The position numbers were made by a program, and so were the translations under genes. The notes under the pieces are model-generated. The model worked only from the letters and a program-made list of their open reading frames with translations. It was not told the origin of the DNA and did no database searches. Shown here one piece after another: positions 1-64,000 of a stretch of DNA of 64,000 bases. Numbering within the stretch: the first letter of the stretch is position 1; each line of letters starts with the position of its first letter. Origin of the DNA: Phycisphaera sp. TMED9 (lineage in GTDB: Bacteria; Planctomycetota; Phycisphaerae; Phycisphaerales; SM1A02); contig NHBO02000001.1 of the NCBI GenBank assembly GCA_002167845.2, forward strand, positions 1 through 64,000. Direction: 5' to 3'.

Positions 1-143
1 AAGTCGGGAAGCGTCGATGTGTGTTGGCCGTCCACGGTCCATCTGCTCCTGACTTCGAGGAATCCAAGTCGCCGATCATCGATCGGTCATGACGCCCGGC
101 GTCGACGTTGACGCGGTCCTGCATCGTCGATCCGGGAAGAACA

Positions 144-216
144 CCCCCGGGGAAGATTCGAACTTCCGACCTGCGGATCAGAAGTCCGCTTCTCGATCCC
201 ACTGAGCTACCGGGGC
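144..216 (-). tRNA. tRNA-Arg (anticodon UCU)
   Basis: Reverse complement gccccggtagctcagtgggatcgagaagcggacttctgatccgcaggtcggaagttcgaatcttccccggggg gives a cloverleaf: D-arm, anticodon stem gcgga/tccgc with loop CTTCTGA, T-arm ggaag-TTCGAAT-cttcc. CCA is not encoded. Confidence 0.93.
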
Positions 217-229
217 AGGAGCGTTGATC

Positions 230-1159
230 CTAGTGTCTGGCGTCGACGGAGTCGGCGGCGGTGGACTCGCCTCGCCGTCTCCCGCCCCCGCGGCCGGGTC
301 GGGTCTTCCCCTCGTCGTCTCGCGAGGGTCGGTCCGGAGGGGATGCGGGCCGGGCGGCCTGCTCGATCACCGAACGGCTGGCGGCGACCGCGATGTTGCG
401 GAGCAGTCTCTGGCGTCGCTCGTCCGGAGCCTCGGCGGACGGGCAGGCGATCCGTTCGGCGAGTGGCAGCGCGTCGAGTTCGGTCAGCGAGCCGGCACCT
501 CGCCGGAGGGTTCGCCGGCCGCATTCGACCAGACCCCAGCCGGTGGGAACCTCGTGGGGCTTGAGAAGGCCGGTCGGCGTGAAGAGGTAGAAGTGGTCCG
601 CGAGTCGATACCGCGGCATGGTGTGGAACTTGGTCTCACCGTGGAGCCGTCGTTCGATCCGTTCGGTCTCCCGGAGGCATCGACGGTACGAGCTGGTTCG
701 GCTTCCTTCGAAGTCCCAGGTCTCCATCTCAGGGAAGAGCGCCGAGCCGGACTCTCGAAGATGCGGTTCGCTCCCGGGGATCAGGTCGCGTTCGAACTTC
801 TTCCGGGTCCGTTGCAGCATCTCGAGCTTGCGCTTGAGTCGTTCCGCGTCACGGTCATCCCGGACGAAGTCGGCGCGGCTCTGCTTGCACTCGATCACGA
901 TGGTTCGTGGCCGTGCCGGCCCGCGGCGGGCGGATCCGCGGGCGGCGCCTCCGAAGAGCGTCGCATCCACGCTTCGGCGTCGGCCTTCGAGTCCACCGGC
1001 ATCGAGCAGGCTGCCGTCCGCATGATCGAGCCAGCCGGCGGCATCCACGCGGTACTTGGCGATCGGGCAGCGGACCTCGGTCGCGACCGCCCGGCATCCG
1101 AGGCGGGCGAGCCACGCGACCGCGAGACGCTTGAGTTCCAGATGTTCGATCGATTCCAT
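230..1159 (-). CDS. MmcB-like / PD-(D/E)XK-type putative nuclease or DNA repair protein
   Basis: ORF with likely start MESIEHLELKRLAVAWLARLGCRAVATEVRCPIAKYRVDAAGW, then TIVIECKQSRADFVRD: a D...ExK nuclease-like core. Start chosen at internal ATG 1159. Confidence 0.6.
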   Translation of the reverse strand: MESIEHLELKRLAVAWLARLGCRAVATEVRCPIAKYRVDAAGWLDHADGSLLDAGGLEGRRRSVDATLFGGAARGSARRGPARPRTIVIECKQSRADFVRDDRDAERLKRKLEMLQRTRKKFERDLIPGSEPHLRESGSALFPEMETWDFEGSRTSSYRRCLRETERIERRLHGETKFHTMPRYRLADHFYLFTPTGLLKPHEVPTGWGLVECGRRTLRRGAGSLTELDALPLAERIACPSAEAPDERRQRLLRNIAVAASRSVIEQAARPASPPDRPSRDDEGKTRPGRGGGRRRGESTAADSVDARH

Positions 1160-1325
1160 TCGATCCTCCGATTCTTCCGTCGTGAGACGCTGGTTTTCCA
1201 CGGCCGTTTCGGACCGATGCGCGAATAAGCACCCCGGACGAGGCGGTCGTCCGGTTGCCAGCGGTGCCGGTGTGATTCCCACGCCGGAGCCGTTGATTCA
1301 AGGTTGACGGCGATCCTCGCCGTGT

Positions 1326-2516
1326 TCAGTCGATCGTCTCGACCCGGGCAACATACTCGACGCCGCGGCTCTTGAGTTCCTTGAGCATCCGGTCCAGCAG
1401 GCCCTTGTCGTTGGCGATCTGCTCCGGAGCGAAGACGCCGCGTCGTTTGAAGGTTCCGTCCGCGATCATCCGGGCCATCGCCGCCGCGGGAAAGGCCGTG
1501 CATCGGGACATGCTGGAGAACCCGGTCTTCGGATCGAGATCGTCCACGACGTCCCAGGTGAGCCGGGTGTCCACCTTGCCCAGTCGGCCTTCGGCGGTGA
1601 TTCGCATCACGGTGCAGTCCGGCTCGCCCTTCTCGAACTTCCATTGTGGGAACAGAAGGTGACTGGTCAGGTCGAGGGGTTTGACGGTCGTGCCGTCGGG
1701 GAGCGTCACCGGCTCGGGGCTGAAGAGCCCGACGTGTCGCAACACCCGCATGAGTTCGATGTGGCCCGGGTATCGCATCGTCTTCTCGACCATGTCGGGC
1801 ACGTCGAGGGTGTCGGCCAGCGATCGAAGACCGTCGGTGAGGAAGGTTTCGAGCGTGCCCACGCCTTCGAAGTCCGCGAGTTCCGGCTCGGCCAATGCTT
1901 CCTTCCAGACGATCTTGCCGCCCTCGACCACTCGAACCGGTCGGACGTACTCTTCGAGCACGTCGCTCGGCGACCAGCTCGCCTTGTATTCCCAGGGCCA
2001 GTGTCGATGTCGAGGCAATCCGCCGACCAGGATTTCGAGCCGATCGCAACGATCGAGTTTCTTCGCGCCGTACCCGCAGAGCATGTTGCTCATGCCCGGT
2101 GCCACGCCCATGTCGACCACCGCGGTGACCCGCTTCTTCTTCGCGAGTTCCGAGAGGTGGAGGTTGCCTTCGGACATGAAGGAGATGTCGACGTAGTGTC
2201 GCCCGGCGTCGATCACGGTCTCGAGCGCATTCAAACCGAGGCCGCTGGGCAGTGCGCCGACGACGAGATCGGCCTCCGCCACCACGCGGGCGATGTCCTC
2301 GGCATCGGAAAGGTCGGCTTCGACGGTATCGATCTTCCGGGTGGCCCGGCGGATGCAGTTCTTCAGCGACGCACCACTGGAGTCCGCCACCGTCACCTTC
2401 ATGCCCCGGCTGGATGCGAGGTCGCTGGCGATCACGGAACCGATGAGGCCGCCACCCAACACCACGACATTGGTTCCGGCGGAGGACTTGCGGGGGGTCT
2501 TCTTGGTCGCGGCCAT
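1326..2516 (-). CDS. Saccharopine dehydrogenase family protein
   Basis: Rossmann motif NVVVLGGGLIGSVIASDLASS and saccharopine dehydrogenase-like body (GVAPGMSNMLCGYGAKKLD). Likely start MAATKKTPRKSS. Confidence 0.85.
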   Translation of the reverse strand: MAATKKTPRKSSAGTNVVVLGGGLIGSVIASDLASSRGMKVTVADSSGASLKNCIRRATRKIDTVEADLSDAEDIARVVAEADLVVGALPSGLGLNALETVIDAGRHYVDISFMSEGNLHLSELAKKKRVTAVVDMGVAPGMSNMLCGYGAKKLDRCDRLEILVGGLPRHRHWPWEYKASWSPSDVLEEYVRPVRVVEGGKIVWKEALAEPELADFEGVGTLETFLTDGLRSLADTLDVPDMVEKTMRYPGHIELMRVLRHVGLFSPEPVTLPDGTTVKPLDLTSHLLFPQWKFEKGEPDCTVMRITAEGRLGKVDTRLTWDVVDDLDPKTGFSSMSRCTAFPAAAMARMIADGTFKRRGVFAPEQIANDKGLLDRMLKELKSRGVEYVARVETID

Positions 2517-2623
2517 GGCCTCGGCTCCTCGCGAATCGCTTCGGAGCGGTGACGGCCTCTCCGGAACGGGACGCATTCTAGATTTGAGAACGGTCGTACG
2601 ACTTCACACGAGAAGTCGGCGGG

Positions 2624-3235
2624 TCAGCGGGCGTCTCGGTCGAGAACCGAATAGAACTCGCGCTCGCCACGGCCTCGAAGTGGGTAGTCCTTCCGGAGCG
2701 GATGTCCGGGGTAGTCCTTCCACAGCAGGATCCGGCGAAGGTCCGGATGATTGCGAAAACGGATGCCGAACATGTCGAAGACTTCGCGTTCCATCCACTC
2801 GGCGCCGGACCAGATGTCACAGACGCTGTCGACGAAGAGTCCGGGATCCTCCGTGATGCCCTCGGTGTCGAGGGTCGGATCGATCCAGGTCTTGATGCTG
2901 ATCCGTCGGTCGTTCGTGTGGCTCAGAAGGTTCCAGACCACACCGAACCGCGCGGGGGTCTCGACCACGTAGTCCAGGTAATCGACGGCGGTGACGTCCG
3001 AGAGGAACTCGTAGTTGCAATCGGGATCATCGCGGAGAAACCGAAGAACATCATGGGTCCGCTCGACGGGGACCATCAGGGTGGTCGTCCCTCGGAATTC
3101 GGTGGCCTGGAAACGAATGTCGGTGAACGCCGCCTTGACTCGGGGGAGGTCGGGGTGGTCAAGGTTCGGTTGGGGGGAATTCGGCACGAGAAGGCTCCAG
3201 GATCGGACCCGGTTTCGGAGTCCGCGGGCGGACAT
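2624..3235 (-). CDS. nuoC: NADH-quinone oxidoreductase subunit C (30 kDa)
   Basis: Signature EREVFDMFGIRFRNHPDLRRILLWKDYPGHPLRKDYPL. Exact start uncertain. Confidence 0.9.
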   Translation of the reverse strand: MSARGLRNRVRSWSLLVPNSPQPNLDHPDLPRVKAAFTDIRFQATEFRGTTTLMVPVERTHDVLRFLRDDPDCNYEFLSDVTAVDYLDYVVETPARFGVVWNLLSHTNDRRISIKTWIDPTLDTEGITEDPGLFVDSVCDIWSGAEWMEREVFDMFGIRFRNHPDLRRILLWKDYPGHPLRKDYPLRGRGEREFYSVLDRDAR

Positions 3236-3269
3236 GGTAGCACCACGACCGGCGGCGACGACCGGAGAA

Positions 3270-4859
3270 TCAGTGACGGAAGTGTCGAATTCCGGTGAGC
3301 AGGCAGGTGATTCCGTGTTCTTCGCAGAGCGCGAAGGTCTCGTCGTCCCGCTTCGAGCCGCCCGGGTGGATCAAACAGGTCACACCGGCGTCGATGAGAA
3401 TCTGTGGCCCGTCCGGGAAGGGGAAGAACGCATCGCTGGCGGCGATGACCGGCCCCTGGACGTCGGTGAGATCGCCGGCCTTGGTGACGGCGAGCCGGCA
3501 GGCGGCCACCCGGTCCATCTGGCCCGCGCCGGCGCCCAGAAGTCGTTCGGGGGTCGCGATGCAGACGGCGTTGGACTTCAGCAGTTTGACCACCGCCCAC
3601 GGAAGCCCCGCGGCTTGCCGCAAGGCGTCGTCGGCTTCCGGTCCCGCGGCCTGTCGGAGGTCCGATGCCGAGAACGGATGGGTGTCTCGTTCCTGGGCCA
3701 GGAGGCCGCCGGGGATGGAACGAAGAGACAGGCCTTCCTGGCCTCGGTCGTCGAGGGCGCCGATGGCGAGCAGGCGGCAGTTCTTCCAGCGGTCCGCGAG
3801 AAGGGCCGCGGCGTCGTCGTCGAAGGAAGGAGCGAGGACGACTTCGAGGAATCGGCCGCCCGCGACGATGGATTCCGCCGTCGCACGATCCACGGGACCG
3901 CTCAGGGCGACGATGCCGCCGTACGCGGCAAGCGGATCACCCGAGTACGCGAGATCGAACGCGCCCGAGAGCGTGTCGCCCACCCCGGCGCCGCAGGGGT
4001 TGGTGTGCTTGATCACCGCGGATGCGAATCGTCCGGAGTCGATGTCGTGGAGATCCTGAACGATCTCGAGGGCGCTGGCCGCATCGAGAAGGTTGTTGTA
4101 CGAGAGGGGCTTCCCCGAGATCAGTTTCGCGGAGGTGACGCTCGGTCCCTGGAAGTCGGGGTCGCGGTAGACGGCGCCATCCTGATGCGGGTTCTCCCCG
4201 TATCGGAGTTGCTGCTGCCCGACGAAGTTGAGCCGGAGCACGCTCGGAAAGCGGGCGGAGGTGGCGCCGCTCATCCAGGCTGCGATCGTCGCGTCGTATT
4301 CGGCGGTCCTCGCGAACGCGGCGGTTGCGAGATCTCGCCGGAGCTCCATGGTGGTGCAGCCATCGTTGCCGTCGAGCTCGCCGATGACCCGGTCGTACTG
4401 GGACGGATCGGTGACCACGGTCACGAAGTCATGGTTCTTCGCGGCCGAACGAAGCATCGAGGGGCCACCGATGTCGATCTGTTCGATCGCTTCGTCGTTG
4501 GTCACTTCGTCCTGTCGAATGGTCTGTTCGAAGGGGTAGAGATTGACGCAGACGATGTCGATCGGCTGAATGCCGTGCTCTTCCATCGCCGCGACGTGTG
4601 AGTCCAGATCGCGGCGAGCGAGAATTCCACCGTGAACGGTCGGGTGAAGTGTCTTGACGCGGCCGTCCATCATCTCGGGAAACCCGGTGAGGGTGTCCAC
4701 GGCGATGGGCGAGAGCCCCGCTTCGGTCAGCGCTCGATGGGTGCCGCCGGTCGAGATGATCTCGATGCCACGTTCCACGAGTCCCCGGGCGAAGGGAATG
4801 AGATCGTTCTTGTCACTCACGGAGATGAGTGCGCGGCGGATGGGGACAAGATCAGTCAT
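3270..4859 (-). CDS. purH: Bifunctional AICAR formyltransferase / IMP cyclohydrolase
   Basis: Full-length 529 aa; RRALISVSDKNDLIPFARGLVERGIEIISTGGTHRAL, GENPHQDGAVYRDP, KHTNPCG. Confidence 0.97.
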   Translation of the reverse strand: MTDLVPIRRALISVSDKNDLIPFARGLVERGIEIISTGGTHRALTEAGLSPIAVDTLTGFPEMMDGRVKTLHPTVHGGILARRDLDSHVAAMEEHGIQPIDIVCVNLYPFEQTIRQDEVTNDEAIEQIDIGGPSMLRSAAKNHDFVTVVTDPSQYDRVIGELDGNDGCTTMELRRDLATAAFARTAEYDATIAAWMSGATSARFPSVLRLNFVGQQQLRYGENPHQDGAVYRDPDFQGPSVTSAKLISGKPLSYNNLLDAASALEIVQDLHDIDSGRFASAVIKHTNPCGAGVGDTLSGAFDLAYSGDPLAAYGGIVALSGPVDRATAESIVAGGRFLEVVLAPSFDDDAAALLADRWKNCRLLAIGALDDRGQEGLSLRSIPGGLLAQERDTHPFSASDLRQAAGPEADDALRQAAGLPWAVVKLLKSNAVCIATPERLLGAGAGQMDRVAACRLAVTKAGDLTDVQGPVIAASDAFFPFPDGPQILIDAGVTCLIHPGGSKRDDETFALCEEHGITCLLTGIRHFRH

Positions 4860-4944
4860 GCGGTTCCATGCGAGTTCGACACGATGGTCGTGCTCGGCCG
4901 TTCGAGGAGTCGATGGGAGTCAGGACCGTCCTCGGAGGAGATCG

Positions 4945-6144
4945 TCACTTGATCGGATCGAGGCGAACCACCCGTCCGTCCGCCGCGACCGCGAAGAGTG
5001 AGTCGCCGTGCATGGAGAGGTGATCGACCTGCGGGAGTTCGAGGGTTCGGGTGATCGCACCCTGAGAGACGTTGACGAGACGGAGCGTGTGGGAATCCGC
5101 GTCCCAGATCGCGACGTCACCGTGGATCATTCCGATCGCCTCCCCACGGGCCTCCTTGATGGTCCAGACGGTGCGACCCTCGATGGAGTTGTCCGGATTC
5201 GCTTCCAGGCAGACCAGACCTTCGGTCTCCACCCACTGCAGGACCCGTCCGCCGTCGTCGTCGACGTAGATCGGGGAGTCCACGAGCGGGCTCTCGGTGA
5301 AGTATCGCCAGGCCACCTTGCCGGTTCGAGCATCGAACGCCCAGAGATACTGGTCGGTGCTCGCCGCGAAGATCTTTCCGCCGCCTGCGGTGGCCGCCGC
5401 CTTCACGCCGTCGAAGAGGTTGTCGCCCCAGAGTTTCCGTGCCGATCTGCCGTCGAGGAGCAGAAGCGTTCCGCCCTCACTGGCACAGACGATGTCGCTG
5501 GTTCCAACCAGCGTGGGATCGGCGACCACGGGGCCCTTCAACTGGTTCGCACGCCAGGCCTGGCCGACGACGAACTGATGCCAGACGATCTGGCCGCTTC
5601 GCGTTCCGAAGACCAGATGGTTGCCGAGCGGGAGCACTTCCGTCGAGGGGATCCGTTCAAGGTCCTGGCGACCGACGACGGCGCCGGAGTTGTAGTCAAG
5701 CTCGAAGATGCCGGGGTCGGAAGTGATGTAGATCTTGTCGTCGTCATTCTGGCCGAACGGTCTTCCGCCGGGGGGTGCCACACCCGGAGTCACGCCCCAG
5801 ATCGTGTCAAGCGCATCCGCACCGGTCACGGTCCAGACTCTCGAGCCGGTATTCCGATCGAATCGCGTGAGTTGGTTTCGCGTGTCCATGGCGAAGACGT
5901 CGTCACCGAAGACATCGAGTCTCTTGACTTCGCCGTCGATGGAACTCTGCCAGGCGATCCGGTAGTTGATCTCGCGGGCGGGGGAGGGGCCGAAGGCGTA
6001 CCGGCGATCCATTTCGGCGGTCCGGGCGGCGAGATCGGCGTCTCGATCCTGCGCTGACGCGACGGTGGCCCCGAGACCGGCTGGAAGAGCGCCGATGAGA
6101 AGGGCGAGGGCGAGGATGCGAGAGTTGGAACGCGCTGCGGACAT
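4945..6144 (-). CDS. Secreted PQQ-like beta-propeller repeat protein
   Basis: Signal peptide (ILALALLIGALPAGLGATVASAQD) and repeated blades such as LWAFDARTGKVAWRYFTESPLVDSPIYVDDD. Confidence 0.75.
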   Translation of the reverse strand: MSAARSNSRILALALLIGALPAGLGATVASAQDRDADLAARTAEMDRRYAFGPSPAREINYRIAWQSSIDGEVKRLDVFGDDVFAMDTRNQLTRFDRNTGSRVWTVTGADALDTIWGVTPGVAPPGGRPFGQNDDDKIYITSDPGIFELDYNSGAVVGRQDLERIPSTEVLPLGNHLVFGTRSGQIVWHQFVVGQAWRANQLKGPVVADPTLVGTSDIVCASEGGTLLLLDGRSARKLWGDNLFDGVKAAATAGGGKIFAASTDQYLWAFDARTGKVAWRYFTESPLVDSPIYVDDDGGRVLQWVETEGLVCLEANPDNSIEGRTVWTIKEARGEAIGMIHGDVAIWDADSHTLRLVNVSQGAITRTLELPQVDHLSMHGDSLFAVAADGRVVRLDPIK

Positions 6145-6417
6145 CGGTATCTCCAGTTGGCCGGACGCGCCCGACGGGTGCCTTGCGCGAAGCGAACAGT
6201 GTATCGAGGCGGCGGGATTTGTTCATTCCCGGGGTCGCCTCTCCGGGTTTTCGGGCGTCGGGGGCATCTGCTCCCGGCGGCGATGCAAGAAGGTTCGATC
6301 CGCACCATCAGCCGGTTCCGAATCGTGCCGTGGACAACCTGTGGCCCGCCGAAGCGGATTCAAGGCCTCTGGATGGTCATTCAGGCGGCGAGGCGTGGTC
6401 GCCGTTAGGCTCCGGGC

Positions 6418-7062
6418 ATGTTCACTGGACTCATCGAAGCGACGGGCAGAATCACCGCGATCGAGCCCTCTCCTTCCGGTCGGCGACTGGTCTTGGACGC
6501 CGAGGGGTGGGACTACCGGCCCGATCCTGGTGCATCGATCGCGGTCAACGGGTGCTGCCTGACCGTCGTCGAGTCCCGGGAAGGTCGCCATGGATTCGAT
6601 GTGATTCCAAGGTCGTTGGAGATGACCACGCTCGGCGGCCTCGACGTCGGCGCATCGGTCAACCTCGAACGGGCGGCGACGCTCGACACCCTGCTGGGCG
6701 GGCACCTCGTTCAGGGCCATGTCGATGGGGTCGGCGTGGTGGTTGGAATCGACGATGGAGACGACTGGCGGGTTCGCATCGAGGCGCCGGTGGGCGTTCG
6801 TGAACACCTCGTCGATCGCGGCTCGATCACGGTGGAAGGCGTTTCCCTGACCATCGCCCGGGTGCTGCGAGCGGATGGTGGCTCTGGATCGAGGGTGATC
6901 GGGTTCGAGATCGCGCTCATTCCCGAAACGCTCGAACGTACGAGTCTTCGAGACCTGCAGGTCGATGCCCGCGTCAATCTCGAAGCGGACGCCATGGCGA
7001 AGATGGTCGCCGCGCACGTGGAGAGACTGCTCTCCGATCGCGATCAGGGGCCGAGCGCCTGA
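6418..7062 (+). CDS. ribE: Riboflavin synthase, alpha chain
   Basis: MFTGLIEATGRITAIE start; two lumazine-binding repeats with SIAVNGCCLTV and SITVEGVSLTI. Confidence 0.96.
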   Translation: MFTGLIEATGRITAIEPSPSGRRLVLDAEGWDYRPDPGASIAVNGCCLTVVESREGRHGFDVIPRSLEMTTLGGLDVGASVNLERAATLDTLLGGHLVQGHVDGVGVVVGIDDGDDWRVRIEAPVGVREHLVDRGSITVEGVSLTIARVLRADGGSGSRVIGFEIALIPETLERTSLRDLQVDARVNLEADAMAKMVAAHVERLLSDRDQGPSA

Positions 7063-7114
7063 TCCCCCTCGCATCTCGACGTCCTTCGAAAGACGAACGA
7101 CCTCGCGCCACGAT

Positions 7115-7681
7115 TCAACGGAACGCGCGCGGTTCGTCTTCGTTTTCGGCCAGCGTTCCCAGAAGTTCGAGCCGCTCCTTCGAGATGTCGATTCGATCGC
7201 CTGCTTCGATCCCGAGGGTCTCGAACATGCCGGGGGCGAGTTCGATCACGAACTGTGCGGGATATCGACTGGGATATCCCGGGAGTCTGGCCTGGTAGTC
7301 GATCTCGAGCTCGTCGACGCCGCGTGGTGCCTCCTTCGGCATCGTGTGAACGGCGGTGACGTAGCCGATCGGGTCGAGATATGCGATGTCGATGTCCATC
7401 ACGCAGTCGTACATCCAGAATCGCTGCTGGGCCGCCTGCGGGAATGCGAAGAGCATGCCTTCGTCCGGGGCCAGCGTGGTTCGGCCTCCGAGTCCGCGGC
7501 GGCGGCGATCCGAGGAGAGGGCGAGTTCGAGTTTGAAGGTCCGATCGCCGATTCGGATCTCCTCCACCCCGCCGTCCACCGGGACGGCCGGTTCCGAGCA
7601 TCCGGTCGGAAGGAGGGCCATCGCGATCGCGCCGGCCAGAAGCGGCCGGCGAACTCGACCGAGTTGGTGAATGGCGGTCAT
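7115..7681 (-). CDS. DUF192 family lipoprotein
   Basis: Lipobox ALLPTGC; DUF192-like core MLFAFPQAAQQRFWMYDCVMDIDIAYLDPIGYV. Start at 7681 overlaps the upstream stop (TGATG). Confidence 0.85.
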   Translation of the reverse strand: MTAIHQLGRVRRPLLAGAIAMALLPTGCSEPAVPVDGGVEEIRIGDRTFKLELALSSDRRRRGLGGRTTLAPDEGMLFAFPQAAQQRFWMYDCVMDIDIAYLDPIGYVTAVHTMPKEAPRGVDELEIDYQARLPGYPSRYPAQFVIELAPGMFETLGIEAGDRIDISKERLELLGTLAENEDEPRAFR

Positions 7682-8673
7682 CACGTGTTGCGGAGCCATC
7701 GATCGTCCTCCTCGGTGAAGCGGCACGGCATCCGGGATTCCCGGTCGACCAGTCTACGCATCGCGGGGCCGTCGGCCAGATCTGGGACCGCCGAAGCCGG
7801 CAGTTCACGTCGTTCCGGGATGAGGCCGGCCCAGGCGGCGACCAGGCCGATCACCCGCTCCGCGGAGATGCCGGCCTCTCGAAGCGCCAGGATCCCGGCG
7901 TCACCATCACGTTTGGAGAGTCGCCGGTCCTGTTGGTCATACACCATGGGGAGATGCCACCATCGCGGGCTCCCCGCCATGCCGAGGTCTCTTCGGAGTC
8001 GTTGTTGTCGGGCGGCGCTCGAAAAGAGATCGTCCCCGCGAATCACGTCCGTGACGTTCTGGCGGTCGTCGTCGACGACCACCGCGAGTTGGTAGGACGG
8101 GCGGCCGTTTCTGGTCCAGACGATCATGTCGCCGACTTCGGTCGAGGGGTCGAACTCCCGATCGCCTTGAAGCTCGTCCCGGACCTGCTCGCCCCCCGGT
8201 TCGACGATGAGGCGGTAGTTCCCTTCCTGATCGTTGAACAGGAACGCGGACGGATCTTTCGGTCGGAGTGAGGGCGGAAAGACCACCGGTCCCTTTCCGT
8301 GCGGCGCCCCGGCGGCTTCGCGGATTTCGCGGCGGCTCAGATCCGAAGCGAAGATCCGTCGCTGTTCCGCGAGGTGGATCATGGCCGCTCGATATGGCTC
8401 GAGATCGTCCGACTGCCTCAGGGCGGGGCCGTCCCAGGTGATGCCCAGCCATGCGAGCGATGACTCGATGGCCTCGCATCCGCCGTCTTCGGATCGTTCC
8501 TGATCGAGATCCTCGTGGCGAAGGACGACTCGCCAGTCCTGGCCGCGAGCGATCGCCCAGCCCAGAAGCAGGGATCTCACATTTCCCAGATGGAGATCAC
8601 CGGTCGGGCTCGGGGCGAGCCTGGTCGTCCGTGGACGATTTTCCGGTTGGATATCGGGGAGAGGTGGAGTCAT
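7681..8673 (-). CDS. gluQ: Glutamyl-Q tRNA(Asp) synthetase
   Basis: TTRLAPSPTGDLHLGNVRSLLLGWAIARGQ and KMSKS-like DRRLSKRDGD; short, lacks the anticodon-binding domain. Confidence 0.92.
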   Translation of the reverse strand: MTPPLPDIQPENRPRTTRLAPSPTGDLHLGNVRSLLLGWAIARGQDWRVVLRHEDLDQERSEDGGCEAIESSLAWLGITWDGPALRQSDDLEPYRAAMIHLAEQRRIFASDLSRREIREAAGAPHGKGPVVFPPSLRPKDPSAFLFNDQEGNYRLIVEPGGEQVRDELQGDREFDPSTEVGDMIVWTRNGRPSYQLAVVVDDDRQNVTDVIRGDDLFSSAARQQRLRRDLGMAGSPRWWHLPMVYDQQDRRLSKRDGDAGILALREAGISAERVIGLVAAWAGLIPERRELPASAVPDLADGPAMRRLVDRESRMPCRFTEEDDRWLRNT

Positions 8674-8784
8674 GACAAGGGGTATAGTGACGTCATCACC
8701 GCATCGCGACTTTGCGGCATCCGTTCAGAGTCTTTCCGGTCGAAACGCGACCGAATTCGCCGGGCTGCCGGCAGTGGGAACGAC

Positions 8785-9072
8785 ATGGTCGAGAAACTCG
8801 CAGAAGACGCGATCGAGAGTGGCCTGGCGGAGCGTCCGGACTGGTCCAGAAATGGAGATTCCATTCAACGGACCTTCGCGTTCGGTGACTTTCTGGGGTC
8901 GATGGACTTCGTCACGAGAATCGCGGCGCATGCCGAGGAGATTCAGCATCATCCGGACATTCTGATCCGCTACTCGAAGGTGACGCTGACGCTCTCGACC
9001 CATGATGCGGGTGGTCTCTCCGCCAAGGACATGGACTTCGCCGCCGACTGCGACCGCCTCTACACCGCGTAG
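8785..9072 (+). CDS. Pterin-4-alpha-carbinolamine dehydratase
   Basis: FGDFLGSMDFVTRIAAHAEEIQHHPDILIRYSKVTLTLSTHDAGGLSAKDMDFA is the PCD signature. Internal ATG start at 8785. Confidence 0.93.
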   Translation: MVEKLAEDAIESGLAERPDWSRNGDSIQRTFAFGDFLGSMDFVTRIAAHAEEIQHHPDILIRYSKVTLTLSTHDAGGLSAKDMDFAADCDRLYTA

Positions 9073-9078
9073 GTCGGT

Positions 9079-10167
9079 TCAGTACGGTTCGGTCAGTGCG
9101 GTTCGAACCAGATCCGCCCGCCGCCGGCGGGTGCGTTCGTCATCGAGCAGGCGATCTTCGGGAACCGGCTCGAGCGCCGTGTTGTCGATGCTGTCGGGTT
9201 GAACGCGTCGAAGGTGAGCGGGTTGAACTTCGAGGAAGAGCCGCTGGACGGTTCCGAGGGGGATGTCGGTGAGCAGTCCGAGCGCGATGCCGAGCCGGAC
9301 CCGACTCAGATGCTTCATGGATTCCTCGATGGCCAGGAGTCGCGCCGATCGCAGCGTTCCAAGGGCGCGATGGACCCGGTCCTCCAGGAGCGTCGAACTT
9401 CGTTCGATCAGGATGTCTCTGGCCATGCGTTCGTAGGCGACGATGCGGGGCACGATCTCACCGACGAAGGTCGCCAGCAGATCCGTTTCCGAAACGCCGA
9501 GCGTGAGCTGATTGCTGACCTGATAGAAGTCGCCGCTGCTGTCCGAGCCCTCGCCGTAGAAACCGCGAACCGCGAGATCGAGGTCGTTGGAAGCTCGGCG
9601 AAGCCGCTCGAGTTCGTTGGTGAGACGAAGGCCGGGAAGATGGAGCATCACGGAAAATCTGATGGCGGTGCCCACGTTCGTGGGGCAGGCGGTCAGATAT
9701 CCCCAGCGAGGATGGACCGCGATGTCCGCGTTTCGCTCGAGACGCCGGTCGAAGTCGACGACCCGCCTCCAGGCTTCTTCGAGTTCGAGTCCCGGAAGAA
9801 GGACCTGCATCCGGAGATGGTCTTCTTCGTTGACCATCACGCTGAGTTGTTCGTCGTCCGCGATCGCGACGGCCCGCGGCGAGACCGACTCGAGGAACTG
9901 ACGGGAGACCAGATGCCGTTCGAAGAGCAGTCGTCGATCCTCGGGAGTCGACTGTTGAAGATCGATCCAGACGAGTTCTTCGCTGCGTTCGCCGGCGAGT
10001 GGAAGCGTCTGCACGAGCCGGAGGACTTCTCGCTTCTCGACGTCACTCGCTTGATTGACGAAGGGGAGTCCGCTCAGGTTTCGGGCGAGGCGGGCCCGGC
10101 TCGAGACGACCACGTCGGCATCGGGGCCGGAGTGTTCGATCCAGGGTCCGGTCTGCTTCAACTTCAC
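9079..10167 (-). CDS. mcsB: Protein arginine kinase McsB (ATP:guanido phosphotransferase family)
   Basis: DVVVSSRARLARNLSGLPF near the N-terminus and catalytic-Cys region GYLTACPTNVGTAIRFSVMLHLPGL. Confidence 0.93.
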   Translation of the reverse strand: MKLKQTGPWIEHSGPDADVVVSSRARLARNLSGLPFVNQASDVEKREVLRLVQTLPLAGERSEELVWIDLQQSTPEDRRLLFERHLVSRQFLESVSPRAVAIADDEQLSVMVNEEDHLRMQVLLPGLELEEAWRRVVDFDRRLERNADIAVHPRWGYLTACPTNVGTAIRFSVMLHLPGLRLTNELERLRRASNDLDLAVRGFYGEGSDSSGDFYQVSNQLTLGVSETDLLATFVGEIVPRIVAYERMARDILIERSSTLLEDRVHRALGTLRSARLLAIEESMKHLSRVRLGIALGLLTDIPLGTVQRLFLEVQPAHLRRVQPDSIDNTALEPVPEDRLLDDERTRRRRADLVRTALTEPY

Positions 10168-10272
10168 GGCGTGGTTCCGGTTCGGGACGTCCCGAGGACT
10201 GAGGACGGAGGGTTTCGAAGAAGGTCGGGAGGCGGTCGGGTGTCGACCGTCCGAAGACGACGGGACGAGGTG

Positions 10273-10776
10273 TCAGTCGCCGCTTTCGCTCGCAAGGGTA
10301 TGAAGGCGATCCCGCAGGCTCGCGGCTCGTTCGTACTGTTCGCTCGCGACCGCTCGGTCGAGTTCTTCAATCAGGCTTCGACGGAGTGCCTGCAGATCGA
10401 TCAGGGCCGAAGAGCGATCCGGAACGCGACCCGTGTGGTTCGAAGCGCCGTTCTGTGACCGCGCGATCACGCCGTCCAACTGCTTGCAGAATGCTTCGTA
10501 GCATTCGGGACACCCCAGAAGACCGGTCTTTCTGAATCGAGCGAAGGTCGATCCGCACGTTTCGCAGGCGGCGGGTTTCTCGACCTTCTTCGGCGATTGC
10601 GTCGGTGCCTGCATCGTGGCGAACTGGGTGAGCAGATCGGTCACCGGGGCGCTCTGCGGAACCTGAAAACCGGCCTCGATCGCATGTTCCCTGCAGAGGT
10701 GCACATGGACCCCTTTGATGGCGTCGATCTCATGGACTTCCGCCGGCTTGTCGCATTGGTCGCACTTCGTATTCAT
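10273..10776 (-). CDS. mcsA: McsA-like zinc-binding UVR-motif protein
   Basis: CDQC and CETCG...GCPECYEAF zinc motifs plus a C-terminal UVR motif (LIEELDRAVASEQYERAASLRDRLHTL); directly upstream of mcsB. Confidence 0.85.
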   Translation of the reverse strand: MNTKCDQCDKPAEVHEIDAIKGVHVHLCREHAIEAGFQVPQSAPVTDLLTQFATMQAPTQSPKKVEKPAACETCGSTFARFRKTGLLGCPECYEAFCKQLDGVIARSQNGASNHTGRVPDRSSALIDLQALRRSLIEELDRAVASEQYERAASLRDRLHTLASESGD

Positions 10777-10862
10777 GCCTGTCTCAACGATAGCGTGCCA
10801 CTCGCATCAATGGCGAATCTTGCCCGGAACTTCCAGCGGTTGTTTCGATTCATCGGGTGGGG

Positions 10863-11723
10863 TCATCGCCCCAGAGCCTCTCGGATGCCGGTGAGTGACC
10901 GGATCAGGGATGCGGCTTCTTCGAGGGGGAGCACCGTGGCCCGGTCGCTGCGGGCACTCGGGGGGTCAGGGTGGGTCTCGAGGAACACGGCCTCGACGCC
11001 CGCCGCGACCGCCGCTCTCGCCAGCAGGGCCGCTCGATCCGGCCGGCCGCCGCTCATGTTCCCTTCGCCACCCGGCAGTTGCGTCGAATGGGTGACGTCG
11101 AAGCAGAGGGGTGCCTTGAACTCCGAAGCGATGTCCTGCAGATCTCCGAGTCCGACGAAATCATTGACCAGGCGGTGGTAGCCGAAGAAGGTGCCTCGCT
11201 CCGTCGCCATCATTCGCGTACAGCCGGATTCGCGGAGTTTCTCGAGGACATTTCGCATCTCGGCGGGGGAGAGGAACTGCCCCTTCTTGACCGCGACAGA
11301 TGTTCCGGTCGCACCACATGCCGCCAGAAGGTCGGTCTGACGACACAGGAATGCAGGTACCTGAATGATGTCGACGACTTCTGAGACCGGGTCGGCCTGC
11401 CCGGCTTCGTGAACATCGGTCAGAACGGGGACGTTGAAGGCCTCCCGGATCGAGGCGAGTTGTTGAAGCCCGGCATCGAGGCCGGGACCGCGGTCCGAGG
11501 AGATGCTCGACCGATTGGCCTTGTCGAAGCTCGCCTTGAAGACGAACGTCGCGCCCGCCGCGTCGCAGGCGGCCTTCATGGTCTCGGCGATTCGGCGGTT
11601 CAGATCATCCGATTCGAGAACGCAGGGGCCGCCGATGACCAGAAGCGGCCGGGCGGGGGCGAGTGCTCCCTGGTCCCACCACTGGTGGAGGCTTCGGGCG
11701 GTGTCGTCGATCGCGTGGGGCAT
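10863..11723 (-). CDS. kdsA: 3-deoxy-8-phosphooctulonate synthase
   Basis: LLVIGGPCVLES, FKASFDKANRSSISSDRGPGLDAGL, DVTHSTQLPGGEG. Confidence 0.96.
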   Translation of the reverse strand: MPHAIDDTARSLHQWWDQGALAPARPLLVIGGPCVLESDDLNRRIAETMKAACDAAGATFVFKASFDKANRSSISSDRGPGLDAGLQQLASIREAFNVPVLTDVHEAGQADPVSEVVDIIQVPAFLCRQTDLLAACGATGTSVAVKKGQFLSPAEMRNVLEKLRESGCTRMMATERGTFFGYHRLVNDFVGLGDLQDIASEFKAPLCFDVTHSTQLPGGEGNMSGGRPDRAALLARAAVAAGVEAVFLETHPDPPSARSDRATVLPLEEAASLIRSLTGIREALGR

Positions 11724-11941
11724 CAGTGGCGTCCGAATCAGGGTGGGGGGATCCCGGACAAAGTCGTCCGGACGGCTTTTTCCGTCCGATAACGAGTCGC
11801 TTTTGCGGCCTCGGGTGGGGCCTCCAAACCAAACGACCGGAACGAGCGTACCTCACCTCAGACGACGTCGCATCCATCCGATGCTGACAAGGTTCCGCAC
11901 CGTCCCCGACTGCTGTCGGGTCTGACTCCTAGGAGGCTCCT

Positions 11942-12730
11942 ATGGCTGCTCTACCCCGTGAACCCGAAGCGTTCGGCGAACAGGTCTTCGCCATCATGCG
12001 CCGAAACTGGCCCGATCACGAAGTGATTCTGACCGGCCCTTTCGATCTGGTGGTCAACGGTCGGCATCTTGGGTTGGAGAACCTCTATCGGATGGTTCTG
12101 GGCTCTCCCGATCGAGGCTCGGAGATCGTCGAGGACTACCTCGAGAAGATCTTCGATGGTGACGAATTCGGTGGTACGCCCATCCCCTGGGAACTCGCGA
12201 AGTTGCGGGTGATGCCGCGCATCCAGCCTGATTCGATCTTTCAACAACTCGACCGGGCGCAGGTCGCTCATATTCCGTGGGTCAACGGCACCGTGATCGT
12301 CTTCGTCCTCGACATGCCTCAGGTGACCGTCTCGGTCACCATCGAGCAGGTCGTCCAATGGGGTACGAGCGTGGACGAACTCGACGAGATCGCCCGGGCC
12401 AATCTCGAGCGGTACTCCCCCGATCTGCAGATCCAGGTGATCGAAAGTCAGGACGGTGGTCGGGCGGCATTGCTGGGCGAGCACGACGGGTACGACGCCT
12501 CGCGCGTGCTTCTCGGGAAACTTCATGCTCGACTGGCGCCGGAACTCGACGGTGACTTCTTCGTCGCCATGCCTTCTCGCGACATGTTCGTCGCGATGAC
12601 CGCGAATCCGGAGCACTTCGTCGATCGATTGCGAAAGCGGGTCGATCAGGACTACAAGCGCCTGCCGTATCCGATCACCAAGGAACTGTTCCTGGTGACT
12701 CGCGACGGCATCGCCGGCACCGCGGCCTGA
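11942..12730 (+). CDS. DUF1444 (YtpQ-like) family protein
   Basis: NWPDHEVILTGPFDLVVNGRHLGLENLYRMV...; AGGAGG ribosome-binding site just upstream. Confidence 0.6.
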   Translation: MAALPREPEAFGEQVFAIMRRNWPDHEVILTGPFDLVVNGRHLGLENLYRMVLGSPDRGSEIVEDYLEKIFDGDEFGGTPIPWELAKLRVMPRIQPDSIFQQLDRAQVAHIPWVNGTVIVFVLDMPQVTVSVTIEQVVQWGTSVDELDEIARANLERYSPDLQIQVIESQDGGRAALLGEHDGYDASRVLLGKLHARLAPELDGDFFVAMPSRDMFVAMTANPEHFVDRLRKRVDQDYKRLPYPITKELFLVTRDGIAGTAA

Positions 12731-12743
12731 TCACATGCGGCGC

Positions 12744-13325
12744 TCACCCGCCGGATGACAGGAAGTTCGCCAGCAGCTTCGGGCCTTCAAGCGTGAGGAA
12801 ACTCTCCGGGTGGAACTGCACGCCTTCGATCGGGGGTCCCGATCCCTGATGGCGAAGCCCCATGACCAGTCCGTCCTCGAGCCATGCCGAGATGGTCCAG
12901 TCGTCCGGCACCGTCTCGCGTTCGACGATCAGCGAGTGGTATCGCGTCGCTTGAAACGGATTTGGAAGGCCTCGGAAGACGCCCTGGTCATCGTGATGCA
13001 CGAGGGAGGTCTTGCCATGAACCGGCACCCGGCTTCGGTTGACGACCATTCCGTGCAGGTCCCCGATGGTCTGGTGTCCCAGGCACACGCCGAGAATCGG
13101 AATGCGGCCTCGGAGTCGCTCGACGACACCGGCGCTCACGCCCGCCTCCTTCGGCGTGCATGGTCCGGGTGAGATCACGAGATGCGTGGGGTCGAGGCCG
13201 GCGGCCTCGTCCGGAGTGATGCGATCATTCCGAACCACGCGCACCTCGAGATCCGGGTCGATCTCGCCGATTCGCTGGACGAGGTTGAACGTGAACGAGT
13301 CGTAGTTGTCGATGAGCAGCAGCAT
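12744..13325 (-). CDS. Anthranilate/aminodeoxychorismate synthase glutamine amidotransferase component
   Basis: MLLLIDNYDSFTFNLVQ, LVISPGPCTPKEAG, GVCLGHQ, GVQFHPES class I GATase motifs. trpG and pabA cannot be separated here. Confidence 0.95.
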   Translation of the reverse strand: MLLLIDNYDSFTFNLVQRIGEIDPDLEVRVVRNDRITPDEAAGLDPTHLVISPGPCTPKEAGVSAGVVERLRGRIPILGVCLGHQTIGDLHGMVVNRSRVPVHGKTSLVHHDDQGVFRGLPNPFQATRYHSLIVERETVPDDWTISAWLEDGLVMGLRHQGSGPPIEGVQFHPESFLTLEGPKLLANFLSSGG

Positions 13326-13339
13326 CGGAGTCGATGGCT

Positions 13340-13756
13340 TCAGGCTTCCGCCGAGTCCGGTGTGAACGTCGCGCCCGGATGCATGTAGAAGTTCACCATC
13401 TCGCCGGTTGCGAATTCACCCGCGGACTGGCCTTCGAACATCTCCAGCCGAATCGGGACCACGAGATCCAACAGGACTTCGTTGGCGGTGGGGTCGATGG
13501 CCAGCACGGTGCCTTGCACGATCCGGGGTCGTCCGTCGAGCGGTTCGATGAAGTTTCCGCCCGCACCGGTCCGGTGCATGCGCAGCGCCTGGCCTCGGAC
13601 GCGCCCACGGATGCGTCGTCCGATCGGCGCATCGAATCCATCCGGAACCTGCAGCTCGAGTCGGTAACCGGTGCCCGGCACCGCGAAGGTCCCGACACCC
13701 GCGTCGAGGTGCAGGAGCTTGAATTCGGCGATTTCGAGCGAGATCTGACTGGTCAC
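13340..13756 (-). CDS. Conserved hypothetical protein (138 aa)
   Basis: ORF fits between trpG/pabA and the MscS gene on the same strand; no family recognised. Confidence 0.55.
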   Translation of the reverse strand: MTSQISLEIAEFKLLHLDAGVGTFAVPGTGYRLELQVPDGFDAPIGRRIRGRVRGQALRMHRTGAGGNFIEPLDGRPRIVQGTVLAIDPTANEVLLDLVVPIRLEMFEGQSAGEFATGEMVNFYMHPGATFTPDSAEA

Positions 13757-13895
13757 GTGATTCGACTCCTTGGCGGGTTCGAGCGGGTGGAGATCCTCCC
13801 CGCGGCCGCGATGGCGAATGATACCGCCCGGAGCGGGGTCGGTCGGCGAGGTGATCGATCAAGTGTCGGAGTCGGTCGTCGATGAACGCTCCGGG

Positions 13896-15980
13896 TCATT
13901 CGCCTCCGGACTGCCGCTGGTCGACCTGGTCGGCCTGATCGATCTGGTCGCCTTCAGCCTCCTCCGCCTTGGCGCGGGCCGCATCCTGCGCGGACCTTCG
14001 CTCCGCCAGCCGCTCTTCGGTCTTGGCGGCCTGTTCCTCGCCCATCTCGTCGAGGCGGGCGGTGTCCTTCGCCGAGAGGAAGGTGTACGGGGGCGGCTTG
14101 GTCGACTTCCACTGGTCGCCATCGGTGACGTCGCGGACCGCGCTCCGGCCCGTTCGCATTGCGGCTCGAGGGTCCGCGGCGTCGAGATTCGGATCCTTCG
14201 GTTCGTTCGGAGGATCGGCCCGTTGGATCTGCAGGGTCTGGGTCGGGAACGCGAAGTCGATGCCCAGTTCGCCGGCGATGCGGATCATGTCCAGCATCAA
14301 TCGGTGTCGCTCACGCAGTTCGGTCTGCCAGTCCGGCGCCTCCCAGAACACGTAGACGAGGATCTCGAGCGCACTGTCGCCGAAGCCGTTCAGCCAGACC
14401 TGGTAGTAATCCTTGCGGGTGTATGGATGCTCGCGGACGAGTTCCCGGATCGCCTCGCAGAACGCGTCGACGCGGGCGGGTGGGGTCCCGTAGAGGATGC
14501 CGACCTTCGTCGACCACCGTCGATATCGACGCGCGCCGTAGTTGTCGACCTTGTCGGTGATCAGGTTCGCGTTGGGAATCGTGACCAGCGAGTTGTAGAA
14601 GGTCCGGACCCTGGTCGAACGGAGGCCGACCGTCTCGACGTTCCCTTCGACGCCGTCGATCACGACCCAGTCCCCGACGTGGAAGGGCCGGTCGAGAATG
14701 ACCGTGACGCTCCCGAAGAGGTTTTCGAGCGAGTTCTTGAACGCGAAGGCGAAGCCGAAGGAACCGATTCCGACCGCCGCGAGCAGTGGGCCGAGGTTGA
14801 GGCCGAGGATCGGGGCCACGTTGAGCAGGCCGAAGATCACCAGGAGGACCTTGGCGGTCTTCCGGACCATTGGCACGAGGATGTCGTCGAGTTTGTTTTC
14901 GCTGGCCGCGACCTTGACGCTGATGAAGTCGGCGAGCAGATCGATGCTGCGCCATCCGGCCCACAGGAGGGAGAGCACGAACGCGAACTGGGCGGCCGGC
15001 TGCAGAATGGTCAGGCCCGCGATCGGCAACTCGAGGAAGTTGATCAGGAGAAGCCAGATGAGCGTCGCCGCCACCACCCCGATGCTCCGGCTCGCTCGCC
15101 GGACCGCGTCGTCGTCGGGTCCCGCCTTCAATCGGTGACTCATGGAACGAAAGATGCGTCGCGCCACGAATCGCGTCAGCGTGTCGACGATGAGTCCGAC
15201 GAGAATGATCAGGCCCAGGCCGATCCACTGCCAGACCGCGAGGAACACGAACCGTTGAAGCATCCAGTCCGGGCCGTTGAGGTTCACCCACTCCGCCAGA
15301 TTCCCGGGCTCCGACTTCTCTTCCTCGGCGGTGCCCGCGCGCTCGCGTCGATCGGCGATGATGGCGTCGGTCACCGCGTCGAGCTCCGAGGCCATGACCG
15401 CTTCCTTGGCGAAGCGATAAGCCCCATCCTCACCGCGGACGATCTCGACCCGCCACTTGCCGCCGGTTCGCTTCTCAAGCGCGGTGCTGCGATCCCGTAT
15501 CTCGGGCGGCATCGAATCGGAGGCGGGAAACACCACGGTCCGGATCTTCGCGTCGTCGGCCTTCGGAAGCGACGCCGAGGTCTCCTCGTTCCATCCGAGC
15601 CAGGCCAGGGCGCTTCGGAGGTCGCGGACGACCCGGTCGCGGACCGCGGCCGTGGGTGGCAGCGCGTCCTTCGTGAAGCAACCGGCCACCGCGGGAGCAC
15701 CCACCGAGGAATCGGCGCCGATGAGGAATTCAAGTACCGCGCGCGGGGACGCCTGCGCGTCCGGAATCGGCGGCGGCGTGGTGGCTTCCGCGTCCGCGGG
15801 AGGCGTCGGCATCGGTGGCGTGGCCGCCACCATCGGCGTCACGGCGAGCACCACGCCCAGCATCAGGGCGATCACCGGGGCCAGCGGACCGAGTGCCGAA
15901 CGGGTCGGTACGACGAGGCGGCTCCGTCGTTGTTGCATTGCGTCCGGGATCGTCCTTGGGCTCGTCCTCGTGGTCGTCAT
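13896..15980 (-). CDS. MscS-family mechanosensitive ion channel with N-terminal extracytoplasmic region
   Basis: AVGIGSFGFAFAFKNSLENLFGSVTVILDRPFHVGDWVVIDGVEGNVETVGLRSTRVRTFYNSLVTIPNANL is the MscS pore/beta domain. Confidence 0.93.
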   Translation of the reverse strand: MTTTRTSPRTIPDAMQQRRSRLVVPTRSALGPLAPVIALMLGVVLAVTPMVAATPPMPTPPADAEATTPPPIPDAQASPRAVLEFLIGADSSVGAPAVAGCFTKDALPPTAAVRDRVVRDLRSALAWLGWNEETSASLPKADDAKIRTVVFPASDSMPPEIRDRSTALEKRTGGKWRVEIVRGEDGAYRFAKEAVMASELDAVTDAIIADRRERAGTAEEEKSEPGNLAEWVNLNGPDWMLQRFVFLAVWQWIGLGLIILVGLIVDTLTRFVARRIFRSMSHRLKAGPDDDAVRRASRSIGVVAATLIWLLLINFLELPIAGLTILQPAAQFAFVLSLLWAGWRSIDLLADFISVKVAASENKLDDILVPMVRKTAKVLLVIFGLLNVAPILGLNLGPLLAAVGIGSFGFAFAFKNSLENLFGSVTVILDRPFHVGDWVVIDGVEGNVETVGLRSTRVRTFYNSLVTIPNANLITDKVDNYGARRYRRWSTKVGILYGTPPARVDAFCEAIRELVREHPYTRKDYYQVWLNGFGDSALEILVYVFWEAPDWQTELRERHRLMLDMIRIAGELGIDFAFPTQTLQIQRADPPNEPKDPNLDAADPRAAMRTGRSAVRDVTDGDQWKSTKPPPYTFLSAKDTARLDEMGEEQAAKTEERLAERRSAQDAARAKAEEAEGDQIDQADQVDQRQSGGE

Positions 15981-17416
15981 GGGGCCGAGACCTTTCGCTT
16001 GCGGGTTCCGGGCGCGTCGTAGACTTCGATCTCGCCTTCGCCGCGAGCATTCACGCCGACGCGAATGACTCTGGCGCCGTTTTCGTTCTGAATCGCCATG
16101 ACGCCACCGGGGCCATCCGTCGCGGCGCCCGCCGCGAATGCGACGCTGCCGCCGATGTCGAGGAGATTGATGAGACCGCCGCTCGGTGACGCCGCGATGG
16201 CCACCGATCGTCCGCCGGGTCCGAAGATCGAAAGTGCCGCCGGTCCGTCGCCGCGTGCTTCGATCGAACCACCGATGCCCTTGCTCTCGAGACCCACGGC
16301 GATGCGACCGCCTTCGCCGAGGCCCTGCATCGTGGCCGCAACTTGTGCGTTTCGGTCGTAGACCTGCATCACGCCGCCTTCGCTGTCACCGCCGGCTTCG
16401 ATGAACGGTTCGCCTTCGTTGTCTCCGAGGAAGAGCTTTCCACCGGATTCTCCCACCACCAGAGAACCGCATCGATCACCCGACAAGCTGGAGATCTCGA
16501 TCGCGCCATGGCCATCGGTGTCGACGCCGACCGCGGCCACGCTGATCGCATCACTGTTGCGAACCCGGACGCCGCTCCCACCATCGCCCGAGCCGATCGC
16601 GACGACTGGGACATCGTTGCGATCGTGGGTCTGCACCAGTCCGCCGGAAGTCGATGCATCGGCGGTGATGCGTACCTGGCCGCTGGGTGAGGACAGTCGG
16701 AGGCCGCCCCCGCTTCGCGTGGCCATCACGGAAGTCTGGATCTGGCGATCTCGAAGGAGATCGAGCCTTCCCGTCCCGATGAGCTTCGCCGACTCGCGAC
16801 CGTCTTCGTCGAGGAGCGTCACGCGTCCGCCATCGTTTCGAGCCCCGAGAACCGCGGTGCTCTGGCCGTCGGCGATCGCGGCGAATTCTCCGCCATCGGT
16901 GCCAACCCGAACTTCGGCCGCGGATTCGCCGTTGCCATCGGAAACCGAGATCAGCCCGCCACGATCGTCGGCGGAGATCGCGACGCCCACGGCACCGCCT
17001 CGGGTGTTCACTTCCAAGCGTCCCGCGGTTCCATCCGCGTACGCCGCGAAGACCTGTTCGCCGGCCTGATTCCAGAGTGCGAGATCGCCACCGGTTCCGT
17101 TTCCACCGAGCCGAGCGGAATTCGTGCCCGCATCGTCCCAGAGGTCGATTCGTCCGCCATGCTTCGCCGCGGAGGCGAGGGCGACGATGCGGCCACTCTC
17201 ATCGACGATCTCCAGGCGTTTGGTCCGGACCACGTCGGAGGCCGTCTGCAGGGAGGAGGCGGCGATCGATCCCGCGCCGATGGCGACGAGGGCGAGGGCC
17301 AGAACCCCTTTCTCAAGCCGGCGTCGGCGGTGACGTTCCGAGGCGAGTTCCCGGCTCAGTTGGTCGAGTCGGGCACCAAGGTCGGAGGAGGGGGACGCAG
17401 GCGAATCGATGGGCAT
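15977..17416 (-). CDS. Membrane-anchored glycine-rich repeat protein (predicted beta-solenoid)
   Basis: Basic/coiled N-terminus, one TM (GVLALALVAIGAGSIAA), then serial ~20-25 aa units of form GGxIxlxDxxGxxxAxxxxxxxG. Stop overlaps the MscS start (ATGA at 15977-15980). Confidence 0.7.
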   Translation of the reverse strand: MPIDSPASPSSDLGARLDQLSRELASERHRRRRLEKGVLALALVAIGAGSIAASSLQTASDVVRTKRLEIVDESGRIVALASAAKHGGRIDLWDDAGTNSARLGGNGTGGDLALWNQAGEQVFAAYADGTAGRLEVNTRGGAVGVAISADDRGGLISVSDGNGESAAEVRVGTDGGEFAAIADGQSTAVLGARNDGGRVTLLDEDGRESAKLIGTGRLDLLRDRQIQTSVMATRSGGGLRLSSPSGQVRITADASTSGGLVQTHDRNDVPVVAIGSGDGGSGVRVRNSDAISVAAVGVDTDGHGAIEISSLSGDRCGSLVVGESGGKLFLGDNEGEPFIEAGGDSEGGVMQVYDRNAQVAATMQGLGEGGRIAVGLESKGIGGSIEARGDGPAALSIFGPGGRSVAIAASPSGGLINLLDIGGSVAFAAGAATDGPGGVMAIQNENGARVIRVGVNARGEGEIEVYDAPGTRKRKVSAP

Positions 17417-17517
17417 GTTTGGAGTCCTTGCTTCGGCGAGGCGCGGAGCGAAACCGCGTCGGCCAGTAGGATAACCTTGGCGAGGAACTCCACCTGCCTC
17501 CCCGGAGAATCACAGAG

Positions 17518-18777
17518 ATGGCCAAGAAGAAGACGACGCGAAGACGTTCCACCTCGGCGACCGCTGGGAGCTCGAAGAAGACCTCCGAACTCCGGGTTGC
17601 GATGCTCGGAACGGGATTCATGGGTCGCGCGCACTCGAATGCCTGGCGATCCGCGGGAACTTTCTTCGATCTGCCGAGGCCGTTGATGATGCATTCGGCC
17701 TGTGGAAGCAACCTCGCAGAAACCGAAAAATTCGCCCGGCAATGGGGATGGGCCTCCGGCTCCGACGACTGGAAGTCCCTGATCAGTGATCCCGAGGTCG
17801 ATCTCGTCGACGTCTGCACGCCCAATCATCTTCACGCCGAGATGTCCGTCGCAGCGCTCGAAGCCGGCACGCACGTCGCCTGCGAAAAGCCGATGGCCGG
17901 CACGCTCGACGATGCCCGATTGATGCGGGACGCGGCGAAGAAGGCGGCTCGGAAGGGCGTGCAGAGCTTCGTCTGGTTCAACTACCGACGGGTTCCGGCG
18001 ATCGCCTACGCCCACCAACTGGTCAGGTCCGGAAGGCTCGGTCGAATCTTCCATGTTCGGGCGTCCTATCTGCAGGACTGGGGTCATCCCGACACGCCGC
18101 TGGTCTGGCGGTTCCAATCGAAGAAGGCGGGATCCGGTGCCCACGGCGACTTGAACGCCCACATCATCGACATGGCGCGATTCCTGACCGGAGACGAGGT
18201 CAGCGAGGTCGTCGGCTCGGTGCAGGAGACCTTCGTGAAGCAACGCGAGCTGGTCGAGCAGGCCGGCAGCGCGATCAAGGGGACCGGTAGCGGCGGTCGC
18301 GGACGGAAGCGGACCGGCAAGTCCACCGTGGACGACGCCCTCCTCTTCCTGGCTCGCTTCAAGGGTGGGGCCATCGGAAGTTTCGAAGCCACGCGGGTCG
18401 CCACCGGCAACCTGAATCGCAACACCATCGAAATCAACGGCGAGCTCGGCTCCTTCAAGTTCGACTTCGAACGCATGAACGAACTGCAATGGTGGGATCA
18501 CACCCTCGAGCCCGGGCTTCGCGGCTGGAGTCGGATCATGTGTACGGAGGCGGGTGAACATCCGTATGTCCACGCCTACTGGCCTGCGGCCCACGGTCTG
18601 GGCTACGAGCACGCCTTCGTCTCTCAGGTCGCGGACATCGATCGGATGCTCGCGGGGGGCAAGCCGGAGGTCCCGATGCCGGACTTCGTCGACGCCTTCG
18701 AGACCCAGCGGGTCCTCGAAGCCGCGGTCATCTCCGCCCGCGATCGAACGCCGGTCCCGATGTCGCAGGTGAAATGA
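17518..18777 (+). CDS. Gfo/Idh/MocA family oxidoreductase
   Basis: LRVAMLGTGFMGRAHSNAWR, CTPNHLHAEMSVAALEAGTHVACEKPMAGTLDDARLM. Confidence 0.93.
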   Translation: MAKKKTTRRRSTSATAGSSKKTSELRVAMLGTGFMGRAHSNAWRSAGTFFDLPRPLMMHSACGSNLAETEKFARQWGWASGSDDWKSLISDPEVDLVDVCTPNHLHAEMSVAALEAGTHVACEKPMAGTLDDARLMRDAAKKAARKGVQSFVWFNYRRVPAIAYAHQLVRSGRLGRIFHVRASYLQDWGHPDTPLVWRFQSKKAGSGAHGDLNAHIIDMARFLTGDEVSEVVGSVQETFVKQRELVEQAGSAIKGTGSGGRGRKRTGKSTVDDALLFLARFKGGAIGSFEATRVATGNLNRNTIEINGELGSFKFDFERMNELQWWDHTLEPGLRGWSRIMCTEAGEHPYVHAYWPAAHGLGYEHAFVSQVADIDRMLAGGKPEVPMPDFVDAFETQRVLEAAVISARDRTPVPMSQVK

Positions 18778-18827
18778 CCCCGGGAACCGCACGGGGGCGC
18801 AAAAATTGCCGACAAGTTTCCCACGTG

Positions 18828-18851
18828 CTTCTGGTCAGACTTCTGGTCAGA
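18828..18851. repeat. Perfect 12-bp tandem duplication (cttctggtcaga x2)
   Basis: Direct reading of cttctggtcagacttctggtcaga in the intergenic region. Confidence 0.9.
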
Positions 18852-18903
18852 TCCGCCTCCGGGGCCACTTCCCGCTTGATTCCTCGTCATCGTGACCCCC
18901 TCG

Positions 18904-18921
18904 CGCCCCCTCGAGGGGGCG
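18904..18921. repeat. Perfect 18-bp palindrome cgccccctcgagggggcg
   Basis: Direct reading; intergenic, between the Gfo/Idh/MocA gene and the autotransporter gene. Confidence 0.9.
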
Positions 18922-19144
18922 GTGCCGACCATGACGTCTCTCGATCCCTGCTGGCCCGCCACCGCCGATCGTGCCGGGAGGACCGGGAATACCTCCGGAA
19001 TCGGGCAGGAACTGTGGGGAATGCCAGTTCCGCGAACCGATGAACCAGCGTCGAGGTGCCGGAATTCCGGCTGCTCGTCACGTCGATTTGTTTTCGAAAA
19101 GCGGAAGAAGCCTTCGTTCCAGCCCCCTCTTAGGGAATGCCAGC

Positions 19145-22100
19145 ATGCCGTCCAGCGTCCACCCGATCGATTCCACCGGACTCGCCTCCAACCGAGGTGT
19201 CATCCGTTTCCCAGGACTCCGAGCCGCCGCGGTGCTCACCGCGATCGGGAGCATGACGCTCGCCGCCGCCGGTCAGGACTCATATGACGGAGCTCTGGGT
19301 GGGGACTCGGACTTTGACACGCCTGCCAGTTGGGGCGGTGTGTATCCCGGCGACGACTTCGGCGGAAACATCATCGACATCCTCTCGATCTTCGGGGCGG
19401 ATCCGATCAACGTCGCGAACGGCATCACCGGCATCGGTGGCTTGACCAACAGCAACGACCTCGCGGTCGTCTTCGATGGCACCGGCTCCTTCACGTTCAG
19501 CGACGCCGCCATCATCAATCCCGAGGCCGGCAGCTTCACCTTCGAGATCGACGTGATCGCGAGCGGAAGCCTGACCTTCGATCTCACCGGAGGCGGCCTG
19601 GTCCAGATCGACGGCGACTTCACGACCAACGGCGGGACGATCCTCGCCGACGGCGGTTTCGTCGACGTCAACGGGGCGACCACCTCCGGCGAGGGCACGG
19701 TCTGGAACGCCAACGCCGGCGGATTCAACTTCAACGGTGACTTCAACGCGACCGGCGCCCAGACCTTCGCGGGCACCAGCGGTACCGTCGCCGACGACGT
19801 CTTCACCTTCAACGACGCCAACTTCCTGAACGGTGTGGATCCATTGACCGACATCGCGACCTTCGACGCCGCGACCGTGAACTTCAACGGCGTGACGACC
19901 GTCGCCAACGACTACGGTTTCACTCTGGACAGCGCGGCGGCGGTGACCCTCAACAGCTTCGTCGCGTTGGGTGATTTCTCGGTGACCTTCGAGGACTCGG
20001 ATTCGACGTTCTCGGTGACTGGCGATGCTTCCTTCATCGACAATGCCACGTTCTTGATCTTTGGGCTGGGTGAAGGTGACGCCAACTTCTCGGGCGAAGT
20101 CACGCTCGGCCAGACCTTCTCCGTGTTCGTCGGGGGCGCTGACCAAAGTGTCACCTTCACTGGCGAAACGATCTTCGAGTCCGACGCGGTACTTAACGTG
20201 GGCGGAAACGGCGCCTTCAACCTCGCGGGTACGACCGAACTGCCTGGGCCGTTCACGTTGATGGTCGAAGATGGTTCCACTGCGAACTGGACCGCATCCA
20301 CCACCCTCGACGGCGACTTCACGGTCGATACGACCGGTGGCGCCGGCGATGCGACCGTCAATTTCGGAACCGACGGGCTCACCAGCGGCGGCGGTTTCTC
20401 GAACGCGCCGGGTGCCGACGATCTGCTGATCGACATCACGACCGACGGCGCCCTCGATACGGTGAAGTTCGCTGGCGGCTTCCTTCGCGATTTCACCGGG
20501 AAGATCAACGTCAATGACAATTCCGCCGTGACCTTCGAAGGCGGCGGCGCCGGCGGGAACGGGACAGTGTCGCTCGAACTCAATTCAAGCTCGACCGTCG
20601 AACTCGCCGGCGGGACGTCTGGTGGCACGATCGCATTCGACCAGTTGGTCGGAGCCGACGACGCGGGTGTCATCAGCGCGACCGGCAACGAGAACCTCAC
20701 CCTCTCCGTGAAGGGCGGCGGAAGCATCGCCGACCCCGAGACCGGCCTGTACATGGGTGGCATCGTTGACAGCACGACCGCGGGAAACAACGGCACGCTC
20801 TCGCTCATCGTCACCGAGGGGACCTTCAACTACGGCGGTCTCGCAACCTACACCGGAAACACCACGATCAGCAACGGCGGGACCTTCCGGATCGACGGTA
20901 ACGGTCTCACCACCGGATCCGTGACGGACACCGACAATCTCATCATCAACGGGGGCAATCTGCTTCTGGAGAACAGTGCTCGACTTGAAGGCAGCGGTAC
21001 GGTCGGACTGTCCGCCGGATCGACCATCGACATCACCGCGGACGCGGGGAACGGTGCCAATCTTCAGTTCGACGATGATGCAAGCGTCGAAGGGGCCATC
21101 ACGCTTTCCGGCGATTCCTTCGGGGCGTACAACCTGATCTTCGGAAACTCCACGGTCGACTCCACCACCATTCAGGGATCGATCACCGCATCGGGCAACT
21201 CCGGCGCTCGGTTCGGTGGCGACGTGACGGTCGGACGTACGGGCCAACTCGTGCTCGAAGACACCGCGCGGGCGGACATCGCTGGTTCGATGGAGGTGAC
21301 CGGGCTGGTGGACCTCAGCGGAACCGCGGTCGATGGCCTCACGGTCGCCGACGGGCTTGATATCGGCGAGAATGGCCAGGTCCAACTCGCGGGATCACGA
21401 ACCCTCTCGGTGACGGGCGACAGCACGGTGGCGGCCAACGCCAACGGCATGCTGCTCGACGACGACTCGGCCGCGACCTTCGATGGCAACCTTGACAACG
21501 CCGGCACGATCTCGCTCAACGACAACGCGTTGCTCACCGTGAACAATGGCGACACCACCGGTGGTGGCAATCTCACGCTTTCAGGGACCGCGATGGCGGA
21601 CCTCAACGGCAATGCGGCCTTCGCGATCATCCAGGCCGACGACACCTCGATGGTGGATGTGGAAGGTGATCTCGATCTCACCGGAAACAGCACCTTCGCC
21701 GCCGGCACCACCTTGAACGTGGGCGGCCTGCTCGATCTCGCGGACGGCGCCATGCTCGACCTGCAGGGCACCGACCTGGACGAGATGAACCTCACGGCCG
21801 ATGGTGGCATCCTGGTCAACTCCGGTGCGACGCTGATGGGCAACGCGACCATCAACACCAGTCAACTCGAATACGGCGGAAAGGTGATCGTCGGGGCCAC
21901 CGGATCGACCACCGGCCTTCTCACGCTGGACTCGGGCAACCTCGTTTCGGATACCGGCGGCGAATTGACGTTCGGGCTCACCGGCGACCTCATCGTCGGT
22001 CTTGGCAACGGCGCTTACGGGCAGAACTCGCTGATCAACGTGGCGAGCGGAACCGCCGACTTCACGGACAGCGGTTCGATCGTGCTGGAGGTTCAGGGAA

Positions 22101-23461
22101 CGACCTACATTCCCACCGATCGCGAATTCACCATCATCGAAACCTCGGGCGGCATCACTGGAGATACGTCGGTCACGACCAACCGAGACCAGTCGATCAC
22201 GCGAGGCGCGAACAACGGTGCCGGAGGTTGGGCGACCGACGCGGATGCCCTTTCCATCTGGGCCCAGTCGTCCGCCCAGTACACCAATACGCTCTCCGGT
22301 CCGGATTTCGAGACCGGTCTGATGCTTGATTCCTTCATCCCGTTCGCCAACAGCGATCCGGGAAACACCTACGGCCAATTGCTCGGCCAGCTCGACCAGA
22401 TCGACGACGCGGCCGACTATGCCGCGGCGGTCGAAGGTCTCGGGCCGACGGTTCAGGTCTCGACCATCCAGCTCGCCACGAACACGCAGTATTTCCAGGT
22501 GCTTCGCAGCGAAATCCGACGTCGACACGCGACGGTGAAGCAGCGCACCCCGGCGCCGTTCCGCCTGAGCAACGGGACCGATTTCATCTCCTCGCAGGAC
22601 GAGGCGGCGCAGGCGAAGATTCGACGCAACGTTCGTCAGCCTTCGACCGCGGAAGGGTTCGGCGTCTTCTGGGGTCGTGACCTCGATACGCCGGACGAAG
22701 GTGACATCGCCGGGATCTCAGGGAACGAATACGGCGGTATCGGTGGATTCGCCTGGGACCTCAGCGACCAGTGGGTCGCTGGTGTGAACCTCGGCTACTC
22801 GCAGATCTCAGGTGACGTCAACGGTGGATTCGGCAGCACGCGAGTCGGAACGGTCCGCGGTGGTGGCTTCGTGAGTTGGTTCGACGACGGCGGCCTCTTC
22901 TTCGATGTGGAACTCGCGGGTGCCTGGAACCACTACGACTTCACTCGATTCGTGCCCAACACCGGTCTCGACACGGATTCGACGGCTGATGGATTCCAAG
23001 TCGACTTCTCGGCCGGTGGTGGATACCGCGTCGAGCTGGGCGAGTCATGGGCGATCACGCCTGAAGCCTCGTTCCTTTACTCGTACGTGTCGACCGGAGA
23101 CATCAACGAGGACACGTCCTCGGCCGCGGCGCTTTCGATCTCACCCGGCGACTTGAGCGCCCTGGTCGGTCGAGCCGGCGGAACGATTTCCTGGAGTGCC
23201 CTGCCCGGATTGGTGCTCGACGGTTCCCTCGGTTGGCAGGGCAATTTCAACTTCAATGGTGACTACGAGGTCGGCCTGACGAACCAGAAGGCGGACTTCA
23301 AGTACGTCGCCGACGATCAGACCATCAACACCGCGTATTACGGTGTCGGCGTGAATTGGAACCCGACCTACAACGTCAACGTGAGCGTGCAGTACGAGGG
23401 ACGCAACGGCGAAGGCTTCAGCTCGAACATGCTCTACGGTGGTGTTTCGATCGGTTTCTGA
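19145..23461 (+). CDS. Autotransporter outer-membrane beta-barrel domain protein
   Basis: Extended signal peptide (AAAVLTAIGSMTLAAAGQD), long Gly/Asn/Thr-rich beta-helical passenger, C-terminal barrel (FGVFWGRDLD...GGIGGFAWDLSDQWVAGVNLGYS...YGGVSIGF) ending in Phe. Internal ATG start at 19145. Confidence 0.88.
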   Translation: MPSSVHPIDSTGLASNRGVIRFPGLRAAAVLTAIGSMTLAAAGQDSYDGALGGDSDFDTPASWGGVYPGDDFGGNIIDILSIFGADPINVANGITGIGGLTNSNDLAVVFDGTGSFTFSDAAIINPEAGSFTFEIDVIASGSLTFDLTGGGLVQIDGDFTTNGGTILADGGFVDVNGATTSGEGTVWNANAGGFNFNGDFNATGAQTFAGTSGTVADDVFTFNDANFLNGVDPLTDIATFDAATVNFNGVTTVANDYGFTLDSAAAVTLNSFVALGDFSVTFEDSDSTFSVTGDASFIDNATFLIFGLGEGDANFSGEVTLGQTFSVFVGGADQSVTFTGETIFESDAVLNVGGNGAFNLAGTTELPGPFTLMVEDGSTANWTASTTLDGDFTVDTTGGAGDATVNFGTDGLTSGGGFSNAPGADDLLIDITTDGALDTVKFAGGFLRDFTGKINVNDNSAVTFEGGGAGGNGTVSLELNSSSTVELAGGTSGGTIAFDQLVGADDAGVISATGNENLTLSVKGGGSIADPETGLYMGGIVDSTTAGNNGTLSLIVTEGTFNYGGLATYTGNTTISNGGTFRIDGNGLTTGSVTDTDNLIINGGNLLLENSARLEGSGTVGLSAGSTIDITADAGNGANLQFDDDASVEGAITLSGDSFGAYNLIFGNSTVDSTTIQGSITASGNSGARFGGDVTVGRTGQLVLEDTARADIAGSMEVTGLVDLSGTAVDGLTVADGLDIGENGQVQLAGSRTLSVTGDSTVAANANGMLLDDDSAATFDGNLDNAGTISLNDNALLTVNNGDTTGGGNLTLSGTAMADLNGNAAFAIIQADDTSMVDVEGDLDLTGNSTFAAGTTLNVGGLLDLADGAMLDLQGTDLDEMNLTADGGILVNSGATLMGNATINTSQLEYGGKVIVGATGSTTGLLTLDSGNLVSDTGGELTFGLTGDLIVGLGNGAYGQNSLINVASGTADFTDSGSIVLEVQGTTYIPTDREFTIIETSGGITGDTSVTTNRDQSITRGANNGAGGWATDADALSIWAQSSAQYTNTLSGPDFETGLMLDSFIPFANSDPGNTYGQLLGQLDQIDDAADYAAAVEGLGPTVQVSTIQLATNTQYFQVLRSEIRRRHATVKQRTPAPFRLSNGTDFISSQDEAAQAKIRRNVRQPSTAEGFGVFWGRDLDTPDEGDIAGISGNEYGGIGGFAWDLSDQWVAGVNLGYSQISGDVNGGFGSTRVGTVRGGGFVSWFDDGGLFFDVELAGAWNHYDFTRFVPNTGLDTDSTADGFQVDFSAGGGYRVELGESWAITPEASFLYSYVSTGDINEDTSSAAALSISPGDLSALVGRAGGTISWSALPGLVLDGSLGWQGNFNFNGDYEVGLTNQKADFKYVADDQTINTAYYGVGVNWNPTYNVNVSVQYEGRNGEGFSSNMLYGGVSIGF

Positions 23462-23508
23462 TGGCCTGACGCTTTTCCGCCCCGCGGGGCGGGCATCTGA
23501 GAACCCCC

Positions 23509-23552
23509 GATCGCCCGGTCTTCGTCACGAAGGCCGGGCGATCTTCTTTCTC
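23509..23552 (+). terminator. Rho-independent-like terminator after the autotransporter gene
   Basis: gatcgcccggtcttcg-tcac-gaaggccgggcgatc followed by ttctttc. Confidence 0.75.
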
Positions 23553-23597
23553 TCGACAATCGGGGATCGAGACCGTTGCGAGCGGTAGCATGCTCGC

Positions 23598-24608
23598 ATG
23601 GACCAATCCGCTCGATCCCGGGTCGCGAGGTTGTTGTGCGTTGGTTTTCCCGGCGCGGAACCCGACGCCGACCTTGCCGGTCTGGTGGCCGACGGCGTGC
23701 GAAGCGTGATTCTGTTCGCGCGAAACGCCGGCCCGAAATCACAGGTCGCCGAGACCATCGCCGCGGTCAAACGGCTTTCGCCGGATCCGGCCGGTGACCC
23801 GATCATGGTCTGCGTCGATCAGGAGGGCGGGGGCACCGTCCGGTTCACCGAAGGTTTCGAGCCGCCGCCGCCGATGCGCGACGTCGGCGCCGCGGGACCC
23901 GATGCCGCCGCGGTGGTCGGGCGAGGTCTCGCCATGGATCTGCTCTCGGTCGGAATCGACCTTGACCTGGCGCCGGTGATGGACGTCGACAGCAATCCCG
24001 CCAATCCCGTGATCGGCCCGCGGTCGTTCGGGACCGAGCCCGGAATAGTCTCCGCGTGCGGCGCAGCGATGATCGATGCGATGCAATCTCGCGGTCTGGC
24101 CGCTTGTGCGAAGCACTTTCCCGGTCATGGCGACACCGATCTCGACAGTCATCACGACCTCCCGGTGCTTCGACACGAGATGGATCGGATCCGGGAGATC
24201 GAGCTTCCTCCGTTCGCCGCGGCGATTCGGGCCGATGTCGCCGCGATCATGACGACCCACGTGGTCTTCGAGGCGATCGATCCCGGCGTGCCGGCCACCA
24301 TGAGTCGGGCGGCGATCGAGGGCCTCCTCCGGGGGGAACTCGGATACGACGGCGTGGTCATCTCGGATGATCTGGAGATGGCGGCCATTGCGGAGTCGAC
24401 CGAGGTCGGCGAGGCGGCGATCCGATCGGTCGAAGCGGGTGTGGATCTGCTCCTCTGCTGTCATCGCCCGGAACGACAACGTCGGGTGCTCGATGCACTG
24501 GCCGATGCAGTCACCGAAGGCCGATTGACCGAGGCGAGAATCGACGAATCGATCCGCCGACTCGACCGTCTCTCTTCCGCGTACGTGAAACCTCCGGAGC
24601 CATCATGA
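23598..24608 (+). CDS. nagZ: Glycoside hydrolase family 3, beta-N-acetylhexosaminidase-like
   Basis: CVDQEGGGTVRFTEGFEPPPPMRDVG and KHFPGHGDTDLDSHHDLP, both NagZ signatures. Confidence 0.9.
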   Translation: MDQSARSRVARLLCVGFPGAEPDADLAGLVADGVRSVILFARNAGPKSQVAETIAAVKRLSPDPAGDPIMVCVDQEGGGTVRFTEGFEPPPPMRDVGAAGPDAAAVVGRGLAMDLLSVGIDLDLAPVMDVDSNPANPVIGPRSFGTEPGIVSACGAAMIDAMQSRGLAACAKHFPGHGDTDLDSHHDLPVLRHEMDRIREIELPPFAAAIRADVAAIMTTHVVFEAIDPGVPATMSRAAIEGLLRGELGYDGVVISDDLEMAAIAESTEVGEAAIRSVEAGVDLLLCCHRPERQRRVLDALADAVTEGRLTEARIDESIRRLDRLSSAYVKPPEPS

Positions 24609-26767
24609 TCGATTCAGGACCCCGACTCGCTCGACCGACCCGCACCCCTCGAACCGTTGCCGCGCTGGGAGCGGCCGTCATGGTCGCCGCGACTTCCGGA
24701 GCCGTTGCCGAGGAGCCGCAGAATCTCCTTGAGTCCGTGGTCGCCTCGCCCACCGCACCCGGTCTGCGAGCCTGGCATGATCTCCTGGGCTCGGAACCAC
24801 ACGTCGCCGGTGGCCCCGGAGATGCCGCGGTGATCGACGCCATCGCCGGTGCGTTTCAGGACATGGGTCTGGAGACCGAGGTCTGGCGATTCTCTCCCTT
24901 GCTCTGTCGACCGATCTCCGCAAGTCTGACGATCGTCGAGGGGACCGGCGCGGCGGACTCGACCGCGCCTTCGAAGTCCGAGGATCGAGGTCGGCGGCGG
25001 CGGGGGATCATGTCGCTTTCGTTGCAGGAGGAAGAACTGCTCGCGGATCCGGCGACGAGGCATCCCGAACTCGATCGCGGTTGGAACGCCTACTCCGGGA
25101 GTGGGTTGGTGGAAGCCGGCGTGGTCTACGCCAATCGCGGTCGCCTCGAGGACTTCGCCCGGCTGAAGGAACTCGGAGTGGACTGCACGGGACGCATCGT
25201 GCTGGTGCGGTACGGTGGCAACTACCGTGGCTTCAAGGTTCGATTCGCGGAGGAGGCGGGTGCGGCCGGTCTGGTGATCTTCACCGACCCCGGCGATTCA
25301 GGCGACGACCGCGGTGCCACCTGGCCCGACGGGGGGTGGGCCAACGACACGTGCATCCAACGCGGGTCCATCGTGACGCTCCCATACAAGGGGGATCCGT
25401 TGACCCCGTTCGAGCCTTCGATTCCGGGAGTCGACCGTCTGCGGATCGAGGATGTGGCGCTGCCCACGATTCCCGTGCAACCGATCGGCTATGCCGCCGC
25501 GACGCGGATCATGGCGGCGATGACGGGGCCGGTCGTGGAGGATGCGAGCTGGACGGGCGGCCTTGATGTTCCGTATCGGCGGGACGGTGGAGACCTCGAG
25601 CTCCGACTTGAAGTGCGGCAGACCCGAGCGATCATGGAGACCGCCAACGTGCTTGGATCGATCCGCGGATCCGAGTCGCCGGACGACGTGGTGATCGTCG
25701 GCTGTCACCACGATGCCTGGGGCTTCGGTGCGGCGGATCCGTTGGCCGGGACGATCGTCTTGATGGAGACCGCGAAGGCTTTCGCGACCGCGATGGAGCA
25801 AGGCCTTCGGCCTCGGAGAACCGTGATCTTCGCCGCCTGGGGCGCCGAGGAATTCGGGATCATCGGCTCGAGCGAATGGTGCGAAGCCCAACGCGAACGA
25901 CTCGGCGCGAATGGCGTCGCCTACATCAATCTCGACATGGCGGCGATGGGGACCAGGTTTCGTGCCTCGGCGTCGCCGTCTCTGAGGTCCGCGGTGATCC
26001 GGGCCGCTGGACTGGTCGAACAACCCGGCGAGGGCGATCAGACGGTTCGAGACGCGTGGGCTGGAGATCGGGAGGCCCCGAGGCTTGGTGATCTCGGGGG
26101 GGGAAGTGACCATGTCGGGTTCCTCTGTCACCTCTGCATCCCAAGCATCTCACTTGGAGCCGGCGGAAGCGCGGGCACGTCCTACCACTCCAACTACGAC
26201 ACGCTGGCCTGGTATCGGTCGACGGTCGGCGAGGACTACGACGGCGCGTTGATGCTGACTCGGCTCTGTGCCGCGCTGACGGCGGATCTCGCCGATGCCG
26301 CGGTTCTGCCGATCGAACCCGCGGCGATCGCCCGCGATCTGCCGGGGCGTCTGGAGTCGGTCGGGCAGGCCGCGGAGGAGGCTGGTCTGACCATCGACCT
26401 TGCTCCGCTGCACGAGGATCTCGCGGTCCTCGAGCAGGCGCTGCTCGCCGCTCAGGACACCATCGAAATGGCGTTGGAGGAGCCGCAACGGTCAAAGGTC
26501 AATGCGGCGCTTCGGTCCTTGGAACGGGCGTGGGGAGAAGATGAAGGGCTTCCTGGTCGTGCCTGGTTCCGAAATGTCTTTGCCACCAGCAATCGAGACA
26601 GTGGATACGGGGCCGTGGTTCTTCCTTTGTTCCGCGAAGCGATCGTTGATCAGGATCAGGCGGCGCTGGATCGGGCCCTGCAGCGTTATCAGAACGCTTT
26701 TTTACGTCTTGCAGCATCCGCCAGGGCGGTTTCGGGCGGTGCAGAATCCGCCTTGAGAGACTCCTGA
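24605..26767 (+). CDS. M28 family metallopeptidase (glutamate carboxypeptidase II-like, with PA and dimerisation domains)
   Basis: VIVGCHHDAWGFGAADPLAGTIVLMETAKAF, WGAEEFGIIGSSEW, GGGSDHVGFL. Start overlaps nagZ stop (ATGA). Confidence 0.9.
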   Translation: MIDSGPRLARPTRTPRTVAALGAAVMVAATSGAVAEEPQNLLESVVASPTAPGLRAWHDLLGSEPHVAGGPGDAAVIDAIAGAFQDMGLETEVWRFSPLLCRPISASLTIVEGTGAADSTAPSKSEDRGRRRRGIMSLSLQEEELLADPATRHPELDRGWNAYSGSGLVEAGVVYANRGRLEDFARLKELGVDCTGRIVLVRYGGNYRGFKVRFAEEAGAAGLVIFTDPGDSGDDRGATWPDGGWANDTCIQRGSIVTLPYKGDPLTPFEPSIPGVDRLRIEDVALPTIPVQPIGYAAATRIMAAMTGPVVEDASWTGGLDVPYRRDGGDLELRLEVRQTRAIMETANVLGSIRGSESPDDVVIVGCHHDAWGFGAADPLAGTIVLMETAKAFATAMEQGLRPRRTVIFAAWGAEEFGIIGSSEWCEAQRERLGANGVAYINLDMAAMGTRFRASASPSLRSAVIRAAGLVEQPGEGDQTVRDAWAGDREAPRLGDLGGGSDHVGFLCHLCIPSISLGAGGSAGTSYHSNYDTLAWYRSTVGEDYDGALMLTRLCAALTADLADAAVLPIEPAAIARDLPGRLESVGQAAEEAGLTIDLAPLHEDLAVLEQALLAAQDTIEMALEEPQRSKVNAALRSLERAWGEDEGLPGRAWFRNVFATSNRDSGYGAVVLPLFREAIVDQDQAALDRALQRYQNAFLRLAASARAVSGGAESALRDS

Positions 26768-27086
26768 GGGCGCCCCGGAGACCGGCCACGCGGTATCTCT
26801 CCGGAATGCGGTCTCTCCGCCGGGGAGGATTGCATGAAAATCGGCCCTTATGGCATGGAAACAAGCGTTTCTGGTGCTATCGTGAAGAGTGCGAGATTGA
26901 TGTTCTCGTCGCAACTTTCATGGCGTTGAGTCAGAATCAATGCGGAACAGTGGCGAAGCATCGGAACCTTTTTGTGGTCTGCAACGTCATATTCAGTGGC
27001 GAAGCAGAGTGCTCACTCGCTTCGTTCGTGTCTCGCTTGATTCGTGTCAAACGCTCAACAGTCCACTTTCGGAAAGTCCTTACACC

Positions 27087-28478
27087 ATGTCGATCCGTCG
27101 CAATCTTCTCACCGCCGCCGCCGTCTTCGCCGGTCTCATGAGCAGTGGCGTGGCTTCCGCTCAGACTCTCTCGACGAAGTTGTTCGTTGCCGGGCTTGCT
27201 CGGCCGATCTTCATCACCCAGGCCCCTGGCGATGACTCTCGGCTCTTCATCATCGAGAAGCAAGGCCGAATTCGGATCTTCAACACCGAGACCGGGACGC
27301 TGAACAGCGACTACTTCATCAACCTCGACTCGATCATCACGGGTGGCACCTCGACCAGCAGCGAACAAGGCCTGCTTGGGCTCGCCTTCCACCCGGACTA
27401 CCAGAACAACGGCTACTTCTACGTCAACTACACCGCGGTCGCCGGTGGTGGTGATACCGTTGTTCGTCGGTACTCCCGCGGTGCGGATGCGGATCACGCG
27501 ACCACGTCCGGTGCTTTGACGCTGCTCACCATCAACCAGCCGTACTCGAACCACAACGGTGGCATGATCGCCTTCGGCCCGAACGACGGCTATCTCTACA
27601 TCTTCACCGGTGACGGTGGTTCCGGCGGCGACCCCGGCGACCGTGCTCAGAACATCTCGAGCTCGCTCCTCGGCAAGACGCTCCGCATCGATGTCGATGG
27701 TGGAACGCCCTACGCCATTCCGCCGAGCAATCCCTTTGCAAGTGGTGGTGGCGAACCGGAGATCTGGAACTACGGCCTTCGAAATCCCTGGAGATCCACC
27801 TTCGACATGGCGAACGGAAATCTGTACATCGCCGACGTCGGCCAGAACAGTCGTGAAGAAATGGACTTCCAGCCGGCCGACGCGCCCGGTGGTGAGAACT
27901 ACGGCTGGCGTTGCATGGAAGGCGCCAGTTGTTACACGAATTCGAGCGGTTGCACCTGCAATGCTTCGAACCTCGTGGATCCCTTCTTCACCTACGGCCA
28001 CAATTCCTCGGGCGGGTACTCGATCACCGGCGGATATGTCTATCGAGGCTGTGAGATCCCCGAACTCGACGGCACCTATTTCTTCGCTGACTACGGCACC
28101 TCGAACTTCTGGTCGGCGACTCGGAACAAGAACGGCACCTTCAACGTCCAGAGCCGAACTTCGGAGCTCCGCTTCTCGAGTGACGGTGGCGGGACCCTCA
28201 GCAACATCGCGAGTTTCGGGCAGGATCTGCAGGGGGAGATCTACATCTGCTGCCAGTCCCTCGGTCGGATCTACAAGATCATCCCCGCCAGCGGCGAGGT
28301 CGACTGTGGACCGGGCCCGATTCCCGGCGACTTCAACGAAGACGGTTTGGTCAACGGTGCTGATCTCGGTTTCTTCCTCTCGCAGTGGGGACAGCCGGGC
28401 GGCGCCGCCGACCTGAACTTGGACGGCATCGTCAACGGAGCTGATGCAGGCATCCTGCTCTCGAACTGGACCGGCTGA
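27087..28478 (+). CDS. Secreted PQQ-dependent sugar dehydrogenase-like (Hhip-like) protein with C-terminal dockerin-type repeats
   Basis: Signal peptide MSIRRNLLTAAAVFAGLMSSGVASAQ; GLLGLAFHPDYQNNGYFYVNY, NHNGGMIAFGPNDGYLYIFTGDGG; C-terminal GDFNEDGLVNGADLGFFLSQWGQPGGAADLNLDGIVNGADAGILLSNWTG. Confidence 0.92.
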   Translation: MSIRRNLLTAAAVFAGLMSSGVASAQTLSTKLFVAGLARPIFITQAPGDDSRLFIIEKQGRIRIFNTETGTLNSDYFINLDSIITGGTSTSSEQGLLGLAFHPDYQNNGYFYVNYTAVAGGGDTVVRRYSRGADADHATTSGALTLLTINQPYSNHNGGMIAFGPNDGYLYIFTGDGGSGGDPGDRAQNISSSLLGKTLRIDVDGGTPYAIPPSNPFASGGGEPEIWNYGLRNPWRSTFDMANGNLYIADVGQNSREEMDFQPADAPGGENYGWRCMEGASCYTNSSGCTCNASNLVDPFFTYGHNSSGGYSITGGYVYRGCEIPELDGTYFFADYGTSNFWSATRNKNGTFNVQSRTSELRFSSDGGGTLSNIASFGQDLQGEIYICCQSLGRIYKIIPASGEVDCGPGPIPGDFNEDGLVNGADLGFFLSQWGQPGGAADLNLDGIVNGADAGILLSNWTG

Positions 28479-28508
28479 TCCCCGTTCCACCGTTCCCCTT
28501 CTGAATTC

Positions 28509-28548
28509 AACGCGAGCCCGGTCGTATCGACCGGGCTCGCGTTCTTTC
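28509..28548 (+). terminator. Rho-independent-like terminator
   Basis: aacgcgagcccggtc-gtatc-gaccgggctcgcgtt followed by cttt. Confidence 0.82.
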
Positions 28549-28613
28549 CCCCTTCATCGAATCGTGGTCGAACGGCGGCCCGGCGAAGTCCGTGGAGCAT
28601 CTACACTATGTGA

Positions 28614-29795
28614 ATGAAAGCCCATCTCACCTTCTTCTTCGCTCGCGCTCTTCCACTTGTGGCAATCTTCGGCCTGATCGCGATTCCCGCCGGATGTGAC
28701 GAGGCTTCGCCGCTTCCGGCCTCGGTCGATTCGACGGGCGGAACAAAGCCTCTGGCTGAGACGAGTGCCGGTACGGCGGCGCCTCCCGCGAGCTCCACTC
28801 GGGTCAGCGGCTCCGAAGACATGCTCGTGCCGGGTGGGTATCTGAAGATCTCTCCCGCGTTGGTGGACTTCGGCGCGGTCGGTCCCGGGACCATTCACCC
28901 CACGACTTTTCAGATCGCGAACATCGGAACGCAGGACGTGGTCGTCGAGAGCGTGACCCCCAGTTGTGTCTGCACCACGCTCACCGACCTCGCCGGGGTG
29001 ACGATCCCCGCCGGTGGAACGATGGAGATGTCCGCGTCGTTGGACGCCCCCCGGCAGCCGGGGGAGAAGGAGGCGAAGGTCTTCCTTCGAATCGCCGGCG
29101 TGGACTCGGTCGCGATGGTGAAGATCAAAGGCATGGTGACGCTGTCCATCCAGCCCACACCGACCTACGTCGACGCGCTCAAAGGCGTCACGAGCGGCGT
29201 CATCGATCTGGCATCCCAGGACGGCAAGCCCTTCTCGGTCATCGCGTCGAACGGATCGCCGCCGAGCTTCGTGGGATTCGACCCCACGGTGGATCAGCCT
29301 CGCAGTTCCTATCGATTGAAGTGGTCGATCGCGGGAGTCGCCGGGCCGTCGATTCCGCGCTGGTGGATCTTCACGACGGATCGGGCCGACTGCCCGCTGG
29401 TCCCATGCCGACTTCGGAATGAAAACACCGGAGCGCGTCGAGACATGGCGCGAATGACCCGGCATTGGATCATCGACGAGGATTTTCTGGATCTGGGATC
29501 GGTCCGCATCGGGCAGCCGATCGATCTGACCTGTGTCATCAAGCACTACAACCCCCGTGGCGGAGGCGCGGTCCAGCAACCCAACTGGTGGCAGGTGCTT
29601 GGAGTCACCAGCGCATCGCCCCAGTCGCTTCGGGCTGAATTCAAGGGTGTCGTGAGGCTCAATGAGGAAGAAGCGGAAGTACGCATCCAGATGACGCCGA
29701 CCGGGCCGCCATCGGATCTGCTGGTCGGTTTCATCGGCATCAGGACTTCGACCGGAAACGGCCTTCTTGAAGTCGCCGCGAAGGTCGTTCGATGA
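28614..29795 (+). CDS. DUF1573 domain lipoprotein
   Basis: Lipobox IAIPAGC; LVDFGAVGPGTIHPTTFQIANIGTQDVVVESVTPSCVCTT is the DUF1573 signature. Confidence 0.87.
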   Translation: MKAHLTFFFARALPLVAIFGLIAIPAGCDEASPLPASVDSTGGTKPLAETSAGTAAPPASSTRVSGSEDMLVPGGYLKISPALVDFGAVGPGTIHPTTFQIANIGTQDVVVESVTPSCVCTTLTDLAGVTIPAGGTMEMSASLDAPRQPGEKEAKVFLRIAGVDSVAMVKIKGMVTLSIQPTPTYVDALKGVTSGVIDLASQDGKPFSVIASNGSPPSFVGFDPTVDQPRSSYRLKWSIAGVAGPSIPRWWIFTTDRADCPLVPCRLRNENTGARRDMARMTRHWIIDEDFLDLGSVRIGQPIDLTCVIKHYNPRGGGAVQQPNWWQVLGVTSASPQSLRAEFKGVVRLNEEEAEVRIQMTPTGPPSDLLVGFIGIRTSTGNGLLEVAAKVVR

Positions 29796-30682
29796 TCGAG
29801 GCCACGAAGTTCAGCGATCGCCGGGGCGGGGATGTCGTGGAGCTGTTTCGCGCCGCTGCGGACGCCATGCTCACCGCGCCGAATCGTGATGGGTGCATTT
29901 CAAAGATTCCGGCTCGCGGCCGTCTTCTCGCAACGGGTGATCTCCATGACAATCCGATGCACTTCGCGAAGGTGATATCGCTCGCTGCGTTGGACGCTGA
30001 TCCGGATCATCATGTGATCCTGCAGGAACTGATTCACGGCGAGCGCACCATGAACGGGCTCGACCTCAGTTATCGCATGTTGGTCAAGGTCGCCTTGTTG
30101 CTGCTCGAGCATCCCGGCCAGGTGCATCCGCTTCTGGCGAACCACGAACTGGCGCAGATGGCAGGTCATTCGGTCTCGAAGGGTGGGGGCTGCATGACGA
30201 CCCGCTTCACCGAAGGGCTCGAATTCGTCTTTGGAGACGACGCCGAGGATGTGGCGGAGGCGATGGGCGTCTTCGTGCGAGCCTTGCCGCTCGCGGCTCG
30301 GACCGATCATGGAATCTTCTGTTCGCATTCGTTGCCCGGGCCGGCGATGATGTCGCGATTCGATCTGGACATCGTCGATCGTGGGCTCGGTCCGGAGGAC
30401 TATCTTCCGCTTCAAGGAAGTGCTTGGATGATGGTCTGGGGTCGAGGTCATACGGCGGAACAGATGGAGGCCATCGCCGATCGATGGGGCGTCAAGCTCT
30501 TCCTGCTCGGCCATGCCTTCGTAGAAAACGGAATCGAGATCGGGGGCCCGCGGACCATCCTGCTCAACACCGATCATGAGCGGGCGGCGGTTCTGCCGAT
30601 CGATCTCGGGGAAGCTCCACCGACGGTCGAGACGGCCATGTTCTCGTCGATCCCGCTCGCGGCGATGGGATCGCAGGCATGA
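29792..30682 (+). CDS. Divergent PPP-type metallophosphoesterase
   Basis: RLLATGDLHDNPMHFAKV and PLLANHELAQMAG metal-binding blocks; ATGA overlaps on both sides. Confidence 0.8.
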   Translation: MIEATKFSDRRGGDVVELFRAAADAMLTAPNRDGCISKIPARGRLLATGDLHDNPMHFAKVISLAALDADPDHHVILQELIHGERTMNGLDLSYRMLVKVALLLLEHPGQVHPLLANHELAQMAGHSVSKGGGCMTTRFTEGLEFVFGDDAEDVAEAMGVFVRALPLAARTDHGIFCSHSLPGPAMMSRFDLDIVDRGLGPEDYLPLQGSAWMMVWGRGHTAEQMEAIADRWGVKLFLLGHAFVENGIEIGGPRTILLNTDHERAAVLPIDLGEAPPTVETAMFSSIPLAAMGSQA

Positions 30683-31410
30683 ATCGGGATGCCGAGACGG
30701 AGTCTTCCGGCATGAGACTTCCGATGCTGGCCATCGAGCTTTCCCAACGTGCTGGAGGCGCGGCGGTACGCCACGCGGACGGGACGACCCGGGTCGCGGA
30801 GTTCGAAGGCGGACGACGCGATCGCGATGACGTTCTTCCCGGGATCGAGTCGGTGCTGGCCGACGCGGGCATTCAAGCCGCGTCGCTTGCGGCGGTGGCC
30901 GTGGATGTCGGCCCGGGAGGATTCACAGGACTTCGAATCTCCATCGCGGCGGGGCAGGCGATCGCGGAGGTCGCGTCCGCCGTGGTCATCGCGGTTCCTG
31001 CAGCGCTGGTCGCGGCCGGATCGACTCCGGGCATGGCGGCCAGGACCGGCGTGGTCATCGTCTGTGCTGCCGCCAAAGGTGGCACGGTGTGGTGTTCTCG
31101 ACTGACGCGAGTCACGATCGATGAGCCTTGGAGGATTCTGGGAACGCCCGGGATCGTGGACCGACTCGCCGGCGACGCCGAGCCTTCCGCGATTCTGGCG
31201 GATGAGCATGTCGATCCCGCGCTGCTCGAGGAGCTCCGACGGTCCGGAGTTCCGATCGATCCCCCCGTCTTCCATGCGTCGGTCCTCGCGGACATCGCCA
31301 TGCAAGGCGGACCGGACGTGCAGGTCCTGGACGATCCGGCGATGCTCCTTCCGCTGTATCCCCGAGAGCCGGAAGCCGTGCGGATGTGGCGGGAACGCCC
31401 GGGCCGATAA
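30679..31410 (+). CDS. tsaB: tRNA threonylcarbamoyladenosine biosynthesis protein TsaB
   Basis: MLAIELSQRAGGAAV..., AAVAVDVGPGGFTGLRISIAAGQAIAEV signature. Start could be 30679 or 30712. Confidence 0.9.
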   Translation: MNRDAETESSGMRLPMLAIELSQRAGGAAVRHADGTTRVAEFEGGRRDRDDVLPGIESVLADAGIQAASLAAVAVDVGPGGFTGLRISIAAGQAIAEVASAVVIAVPAALVAAGSTPGMAARTGVVIVCAAAKGGTVWCSRLTRVTIDEPWRILGTPGIVDRLAGDAEPSAILADEHVDPALLEELRRSGVPIDPPVFHASVLADIAMQGGPDVQVLDDPAMLLPLYPREPEAVRMWRERPGR

Positions 31411-31538
31411 TCCACGGCGACCTGTCACAACCCGCAGACCTTGACTGAATCGCCACCGGCAGGCGGTCGATGTCTCTCGAGACAGCCATTCGGAATCGGC
31501 TCGCCGTGATTCCCGGAGCTGGTCAGGAGACACGTTGC

Positions 31539-32135
31539 ATGACCGACAAGGATAGAAAACGATCACTCGCGGAGAAGCAGGTCCTCACGACGGGAGAGGC
31601 CGCTGAAATCTGCAGATTGAGCCAGCAGACGATCATCCGCTGTTTCGACAACGGTCGTCTCACGGGATTTCGCGTTCCGGGTTCCCGCTTCCGCCGCATC
31701 CCGAGATCGGAACTGATTCGCTTCATGCGGATCAACGACATTCCGGTCGATCTGCTCGATGAGGATCGTGTTCGCATCCTCGTGGTGGACGACGATCCAA
31801 GCATCGTTCGAATCGTCGAAGAGATGCTCGGTCGCGAGGATCGTTTCGAGGTCCGCACGGCATCCACCGGTTATGACGCAGGAATGATGACCAAGGAGTT
31901 TCGTCCGAACATCCTTCTGCTCGACTACATGCTCCCGGACGTGAACGGCAACATCGTCTGCGAACGCATCAAATCCGATCCCGAGCTCGCCGGGACCCGG
32001 ATCATCGTCATCTCCGGCGTGGTTCGACGGGAAGAGATCGATGGCCTGCTCGAAGCCGGGGCGGACGCCTTCATTCCCAAGCCATTCCAGGTCGAGGAAC
32101 TCATCGAGAAGATCGACGGACTGATCGTCACCTGA
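31539..32135 (+). CDS. N-terminal excisionase/MerR-like HTH fused to a response-regulator receiver domain
   Basis: LTTGEAAEICRLSQQTIIRCFDNGRLTGFRVPGSRFRRIPRSELIRFM, then ILVVDDDPSIVRIVEEML...LLLDYMLPDVNG...IPKPFQVEEL with Asp and Lys conserved. Confidence 0.9.
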   Translation: MTDKDRKRSLAEKQVLTTGEAAEICRLSQQTIIRCFDNGRLTGFRVPGSRFRRIPRSELIRFMRINDIPVDLLDEDRVRILVVDDDPSIVRIVEEMLGREDRFEVRTASTGYDAGMMTKEFRPNILLLDYMLPDVNGNIVCERIKSDPELAGTRIIVISGVVRREEIDGLLEAGADAFIPKPFQVEELIEKIDGLIVT

Positions 32136-32148
32136 AGGGCATGGGCTC

Positions 32149-34269
32149 ATGAAGGATGCATCACTTGCGGAACGCGTTCGGAAGGTGATCGGCAGGATCG
32201 ATGCGATCCCGGCGCCTCAAGCCGTCGCGTTGCGATTGTTCGAGGCGACCTCCTCGGCTCGCACCAGCGCGGATGAAGTCGTGGCGATTCTCGCTTCGGA
32301 TCCGGCCCTGGCCGCCCGGGTGATTTCGCTCTGTCGGCGGTGCAATCACGGACTTTCCGCGGAGGTCGAGTCTCTGGAGCAGGCGGTCGTTCTGCTCGGG
32401 TTTGAAGAAATTCGAGCCGCGGTGCTCTCGATCGAGATCTGCGGGCTGTTGGGGACGAGCGAACTGGATGGAATCGCGATCGGGCTTCGCCGGCATGCGG
32501 TCCTGACTGCTTCCATCGCCCGCATCGCGGCGCAGCGTCTTCCGGGACTGGATGACATCGAACCGTCCACCGCGTTTCTGGCCGGGCTTCTGCGTGACCT
32601 GGGACATCTGGTGCTTGTGTCGGCGATCCCCGAACCCATGGAACGCCTTGCAGAGTCCGCGACCCTTCTCAACTCGGACTTCAATGACACGCTTCGCCGC
32701 GTGATCGGAGTGGATGGCGGCACGGTGGGGGCGCGGATCGCTCGAAACTGGCATCTCCCGGGCTTTCTCGAGGCCGTCGTGACGAGTTCCGGGCGAGGTC
32801 CGGCCGGAATCGCCGATACGGGAAACCGCCGTCTTGAACTGCTCGTCGGATTCGCTGATGCCGTCGCGAGGCGGTGCGGACTGGAGTCCATCGGCCGCCG
32901 ACCGGGGGTCGGGGTGGTTCGAGCCTACGAGGAAGCCCTTGGATGCACCTGTGCGGATCTCGACTCCTGGCTTCCCGAAGCGATGGAGATGGCGACCGAA
33001 TCGGCCTCCATGCTCGGGCTCGAGATGGCGTCGTTCAACCGAGCGATCGTGAACGCGTCTCCCGAGATCAGAGGCGACTCGGAACGAGCGTCGGTTCGGG
33101 GTGATCTCGCGGGCTCCGCCTGGCCGGTTGATTGCACCGAGTCCCTTGAGACGGTGTGGTTTCTGAATCGAGTCGCCGCCGCCGAGTCTCGGAACGAAGT
33201 CGAGGCGGTGATGCTTGATTCCGCCCGGCGCACCGACCCGGAAGCGTCGATGAGAATCGTGTTTCGACGAGATGATCGGTGGCTCGCGTCAGCGACGGTC
33301 GACGAAGTGAGTCTGGAACCACCTGAAGAACCCCTCGAGTGGTTGAGAGGGTCCATGGGTGAACGAGGGGCTCACGCCGAAATCGCCATCTTCGGTCTTC
33401 CGCAGGACGGATTGATGATCGGACTGGACTCGAATTCCTCGCCGGGGCCGAGTCTCGTGGCGGCTTGGAAGTGGAGTCATGAGCACGCGAGGAGATTCGA
33501 ACGACTCGAATCGGCCGGTGAGGAGGCCGTGCTCGCCGCCCGACAGGAGATCGAATCCGCACGTCGAATTGCGAAGCTTGATGCGGACGCGACTCTGGCG
33601 GAGATCGCTGCCGGGGCTGCTCACGAGATGAACAACCCGTTGACGGTGATCTCCGGCCGTGCCCAGATTCTCTGTGGAAGAAGTGGCGATTCCTTCGTGG
33701 ACGCGGGCATCGAGGAGATCGCCGGTCAGGCGAAGGTTCTCGCGAGGATCGTGCGAGGCCTGCATCAGCATGCCACCGGTGCCGCGATCGCGATGGAAAG
33801 AACCACCTCGCATCGGATTCTCGAGGCATGCGCGGAAGCTGCGCGGTCGGAAGTCTCCGGGCAACATCGGATCGTGATCCAGGGCGAGAAAAGCGAGGTC
33901 GGACTGTGCGTTGACGTCCGGAGAATCGCCGAGATAGCGATCGAAGCGGTTCGCAATGCCTGCGAGGGCAAGGAAGACGTCTGTATTCGAATACGAGGTT
34001 CAATCGACCCGCTCGATGGCCGATGGTCTCTTTTGGTTGAGGACGACGGTCCAGGCTTCGGGCATACGGCGCTCGAACACGCCTTCGATCCCTTCTTCAG
34101 CCAGAAGACCGCCGGACGGCGGACAGGCCTCGGCCTCACCGTCGTCCGTCGAATCGCGGAAGCGCATGGAGGCTCGGCCTCGGTGCACAACCGGACCGAG
34201 GGAGGGGGATGCCTCGTGGTGTCCCTGCCGATCCAGAGTCCGGATGAGACGACTCGAACCGCTGCGTGA
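32149..34269 (+). CDS. HDOD domain-histidine kinase hybrid
   Basis: N-terminal HDOD-like (RIDAIPAPQAVALRLFEATSSARTSADEVVAILASDPALAARVISLCR); C-terminal H-box AHEMNNPLTVISGRAQIL, LLVEDDGPGFG, GLGLTVVRRIAEAHGGSASV. Confidence 0.9.
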   Translation: MKDASLAERVRKVIGRIDAIPAPQAVALRLFEATSSARTSADEVVAILASDPALAARVISLCRRCNHGLSAEVESLEQAVVLLGFEEIRAAVLSIEICGLLGTSELDGIAIGLRRHAVLTASIARIAAQRLPGLDDIEPSTAFLAGLLRDLGHLVLVSAIPEPMERLAESATLLNSDFNDTLRRVIGVDGGTVGARIARNWHLPGFLEAVVTSSGRGPAGIADTGNRRLELLVGFADAVARRCGLESIGRRPGVGVVRAYEEALGCTCADLDSWLPEAMEMATESASMLGLEMASFNRAIVNASPEIRGDSERASVRGDLAGSAWPVDCTESLETVWFLNRVAAAESRNEVEAVMLDSARRTDPEASMRIVFRRDDRWLASATVDEVSLEPPEEPLEWLRGSMGERGAHAEIAIFGLPQDGLMIGLDSNSSPGPSLVAAWKWSHEHARRFERLESAGEEAVLAARQEIESARRIAKLDADATLAEIAAGAAHEMNNPLTVISGRAQILCGRSGDSFVDAGIEEIAGQAKVLARIVRGLHQHATGAAIAMERTTSHRILEACAEAARSEVSGQHRIVIQGEKSEVGLCVDVRRIAEIAIEAVRNACEGKEDVCIRIRGSIDPLDGRWSLLVEDDGPGFGHTALEHAFDPFFSQKTAGRRTGLGLTVVRRIAEAHGGSASVHNRTEGGGCLVVSLPIQSPDETTRTAA

Positions 34270-34299
34270 TGCGGATGAACAGGAGCAGGGGAGCCAACG

Positions 34300-35460
34300 A
34301 TGAACTTCGAACCTGAGATGCCCGGCATGAACACGCGATCTTCGGATGGAACCAAGCGTTCGCAGTACCGAGTACTGATCTGTGCCTCCCGGCCGGAGAC
34401 ACTGACGCTGACGGCGCTTCTGGAAGCCGCCGATGGAACGTATCGATGCACGGTGACCCCGAGTGTCGAAGAGTTTCGAAAACGGCTTCTTGAAGACCGA
34501 TGCGAGGTGATTCTGATCGCCGCGGATGATGTCGATTCAGAACTGGCAAATGACGTCCGCCGGCTTCAGCCGCACGCTTCGATGGTCTTCGCCGCCCCCT
34601 CCGTCGGGGTTCAGGATCTGACCAAGGCGATGCAGGCGGGTGCCGTTGATTTTCTGACCGGCCCTCTGAATGCAGAGGAGGTCGAGGAGCGAGTCGGTCT
34701 CGCCGCGAATCGAAGCATCGAGCTCGTCGAGCGTGAAGAGCGAATGCACCGACTCCGAAGTCTGAGCCGCCGGCTGAAGTCTGAATCCAACGGCGTCACC
34801 GACCTCGCCGATCTCGAGGCATCGACAACCGACCCGGCCGCCGAGGAACTGATCGTCCCGGACTCATCCGACGCACTGGACGAGGATCGTCGTCTCGATG
34901 AAGTGGCGATGTGCAGCGAGTTCCGAACGCTCATTCGACAGGAGCTCGACGTCGAGGACCTTCTCCGGACGGCGCTCGAGTATCTGCTGGTGAAGACAGG
35001 ACCGACGAACGCGGCCGTCTATCTCGCGGGAGGCGATGAATCCTTCGGACTGGGCGCGTACGTCAACTGCGATCTCAATCGAAAGTCGGTCGAGCCGATG
35101 CTGAAGCGGCTTTGTGATGAAGCCTGCCCGGCGATCGCGGAGCACACCGACGTACTCCGGTTCGAGGATGCGAACGAGTTCATCGCGGAGTGCGAGCTCG
35201 GCGCCGAGGTGTCCACGGACATCGAGATGGTCGCCGTTCCGTGCCACTTCGATGGCGAGTGTCTCGCCGTGATGTTCCTCTTCCGAAGTGCGGACGATGC
35301 ATTCGAGGATTCCGTCGCTCAGACGCTTGATGCCTTGCGGGAGATTCTCGCAGAGCAGCTCGCGACTCTCATTCGCGTGCACAATCGGCTGGAGAACAAC
35401 TGGCCCGAGGAAGCCGTCGACGAAGACGACGATCTCGGCTGGGACGATCTCGCAGCCTGA
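34300..35460 (+). CDS. Pseudo-receiver + GAF-like regulatory protein
   Basis: Receiver-like fold VLICASRPETLTLTALLEA...EVILIAADDVDSEL...GAVDFLTGPLNAEEV with canonical D and K positions replaced; GAF-like ELDVEDLLRTALEYLLVKTGPTNAAVYLAGG... Confidence 0.75.
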   Translation: MNFEPEMPGMNTRSSDGTKRSQYRVLICASRPETLTLTALLEAADGTYRCTVTPSVEEFRKRLLEDRCEVILIAADDVDSELANDVRRLQPHASMVFAAPSVGVQDLTKAMQAGAVDFLTGPLNAEEVEERVGLAANRSIELVEREERMHRLRSLSRRLKSESNGVTDLADLEASTTDPAAEELIVPDSSDALDEDRRLDEVAMCSEFRTLIRQELDVEDLLRTALEYLLVKTGPTNAAVYLAGGDESFGLGAYVNCDLNRKSVEPMLKRLCDEACPAIAEHTDVLRFEDANEFIAECELGAEVSTDIEMVAVPCHFDGECLAVMFLFRSADDAFEDSVAQTLDALREILAEQLATLIRVHNRLENNWPEEAVDEDDDLGWDDLAA

Positions 35461-35494
35461 CCGGGTCGAAGAAGTGCTTCGGATTTCGCAGGGA

Positions 35495-36181
35495 TCAGGA
35501 CGCGGGGTTCGTGTTCGGTTCCGAGGAAGGCTCGCGAACCAGGACGGTGACTCCGCCGGTCACTCGCTGCCCCTTCGAGACGAGGACCTCGACTCCCGGC
35601 CGGTCACGAACGATCAGTTCCGTCGTCGAACCGAACTTGATCATGCCGAATCGGGCGGCGCGGGCGACTCGATCCCCCGGAACCAGTGGGCAGACGATTC
35701 GTCGAGCGATGGCCCCCGAGACCTGTCGGACGCCGATCGGCTCGCCGCGATCCGATTTGAAGACGATCAGATTCGATTCATTGACCTTGGCGGATTCCTC
35801 GGTGCGGGCATCGAGATATCGGCCCGGTCGATGCGTGACCGAGACGACTTCCGCATCGCAGGGGGCGCGGTTGATGTGAACATCGAGCACGCTCAGGAAG
35901 ATTCGAACCAGTACTGCGGGTTCGCCGTCGGTCGCTTCATGGCCGTCGAGTCGTTCGACCAGACTGACCTTTCCGTCCGCGGGTGAGATCAGGTCATGGA
36001 CGTCCTGAGTGGCGGGGCGTCTGCCAAGAGGGTCTCGGAAGAAGCCGGCGATGGCGATCCAGCAGATGCCGATGGGGACGAGGCCCCACCAGAGGCCGAA
36101 AAAGACCGCAGGGATCGCGATCAAGACCGCGAGCGCGGTCGCGATTCCCCATTCGCGTCGGCCGTATCTGCTGAGAAGCAC
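35495..36181 (-). CDS. psd: Phosphatidylserine decarboxylase family protein
   Basis: LISPADGKVSLVE, VRIFLSVLDVHINRAPCDAEV, MIKFGSTTEL (GST processing site). Confidence 0.92.
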   Translation of the reverse strand: MLLSRYGRREWGIATALAVLIAIPAVFFGLWWGLVPIGICWIAIAGFFRDPLGRRPATQDVHDLISPADGKVSLVERLDGHEATDGEPAVLVRIFLSVLDVHINRAPCDAEVVSVTHRPGRYLDARTEESAKVNESNLIVFKSDRGEPIGVRQVSGAIARRIVCPLVPGDRVARAARFGMIKFGSTTELIVRDRPGVEVLVSKGQRVTGGVTVLVREPSSEPNTNPAS

Positions 36182-36236
36182 GGAACGGTGCCCAATCGAT
36201 GTCGGTCGGCTGCAGGCGATGCCTGAAGCCGGTGGA

Positions 36237-37085
36237 TCACTCGGAAGCCTTGCCGATGAAGAATCCGAGCAGGCCGAAGATGATGAGGCCGCCGATGAGA
36301 CCGCCGAACCAGATCATCATGCCGCCGGTCATCATTTCCGCGAGTGCGGGAAGGGTGCCGCTGGAACCCACGAATGCCATGAGCGCCACGAGACAGAGTG
36401 ATGCCACCGCGACGATGCCCATGCCGACGCCGAGTCCGGACCAGCCGCCTTCGTAGGATTCGACGACCATCGGCACACCACCCATGGGCATGCCGCCACC
36501 AAGGTTGTTTCCGCCACTCTCTGCGCCGGCCGCCTCGAAGAGGCCGCTGGAGCTTGAAGGGATCGCCGGATCGTCATCGTTTGAGTAGACCTCGTCGAGA
36601 AGTTCGGCACCGAGCGAGGTGTCGTCGGACTCCCGGGTCAGGTCGAGCAGGCCACTTCCGCTGCCGACGGTCTCCAGCGAGAGATCGTCTTTGAGAAGGT
36701 CGTCACCCGAGGCTTCGCTCTCGAATGCACTGATGCCGGTTCCCATGCCGCTTCCCGCGAGGAAGCTGTCATCCGCACCGGCGGTGTTGGAGTCTTCGAG
36801 TCCGATCTCTCCGCTCATCTCAAGCGAAACGTCATCGCTGTCGATCCCGGGCGCGGAGCCACTCAGTCCGAGCGAGTCGGCTTCGCCGCTGTCTTCGAGA
36901 TTGATGGAGAGGTCGCCGATGTCGTCGGTCGAGGAGATCATGTCGATCTGCTCGACGCGGAACATGTCCTGATTGTCCTGCTTGAAGGACTGGACTTCGC
37001 CGCTCTTCGCCATTGCCATGAGCTCGTCCACGGACTTCCCGAGCTTGCCAGCGGCCTCTTCGGCCGAATAGAACATCTTCGCCAT
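36237..37085 (-). CDS. Membrane protein with N-terminal HTH/excisionase-like segment, acidic linker and two C-terminal TM helices
   Basis: MFYSAEEAAGKLGKSVDELMAMAKSGEVQSFKQDNQDMFRVEQIDMI; long Asp/Ser/Gly-rich linker; GMGIVAVASLCLVALMAFVG and MMIWFGGLIGGLIIFGLLGFFIG. Confidence 0.7.
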   Translation of the reverse strand: MAKMFYSAEEAAGKLGKSVDELMAMAKSGEVQSFKQDNQDMFRVEQIDMISSTDDIGDLSINLEDSGEADSLGLSGSAPGIDSDDVSLEMSGEIGLEDSNTAGADDSFLAGSGMGTGISAFESEASGDDLLKDDLSLETVGSGSGLLDLTRESDDTSLGAELLDEVYSNDDDPAIPSSSSGLFEAAGAESGGNNLGGGMPMGGVPMVVESYEGGWSGLGVGMGIVAVASLCLVALMAFVGSSGTLPALAEMMTGGMMIWFGGLIGGLIIFGLLGFFIGKASE

Positions 37086-37276
37086 CGGATCTACGTCTCC
37101 TGGGCCAAAGGCCCGGTCGCGGTCGAGTCGTGGTACGAGGAGGCCGGATTCGGCCCACCTTCCTACCTTCGAGGATCACGGAGGCTACCCCGAGTCCGAG
37201 GCCCCCGCAAGGCGGGATTCGCACGCATGTCTCGGTGGTTCCCCTCCGGATGGTCTTCTTGGGCCACAATGTCCGA

Positions 37277-38365
37277 ATGTCCGGTTCACAGACCCAAACC
37301 GAGCCCGAGTTCGGTCATTCACGACCCCCGCGATTCAGGGCCGCAGAAAGCGTCGCCCGGGCTCTGGAGGGGTGGTTTCCGCGTCATCGCCGGAAACTCC
37401 CGTGGCGTGAGAACCGCAGCCCCTGGCGAACCCTGGTGAGCGAGTTGATGCTTCAGCAGACTCAGGTCTCACGGGTTGAAGAACGTTTCGAGAGTTTTCT
37501 CGGCCTGTTTCCAGATGCTCGCGCCATGACCGAGGCGGGTGAGGACGCCGTGGTCGCGGCATGGGAGGGTCTGGGGTACTACCGCCGAGCCCGACTGCTC
37601 CACGCCGCCGCGGTCCGGATCTGCGAGGTTCATGGGGGCCTGGTGCCGGATTCGATCGACGCCTTGCTCGCCCTTCCTGGTGTCGGTCGGTACACGGCAG
37701 GATCGATCGCTTCCATCGCATTCGGCCTCCGGGCGCCGATCGTCGACGGCAACGTGATTCGAGTGGTGGCCCGCCTCGAGGCGGTCGATGCCACGGCGGA
37801 CGACCCGTCGCTGGTGGCGCGGTGTTGGGATCGGTCTGAGGCGATGGTGGAGGTCGCGACATCGCCGGGAGTTCTGAACGAGGCGTTGATGGAACTTGGT
37901 GCGACCGTCTGCACGCCGGCGGCACCGGCGTGCGATCGTTGTCCGATTCGGAGGGAGTGCGCCGCGTTCAAGACGGAAGACCCATCGGCCATCCCTCGGC
38001 CGAAGCGACGGCCGGTTCGACAGGAAGTTCATCTTCACACCGTCGTTCTTCGGCGGGGCGATCGCGTGCTCCTCCGGCAGCGGCCGCCCGAGGGGATCTG
38101 GGCGGGACTCTGGGAGTTGCCTTCACTCGAGGACGTCGCTCGACTCGATCTTCCGGCGATCGAATCCGGGTTCGATTTCCGGATCGTCGACCTTCGCCCG
38201 CTCGAGACCTTCAAGCGGCTTCTGACCCATCGAGCGGTGCACTTCCACGTCTACGAGGGATCGACTCGGATTCGCCGTGGTCACTGGTGCGATCAGTCGG
38301 CGGCGTCCGGACTCGCAATGGCGAAACCCATGCGATCTCTGATGGATCGACGCGTCTGGCGTTGA
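37277..38365 (+). CDS. mutY: A/G-specific adenine glycosylase
   Basis: VSELMLQQTQVSRV, LLALPGVGRYTAGSIASIAFG, C-x6-C-x2-C-x5-C FeS cluster (CTPAAPACDRCPIRREC), NUDIX-like C-terminus. Confidence 0.95.
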   Translation: MSGSQTQTEPEFGHSRPPRFRAAESVARALEGWFPRHRRKLPWRENRSPWRTLVSELMLQQTQVSRVEERFESFLGLFPDARAMTEAGEDAVVAAWEGLGYYRRARLLHAAAVRICEVHGGLVPDSIDALLALPGVGRYTAGSIASIAFGLRAPIVDGNVIRVVARLEAVDATADDPSLVARCWDRSEAMVEVATSPGVLNEALMELGATVCTPAAPACDRCPIRRECAAFKTEDPSAIPRPKRRPVRQEVHLHTVVLRRGDRVLLRQRPPEGIWAGLWELPSLEDVARLDLPAIESGFDFRIVDLRPLETFKRLLTHRAVHFHVYEGSTRIRRGHWCDQSAASGLAMAKPMRSLMDRRVWR

Positions 38366-38376
38366 TCGTCGGGTGG

Positions 38377-40692
38377 TCAGTTTCCGGAGCCGACGGCCGC
38401 GAGCACTTCGCCTTCGTCGCGTTGATCCCGATCCTCTCGTCCGCCGGGGTAGGCGATTCGAGAATGGTAGATCGCGCAGAGGCTCTTGATGATCGAATCT
38501 TCGATCACTCTCAGATCACGGAAGGTCAGATCGGAGTCGTCCAGTTGGCCATCGTCGAGTCGGCGTCGGCTCATCTTTCGCACCAGTGATTCGATGCGGC
38601 TCGGTGTCGGATCGCCCATGGCGCGGGTGGCACTCTCGATGCCGTCGCAAAGAAGCAGGATCGCGGCTTCGCGGGTCTGGGGCTTCGGTCCCGGATAGCG
38701 GAATTCGAACTCGTCGACCTCGCCACCTTCGTCGGCGGCCTTCTCGCGCGCGGCGTGGAAGAAGTACTCGACGAGCGATGTGCCGTGATGACTTTCGATG
38801 AAGTGACGGAGGACTTTCGGCAGGCCGTATTCCTGAGCGAGCTCGAGTCCGTCCTTGACGTGTCCGATGATCACCAGAAGGCTCATGGCCGGGCTGAGTT
38901 TGTTGTGCTTGTTGCTGCCGCCGCCCTGGTTTTCGATGAAGTACTCGGGCTTGTTCAACTTTCCGACATCGTGATAGAGCCCGCCGACATAGACCAGGCG
39001 GCTGTCGGCGCCGATCGCTTCCGAAGCGTTCTCCGCGATGGAGGCGACGGCCAGCGAGTGGTTGTAGGTGCCGGGGGCCCGGGCCTGCAGTTCACGAAGC
39101 AGAGGCTGGCGGGTATCCCGCAGCTCGGCGAGGGTGAGGCCGGTGGTGATGTCGAAGAGTTTCTCGATGCTCGGCATGATTCCAAGCATGAAGAAGCCGG
39201 CGAAGAGTGTGCCGGCCCCGGCGAAGGCCGCCTGCACCATGACCTGCATCGGAGCGCCCGGCGTGTCCAGAGGAACGGCGGCGAGGCCCTGAGCCAGAAA
39301 CACCACGACGGCGACGATGCCGGAGAGCACCGACGCTCGAACGAATGCGCCTCGATTGGGAATCTCTTCCAACTGGAACGCGAGTACCGAGCTGACCGCG
39401 AGAAGGGCGATGGCATCGATCGTGTGTCCGCCGATCGCGACGGTGATCGACACCGCTCCGAGAAGGCCCGCGAAGATCGCGATTCGTCGGTCGTAGGCGA
39501 GGGTCAGCGTGATCGCGAGAATCGAGATGGCGAGGGCCGCCCCGAAGGGGGTCAGCCGTGGGAAGGCCACTGCGAAGAACGTGCCGAGTGCCGTGCATCC
39601 GACGAGAAGCAGAAGGACCGCGGACAGTCGGGAAGTGCTTCGAGCGATTCGGGGATAGAACGTGGTTCCGTGTCCGGCGAGCAGGACGACCACCACCAGA
39701 CCCAGGAACATCCAGCCACCGATCCGGCTCCAGGTTCCGCGGATGCCGCCTTTCTCGAGGGCGTTGGCAAGAGCCAGTCCACCGATCTCGATGCCGGATG
39801 CATCGAGGATGTCGCCCCGGGCGTAGATGACTTCGCCGGCGGCATGTTCGATGAACACGTCGGCGACCCGGTCGGCGGCTTCGTCCGCCGCGAGGGTGGT
39901 TGCCGCGGGATCAAAGAGCACCGTCGGGCCCGGACGGTTGATGATCGCGGCGATGATGATCTCCGCCGCATCCCGTGGGAATCCCGAGTAGCGAGCGAGT
40001 TTGATCAGGCTCTGCCGGACGCTCGTGGTCATGCCGTCGGGGACGAGTTCGATGGCCCGCTGCACGGTCACTGCGGTCGACCGATCCTGAGGTTGCGGGG
40101 CGTTGATCTGGCCGTCGCTCGGCGTCGAGGCGGTCTCGCCATCCGGTTGGATCGAGTCATTCCCCGGCAGAGGTTCGGTCGAGGCCGTCTCGATGGGCAG
40201 TGGGGGAAGGACCCTCCGGGTCGAGACCGTCGTGAACTTCTGAAACTCCAGCGTTTCCAAGAGTGGTTCGCTCTGCCAGAGGGCATCGACGAATTCGTCC
40301 ACCGACTCCCGCCAGGTCGGCGAGGGGCCATCCGGGGTCTGGTACCGCTGCAACACCGAGAGAGAGGCGTCGGTGAGTCCGAACTGGTCCTGCAATCCAG
40401 GATCGACGTCGTCGAGGATGAGCGCGGAACGAACCGCGACCGGCAGGCCCATCAGTTTGGCCCGAAGATCGGCGAGATAGGTCGAATCCGCGTTGTAGAA
40501 CCGAGGTGCCGCACGGCGTGCCTCATCTCTTCGGCGTTGAGTCTCCGCGTCGTCGAGGACGCTGAACGCCAGCGGGTTCACGAGGCTGTCCGTGGCGACC
40601 TCGCCGGGCCAGACCCGAGGTTGAGTCCGTGCCCAGGTGGTCACCACCGTGAGCAGCATCGCGGCCACGATCGTGGCAAGGAGTCCGTTCAC
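38377..40692 (-). CDS. 7TM-HD family phosphohydrolase (PgpH-like)
   Basis: Large extracytoplasmic region, multiple TMs, then HD domain GTYNHSLAVASIAENASEAIGADSRLVYVGGLYHDVGKLNKPEYFIENQ. N-terminal start uncertain (GTG at 40692). Confidence 0.9.
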   Translation of the reverse strand: MNGLLATIVAAMLLTVVTTWARTQPRVWPGEVATDSLVNPLAFSVLDDAETQRRRDEARRAAPRFYNADSTYLADLRAKLMGLPVAVRSALILDDVDPGLQDQFGLTDASLSVLQRYQTPDGPSPTWRESVDEFVDALWQSEPLLETLEFQKFTTVSTRRVLPPLPIETASTEPLPGNDSIQPDGETASTPSDGQINAPQPQDRSTAVTVQRAIELVPDGMTTSVRQSLIKLARYSGFPRDAAEIIIAAIINRPGPTVLFDPAATTLAADEAADRVADVFIEHAAGEVIYARGDILDASGIEIGGLALANALEKGGIRGTWSRIGGWMFLGLVVVVLLAGHGTTFYPRIARSTSRLSAVLLLLVGCTALGTFFAVAFPRLTPFGAALAISILAITLTLAYDRRIAIFAGLLGAVSITVAIGGHTIDAIALLAVSSVLAFQLEEIPNRGAFVRASVLSGIVAVVVFLAQGLAAVPLDTPGAPMQVMVQAAFAGAGTLFAGFFMLGIMPSIEKLFDITTGLTLAELRDTRQPLLRELQARAPGTYNHSLAVASIAENASEAIGADSRLVYVGGLYHDVGKLNKPEYFIENQGGGSNKHNKLSPAMSLLVIIGHVKDGLELAQEYGLPKVLRHFIESHHGTSLVEYFFHAAREKAADEGGEVDEFEFRYPGPKPQTREAAILLLCDGIESATRAMGDPTPSRIESLVRKMSRRRLDDGQLDDSDLTFRDLRVIEDSIIKSLCAIYHSRIAYPGGREDRDQRDEGEVLAAVGSGN

Positions 40693-41128
40693 GAAGAGCG
40701 GTTGGCGCGCGATCTCGCCGACGGTCGGCCCCTTGGGCCGGATTGCCGCGGAGATGCGGCTCCGTCTGTTCGAACGCGGCTTGAAGATGCGAGAGAGTGG
40801 TCCGATGGGTGCAGTTCTCTTCGGTCGGGGTCATGCGAGATCGGTCGGAATGGCGATCATCCGAATTTTAGCGGCGGGCACGAAGTGAAATCACCTTGGG
40901 CTCGCTGGCTCCATCACTTGGTATCGACCAATTCAGGTCTTGAGACGGATGAGAGGCCGCCTCAAGCATCCAAGAAGGCCGGAAAGGGGATGATGCGGGG
41001 GAAGATTCGGATTATCGGACAACATGCGAGTCCTCTCCATTCTTCCCCCGGATCGCGTGGATCGGATCATCAACCGGCCGAGCGGGGGGCATCTTGGGAG
41101 CCTCTCATCGGGGTACCATCGCCTCGTC

Positions 41129-42025
41129 ATGCTCCAACGGACTTCTCGCCATCTCTTGCACTGTTCCGCCGCCGGGATTCTGGCGATCGCGATCGCCTCG
41201 GCGATCGGAGGTTGCGGTGCCGATCCACAGCCGGCCGCGGCCTCGAATGAGGACTTCACGGGCTCGGGATTGGAGTCCGCCTCCAGCGTCATTGATGATC
41301 GATGGGCGTCGGTCGTCCTGGACGCGTCACAGCGGGCGGAGGTCCGGGACATCCTTCGGGGTGCCGTCTCGGGCGAGACGGTTCCACTTGGCACCGCGGT
41401 TTTCGGTATCCGTTTCGAGGATGTTCCCCGGGCGATTCTGACGGCCGCTCCCACGGTCGAGATGGCCGTGATGAGACAGGCTTTCATTCCCGCGATCGCG
41501 TCGGTGACGTTTCGGGATGCTTTCGGTCAGGAAGCGGTGGCGAGCATCGATCTCGGTCGGATGACGGCGCTCTCGACGGTTCGGTATCTGGTTCCGGGCG
41601 ATGACGTCGCGAGGCCGAGGTCGAGGATGCTCGATGCCATCAACGGCCTGCTCTGGTCGGACGGCAACTTCTTTGCAGGATCGACCGCCCACCGCCTCGC
41701 ATCCGCACGGGCGGAGGTGGAAGGAGTCGAGGCGTTGCGAATTCTCAAGGAGGCGGTCGAAGAGGCGGGAGGCACGTTGCTCTCAAGTGCATTCGAACCG
41801 GAGAAGTACGAGATCGACCTCTTGATGCTCGACGATGAGCCCGCGCGACTCGAGGTTCGGCGTGAACCCGATCCGCGAGTGCTTTCCTGGACCGCCCATG
41901 CGGGGACTTTTTCGTCGCCGGAGAAGGCCTCGGATCTCGGCTCCGCGTTCGAGAAGGCGCTTCGGGAATGGGGCAGGACCCCGATGCCCGCGGAAACACG
42001 GGACGTCGCGACCGAGAAGAACTGA
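41129..42025 (+). CDS. Hypothetical lipoprotein
   Basis: Signal with lipobox AIASAIGGCGADPQ; start MLQRTSRHLL chosen at internal ATG. Confidence 0.65.
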   Translation: MLQRTSRHLLHCSAAGILAIAIASAIGGCGADPQPAAASNEDFTGSGLESASSVIDDRWASVVLDASQRAEVRDILRGAVSGETVPLGTAVFGIRFEDVPRAILTAAPTVEMAVMRQAFIPAIASVTFRDAFGQEAVASIDLGRMTALSTVRYLVPGDDVARPRSRMLDAINGLLWSDGNFFAGSTAHRLASARAEVEGVEALRILKEAVEEAGGTLLSSAFEPEKYEIDLLMLDDEPARLEVRREPDPRVLSWTAHAGTFSSPEKASDLGSAFEKALREWGRTPMPAETRDVATEKN

Positions 42026-42061
42026 TCGAACGTCGCCGGCTCGGTCCGCTCTGCATTCGAT

Positions 42062-43552
42062 TCAGTCGGACCGGATCATCGACTCGATGGTCGAGGCGGC
42101 TCGAAGCAGCTTTGACTCACCAAAGGCGGGCGTTTGAAGATGGATTCCCATGGGAAGGGTCTCGCCGTCCTGTTCCACCGAACCCCCGGGAATGGAGATC
42201 GCCGGGATTCCGGCGATGTTCGCGTTGACGGTGTAGACGTCGTTGAGATACATCGAGATGGTGTCGAGGCCGGCGCCGATTTGGAATGCGGGGCTCGGCG
42301 AGGTCGGGCCGAGAAGGATGTCGCACTTCGCGAATGCGGAGTCGAATTCCTGCTTGATCAGCCGTCGGACTTGTAGTGATCGCTTGTAGTAGGCGTCGTA
42401 GTAGCCTGCGCTGAGGACGTAGGTCCCGAGCATGATTCGGCGTCGGACTTCCGGACCGAACCCCTCGCTTCTGGTCCGGGCATAGAGCTCTTCGAGGCTC
42501 TCGCCCGGTCGGGGCTCGGCACGATAGCCGTAGCGAATGCCGTCGTACCGGGCGAGATTGCTGCTCGCTTCCGCCGGCGCGATGACGTAGTAGGTCGAGA
42601 TGCCGTAGTCGGTCATTGGAAGATCGACGTCCACGATCGTGGCGCCCGCTTCCCGAAGAGAGTCGATGGTCTGTTCGAGCCTCTCCGTGACGCCGGGGTG
42701 ATTTCGATCCGTGCAGTGTTCGCGGGGGATCCCCACTCGAAGGGTCGAGGGGTCGACCGGCCCGTCGGCGAGAGACGGCTCGATGGCGAGGTCCGAAGTG
42801 GTGGCGTCATTCGAGTCGATTCCGCCAAGCACTTCGTAGATCAACGCCGCATCACGAACGCTTCGCGCCAGAGGGCCGATCTGGTCGAGACTGGAACCGA
42901 AGGCAACCAGCCCGTAGCGCGAGATCCGCCCGTACGTGGGTTTGAATCCGACGCAACCGCAGAAGGCGGCGGGTTGCCGGATCGACCCGCCGGTGTCCGA
43001 GCCGAGCGCCGCGTCGGCGATCCCGGCCCCGACCGCCGAAGCGCTTCCGCCGCTTGATCCGCCGGGGACGCGGTCCTTCCCGTGTGGATTCCGCACCGGA
43101 CCCCAGGCGCAGGTCTCCGAAGAGGAGCCCATCGCGAACTCGTCCATGTTGGTCTTGCCGACCAGGGTCGCGCCGGCCTCGCGGAGTCGAGTGATCACCG
43201 TCGCGTCGTAGGGTGATCGGTAGTTCTCGAGCATCCGTGAACTGCAGGTGGTGCGTCCTTCGGTCGTGCAGAGATTGTCCTTGATCGCCATGACGGATCC
43301 GGCGAGTGGCCCGGGATCGTCGCCGGCGGCGAGTCGGGTGTCGATCGACTGAGCCGTCGCTCGTGCGGAGTCGGCGAAAATCTCGTGATAGGCATTGAGT
43401 GTCGAGTTCGAAGACTCGATCTCGGTGATGAGGGACTCGAGCCGGTGCGCCGTGGAGGTCTCGGCGTTCCGAACCTGATGGACTCGTGCGGTGAGATCGT
43501 CTTTGGGGTCGACGAACGGATCGGAGGGGTTGTCTGAGTGAGGTGTGGTCAT
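42062..43552 (-). CDS. gatA: Asp-tRNA(Asn)/Glu-tRNA(Gln) amidotransferase subunit A
   Basis: AIKDNLCTTEGRTTCSSRMLENY, GSSSETCAWGPVRNPHGKDRVPGGSSGGSASAVGAGIADAALGSDTGGSIRQPAAFCG. Confidence 0.96.
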   Translation of the reverse strand: MTTPHSDNPSDPFVDPKDDLTARVHQVRNAETSTAHRLESLITEIESSNSTLNAYHEIFADSARATAQSIDTRLAAGDDPGPLAGSVMAIKDNLCTTEGRTTCSSRMLENYRSPYDATVITRLREAGATLVGKTNMDEFAMGSSSETCAWGPVRNPHGKDRVPGGSSGGSASAVGAGIADAALGSDTGGSIRQPAAFCGCVGFKPTYGRISRYGLVAFGSSLDQIGPLARSVRDAALIYEVLGGIDSNDATTSDLAIEPSLADGPVDPSTLRVGIPREHCTDRNHPGVTERLEQTIDSLREAGATIVDVDLPMTDYGISTYYVIAPAEASSNLARYDGIRYGYRAEPRPGESLEELYARTRSEGFGPEVRRRIMLGTYVLSAGYYDAYYKRSLQVRRLIKQEFDSAFAKCDILLGPTSPSPAFQIGAGLDTISMYLNDVYTVNANIAGIPAISIPGGSVEQDGETLPMGIHLQTPAFGESKLLRAASTIESMIRSD

Positions 43553-43571
43553 CGGGTGGATTCACGAGCGA

Positions 43572-43892
43572 TCAGGCTCCGCCCTCCCCGAGGACCTTCG
43601 GAACGGCGATGAAGGGGCCTTCGGTCTTCGGTGCCATGGCCAGGAGGACATCGCGATCCAGCGTCGGGCCTGGTTCATCCTCCGCGAGGCGATTCACCGT
43701 GTCATGAGGCCGTGGCATCGGCTCCACGCCTTCCACGTCGAGATTCTGGAGATTCGCGACGTGCTCGAGCACCGCCAGAAGGTCGTTCCTCGCCGAGTCG
43801 AGGGCGGGGGCGTCGAGGGCGAGTCGTGAGAGGCTTGCGACCTTGGCCACGTCCTCAGGAGTCGGTGGTGGATTTGAATCGGAACTTGTCAT
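43572..43892 (-). CDS. gatC: Asp-tRNA(Asn)/Glu-tRNA(Gln) amidotransferase subunit C
   Basis: VAKVASLSRLALDAPALDSARNDLLAVLEHVANLQNLDVEGVEPMPRPHDTVNRLAEDEPGPTLDRD; directly upstream of gatA. Confidence 0.92.
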   Translation of the reverse strand: MTSSDSNPPPTPEDVAKVASLSRLALDAPALDSARNDLLAVLEHVANLQNLDVEGVEPMPRPHDTVNRLAEDEPGPTLDRDVLLAMAPKTEGPFIAVPKVLGEGGA

Positions 43893-43921
43893 GACGCGAA
43901 GAGTAACGGTCCGCGGCGACC

Positions 43922-45400
43922 TTGGCGGTTGAGTTACCATTGTCGGTCCGATCCTCGGGCCTTTCGGGTCCGTCGGGGAGGGCCATCGCCGGTGCTGGTG
44001 GCTCCTTCGTCCCTGCGGTAAACCGTTCTTCTCCTGTCCTCCTCCCGGGCCTCGCTCCCGGACCTCGCTCCCGGATTGTCAACGTGACCCAGCCCCGCCG
44101 AGCTCTCGCCGTTTCCGTCATCACCAGAGTTGTCGTGTGCGGAATCGCCATCGGCATCGGCGTGGCGGTCGCGGTGGTCCTGACCAGCACGAGTCCGACG
44201 GCTGCCCGGGTGGATGGTGGCGATCAGACGGTCAAGATTCGATCGATGCAGATTCCACTCGAACCGGTCGCTCGCGAATGGCGGGGATTCGGAACCGTTC
44301 GGGCGCTCGATTCGGCGACGATTCCGGCGGAGGTCGTTTCCACGGTGGTCTCGGTTCCCGAAGGAATCGAGGTCGGCCTTCCGGTTTCGGCTGGACAGGT
44401 GATCGCCCGACTTCGTGACTACGACTACGTCGAGGCCGCCGCCCGGATTCTCGAACAGCTCGCGGAGGTCGATGCGGAGGTGGCGCGTCTCGATACCGAG
44501 GAGCGTGTGCTCGTCGAACGTCGGACGGTCGCGAACCGTGACCTCGAGCTTTCGGAAGTGGACCTCCAGCGAGTGACGGAGGCTGCCGCGAAGGGGGCCG
44601 CGGTGGATCGCGAGATCGATGCGGCCGAACAGCGACGACTGACCGCTCGCCGCGCCCTGATCACGCTCGAGGAACTTCAGTCACTGATCCCGGTTCGAAG
44701 AACGGCCTCCACGGCGAGGCGGGACGGGCTGCTCGCCACGCACCGTCTGGCGCTCGAGCAGATCGAGCGGTGCACGGTGACCGCGCCGATCTCCGGAATT
44801 CTCTCGGAAGTGATGGTCGAGGCCGGTGAGCAGGTGGCGATCGGAACTCCGGTCGCTCGCGTCGTCGACCCCCTTCGGCTGGAACTGCGGCTTCGGATTC
44901 CAGCATCCTGTCGCGGTCGGGTGCGAGTCGGTGACCGGGTCGTGGTCAATCGAACCGTGACCGCTGATCCGATCGATGCCGCGGTGAGTCGAATCTCTCC
45001 GATCGATGATTCCGCAACGAGGACCATGACGGTCTTCGTCGAGATCGACGGTCACTCCGATCGAATCGTTCCGGGGCTCTTCGTGGCCGGGACGGTCCAC
45101 GAGGGCGACTCCGAGCCACGGAGCGTCGTTCCCCGGCGATCGGTCCGGAACCAGCGACTCATGTTGGTCGAGGACGGACGGATTCGAAGCATTCAGGCCG
45201 AGTCGCTCTTCACGATCGCCGGCGAACGCCCCGGCTCCGGGTTGCGTGATCGGCAGTGGATGGTGCTGGCGGAGCCTCTCCCGGATGGCGCATCGATCGT
45301 GATCGACGGATCCAGAGTGCTTCCCGACGGCATTTCCGTCGAGGCCCGAAGCGCGACCGACCCTGATGAACAGAACACTCCGGTCGGATCCGGGCCGTGA
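43922..45400 (+). CDS. RND efflux periplasmic adaptor subunit
   Basis: VVSVPEGIEVGLPVSAGQVIARLRDYDYVEAAARI, coiled-coil hairpin, CTVTAPISGILSEVMVEAGEQVAIGTPVARVVD. Start uncertain. Confidence 0.88.
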   Translation: MAVELPLSVRSSGLSGPSGRAIAGAGGSFVPAVNRSSPVLLPGLAPGPRSRIVNVTQPRRALAVSVITRVVVCGIAIGIGVAVAVVLTSTSPTAARVDGGDQTVKIRSMQIPLEPVAREWRGFGTVRALDSATIPAEVVSTVVSVPEGIEVGLPVSAGQVIARLRDYDYVEAAARILEQLAEVDAEVARLDTEERVLVERRTVANRDLELSEVDLQRVTEAAAKGAAVDREIDAAEQRRLTARRALITLEELQSLIPVRRTASTARRDGLLATHRLALEQIERCTVTAPISGILSEVMVEAGEQVAIGTPVARVVDPLRLELRLRIPASCRGRVRVGDRVVVNRTVTADPIDAAVSRISPIDDSATRTMTVFVEIDGHSDRIVPGLFVAGTVHEGDSEPRSVVPRRSVRNQRLMLVEDGRIRSIQAESLFTIAGERPGSGLRDRQWMVLAEPLPDGASIVIDGSRVLPDGISVEARSATDPDEQNTPVGSGP

Positions 45401-48400
45401 GTCTTCCGTCCTTTGGCGCACGACGTCCGGTTCCCGCGAACCTCCTGATGATGGCGTTGATTCTCGGAGGGATCTACTCCGGGCTTTCGATGCGCCGGGA
45501 GTTCTTTCCGGAGATCGATCCGGAAGCGGCGCGGGTGGAGCTCGTCTACCCCGGTGCGACTCCGAAGGAGCTCGAGGAGTCGATGGCCCGGAAGGTCGAG
45601 GATGCGATTGGAACGGTGCAGGAAGTTCGCCGGATGGAATCCACGGTCAGCGAGGGCGCCGGCATCATCGTGGTGAAGTTCGAGGAAGGAACCGACGTTG
45701 AAAAGGCGATCTCCGACGTCGAGCGTTCGATCGAGCGGCTTTCCGATCTGCCCACCGATGCGGAACGGATTCGAGTGGTCGAATTCGAGCCCAATCTCCC
45801 GGTCATCATTCTCACGCTCTTCGGGGATATCGACGAGCGGGTCCTGAAGTCCTCGATGCGATCGATGATCGACGACCTGGAGTCGCTTTCGGGAATGGGA
45901 TCGCTTCAGATCTCGGGATTGCGGGATTACGAGATTCGAGTCGCGGTCGATCCGGAGCGGCTGATCGAAAACGGGCTTCCGGTGACGGCGGTCGCCGAGG
46001 CGATTCGATCCTGGATGCTGGAGCTGCCGAGCGGTGCGATTCGTGGGCCAGGCGGCAACGTCAACGTCCGGACGATGGGCGTGGAGGAGCGGGCCGAGTC
46101 CATCGAATCGATCGTGGTGCGGGCGGGGCCCACGGGTGAGATGCTGCGGGTCGGTGATCTGGCACGAGTGCAGGACGGCTTCGCGGACGTCGAGGTGGAG
46201 GAGCGGTTCGAGGGGAAGCCGGCGACCAGTCTGACGATCTTCAAGACCGGCTCACAGGATGCGGTCGCGATCGCTCGAATGGCCTACGCCTACGTCGCGG
46301 GGAGAAAGGGAGAACCCTTCACCGGTCCGGTCTGGGCTGGTCCGATGGAGACTTCGGAATGGCAGGCCTACCAACTGGGCCTTGATCGTCCGGAACCCCT
46401 GCCCGCCGAACTGGTGGCTCACAATGATCTCTCGAGGTTCATTCAGGGGCGGCTCGAGCTGCTCTCTCGAAACGCGCTTCAAGGTGGTGGACTGGTTTTT
46501 CTGGCGCTGCTTCTGGTGCTGAATCTTCGGGTCGCCTTCTGGGTCATGGTGGGCTTGTTCACGGCGATCTGCGGAACGCTTCTCGCCATGACGGCCCTTG
46601 GTGTGACGTTGAATCTCCTGACCATGTTCGGGCTTCTGGTGACGCTCGGGATGCTCACCGACGATGCGATCGTGGTCAGCGAGAACATCACGGCGCGCGG
46701 GAGTCTGGGCGAATCGCCGGTCGATGCGGCGACGCGTGGAGGAAATCAGGTCTTCTGGCCGGTGGTCGGAACCGTTCTGACGACGATCGTCGCATTTCTT
46801 CCTTTGACGTTCATCAGCGGCAACATCGGAAAACTCCTCGGGGCGCTCCCGATGGTCGTCTTCTGTGCGCTCGCGATCAGTCTCCTCGAGTCGATGTTGA
46901 TTCTCCCGTCACACATGGTCCAGGCCCTCAAGGGGATGGTGCAGAGTCGAGGAACCGGAATCTTCGGTTTCGCCGACCGATTCGCTCGATGGCGCGATCG
47001 AACCGTGGTCGCACCGGCCACGCGGTTCTACGGACGCCTCGCGACCAAGAGCGTGCAGTACCGCTGGATCGCCGCCTCGATCGCCCTGGGCCTGCTCGCC
47101 ATCTCGATCGGGATGTACACCGGGGGTCGGGTGCCCTTCGTCTTCCTGCCGACCGAAGACACCGAAAACGTGGTGGTCGATCTCAAGATGCCGACCGGAA
47201 CGGAGCTCGCCGAGACCAGGCGGGTGGCTTCGAGGATCGAAGCCGCCGCTCGATCCCAGCCGGAGGTGCAATTCACCAGCCTGGCACTCGGTGCGAGTTT
47301 CGATCTGAATACGGGGCTGGCCAATCCGGGATCGAGTTCGATCGCGCAGATCTTCTTCGAACTTTCTCCGATCGAGAAACGAGATCGACCAAGCACCGAG
47401 ATCATCGATGCGATTCGGAACGCCGCAGGGGACCTGACCGAGGTCGAGCAGATCTTCTGGCGCGAGATCGACGGTGGTCCCGGCGGTCCGGACATCACCT
47501 TCGAGGTCGCGGGAGATGATCGGGTGGCCGTCGATGCCGCGGTCGCGGACGTCCGATCGTTGCTTGCCACCTACGAAGGGGTCTACGGCATCTCGGATGA
47601 TGACGATGTCGCGCAGCGCGAACTTCGGATCTCCTTGCTCCCTGGTGCCGCGTCGCTCGGCGTCACGGTGGCGGAAGTCGCGCAACAGGTCCGAGGTGCG
47701 GTCTACGGGATCGACGCCCATGTCTTCAGCGAGACTCGCGAGGACATCGACGTTCGCGTCTCCTTCGATGCGGAGTCGAGACGGGATCTCGGAGGCGTGG
47801 AGCAGATGTGGATCTCGACCCGGGACGGACGGTCGATTCCGCTCTCGGAGATCGCGAGGATCGAGGAGGCCGACGGGCGGGCCACGATCCGGCGGATCGA
47901 TCGTCAACGAGCGGTCTCGGTGACCGCCGACGTCGACAGCCTCACGAATCCGGAACAGGTCGTCGCGTCCATGACGCCGGCGCTGGAGTCGATTCGAAGC
48001 AAGCATCGCGGCGTCACGATCAACAGCGGAGGGCGACAACAGGATGTGATCGATGCCTTCGCGTCGCTCCCGATCGCGATGCTGGCCGCGAGCGTGATGA
48101 TCTACGTCATTCTCGCGTGGCTTTTCTCGAGCTACATTCAGCCGTTCGCGGTGATGCTGGCGATTCCCTTCGCGCTGATCGGGGTGGTCTGGGGCCATTG
48201 GCTTCTGGGGTTCGAACTGACGTTCCTGAGCCTGATCGGTGTCGTGGCCCTGGCGGGAATCGTGGTGAACAACTCACTCATCTTCGTGGAGTTTCTGAAC
48301 AAGAACATCGAAGCGGGGATGCCGCTCGCCGAAGCGCTGGTCGACGCGGGCAAACGACGGCTCAGGCCCATCCTGCTGACCACGCTCACCACGGTGCTGG

Positions 48401-48630
48401 GTCTGACGCCATTGATGCTGGAGCAGAGCTTCCAGGCGAGATTCCTCATTCCGATGGCGATCTCGATCACCTTCGGGTTGATGAGTTCGACGTTCCTGAC
48501 GCTGCTCGTTCTCCCCGCGATCCTGGTGATCGTCGACGACTTCACCGCGGCAGCTCACTGGTTGTGGTTCGGAATGACCCGGGCCGATCGAGCGAAGATG
48601 TTCGATTCGATGGATCAGGAATCGGCCTGA
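45397..48630 (+). CDS. RND efflux transporter permease subunit
   Basis: 1077 aa; GMLTDDAIVVSENITARG, FLPLTFISGNIGKLLGALPMVVFCALAISLLESMLILPSH. 4-bp overlap with adaptor gene. Confidence 0.95.
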   Translation: MSLPSFGARRPVPANLLMMALILGGIYSGLSMRREFFPEIDPEAARVELVYPGATPKELEESMARKVEDAIGTVQEVRRMESTVSEGAGIIVVKFEEGTDVEKAISDVERSIERLSDLPTDAERIRVVEFEPNLPVIILTLFGDIDERVLKSSMRSMIDDLESLSGMGSLQISGLRDYEIRVAVDPERLIENGLPVTAVAEAIRSWMLELPSGAIRGPGGNVNVRTMGVEERAESIESIVVRAGPTGEMLRVGDLARVQDGFADVEVEERFEGKPATSLTIFKTGSQDAVAIARMAYAYVAGRKGEPFTGPVWAGPMETSEWQAYQLGLDRPEPLPAELVAHNDLSRFIQGRLELLSRNALQGGGLVFLALLLVLNLRVAFWVMVGLFTAICGTLLAMTALGVTLNLLTMFGLLVTLGMLTDDAIVVSENITARGSLGESPVDAATRGGNQVFWPVVGTVLTTIVAFLPLTFISGNIGKLLGALPMVVFCALAISLLESMLILPSHMVQALKGMVQSRGTGIFGFADRFARWRDRTVVAPATRFYGRLATKSVQYRWIAASIALGLLAISIGMYTGGRVPFVFLPTEDTENVVVDLKMPTGTELAETRRVASRIEAAARSQPEVQFTSLALGASFDLNTGLANPGSSSIAQIFFELSPIEKRDRPSTEIIDAIRNAAGDLTEVEQIFWREIDGGPGGPDITFEVAGDDRVAVDAAVADVRSLLATYEGVYGISDDDDVAQRELRISLLPGAASLGVTVAEVAQQVRGAVYGIDAHVFSETREDIDVRVSFDAESRRDLGGVEQMWISTRDGRSIPLSEIARIEEADGRATIRRIDRQRAVSVTADVDSLTNPEQVVASMTPALESIRSKHRGVTINSGGRQQDVIDAFASLPIAMLAASVMIYVILAWLFSSYIQPFAVMLAIPFALIGVVWGHWLLGFELTFLSLIGVVALAGIVVNNSLIFVEFLNKNIEAGMPLAEALVDAGKRRLRPILLTTLTTVLGLTPLMLEQSFQARFLIPMAISITFGLMSSTFLTLLVLPAILVIVDDFTAAAHWLWFGMTRADRAKMFDSMDQESA

Positions 48631-48639
48631 GCCGACCGG

Positions 48640-49764
48640 TCATGCGGTCCGAAGCGGGTCTCGGTCCGATCGGCTGATCGAAACTTCAACCTTGAGATCC
48701 TCGCGGAGGCGGCGACGAAGGACTTTCAGCCAACCCCTTTCGGTGTTGGTGTGCCCGGCGAGGATGACTGCGCAGCCGCGGCTTGCGGCATGCAGGACGT
48801 CGTGATGCTTGAGTTCTCCGGTGAGGAACAGGGTGCATCCCTGGTCGATGGCGGGGTCGAGCAGCTCGGCGCCGCTCCCCGCGCACAATCCGATCCGCCC
48901 GTGGCGTCGTCTTCGATCCGCGGTATCGACGGTGAAGCGGTCGGTGCCCAGATGATCCCGGAGGCGTTCGGTGATCGTCGCGATGCTGGCGCCGCGATCA
49001 AGCGTGACCAATCGGCCCGCTCCGATGGACTGATTCGGCCTCGCCTCCTGTCGGTAGATCTCGATCGGAGGCTCTTCGTACGGGTGCAACGAGCGAATGC
49101 GATCGATCGCGGCGGCGAGGCCTCGATCTCCGCAGACCATTTCCAATCGAACTTCCTCGACTCGTTCCAGTCGGCCGCGTCGTCCTCGAACCGGATTCGA
49201 TCGTTCGCCGCCGCGGTACGTGCCCATCGCTTGAATCTCGATGGAACAGATCTCGTACTCCCCGATCACGCCGGCGCCGACCGAGGCGAGGCCTGTGCGG
49301 ATTCGGTCGATCGACTCGGCGGGTCCGTACGTGATGATCTTGACCGTCTCCGACGCCGGGAGTTCCGAAGCGGGATTGATCGCATGTCGGGTCCCGTCCC
49401 CCAGGCCGTCCGCCAACCAGTCGTTGACGCCACCCGTGGCCGCGTCCGCGGCGGTGTGGGGGGAATGGATCGCGATCCCCGAGGAGATCGCCCGCAGGAG
49501 AATTCGCCCGCCCGCATCCGCATCGGTGATCGACTTTCGTGGAGAGAAGATCGGCGGGTGATAGGCGACGATGGCGTCGGCTTTCTTGCGAACCGCTTCA
49601 TCGAGCACCGCTTCGGTCAGATCGATGCAGACCAGGATCCGTCTGACGCGGTCGCCGGCCGAACCGACCAGGAGGCCGACGTTGTCCCACTCTTCTGCGA
49701 GTTGGACGGGGGCGATCCGCTGCATGGCGGCAGTGAGGGCGGCGATGTCGGGTGTGGTGGCCAT
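48640..49764 (-). CDS. Nif3-like dinuclear metal centre hexameric protein
   Basis: LAEEWDNVGLLVG, VAYHPPIFSPRKSI, IHSPHTAADAATGGVNDWLADGLG. Start MATTPDIAAL at 49764. Confidence 0.93.
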   Translation of the reverse strand: MATTPDIAALTAAMQRIAPVQLAEEWDNVGLLVGSAGDRVRRILVCIDLTEAVLDEAVRKKADAIVAYHPPIFSPRKSITDADAGGRILLRAISSGIAIHSPHTAADAATGGVNDWLADGLGDGTRHAINPASELPASETVKIITYGPAESIDRIRTGLASVGAGVIGEYEICSIEIQAMGTYRGGERSNPVRGRRGRLERVEEVRLEMVCGDRGLAAAIDRIRSLHPYEEPPIEIYRQEARPNQSIGAGRLVTLDRGASIATITERLRDHLGTDRFTVDTADRRRRHGRIGLCAGSGAELLDPAIDQGCTLFLTGELKHHDVLHAASRGCAVILAGHTNTERGWLKVLRRRLREDLKVEVSISRSDRDPLRTA

Positions 49765-49960
49765 GGAGAAGAGAGTACGCATTTCGGAGATTCGTGGGGT
49801 GGCGGGGCATGTGCCTGATCTTTGCGCCATCTTGAACACAAGAGGTGTTTCGAGGGCTACGCTTCCTCAGGGAGCGGTGCATCCATCTCCCGGCGATGCC
49901 GGCGAGGTCGTTTCCCCCCCCGGTGAGACGAAGTCCAGTACCAGCACGGAGGAACCTGTC

Positions 49961-51433
49961 TTGAGTGATTCGGCTGAAGCGTCCCCGACCCCGATCGAGA
50001 CCAGAACCACGATCGGAGCGGATCCCGCACCGGGTGATTCCACGAAACGCGGGCCGGTGAAAGACCGCAAGTACTTCATTCTGGATACCAACGTCCTGCT
50101 TCACAATCCGAGCTCCCTCTTCAAGTTCGCGGAGCACGAAGTGGTGATTCCCCTCACCGTCATCGAGGAACTGGATCGATTCAAGAAGAACAATGACGAG
50201 ACGGGTCGAAACGCCCGTCAGGCGATCCGATCGCTCGACGAGCTGCGTGGTCGGGGGCGTCTGTTGGAAGGCGTCGAATGGAATGATCAGGGGGGGTCGG
50301 TGCGAATTCACTCCTGCGACCGGACTCGGCCGTTCTCGCTTGATCTGGACGTCGCGGACAATCGCATCCTCGGAGTGGTCAACGAACTTCATGACTCGGG
50401 TCGCGAGACGATCTTCATCTCGAAGGACATCAACGCCCGGGTGAAGTGTGATGCGCTCGGAATCCGGTCCGAAGACTTCGGTGCCGACCGCGTGGATGCC
50501 GACTGGCTCTACACCGGCTGGATCGAGTTGGTGGTCCCCGGTGCGGTGATCGACGAGCTCTACGACGAGCGGCAGGTCCATGTCAGTCGGTTCGAGATGT
50601 ATGCGAGCACCATCGACGACGGTGACGTCATCGCGAAGCCGGAGCTGTTCCCGAACCAGTTTCTCAAGCTGGTGGACGAAGGCGATGCATCGCACACCGG
50701 TCTCGCACGGATCCTCGCGGACACCGGGCACGTGATTCCGGTGACCGGCCCGCGGAAGCCGGTGCAGGGGATCATGGCCAGGAACCTGCAGCAGAAGATG
50801 GCGTTGGACCTGCTTCTCGACGATGACGTCCGACTGGTCACGATGATCGGCCCGGCCGGCTGTGGCAAGACACTGCTCGCGTTGGCCGCGGGGATGCAGA
50901 AGGCCCTCAAGGAGGAGCGGTACGACAAGCTTCTCACCGCCCGGCCGATCATGCCCCTCGGTCGCGACATCGGCTATCTCCCCGGCGACAAGGACGAGAA
51001 GCTGGCGATGTGGATGCAGCCGATCTTCGACAATCTCTCGTATCTGGTTTCCACTCGAGGTGGTCAGTTCAACGACGCCGACAGTCAGTCCGCGGAGCAA
51101 CGGCTCGATCAACTGCTGGCGACCGGTCGGGTGGTGCTCGAGCCCATCACCTACATCCGGGGTCGTTCGATACCGCATCAGTTCATGCTGGTGGACGAAG
51201 CTCAGAATCTCTCGCCTCACGAAGTGAGGACCATCGTCAGTCGGGTCGGCGAAGGGACCAAGATCGTCCTCTGCGGTGACATCGGGCAGATCGACAGCCC
51301 GTACCTGGATTCTTCCAGCAACGGACTCAGTCATGTGATCGAGCGGATGAAGAATCACCCGATCGCAGGTCACGTCACGCTGGACCGCACGGAACGCAGC
51401 GAACTGGCATCGATCGCCGCCGACCTTCTCTAG
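49961..51433 (+). CDS. PIN-PhoH family ATPase
   Basis: PIN domain KYFILDTNVLLHNPSSLFKFAEHEVVIPLTVIEELDRFK and PhoH P-loop MIGPAGCGKTLLALAAGMQKAL. TTG start at 49961 preceded by GGAGGA. Confidence 0.93.
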   Translation: MSDSAEASPTPIETRTTIGADPAPGDSTKRGPVKDRKYFILDTNVLLHNPSSLFKFAEHEVVIPLTVIEELDRFKKNNDETGRNARQAIRSLDELRGRGRLLEGVEWNDQGGSVRIHSCDRTRPFSLDLDVADNRILGVVNELHDSGRETIFISKDINARVKCDALGIRSEDFGADRVDADWLYTGWIELVVPGAVIDELYDERQVHVSRFEMYASTIDDGDVIAKPELFPNQFLKLVDEGDASHTGLARILADTGHVIPVTGPRKPVQGIMARNLQQKMALDLLLDDDVRLVTMIGPAGCGKTLLALAAGMQKALKEERYDKLLTARPIMPLGRDIGYLPGDKDEKLAMWMQPIFDNLSYLVSTRGGQFNDADSQSAEQRLDQLLATGRVVLEPITYIRGRSIPHQFMLVDEAQNLSPHEVRTIVSRVGEGTKIVLCGDIGQIDSPYLDSSSNGLSHVIERMKNHPIAGHVTLDRTERSELASIAADLL

Positions 51434-51592
51434 AGTCATTCCAGGCTCGGTCGAACTTCCAGGCCACGAATCCGATCGGACTCGTGGCTTGGAGGTGATC
51501 AGGCCGATATGCTTCGAGGAAATCAGGGTCCGCACACCCTCGGAGACGCTCCGAGGCCACGCCGTTCAACCTGCCAGGGAGATCATGCCAGC

Positions 51593-52399
51593 ATGCTCAA
51601 GTCAAGCAACCCAGCCTTCGGTGACGAGACGATTCGCAATGGTGATTGGTGGAGTGACACCGCGGTCACCGAGACCGCGACGGTTTCCGGCATCATCAAC
51701 AAGACGGGGATGTTCGCCTTCGTGCTCGCCATCGCGGGGGCCGGTGGCTACGCCACGATTCAGGCGAACCCCGGCCTTCTCTGGCCGGTGACGCTGATCT
51801 CGATGGCGGTCGTCTTCATCTCGTTCTTCATGATTCGCGGCAGCGCCCGAATGGCTCGAAACGTCGGATTCATCTACTCGGCGTGTCAGGGGTTCATGCT
51901 GGGCGGCATCGCGGTCATGTTCGAGGGCATTCTCGCGAGCCGGCAGATCGTCGTTCCGGGCGGAATCGTGCTTCAGGCGTTTCTGGTGACGGCCGGCGTG
52001 CTGATCGCGATGCTCGGCCTCTTCAAGGCCGGCATTCTCACCGGAGGTCCGCTCTTCACCCGGGTGGTGATGGTCGCGACCGTCGGCGTGATGGTGGCGA
52101 TGCTGCTCTCGTTCGTGGTGAGTTTCTTCGGAGTGAGTGTTCCGTTCATGAATCCCGCTGCGGCGTTCGGAGGTGGAAACGCCGCCCTGATCGGCCTCGG
52201 GATCAGCGCCGCACTCCTGCTTCTGGCGTCGATGTGGTTGATCATCGACTTCCGACGTGCCGAAGAACTCGTCGCCGCAGGCGCCCCCAAGGAGTCGGAG
52301 TGGTACGTGGCCTTCGGGCTCATCGTGACCATCGCCTGGATCTACCTCGAGGCGATGCGACTGATCTTCTACATCGCGGCCTTCACCAACCGGGATTGA
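51593..52399 (+). CDS. Bax inhibitor-1 / YccA family membrane protein
   Basis: MLKSSNPAFGDETI N-terminus and multi-TM body ending DFRRAEELVAAGAPKESEWYVAFGLIVTIAWIYLEAMRLIFYIA. Confidence 0.94.
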   Translation: MLKSSNPAFGDETIRNGDWWSDTAVTETATVSGIINKTGMFAFVLAIAGAGGYATIQANPGLLWPVTLISMAVVFISFFMIRGSARMARNVGFIYSACQGFMLGGIAVMFEGILASRQIVVPGGIVLQAFLVTAGVLIAMLGLFKAGILTGGPLFTRVVMVATVGVMVAMLLSFVVSFFGVSVPFMNPAAAFGGGNAALIGLGISAALLLLASMWLIIDFRRAEELVAAGAPKESEWYVAFGLIVTIAWIYLEAMRLIFYIAAFTNRD

Positions 52400-52423
52400 G
52401 TTTCCGCTCTTCGCGCGGTTCAT

Positions 52424-52474
52424 CGAACGAACCCCCTCTCGGCGATCGACTCGCCGCGGGGGGGTTCGTTCTTG
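52424..52474 (+). terminator. Terminator hairpin after BI-1 gene
   Basis: cgaacgaaccccct...gcgggggggttcgttctt inverted repeat with short T-run. Confidence 0.72.
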
Positions 52475-52497
52475 TCGATGGAGAGATCCGTCGATCC

Positions 52498-52764
52498 TCA
52501 GCTCTTGAGGGCTTCGACCCGGCTGGTCAGGTCGCCGACCGCCGAGATCCGCACGCCGAAGTTCTCGCCCACCTTGACGGCGGTACCGGTCCCCACAGCC
52601 TTGTTGTTCACCATGATTCGAAGTTCGCCGTTGCTCGCCTGGGGGAACTCGACGATCGCGCCGTGGACGAGATTCACGGCTTCCGCCAGGGGCATTCGCT
52701 TCTGGGCGATCTCGACGATCAGAGGGACTTCAAGCGAGAGGATGGAACTGAGGTTTGAGGTCAT
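52498..52764 (-). CDS. fliN: Single-domain FliN/FliM C-terminal (SpoA-like) protein
   Basis: MTSNLSSILSLEVPLIVEIAQKRMPLAEAVNLVHGAIVEFPQASNGELRIMVNNKAVGTGTAVKVGENFGVRISAVGDL. Confidence 0.88.
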   Translation of the reverse strand: MTSNLSSILSLEVPLIVEIAQKRMPLAEAVNLVHGAIVEFPQASNGELRIMVNNKAVGTGTAVKVGENFGVRISAVGDLTSRVEALKS

Positions 52765-53084
52765 GGTCGGTGGTTCGTTTTCGGGCGAGGCATCGGAAGC
52801 ACGGTCTCTACTTCATCGGCTTCCGGGGGGATTCTGGTGCACTCCCGCTTCCCGAGATCGACGGGGCGTCCGGGGAGGTGGGTTCGGTGAGCCCGGCAGG
52901 CTGAAGATCCCAAGGCAGAATCCACGGAATCCGGCTCCTGCGGGGATCATTCGAGAGGAGCACTTTCGGGGCGTGGCGTTTCAACCAGATCCCGAATTCA
53001 GTGATGTGGGGCGTCAGGAGACCCTGAGAGGGTCGAAAAAGCCCAAGGCTGGGTTGGTGGGGTGGCGGCGAGACCTGGTCGGGG

Positions 53085-54344
53085 TCAATCGCCGCGATAT
53101 CGACTGAAGATCAGGCTGACGTTGTGGCCACCGAAGCCGAACGAGTTGTTGATCGCGTACTCGATCTTCTCTTCCCTGGCCGCATTGGCGACGAAGTCGA
53201 GGTCGAAACCATCGTCGGGGTCTTCGAGGTTCATGGTCGGCGGAAGGATGCCGTTTTCCAGGGCCTTGATGACCGCGACCGACTCGATGCCTCCAGCCGC
53301 GCCGAGGGCGTGGCCGGTCATCGACTTGGTTGAACTCATGGCGAGCTTCTTGGCGTGATCGCCGAAGACGGAATTGACCGCATAGACCTCTGCGGCGTCC
53401 CCCAAGGGGGTGGAGGTGCCGTGGGCGTTGATGTAGCCGATCTGTTCGGGGGCGATTTCCGCATCTCGCAAGGCCCATTTCATGGCCTTGGTCGCGCCGA
53501 TTCCGCTCTCCTCCGGGGCGGCGATGTGGTGAGCATCTCCGCTGCTGGCATAGCCGAGGATTTCCCCGTAGATCCGCGCTCCTCGAGCCTTGGCTGATTC
53601 GAGATCCTCGAGGATCAATACGGCGGCACCCTCTGCCAGAACGAAACCGTCTCGGTCCCGATCGAACGGGCGAGAGGCTTTCTCAGGGGCGTCGTTTCGA
53701 GTCGACAAGGCCTTCATCGTTCCAAAGGAGCCGATGCAGAGACGGCTCACGGCGGCCTCCGTACCGCCTGCGAACATGACGTCGGCATCTCCTCGCTGGA
53801 TCAGTTGGAAGGCGGCGCCGATCGAATGGCCTCCGGTGGCGCAGGCGGTCGCCGTGGCGATGTTGGCGCCACGGAGGTTGTGTCGAATGGACACGTTGCC
53901 TGCACACGCGTTCACCATCAGCTTTGGAACGGTGAACGGGCTGATCTTCTTCGGGCTCGTTCGTTCGAGTTTCTGGAGGCCCAGCTCGATCGTGATGATC
54001 CCGCCGATCCCCGAACCGATCGCCACGCCGCGGCGATCCGGATCGCCGGTTTCGAAGTCGATCCCGCAATCCAGCGCAGCTTCCTCCGCCGCGACGAGGC
54101 CGAGCAGGCTTGCTCGGTCCATTCGCTTGGACTCGCGGACATCCGCGACGTCGGAGGGATCAAAGCCCTTGACCTCTCCCGCGAAGCGGGTCGTCCATTC
54201 GTCATCTTGTTCGAACGCGGTGATGGGGCCGATGCCGGTTCGTCCGGACACCATGCCTTCCCACGTCGAATCGACGTCTGTCCCGAGATCGGTGACGGCA
54301 CCGAGTCCGGTGACGACAACCCTGCGGAGGGTGATGGTCTTCAT
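53085..54344 (-). CDS. fabF: Beta-ketoacyl-ACP synthase II
   Basis: RRVVVTGLGAVTDLG, NACAGNVSIRHNLRGANIATATACATGGHSIG, NAHGTSTPLGD, KSMTGHALGAAGGIE. Start at 54344. Confidence 0.96.
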   Translation of the reverse strand: MKTITLRRVVVTGLGAVTDLGTDVDSTWEGMVSGRTGIGPITAFEQDDEWTTRFAGEVKGFDPSDVADVRESKRMDRASLLGLVAAEEAALDCGIDFETGDPDRRGVAIGSGIGGIITIELGLQKLERTSPKKISPFTVPKLMVNACAGNVSIRHNLRGANIATATACATGGHSIGAAFQLIQRGDADVMFAGGTEAAVSRLCIGSFGTMKALSTRNDAPEKASRPFDRDRDGFVLAEGAAVLILEDLESAKARGARIYGEILGYASSGDAHHIAAPEESGIGATKAMKWALRDAEIAPEQIGYINAHGTSTPLGDAAEVYAVNSVFGDHAKKLAMSSTKSMTGHALGAAGGIESVAVIKALENGILPPTMNLEDPDDGFDLDFVANAAREEKIEYAINNSFGFGGHNVSLIFSRYRGD

Positions 54345-54407
54345 GGGCAGTTGGAGCATTCCGCCTTCGAGACATCGGAAGCTCACGCCACCGATGAACG
54401 AGGTCAG

Positions 54408-54656
54408 TCAGCTCTTGTTCAGGTTCTGCTTGATGAATTCGATTGCTTCGCCGACGGTCTGGATCTTTTCGGCGTTCTCGTCTGGGATCGAGGTTTCAAA
54501 CTCATCCTCGAACTCCATGACGAGTTCCACGGTATCCAGGCTGTCTGCATTGAGGTCGCCCGTGAAACTCGTTGTTCGCGAGATTTCAGCGCGGTCGACG
54601 CCCATCTGCTCGGCAACGATATCGATCACTTTGGTTTCGATCTCTGCTTCGGTCAC
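54408..54656 (-). CDS. acpP: Acyl carrier protein
   Basis: [66 protein letters not shown] start at 54656. Confidence 0.96.
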
Positions 54657-54777
54657 GGGTCGGTCTCCAACGAGGCCCTTCCGGGGCCGTCGCAATTGAC
54701 AGGGATGATAGCGGAGGATGGCCTCCCCCTGTGGGAGGCCTGCCTTGAAATCCGGCGACGTCGCCGGGTTTGAGAAG

Positions 54778-55512
54778 TCAGAGCGCGAGTCCCCCGTCCA
54801 CCACCAGGACCTGCCCAGTGACGTAAGAGGCCCCTTCAGAGGCGAGATAGGACACGGCCGCGGAGATATCCGCCGTCTCGCCCAGTCGCCGGGTCGCAAT
54901 TCGCTTGGTCATCTCCTGTTCGAGATGTGGGATCAGCGATTCGGTCATTTCAGTCTTGATGAACCCCGGGGCGACCACGTTGGCGGTCACGCCCTTCCCG
55001 CCAAGCTCCTTGGCCACGGTCTTGGTGAGACCGATCAGGCCCGCCTTGGCGGCGGAGTAGTTCACCTGGCCCGGATTTCCGGTGATTCCACTCACGGAGC
55101 CGATGTTGATGATCCGTCCGTAGCGTCCCTTCATCATCGGCCGAGCTGCGGCACGGCACGCCACGAAGGTCGATCGGAGGTTCACATTCAGCACATCGTC
55201 GAAGTCCTCATCGCTCATGCGTAGGAGGAGGCCGTCTCGGGTGATCCCCGCATTGTTCACCAGCACATCGAGCCGGCCGGCGTTCTCCGCGACTTCTTCG
55301 ATCAGCTCGCCGAGCGCGTTGCCCTGGCCGATGTCACAGACTCGGAACTCTCCGCTGCCTCCGGCTTCGCCGATTTCCTCGACCAGCGACTCGAGCGGAT
55401 CAGCGGATCGGGCGATCGCCACCACATGCATGCCGTCGGCGGCGAGCTGAAGGGCGATGGCGCGTCCGAGGCCACGACTGGCGCCGGTGACGATGGCAAG
55501 GCGGGTTTCGAT
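54778..55512 (-). CDS. fabG: 3-oxoacyl-ACP reductase
   Basis: [68 protein letters not shown]. Start inferred at a non-canonical ATC (55512) behind AAGGAG; the ORF extends upstream in frame. Confidence 0.93.
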
Positions 55513-55732
55513 GAGCGGGCTCCTTGGGGAAGAGAAGTCGTCTGGTCGTCCGTCGCAGAAGACTCGATTCCCAGTGCGTCGGGTCGGAATTGTACAGATC
55601 ATCCCCGTGCCTGTGGCGGAATTGAGGTTTTCGTGGCGAGTCGGCGTCTGTGGCGCTCTCCGGACGCAGTCGGGTGCCGCTGCCCTCGGCCGACTCTGGC
55701 CCCAGGGTCGCCTGATCATCCTGGGCATCAAA

Positions 55733-55770
55733 GAAAAAACGCGACCTCCGAGATCGGAGGCCGCGTCATG
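55733..55770 (-). terminator. Terminator downstream of the lipoprotein gene, minus strand
   Basis: Reverse complement gacgcggcctccgatctcggaggtcgcgttttttc: near-perfect hairpin and six Ts. Confidence 0.82.
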
Positions 55771-55801
55771 GTTTCTCTGGATGTCCAGCGACGGGAGTCG
55801 C

Positions 55802-56632
55802 TCAGTTTCCGCTTGGTGCGAAACCGGGGTTCGGATCGATCTTCGGTCCCTTGGGGCGTTTCCGCTTGCCAGGCGCATTTCCGCCACCGCCAGGTCCGCC
55901 GGCCGGTGATCCCATGGAACTGCTGCCGGAATCTTCTTCCGTGAAGTCCTGAGTGGGAATCTCGACGATCTCATCCGGTGCGGTCGCTCGGGCCATTTCT
56001 TCGCCGAGGATGTTGAACCAGGCGGTGATCCAATCATCGCCACTCAGTCGGTCCATCATGTTCGGAGGTGACGGCTGGGCGTCGAATTCGGCGCCATCGG
56101 CCGCGGGATCGCCGGAGATCTCGTAAGCCCACAGTTGCGGTTCGAACTGGTTGCCGACCATGAAGACGGCGAGGGCGCACTCACCGACCAACGGGTGGGT
56201 TCCGGTTCGAACGTCGATTCCGATGATGTCGGAGGTGGCTTCTTGCCACTCGCCGGATGCCGTCATGTCCTTCAGAAGAAGCGCGTCCATCCCAGCGAGC
56301 ATGCCTTCGACTCGGCTGGAATCACCGCGTGCGAAGCCGTCGAAGAATCGCAGGACGGCGATGCGTCCTGCATCGTTGTCCGGTGCGAGATCCTCGGAGA
56401 GGTTGACTCGGGGGTCGATGTCGTACCTCGCCATCAGGTCTGCGATCGGCGTCACCGTCGGCGCGGGCGGCGGCGGTGGGGGCGCGGGTGCCTTCTTCGC
56501 CACGGGGGCCGGCGGAGGCGCGACCTCCTCGGAGCCGCAGGCTGCGAGTCCGAGTGACACGGCGGTCAATGCGGTCAAGGCGGTGAGGTCACGAAGCATT
56601 CGAGTGGTCGGGTGCGGGATCCGGTTGGTCAT
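55802..56632 (-). CDS. Hypothetical lipoprotein with Pro/Ala-rich linker
   Basis: ALTAVSLGLAACGSEEVAPPPAPVAKKAPAPPPPPPAPTVTPIADLMARYD; start overlaps the 3' end of fabD. Confidence 0.75.
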   Translation of the reverse strand: MTNRIPHPTTRMLRDLTALTALTAVSLGLAACGSEEVAPPPAPVAKKAPAPPPPPPAPTVTPIADLMARYDIDPRVNLSEDLAPDNDAGRIAVLRFFDGFARGDSSRVEGMLAGMDALLLKDMTASGEWQEATSDIIGIDVRTGTHPLVGECALAVFMVGNQFEPQLWAYEISGDPAADGAEFDAQPSPPNMMDRLSGDDWITAWFNILGEEMARATAPDEIVEIPTQDFTEEDSGSSSMGSPAGGPGGGGNAPGKRKRPKGPKIDPNPGFAPSGN

Positions 56633-57566
56633 GGCTGGTGACCTCCACGGTTTTGTCGATTCGTCGGAAGAGCCCCTTGAGCACCTTGCCCGGGGCGAGT
56701 TCATGAATCTGTGGCCGATCGGACTCCGGAGTCTCCGAAACCGTGCGGGCAAGATCCAAACAGTTCGAGGACCATCTTACCGGGGTCGTCAGTTGTTCGA
56801 TCAACCGAGTCTTCAGAAGTTCCGGATTGTCCGGATCATGTGGCTTTCCGGTCACATTGGAGTAGACGACCGTTGAGAGGGGCTGAAAGTCCACTTCTTC
56901 CAGCGCCTTGGCCATTCCTTCGGCCGCTGGGGCCATCAGGGGGCTGTGGAAGGCTCCCGCGACGGCGAGCGAAGTCGCCCGAAGCCGCATCTCGCCCGCG
57001 GCCGTCACGGCCCGTTCACAGGCGGTTTTCGAGCCGGAAATCACGATCTGGCCGGTGGCGTTGAAGTTGGCTGGGACGAGGATGTCATCGCCTCGGGCGG
57101 CATCACAGACCTCGTTGGCTTGATCTTCGTCGGCGCCGACAAGGGCGACCATGCCGCCTTCCGAAGCCTCCGCGGCTTCCTGCATGAGGCGGCCCCGGGT
57201 CGCCACCAGCTTCAAGCCATCGCGAAATCCAAAGGCTCCTGCCAGATGCAGGGCGGTGTACTCGCCGAGCGAGAGCCCGAGGGTGGCGAAGAGGTCGGCG
57301 CCTCCCCAGCCATCGAGAAGACCCTGGAAACTCGCCACGCCCGCCGTGAAGAGGGCGGGCTGGCTGACGTCGGTTCGATTCAAGGCATCTGCCGGACCGG
57401 CGAAGCAGAGGCTCGTCAAAGAGCCGATGCCACCGAGATCCACGACTTCATCCGCGGCGGCGAACGTCTGGGCCGCGGCGGGATGTGCTTCCATCCACCC
57501 CTGCCCCATGCCGACGATCTGAGCGCCCTGGCCGGGGCAGAGAAGTACGACGTTCGTTTTGTGCAT
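56589..57566 (-). CDS. fabD: Malonyl CoA-ACP transacylase
   Basis: VVLLCPGQGAQIVGMGQGWM, LGLSLGEYTALHLAGAF, VAGAFHSPLM. Confidence 0.95.
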   Translation of the reverse strand: MHKTNVVLLCPGQGAQIVGMGQGWMEAHPAAAQTFAAADEVVDLGGIGSLTSLCFAGPADALNRTDVSQPALFTAGVASFQGLLDGWGGADLFATLGLSLGEYTALHLAGAFGFRDGLKLVATRGRLMQEAAEASEGGMVALVGADEDQANEVCDAARGDDILVPANFNATGQIVISGSKTACERAVTAAGEMRLRATSLAVAGAFHSPLMAPAAEGMAKALEEVDFQPLSTVVYSNVTGKPHDPDNPELLKTRLIEQLTTPVRWSSNCLDLARTVSETPESDRPQIHELAPGKVLKGLFRRIDKTVEVTSHDQPDPAPDHSNAS

Positions 57567-57685
57567 GACGGAGGTCTCCATCGGGCTTCGCAAGCGTCAG
57601 CGGTCACGCTGATCGAGAAGAAGGAATATCGGTTGTTCGACCCGGAACAATCAAGCAGGTTCTGGAGCTCGTCCCGTCCGCTCGA

Positions 57686-58702
57686 TCAGTGCCGCCAGAC
57701 CGAGCTGGCCCAGGTCATGCCGCCGCCGAAGGCGACGAGCATCGTCGGCTTCGACTCATCGATTCGACCGGACTTCCGCATCTGATCGAGGCACAGGCCG
57801 ACCGATCCGGCGGAGCTGTTTCCGAACTTGTCGATGTTGACGAAGACCTTCTCGCTGGGGAGGCCGAGTTTTTCGACCGCGCTTTCGATGATGCGGGCGT
57901 TGGATTGATGGCAGATGTAGGCGCCGACCTCGTCGGGGGCGAGCCCGGATTTCTCCAATCCGTCCTTGATCGCCCGTTGGAAGCGAGTCACCGCGAACTT
58001 GTAGACCTCGCGTCCGTTCATTCGCAGGCAGCCCAGTCTGATCGGATTCTCTTCGTCGCCAGGTGCGATCTCATTCTCACGGCGGGGGATGTAGAGCGCC
58101 TGCCAGCCACTGCCGTCGGCTTCCATCGTCTGGTAGATCGACCCCTTGGTGGGGTCGTCATCGGCTTCGAGAATCGCGGAGCCAGCGGCATCTCCGAAGA
58201 GAATCGACACGGAGCGATCGTCGTAGTCGATGATCGAACTCATGCAGTCGCAGCCCACGATCGCGATCCGATTCGCGCGTCCGACTCGGATGAGGCTGTC
58301 GGCGAGGTTCATCGCATAGACGAATCCGCTGCAGGCCGCGACGACGTCGAAGGCGCCGGCGGGCGTTGCGCCGATCTCGCCGGCGATTCGACAGGCGAGG
58401 GAAGGGCAGGCCATCTCGCCGGTCACCGAAGCGACGATGACGAGGTCGAGGCTGGAGCCGTCGAGGCCGGCGTCTTCCAAGGCTCTTTGGACGGCGAGTC
58501 GAGAAAGCGTCAAGGTCCCTTCGCGGGGCTTGTCGCAGATCCGTCGCTCTTTGATGCCGGTTCGTTGTTGGATCCACTCGTCGCTGGTGTCGACCATGCG
58601 AGCAAGATCATCGTTGGTCAGAATTCCGTCAGGTACCGCCGATCCGGTTCCTGCGATTCGGACGCCGCGGGCGAATCCCGCGGTCAGAGCGGCATGATTC
58701 AT
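57686..58702 (-). CDS. fabH: Beta-ketoacyl-ACP synthase III
   Basis: VRIAGTGSAVPDGILTNDDLARMVDTSDEWIQQRTGIKERR, AFDVVAACSGFVYAMNLA, ICHQSNARIIESAVEKLGLPSEKVFVNIDKFGNSSAGSV. Confidence 0.96.
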   Translation of the reverse strand: MNHAALTAGFARGVRIAGTGSAVPDGILTNDDLARMVDTSDEWIQQRTGIKERRICDKPREGTLTLSRLAVQRALEDAGLDGSSLDLVIVASVTGEMACPSLACRIAGEIGATPAGAFDVVAACSGFVYAMNLADSLIRVGRANRIAIVGCDCMSSIIDYDDRSVSILFGDAAGSAILEADDDPTKGSIYQTMEADGSGWQALYIPRRENEIAPGDEENPIRLGCLRMNGREVYKFAVTRFQRAIKDGLEKSGLAPDEVGAYICHQSNARIIESAVEKLGLPSEKVFVNIDKFGNSSAGSVGLCLDQMRKSGRIDESKPTMLVAFGGGMTWASSVWRH

Positions 58703-59748
58703 GTCTTGATTTCTTTCCCGGACTCGTTGCTGATCGGATCCTGGCCCACGGTCGCAAGCGATTCGGTGATCGCCTGATTGACGCCGCTCAGTACGAATTC
58801 CCGGCCTCGAAGAATGGCATTGGTGATGGTTCGGCCGATCGCCGAGCCGTGGACGATCATGCAGACCCCGTTGACGCCGAGAAGTGGAGCGCCGCCGTAT
58901 TCGTGGTAGTCGTGCTTGCTGTAGAGACTCTTCACCACGGGCTCGAATCGCATCGCAAGCTCGGGATCGATCTCGAAGACCTCGCTGGCGATGGCCTTGA
59001 AGATCCCGGCCGACAAACCTTCGGCCAGTTTGATCATGACGTTGCCGACGACTCCGTCGGTCACGACCACGTCGGCTTCACCGTCGAAGACCCCGCGGCC
59101 TTCGACGTAGCCGATGAAATTGGTCGCATCGGCGTCGCGGAGCATGTCTCGCGCGAATCGCAGATCCGCGGTGCCCTTGGCCTCTTCGCCGCCCACGTTC
59201 ATCAGGCCGACTCGCGGAGAATCGATGCCGAGGATTCGTTGGGCGTAGATCGAGCCCATCACGCCGTACTGGGCCAGATGGTGGGGTTTTGGTTCGATGT
59301 TGGCGCCGACGTCGATCAGGACGATCGGGCCGCTGAAGGTCGGAACCGTCACGGCGATTCCGGGACGATGCACGTTGCGAAGGCGCCGCATGTTCATCTG
59401 TGCGGCGGTCACGCACGCGCCGGTGTTGCCGGCGGAGATCCAGCAGTCGAGTCGGCCGTCGCCACCCTTGGGGCCGCCGAGTCGCGAAAGCTGCGCAATC
59501 GAGCTCTTTCGCTTCGATCGAACCGCTTCCACGGGAGACTCGCTCATCCCGATGGTTTCCTCGCAGGAGAGGATCTCGATTCGATCATCGTTCACGCCAC
59601 GTTCGACCAGGGCTTCACTGATCGCCGCCTCGTCCCCGGCGAGAACGAGTCGATCTTCGGCCTCGAGGCGATCGAGCGCATCGAAGCAACCCTTGAGAAT
59701 TTCGTGGGGGGCGTTGTCACCGCCCGTCACATCGACACCTATACGCAT
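58699..59748 (-). CDS. plsX: Phosphate acyltransferase PlsX
   Basis: MRIGVDVTGGDNAPHEILKGC, SAGNTGACVTAAQM, VVTDGVVGNVMIKLAEG. Confidence 0.96.
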   Translation of the reverse strand: MRIGVDVTGGDNAPHEILKGCFDALDRLEAEDRLVLAGDEAAISEALVERGVNDDRIEILSCEETIGMSESPVEAVRSKRKSSIAQLSRLGGPKGGDGRLDCWISAGNTGACVTAAQMNMRRLRNVHRPGIAVTVPTFSGPIVLIDVGANIEPKPHHLAQYGVMGSIYAQRILGIDSPRVGLMNVGGEEAKGTADLRFARDMLRDADATNFIGYVEGRGVFDGEADVVVTDGVVGNVMIKLAEGLSAGIFKAIASEVFEIDPELAMRFEPVVKSLYSKHDYHEYGGAPLLGVNGVCMIVHGSAIGRTITNAILRGREFVLSGVNQAITESLATVGQDPISNESGKEIKT

Positions 59749-59802
59749 GGGGGCAGCGTATCCGTTCCGAACCTGTGAAGTGGAGGAAGCATCCCGAATC
59801 GG

Positions 59803-59991
59803 TCAGGACGCCGGCTTGGTCGGCTTCACCTGCAGGCCGGGGCGAACATAGCCGCACTCTCGGCAGGCGTGGTGAGGACGCTTGGCGGTGCCGCAGTTCG
59901 GGCAGAGCACGGTGTGGGTCCGCTCGATCGCATCATGAGCACGACGACGGCGGGTACGACCGGGGGATTGTCTGAATGATGGGACGGGCAT
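59803..59991 (-). CDS. rpmF: 50S ribosomal protein L32
   Basis: MPVPSFRQSPGRTRRRRAHDAIERTHTVLCPNCGTAKRPHHACRECGYVRPGLQV; adjacent to plsX as in many bacteria. Confidence 0.95.
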   Translation of the reverse strand: MPVPSFRQSPGRTRRRRAHDAIERTHTVLCPNCGTAKRPHHACRECGYVRPGLQVKPTKPAS

Positions 59992-60128
59992 CGCTGGGTT
60001 CCTGAGGGCTCGAAAAGCCTGAATCGGGCTTCTCGTCCCTGCAAAGCGGTCTGAGAGCGAGAATTGGGTAAGGTACGTCGACCCCGCTGAGGTGTCAAGG
60101 ATTCCTCTGTCTCGGTCCCGGAGCGATC

Positions 60129-60614
60129 ATGCCGAAACCCGATTTCAAGTTGTTCACGGATGGTGGCGCTTCGCCGAATCCCGGGCCCGGAGGTTGGGCC
60201 TTCATTCTGGCCTCTGCTGATGGGCAGATGTCGGAACATTTTGGCGGGGAGCCCGATTCGACCAACAATCGGATGGAAATGACCGCCGTGATTCGCGGGT
60301 TTGAGGCCGCGTTGGCGGCTTCTGAGGGAGGCAAGCCTGCGTTGGAGCTCATTGCAGACAGCAAATATGTGCTTCAAGGGCTCCAGGATTGGATGCCCGG
60401 ATGGAAGAAGCGCGGCTGGATGAAGGCGGGAAAGCCGGCCAAACCGGTCCTCAACGTTGATCTCTGGAAACAGTTGGATGTGCTCTCACAGCAGCTGGAC
60501 CTCACTTTTACGTGGGTTCGGGGCCATACCGGCCATCTGGGCAACGAACGCTGCGACGAGCTCGTCAAGGACGGGATCCGCAGCGTCGGCGGAACGGTGG
60601 CCTCGGAAAGGTGA
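60129..60614 (+). CDS. rnhA: Ribonuclease HI
   Basis: KLFTDGGASPNPGPGGWAFIL, NNRMEMTAVIRGFEA, LIADSKYVLQGLQDWMPGWKKRGW, WVRGHTGHLGNERCDELV. Confidence 0.96.
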   Translation: MPKPDFKLFTDGGASPNPGPGGWAFILASADGQMSEHFGGEPDSTNNRMEMTAVIRGFEAALAASEGGKPALELIADSKYVLQGLQDWMPGWKKRGWMKAGKPAKPVLNVDLWKQLDVLSQQLDLTFTWVRGHTGHLGNERCDELVKDGIRSVGGTVASER

Positions 60615-60752
60615 GTTCTTCGAGCTTCGGTCGGGGTGGCGTTCGGGCGGTTTGAGCCTTGCCCTCTTGGCGGGGTCCCGGTATCCTTCTCGGCTCGCTG
60701 CTCATTTTCCGAGCTTCGTTTTCGACCGCCCGACGTCCGACTGAGACCCCGC

Positions 60753-61127
60753 ATGCCGACCATCAACCAGCTCGTTCGCAACCCCCGCCGCAACCAGGCC
60801 GTGAAGTCGAAGGTCAAGGACCTCGACGCCTGTCCTCAGCGTCGCGGAGTGTGCCTTCAGGTTCGAACCGTCACCCCCAAGAAGCCCAACTCGGCGCTTC
60901 GGAAGGTGGCTCGTGTTCGCCTCTCCAACGGCAAGGAAGTCACCGCGTACATCGGCGGCGAAGGTCACAACCTGCAGGAACACTCCATCGTGCTCGTGCG
61001 TGGTGGTCGAGTCCGCGACCTTCCCGGTTGTCGTTACCACGTCGTCCGCGGCTCCCTCGACTGCCTCGGCGTCGACGGTCGCCAGCAGGGCCGATCGAAG
61101 TACGGCGTGAAGCGCGGCAAGAAGTGA
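60753..61127 (+). CDS. rpsL: 30S ribosomal protein S12
   Basis: [65 protein letters not shown]. Confidence 0.98.
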
Positions 61128-61333
61128 TTCAACGGGACCGTTCGGTCCCGATTCAGTGCATTCGGCGGGGTGCGGCGAAGGTCGCCGCAACCGACGGATC
61201 GAAAAAATTTTTCGGCAAGTAATCGCGGCCCCCGAGACCCCGGGAATCACCAAGTCCCAGGTCGCGATGAACGAAGGTTCCAATTCCTCGAAGCAGAGGA
61301 TGCGGAGCGGACGAGCCGGAAGGAGTCCAAGCT

Positions 61334-61834
61334 ATGGCCGGTCGTATCACCAAGGCAGACATTCAGCTCAAGCCCGATCCCCGCTACGGAGATCTGGTGC
61401 TTTCACGATTCATCAACTGCATGATGCACGGTGGCAACAAGTCCACCGCGATCCGCGTGGTCTACAACGCATTCGACGAGATTCAAAAGAGGCTCGACGA
61501 TGGCAAGGCTCCGGAGCTCCCCGAGACCGCCCTCGAGGTCTTCCATCTCGCGCTGGACAACGTTCGACCGCAGGTCGAAGTCCGATCCAAGCGGGTCGGT
61601 GGTGCGAACTATCAGGTTCCGATGCAGTTGAACCGACGTCGTCAGCAGTCCCTGACCTTCCGCTGGATCATCGTCGCGGCTCGTGAAGAGCGAGGCAAGC
61701 CGATCCACATGCGTCTTGCGAAGGAACTCTGGGATGCAGCCCACAACGAAGGCAAGTCGGTCACGACCCGCGAGAACACGCATCGCATGGCGGAAGCCAA
61801 CCGTGCGTTCGCTCACTTCGGTCGCAGCCGCTGA
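61334..61834 (+). CDS. rpsG: 30S ribosomal protein S7
   Basis: PDPRYGDLVLSRFINCMMHGGNKSTAIRVVYNAF, EVRSKRVGGANYQVPMQLNRRRQQSLTFRWI. Confidence 0.98.
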   Translation: MAGRITKADIQLKPDPRYGDLVLSRFINCMMHGGNKSTAIRVVYNAFDEIQKRLDDGKAPELPETALEVFHLALDNVRPQVEVRSKRVGGANYQVPMQLNRRRQQSLTFRWIIVAAREERGKPIHMRLAKELWDAAHNEGKSVTTRENTHRMAEANRAFAHFGRSR

Positions 61835-61859
61835 TCGAATTCGTTTCAACCGAACACAC

Positions 61860-61898
61860 CGCGGGCCGGATCTTCTCCAAGATCCGGCCCGCGTTCTT
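61860..61898 (+). terminator. Terminator after rpsG
   Basis: cgcgggccggatct-tctcca-agatccggcccgcg followed by ttcttt. Confidence 0.87.
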
Positions 61899-61921
61899 TC
61901 TCGGAGGCGTTGCCGCCGCGG

Positions 61922-62590
61922 TCAATCTGGAACCGGCTCGTTCGAGCCGTCGCCCGTCCGACTGCCCGCTTCTTCGGGAGGATCATGATCGTCGAAGATC
62001 TGAACCTCGAGGGTCTCGGTCTCGAGTCCTCGGTCCGACGGGGTGTTCCGAATCCGGCTCACCACGAAGACCGGGGGCTGGACCGCCGCCGCGAGTCGGT
62101 GTCGCCGGAGCAGGCGGCCATCGGGACTCAGGGGGTGGGGGGCGTCCGGGCCGTCGAGTCGATCCCGGCTTCCATCGCACACCACGTAGTGCGGTCTTCG
62201 TCCGTTCGCATGGGCGATCTGGATGATCGACATGTCGCTTCCGGGATCCGCATCTTCAAAGCCCGCGCGACACAAGGCGGTGTGAACATCGGCGATCAGA
62301 TCGCGACGGGCCATGAACGCGACTCGAAGGTAGCGATGGGCCGCGTCGGTGTCGGCCAGTCGGACCTCGGCGCAGGTCGCTGATCCCGTCAGCACGCCGG
62401 ATTCCGGAATCGTCTTGGAAAGGAGGGCCTCTATCTCGTGAACTCGGGATTCCACGAGTGCGACGGCCTCTCGCCGCCGGCGTTCCGAGAGATTCTCCCC
62501 CCATCCCGACCGGCCGCGTTCGGCTCCGGGGGCGGGGGGCGTCGACTCGTCGGTCCCTCCGTCGTTAGGCTCCTGATCTTCACCTGTCAT
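61922..62590 (-). CDS. Hypothetical protein (222 aa)
   Basis: Long ORF that fits between convergent/divergent neighbours; no family recognised. Confidence 0.5.
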   Translation of the reverse strand: MTGEDQEPNDGGTDESTPPAPGAERGRSGWGENLSERRRREAVALVESRVHEIEALLSKTIPESGVLTGSATCAEVRLADTDAAHRYLRVAFMARRDLIADVHTALCRAGFEDADPGSDMSIIQIAHANGRRPHYVVCDGSRDRLDGPDAPHPLSPDGRLLRRHRLAAAVQPPVFVVSRIRNTPSDRGLETETLEVQIFDDHDPPEEAGSRTGDGSNEPVPD

Positions 62591-62607
62591 TCGAGGAGAT
62601 CCTGATC

Positions 62608-63246
62608 ATGAAGAACACCACTCTCGCCGGCATCGCCGTCGGCACCATCGCCGGGGGCCTGTTGGCCGTCAACGTACTGGATGCGGCCGCTCCGGACGTC
62701 CGAAGCGTCATCGAGACCGCTCGCGCCTCGATTGCGGTTTCGTTGCCGGCCCACTGCGAGATTCCCTGTGGGATCTATGACGACCATGCCGAGGTCGAGC
62801 GGATGCGACTCGACGCGATGACCATGAAGAAGGCGTCCGCTCAGATCGTGGCCTTGTCCAAGGATGTCCCCGTGTCGAGCAACGGTGCGAATCTGAACAC
62901 CATCGCTCGTTGGGCGATGATCAAGGAGGAGCACGGCCGCAAACTCCAGCACACCGTCGCCTGGTACTTCCTGACGCAACGGGTGAAGGCGCCCGCCGCC
63001 GGCTCCGGCGACGCCGCTCGGGAGAAGTATCACGGGCAACTGGCGGCGTTTCACCGGATCTCCGTCGGGGCGATGAAGGCGGCCCAGGATCTCGATCCAG
63101 CCGCCACCGATGAATTGCTGGCGGCGATCGACGTGATCGCGCCGTGGTATCCGGCGGAAAAAGGGGCGGGAGCGGCGATCACTCCGGAGGATCATCTCGC
63201 CCTCGAAGAAGCGGGCGACGTGTGGCGTTCCAGGCCGGGCGGTTGA
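62608..63246 (+). CDS. Hypothetical exported protein, possible Ni-SOD-like (NHE) helical protein
   Basis: Signal/anchor segment LAGIAVGTIAGGLLAVNVLDAAA, then HCEIPCGIYDDHAEVERMRLDAMTMKKA, which resembles the N-terminal HCDLPCGVYDPAQA region of nickel superoxide dismutase. Confidence 0.6.
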   Translation: MKNTTLAGIAVGTIAGGLLAVNVLDAAAPDVRSVIETARASIAVSLPAHCEIPCGIYDDHAEVERMRLDAMTMKKASAQIVALSKDVPVSSNGANLNTIARWAMIKEEHGRKLQHTVAWYFLTQRVKAPAAGSGDAAREKYHGQLAAFHRISVGAMKAAQDLDPAATDELLAAIDVIAPWYPAEKGAGAAITPEDHLALEEAGDVWRSRPGG

Positions 63247-63268
63247 CCTGACGAGCCGAATCGTGATT

Positions 63269-63307
63269 GAACGCCGCCTCGTCTGATGCGAGGCGGCGTT
63301 CTTTCCA
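63269..63307 (+). terminator. Terminator after the 62608..63246 gene
   Basis: aacgccgcctcg-tctga-tgcgaggcggcgtt followed by ctttcc. Confidence 0.85.
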
Positions 63308-63354
63308 TGGTGAATTCGATGATTGATCCGGACGGGACGCTACGCTTCGAGAAT

Positions 63355-64000
63355 GCCTTCCGACCATCGTTATCACCGTCAGGCCCTCCTCCCCGGAATC
63401 GGTGAGCGTGGTCAGGCCCGAATTCGAGATTCGACGGTGTTCATCGCCGGCTGTGGCGCACTCGGAACCGTTGCGGCTGATCTTCTCTGCCGTGCGGGCG
63501 TGGGCACGCTGGTGATCGTCGATCGAGACGTGGTCGAGCTGACGAACCTGCAGCGGCAGACGCTGTTCACGGAACGTGACGCGGAGCGGAGCATCCCGAA
63601 GGCGGAAGCCGCAAGGCTTCGGCTGGGGCAGGCGAATTCCACCGTTCGTGTTCGAGCGTTCGTCGAGGACATCGACGCGGGGACGATCGAAGATCTCGCG
63701 GCCGGTTGCGATCTCCTGCTGGACGGGCTGGACAACTTCGAGACGAGATATCTGCTGAACGATCACGCCGTCGCGAACGGCATCCCCTACATCTACGGCG
63801 CGGCGGTGGCGACCGAAGGCATGACCATGCCCATTCTCCCCCGGGGCGGGCCTCGCGAGGGCGCCCGGATTCGGTGGGCCGAAGAACAGGCGACGCCTTG
63901 TCTTCGTTGCCTCTTTCCCGAGCCTCCGCCGCCCGGAACCACGCCGACCTGTGATACCGCCGGGGTGCTCGGCAGTGCGACCGCCCAGGTCGCCTCTCAT
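63355..64000 (+). CDS. ThiF/MoeB/HesA-family adenylyltransferase (partial, runs off right edge)
   Basis: Open frame from ATG 63355 to window end: MPSDHRYHRQALLPGIGERGQARIRDSTVFIAGCGALGTVAADLLCRAGVGTLVIVDRDVVELTNLQRQTLFTERD...CLRCLFPEPPP...CDTAGVLGS. Confidence 0.93.

Follow-up and report, generated by a model that had tools for sequence, protein, structure and literature searches.

The window analyzed here, the whole 64,000-nucleotide stretch of Phycisphaera sp. TMED9 DNA, contains three consecutive forward-strand genes, which we call A, B, and C, with gaps of 13 bp between A and B and 30 bp between B and C, confirming the compact same-strand layout that the earlier note had placed at these coordinates. 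The longest ORF was used to set each gene start, so the C-termini are more reliable than the N-termini. Chance or mis-called ORFs were ruled out by conservation across dozens of genera. The features of the locus are as follows:

30679-31410, forward strand: tsaB-like gene, usually next to A on its 5′ side, or next to C in loci without A and B; context, outside the module
31539-32135, forward strand: A, DNA-binding response regulator of 198 aa, with an N-terminal BldC/excisionase-like wHTH (residues 15-64) and a canonical C-terminal receiver (80-192; phospho-acceptor D129)
32149-34269, forward strand: B, soluble HDOD-HisKA-HATPase histidine kinase of 706 aa ending in -RTAA, with HDOD (20-211), a poorly resolved alpha/beta segment (328-425), a long helix with HisKA (H492), and HATPase (589-696)
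34243-34266, forward strand: coding region of the last eight residues of B, ending in -TAA; candidate degron
34300-35460, forward strand: C, aspartate-less receiver plus GAF, 386 aa, with receiver (23-140), helix, GAF (197-364), and an acidic tail ending in -WDDLAA
35392-35457, forward strand: coding region of the disordered acidic tail of C (residues 365-386), with an ssrA-like -LAA end; candidate degron

Further out, a metallophosphatase-like gene (29792-30682, forward strand; Pfam match below the cut-off) lies 5′ of the tsaB-like gene, with 29 loci of the order retaining it. A reverse-strand gene (36237-37085), located two genes beyond C in 19 loci, encodes a protein with an HTH-like start and hydrophobic segments at its end, for which no match was found in Pfam.

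Pfam identified HTH_17 (9.7e-10) and Response_reg (8.9e-23) in A, and this order, HTH then receiver, is the reverse of that usual in response regulators. The receiver active site is complete (D84, D85, D129, S159, and K181) and invariant across the family alignment, where the HTH is near-invariant (TTGEAA...SQQTIIRCFD.GRL.GFRVPGSRFRRIPR), as expected if A has many targets; the tie to a global physiological decision that had been suggested for the locus is only hinted at by this near-invariant DNA-binding domain. The best solved-structure match of the A wHTH, a weak one, is BldC (6AMK and 6AMA, E 0.028-0.14), which makes the BldC wHTH its nearest solved relative, but BldC is a 68-residue protein without a receiver (PMC5859096), whereas A carries an extra one at its C-terminus. 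Pairwise dN/dS of A within the genus was 0.08-0.13, indicating purifying selection, and a scan upstream of A, with shuffles that preserved single-base composition only, gave no clear binding motif.

Paralogs of A were also observed. One has the same HTH-receiver layout with Glu in place of the apparent phospho-Asp (YELG; VVEVS), is found in most relatives, and is ~36-40% identical to A (L002 1297-2085, corresponding to G000:C22:19487-20047, and L329 4051-4644); it is possibly a phosphomimic regulator. Another paralog with the HTH-receiver layout shares 49% identity with A and adjoins a GAF-sigma54 activator gene (L354 6447-7055, G036).

B matched HDOD (1.5e-32), HisKA (8.6e-7), and HATPase_c (3.2e-18) in Pfam, and its catalytic residues H492, N603, D632/G634/G636 (D632-x-G-x-G), and G660/G662 are kept and invariant in the family alignment. 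Its predicted structure contains the HDOD helices, the poorly resolved alpha/beta segment, H492 on a long helix (434-511), and the ATPase. The highest 19-residue hydropathy of B is 1.75, with no membrane-like segment, in agreement with the cytosolic kinase described previously, and by the same measure A and C have no membrane-like stretch either. With H-, N-, and G-boxes, a complete receiver, and gene linkage, A and B show every sequence feature of a two-component pair. The linkage and the intact catalytic residues of both proteins argue for their pairing and give good support to the prediction that B phosphorylates A. The proposal of a phosphorelay was not upheld in the strict four-step sense, as Pfam searches of A, B, and C revealed no HPt domain or second phosphorylatable step in the operon.

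C matched GAF (3.9e-4) and Response_reg (4.7e-3) in Pfam, both under the curated cut-offs, and a family profile of its receiver matched the NtrC1 receiver (4e-21). The AlphaFold model contains a confident receiver (pLDDT about 90, residues 23-140) followed by a long helix, a fold resembling GAF, and a tail predicted to be disordered, and Foldseek matched the receiver and GAF domains separately; with a mean pLDDT of 78 and a pTM of 0.46, the relative placement of the domains in the model is not reliable. Pfam, the family profile, and the AlphaFold model thus supported the domain content that the earlier note had assigned to A, B, and C. All five receiver residues are lost in the C of the window, where the active-site positions are occupied by A29/S30, A74, A99, and G121, so the claim that the third protein cannot be phosphorylated holds in the window's lineage. 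With a receiver fold (by profile and model) and A74 at the D57 position, C is by definition an aspartate-less receiver (ALR). ALRs account for about 4% of receivers surveyed, with RitR as an example, and C is like them in having a receiver fold without the phospho-Asp (PMC4395418), but it is unlike ALRs such as RitR in its GAF output, in the HDOD kinase alongside, and in having intact-receiver relatives at the equivalent gene position.

Among the homologs of C, 47 of 76 keep none or one of the five receiver residues and 5 of 76 keep all of them, every one in family f5; outside the order, the C-type receivers of L316 and L317 are canonical. Because these relatives have an intact receiver, we consider C a degenerate second response regulator and not the adaptor by design that had been proposed. 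The median identity of homologs to the window protein is 43% in the GAF versus 23% in the receiver, which is the least conserved structured part of C. Nine GAF columns are invariant in 24 sequences, and within the receiver G114 and D117 never vary in the family alignment. Pairwise dN/dS of C within the genus was 0.10-0.15, again indicating purifying selection, and its named close relatives are Phycisphaerales/Phycisphaerae MAGs. The coiled-coil motif is eroded in the C of the window's genus, and the regular expression applied to this motif within the order was too crude for counting. A Cys-x-His-x-Cys metal site in the GAF (C315/H317/C321), suggested by column counts, was dropped, as several families are without it.

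Matches to A, B, and C co-occur in the sampled families of the order (101 relatives), with C present in 93 of the 101. The 79 loci from six sampled families were arranged as A-B-C (48), A-C (9), B-C (5), and C alone (17). These totals also cover one contig break (G001), one interrupted kinase (G050), and two decayed kinases (G006 and G007); many of the genomes are MAGs, in which absences can be assembly gaps. Conservation of the neighborhood had been set beforehand as a point on which the idea could be refuted, and the 48 A-B-C loci speak in its favor. C has no adjoining A, B, or both in 31 of the 79 loci, with some contig breaks and interrupted kinases among them, and it is therefore not tied to the kinase. 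Of the shared pathway proposed for the trio, the A-B pairing stands as very likely. The tsaB-like gene is a frequent upstream neighbor in the loci of the order, one to four genes away, and this variable distance fits the loss of A and B by deletion at a single site.

Two genomes from the window's genus (L104 8543-9221 and L105 8007-8769) have lost most of kinase B, which is also interrupted; the breakpoints differ, and A and C are intact in both. As proof of long-term function of A and C without B, these cases (G006 and G007) were weakened by the differing breakpoints and the well-preserved remnants; the deletions may be recent, or they could be assembly errors.

In 20 loci from other orders of the class, B came after A in 18 of the 19 that were informative, and a C-type protein came after A-B in 14-15 of those 19. 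The layout of these C-type proteins is receiver-coiled coil-GAF in L315, L316, L317, L319, and L330, receiver-coiled coil in L325, L326, L328, L329, L332, and L334, and coiled coil-GAF without a receiver in L322, L324, and L333, and nearly all of the C-type proteins of other orders have a VDLLCNDLV-like motif that is absent from the C of the window. In other planctomycete families, 15 of 23 tested genomes have a same-strand HisKA-HATPase frame a short distance 3′ of A; several of these frames have 243-304 aa, apparently too short for an added HDOD, and beside A no C-type match beyond a plain receiver was seen among the matches listed. A GAF profile search, which covered few same-class genomes, had suggested that C was confined to the order, and this was withdrawn in view of the C-type genes beside A-B in other orders. 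The simplest reading of these gene distributions is that an A-kinase pair is old, that HDOD came to the kinase in Phycisphaerae, and that C was added in Phycisphaerae, and A-B is very likely an ancient, cognate two-component pair.

The tail of C is acidic and poorly alignable, but its last residues are conserved. Distinct C tails end in -AA in 98 of 124 cases, 42 of them in -LAA, compared with 5 of 453 (-AA) and 0 of 453 (-LAA) for the background of conserved ORFs near C. B ends in -AA or -VA in 32 of 53 cases, against 7 of 453 for the same neighbors and 5 of 57 for A, and such ends of B are commoner where C ends in -AA (28/36 versus 4/17). The tmRNA tag of the window's genome is ANTQYALAA, beside -LAA in C and -TAA in B; the tags in 16 genomes of the order all end in -LAA or -MAA, and clpX was present in 9 of 9 genomes checked. 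The -AA tail of C is nearly confined to families f1-f4, f5 and f6 having mostly -PF, -SF, -GF, or other ends; the C tails of the outgroups L316 and L317 end in -PF, and -AA is lost in several C-only genomes. An -A tail occurs in none of the six C proteins that keep the phospho-Asp, its acidic partner, and Lys, but in 56 of the 70 others. As the sequences are related by descent, p-values for these counts exaggerate the strength of the pattern, which may reflect one change; the -AA tail and receiver loss follow clades and may represent a single event.

Long tmRNA tags were seen in f5/f6 (e.g., ANDNVAGRIGFAPARLAA; L296, L297, L298, L300, L304, L306, and L309), as opposed to the short tag (ANTQYALAA) of f1-f4. 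C tails ending in -LPF or -IPF after acidic residues occur in L163, L166, L174, others of f5/f6, L316, and L317, and the ends after acidic residues in f5/f6 and L316/L317 resemble the C-terminal peptide of single-stranded DNA-binding protein (SSB).

The tails give moderate support to the view that C and B are short-lived substrates of ClpXP-type proteolysis. We propose only tentatively, as a rather doubtful extension, that C swapped phosphorylation for proteolytic control in f1-f4 and that with kinase B it carries an ssrA-like -AA degron, forming a ClpXP-timed module. In Caulobacter, a C-terminal Ala-Gly ClpXP motif is common to ShkA and TacA; ShkA(DD) is stabilized, and TacA is degraded by ClpXP (PMC7010744). 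ShkA-TacA and B-C are alike in that a kinase and a partner regulator have a common C-terminal small-residue motif and a pseudo-receiver is involved; however, ShkA-TacA has its pseudo-receiver within the kinase, where it binds c-di-GMP, its motif is Ala-Gly, and neither protein is an ortholog of B or C. In B and C, the motif is -AA with a putative degron role, and the arrangement would be analogous to, not derived from, the Caulobacter timer.

Taken as a whole, the best explanation, which we put at about 45%, is that A and B are a cognate pair, C is a second regulator that works without phosphate, and the levels of C and B are limited by ClpXP. Soluble B would read an intracellular cue via HDOD, and perhaps also via the alpha/beta segment that follows, autophosphorylate on H492, and pass the phosphate to D129 of A, and phosphorylated A would act on DNA through its BldC-like wHTH. 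C would be a second response regulator, joined in Phycisphaerae, whose receiver in the window's lineage is not phosphorylatable, and it would work via the GAF and contacts with other proteins, most likely as a phosphate-independent modulator of A or B. Turnover would limit how much C and B is present, with the -AA ends acting as ssrA-like degrons for ClpXP. The C-alone loci (17 of 79) weaken this explanation, as the main role of C may not involve A-B.

The same loci, where the tsaB-like gene is often directly upstream of C, also speak for a possible but less probable account in which C is an autonomous GAF-based regulator that binds a ligand and has other partners, with two modules merely sharing an operon. 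The presence of C in 93 of 101 relatives and the GAF being its best conserved part are in line with this, but in other orders 14-15 of 19 informative loci have a C-type gene after A-B, and none was seen among the matches listed where only A-kinase exists, which makes the association specific and old. In Shewanella, the HnoK-HnoB-HnoC-HnoD network reportedly consists of a kinase and several regulators, one of them allosteric with a degenerate receiver; at the present locus HDOD is instead part of the kinase itself, C has a GAF, and a search of the genes next to the trio identified no H-NOX gene. An allosteric partner like HnoD, whose dead receiver pairs with the receiver of A or fills the docking surface of B and so inhibits or gates phosphotransfer, would explain why the receiver fold is retained, with G114 and D117 invariant, despite loss of the active site. 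We consider it unlikely, as the receiver is the least conserved structured part of C (23% identity) and the class relatives L322, L324, and L333 have a coiled coil-GAF protein without any receiver.

A C-terminal -AA can also serve purposes besides degradation, and the -PF, -SF, and -GF ends that follow acidic residues in f5/f6 and L316/L317 suggest that different partners may bind there. We nevertheless doubt that the -AA ends serve for docking to another protein rather than as a degron, as the -LAA end of C equals the tmRNA tag end of the same genome and B shares -AA/-VA without the acidic motif. Far less credible is a functionless C in the window's lineage, a decaying pseudogene-in-waiting, which the degenerate receiver and the eroded coiled-coil motif could suggest, but which is at odds with the low dN/dS within the genus, the wide presence of C among relatives, and the nine invariant GAF columns.

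In the mostly open-access literature searched, we found no description of an HDOD kinase with such a partner set. The operon is therefore presented as an undescribed signaling system kept across the class, of which the parts are known and the combination is new. It is a deeply conserved signaling operon in a class with little-studied regulation, and its near-invariant DNA-binding regulator A may have many targets. The C family preserves stages of phosphorylation loss beside intact relatives, making the order of events readable, and if the tails are degrons, B and C would be a separate case in which proteolysis limits a kinase together with its partner regulator.
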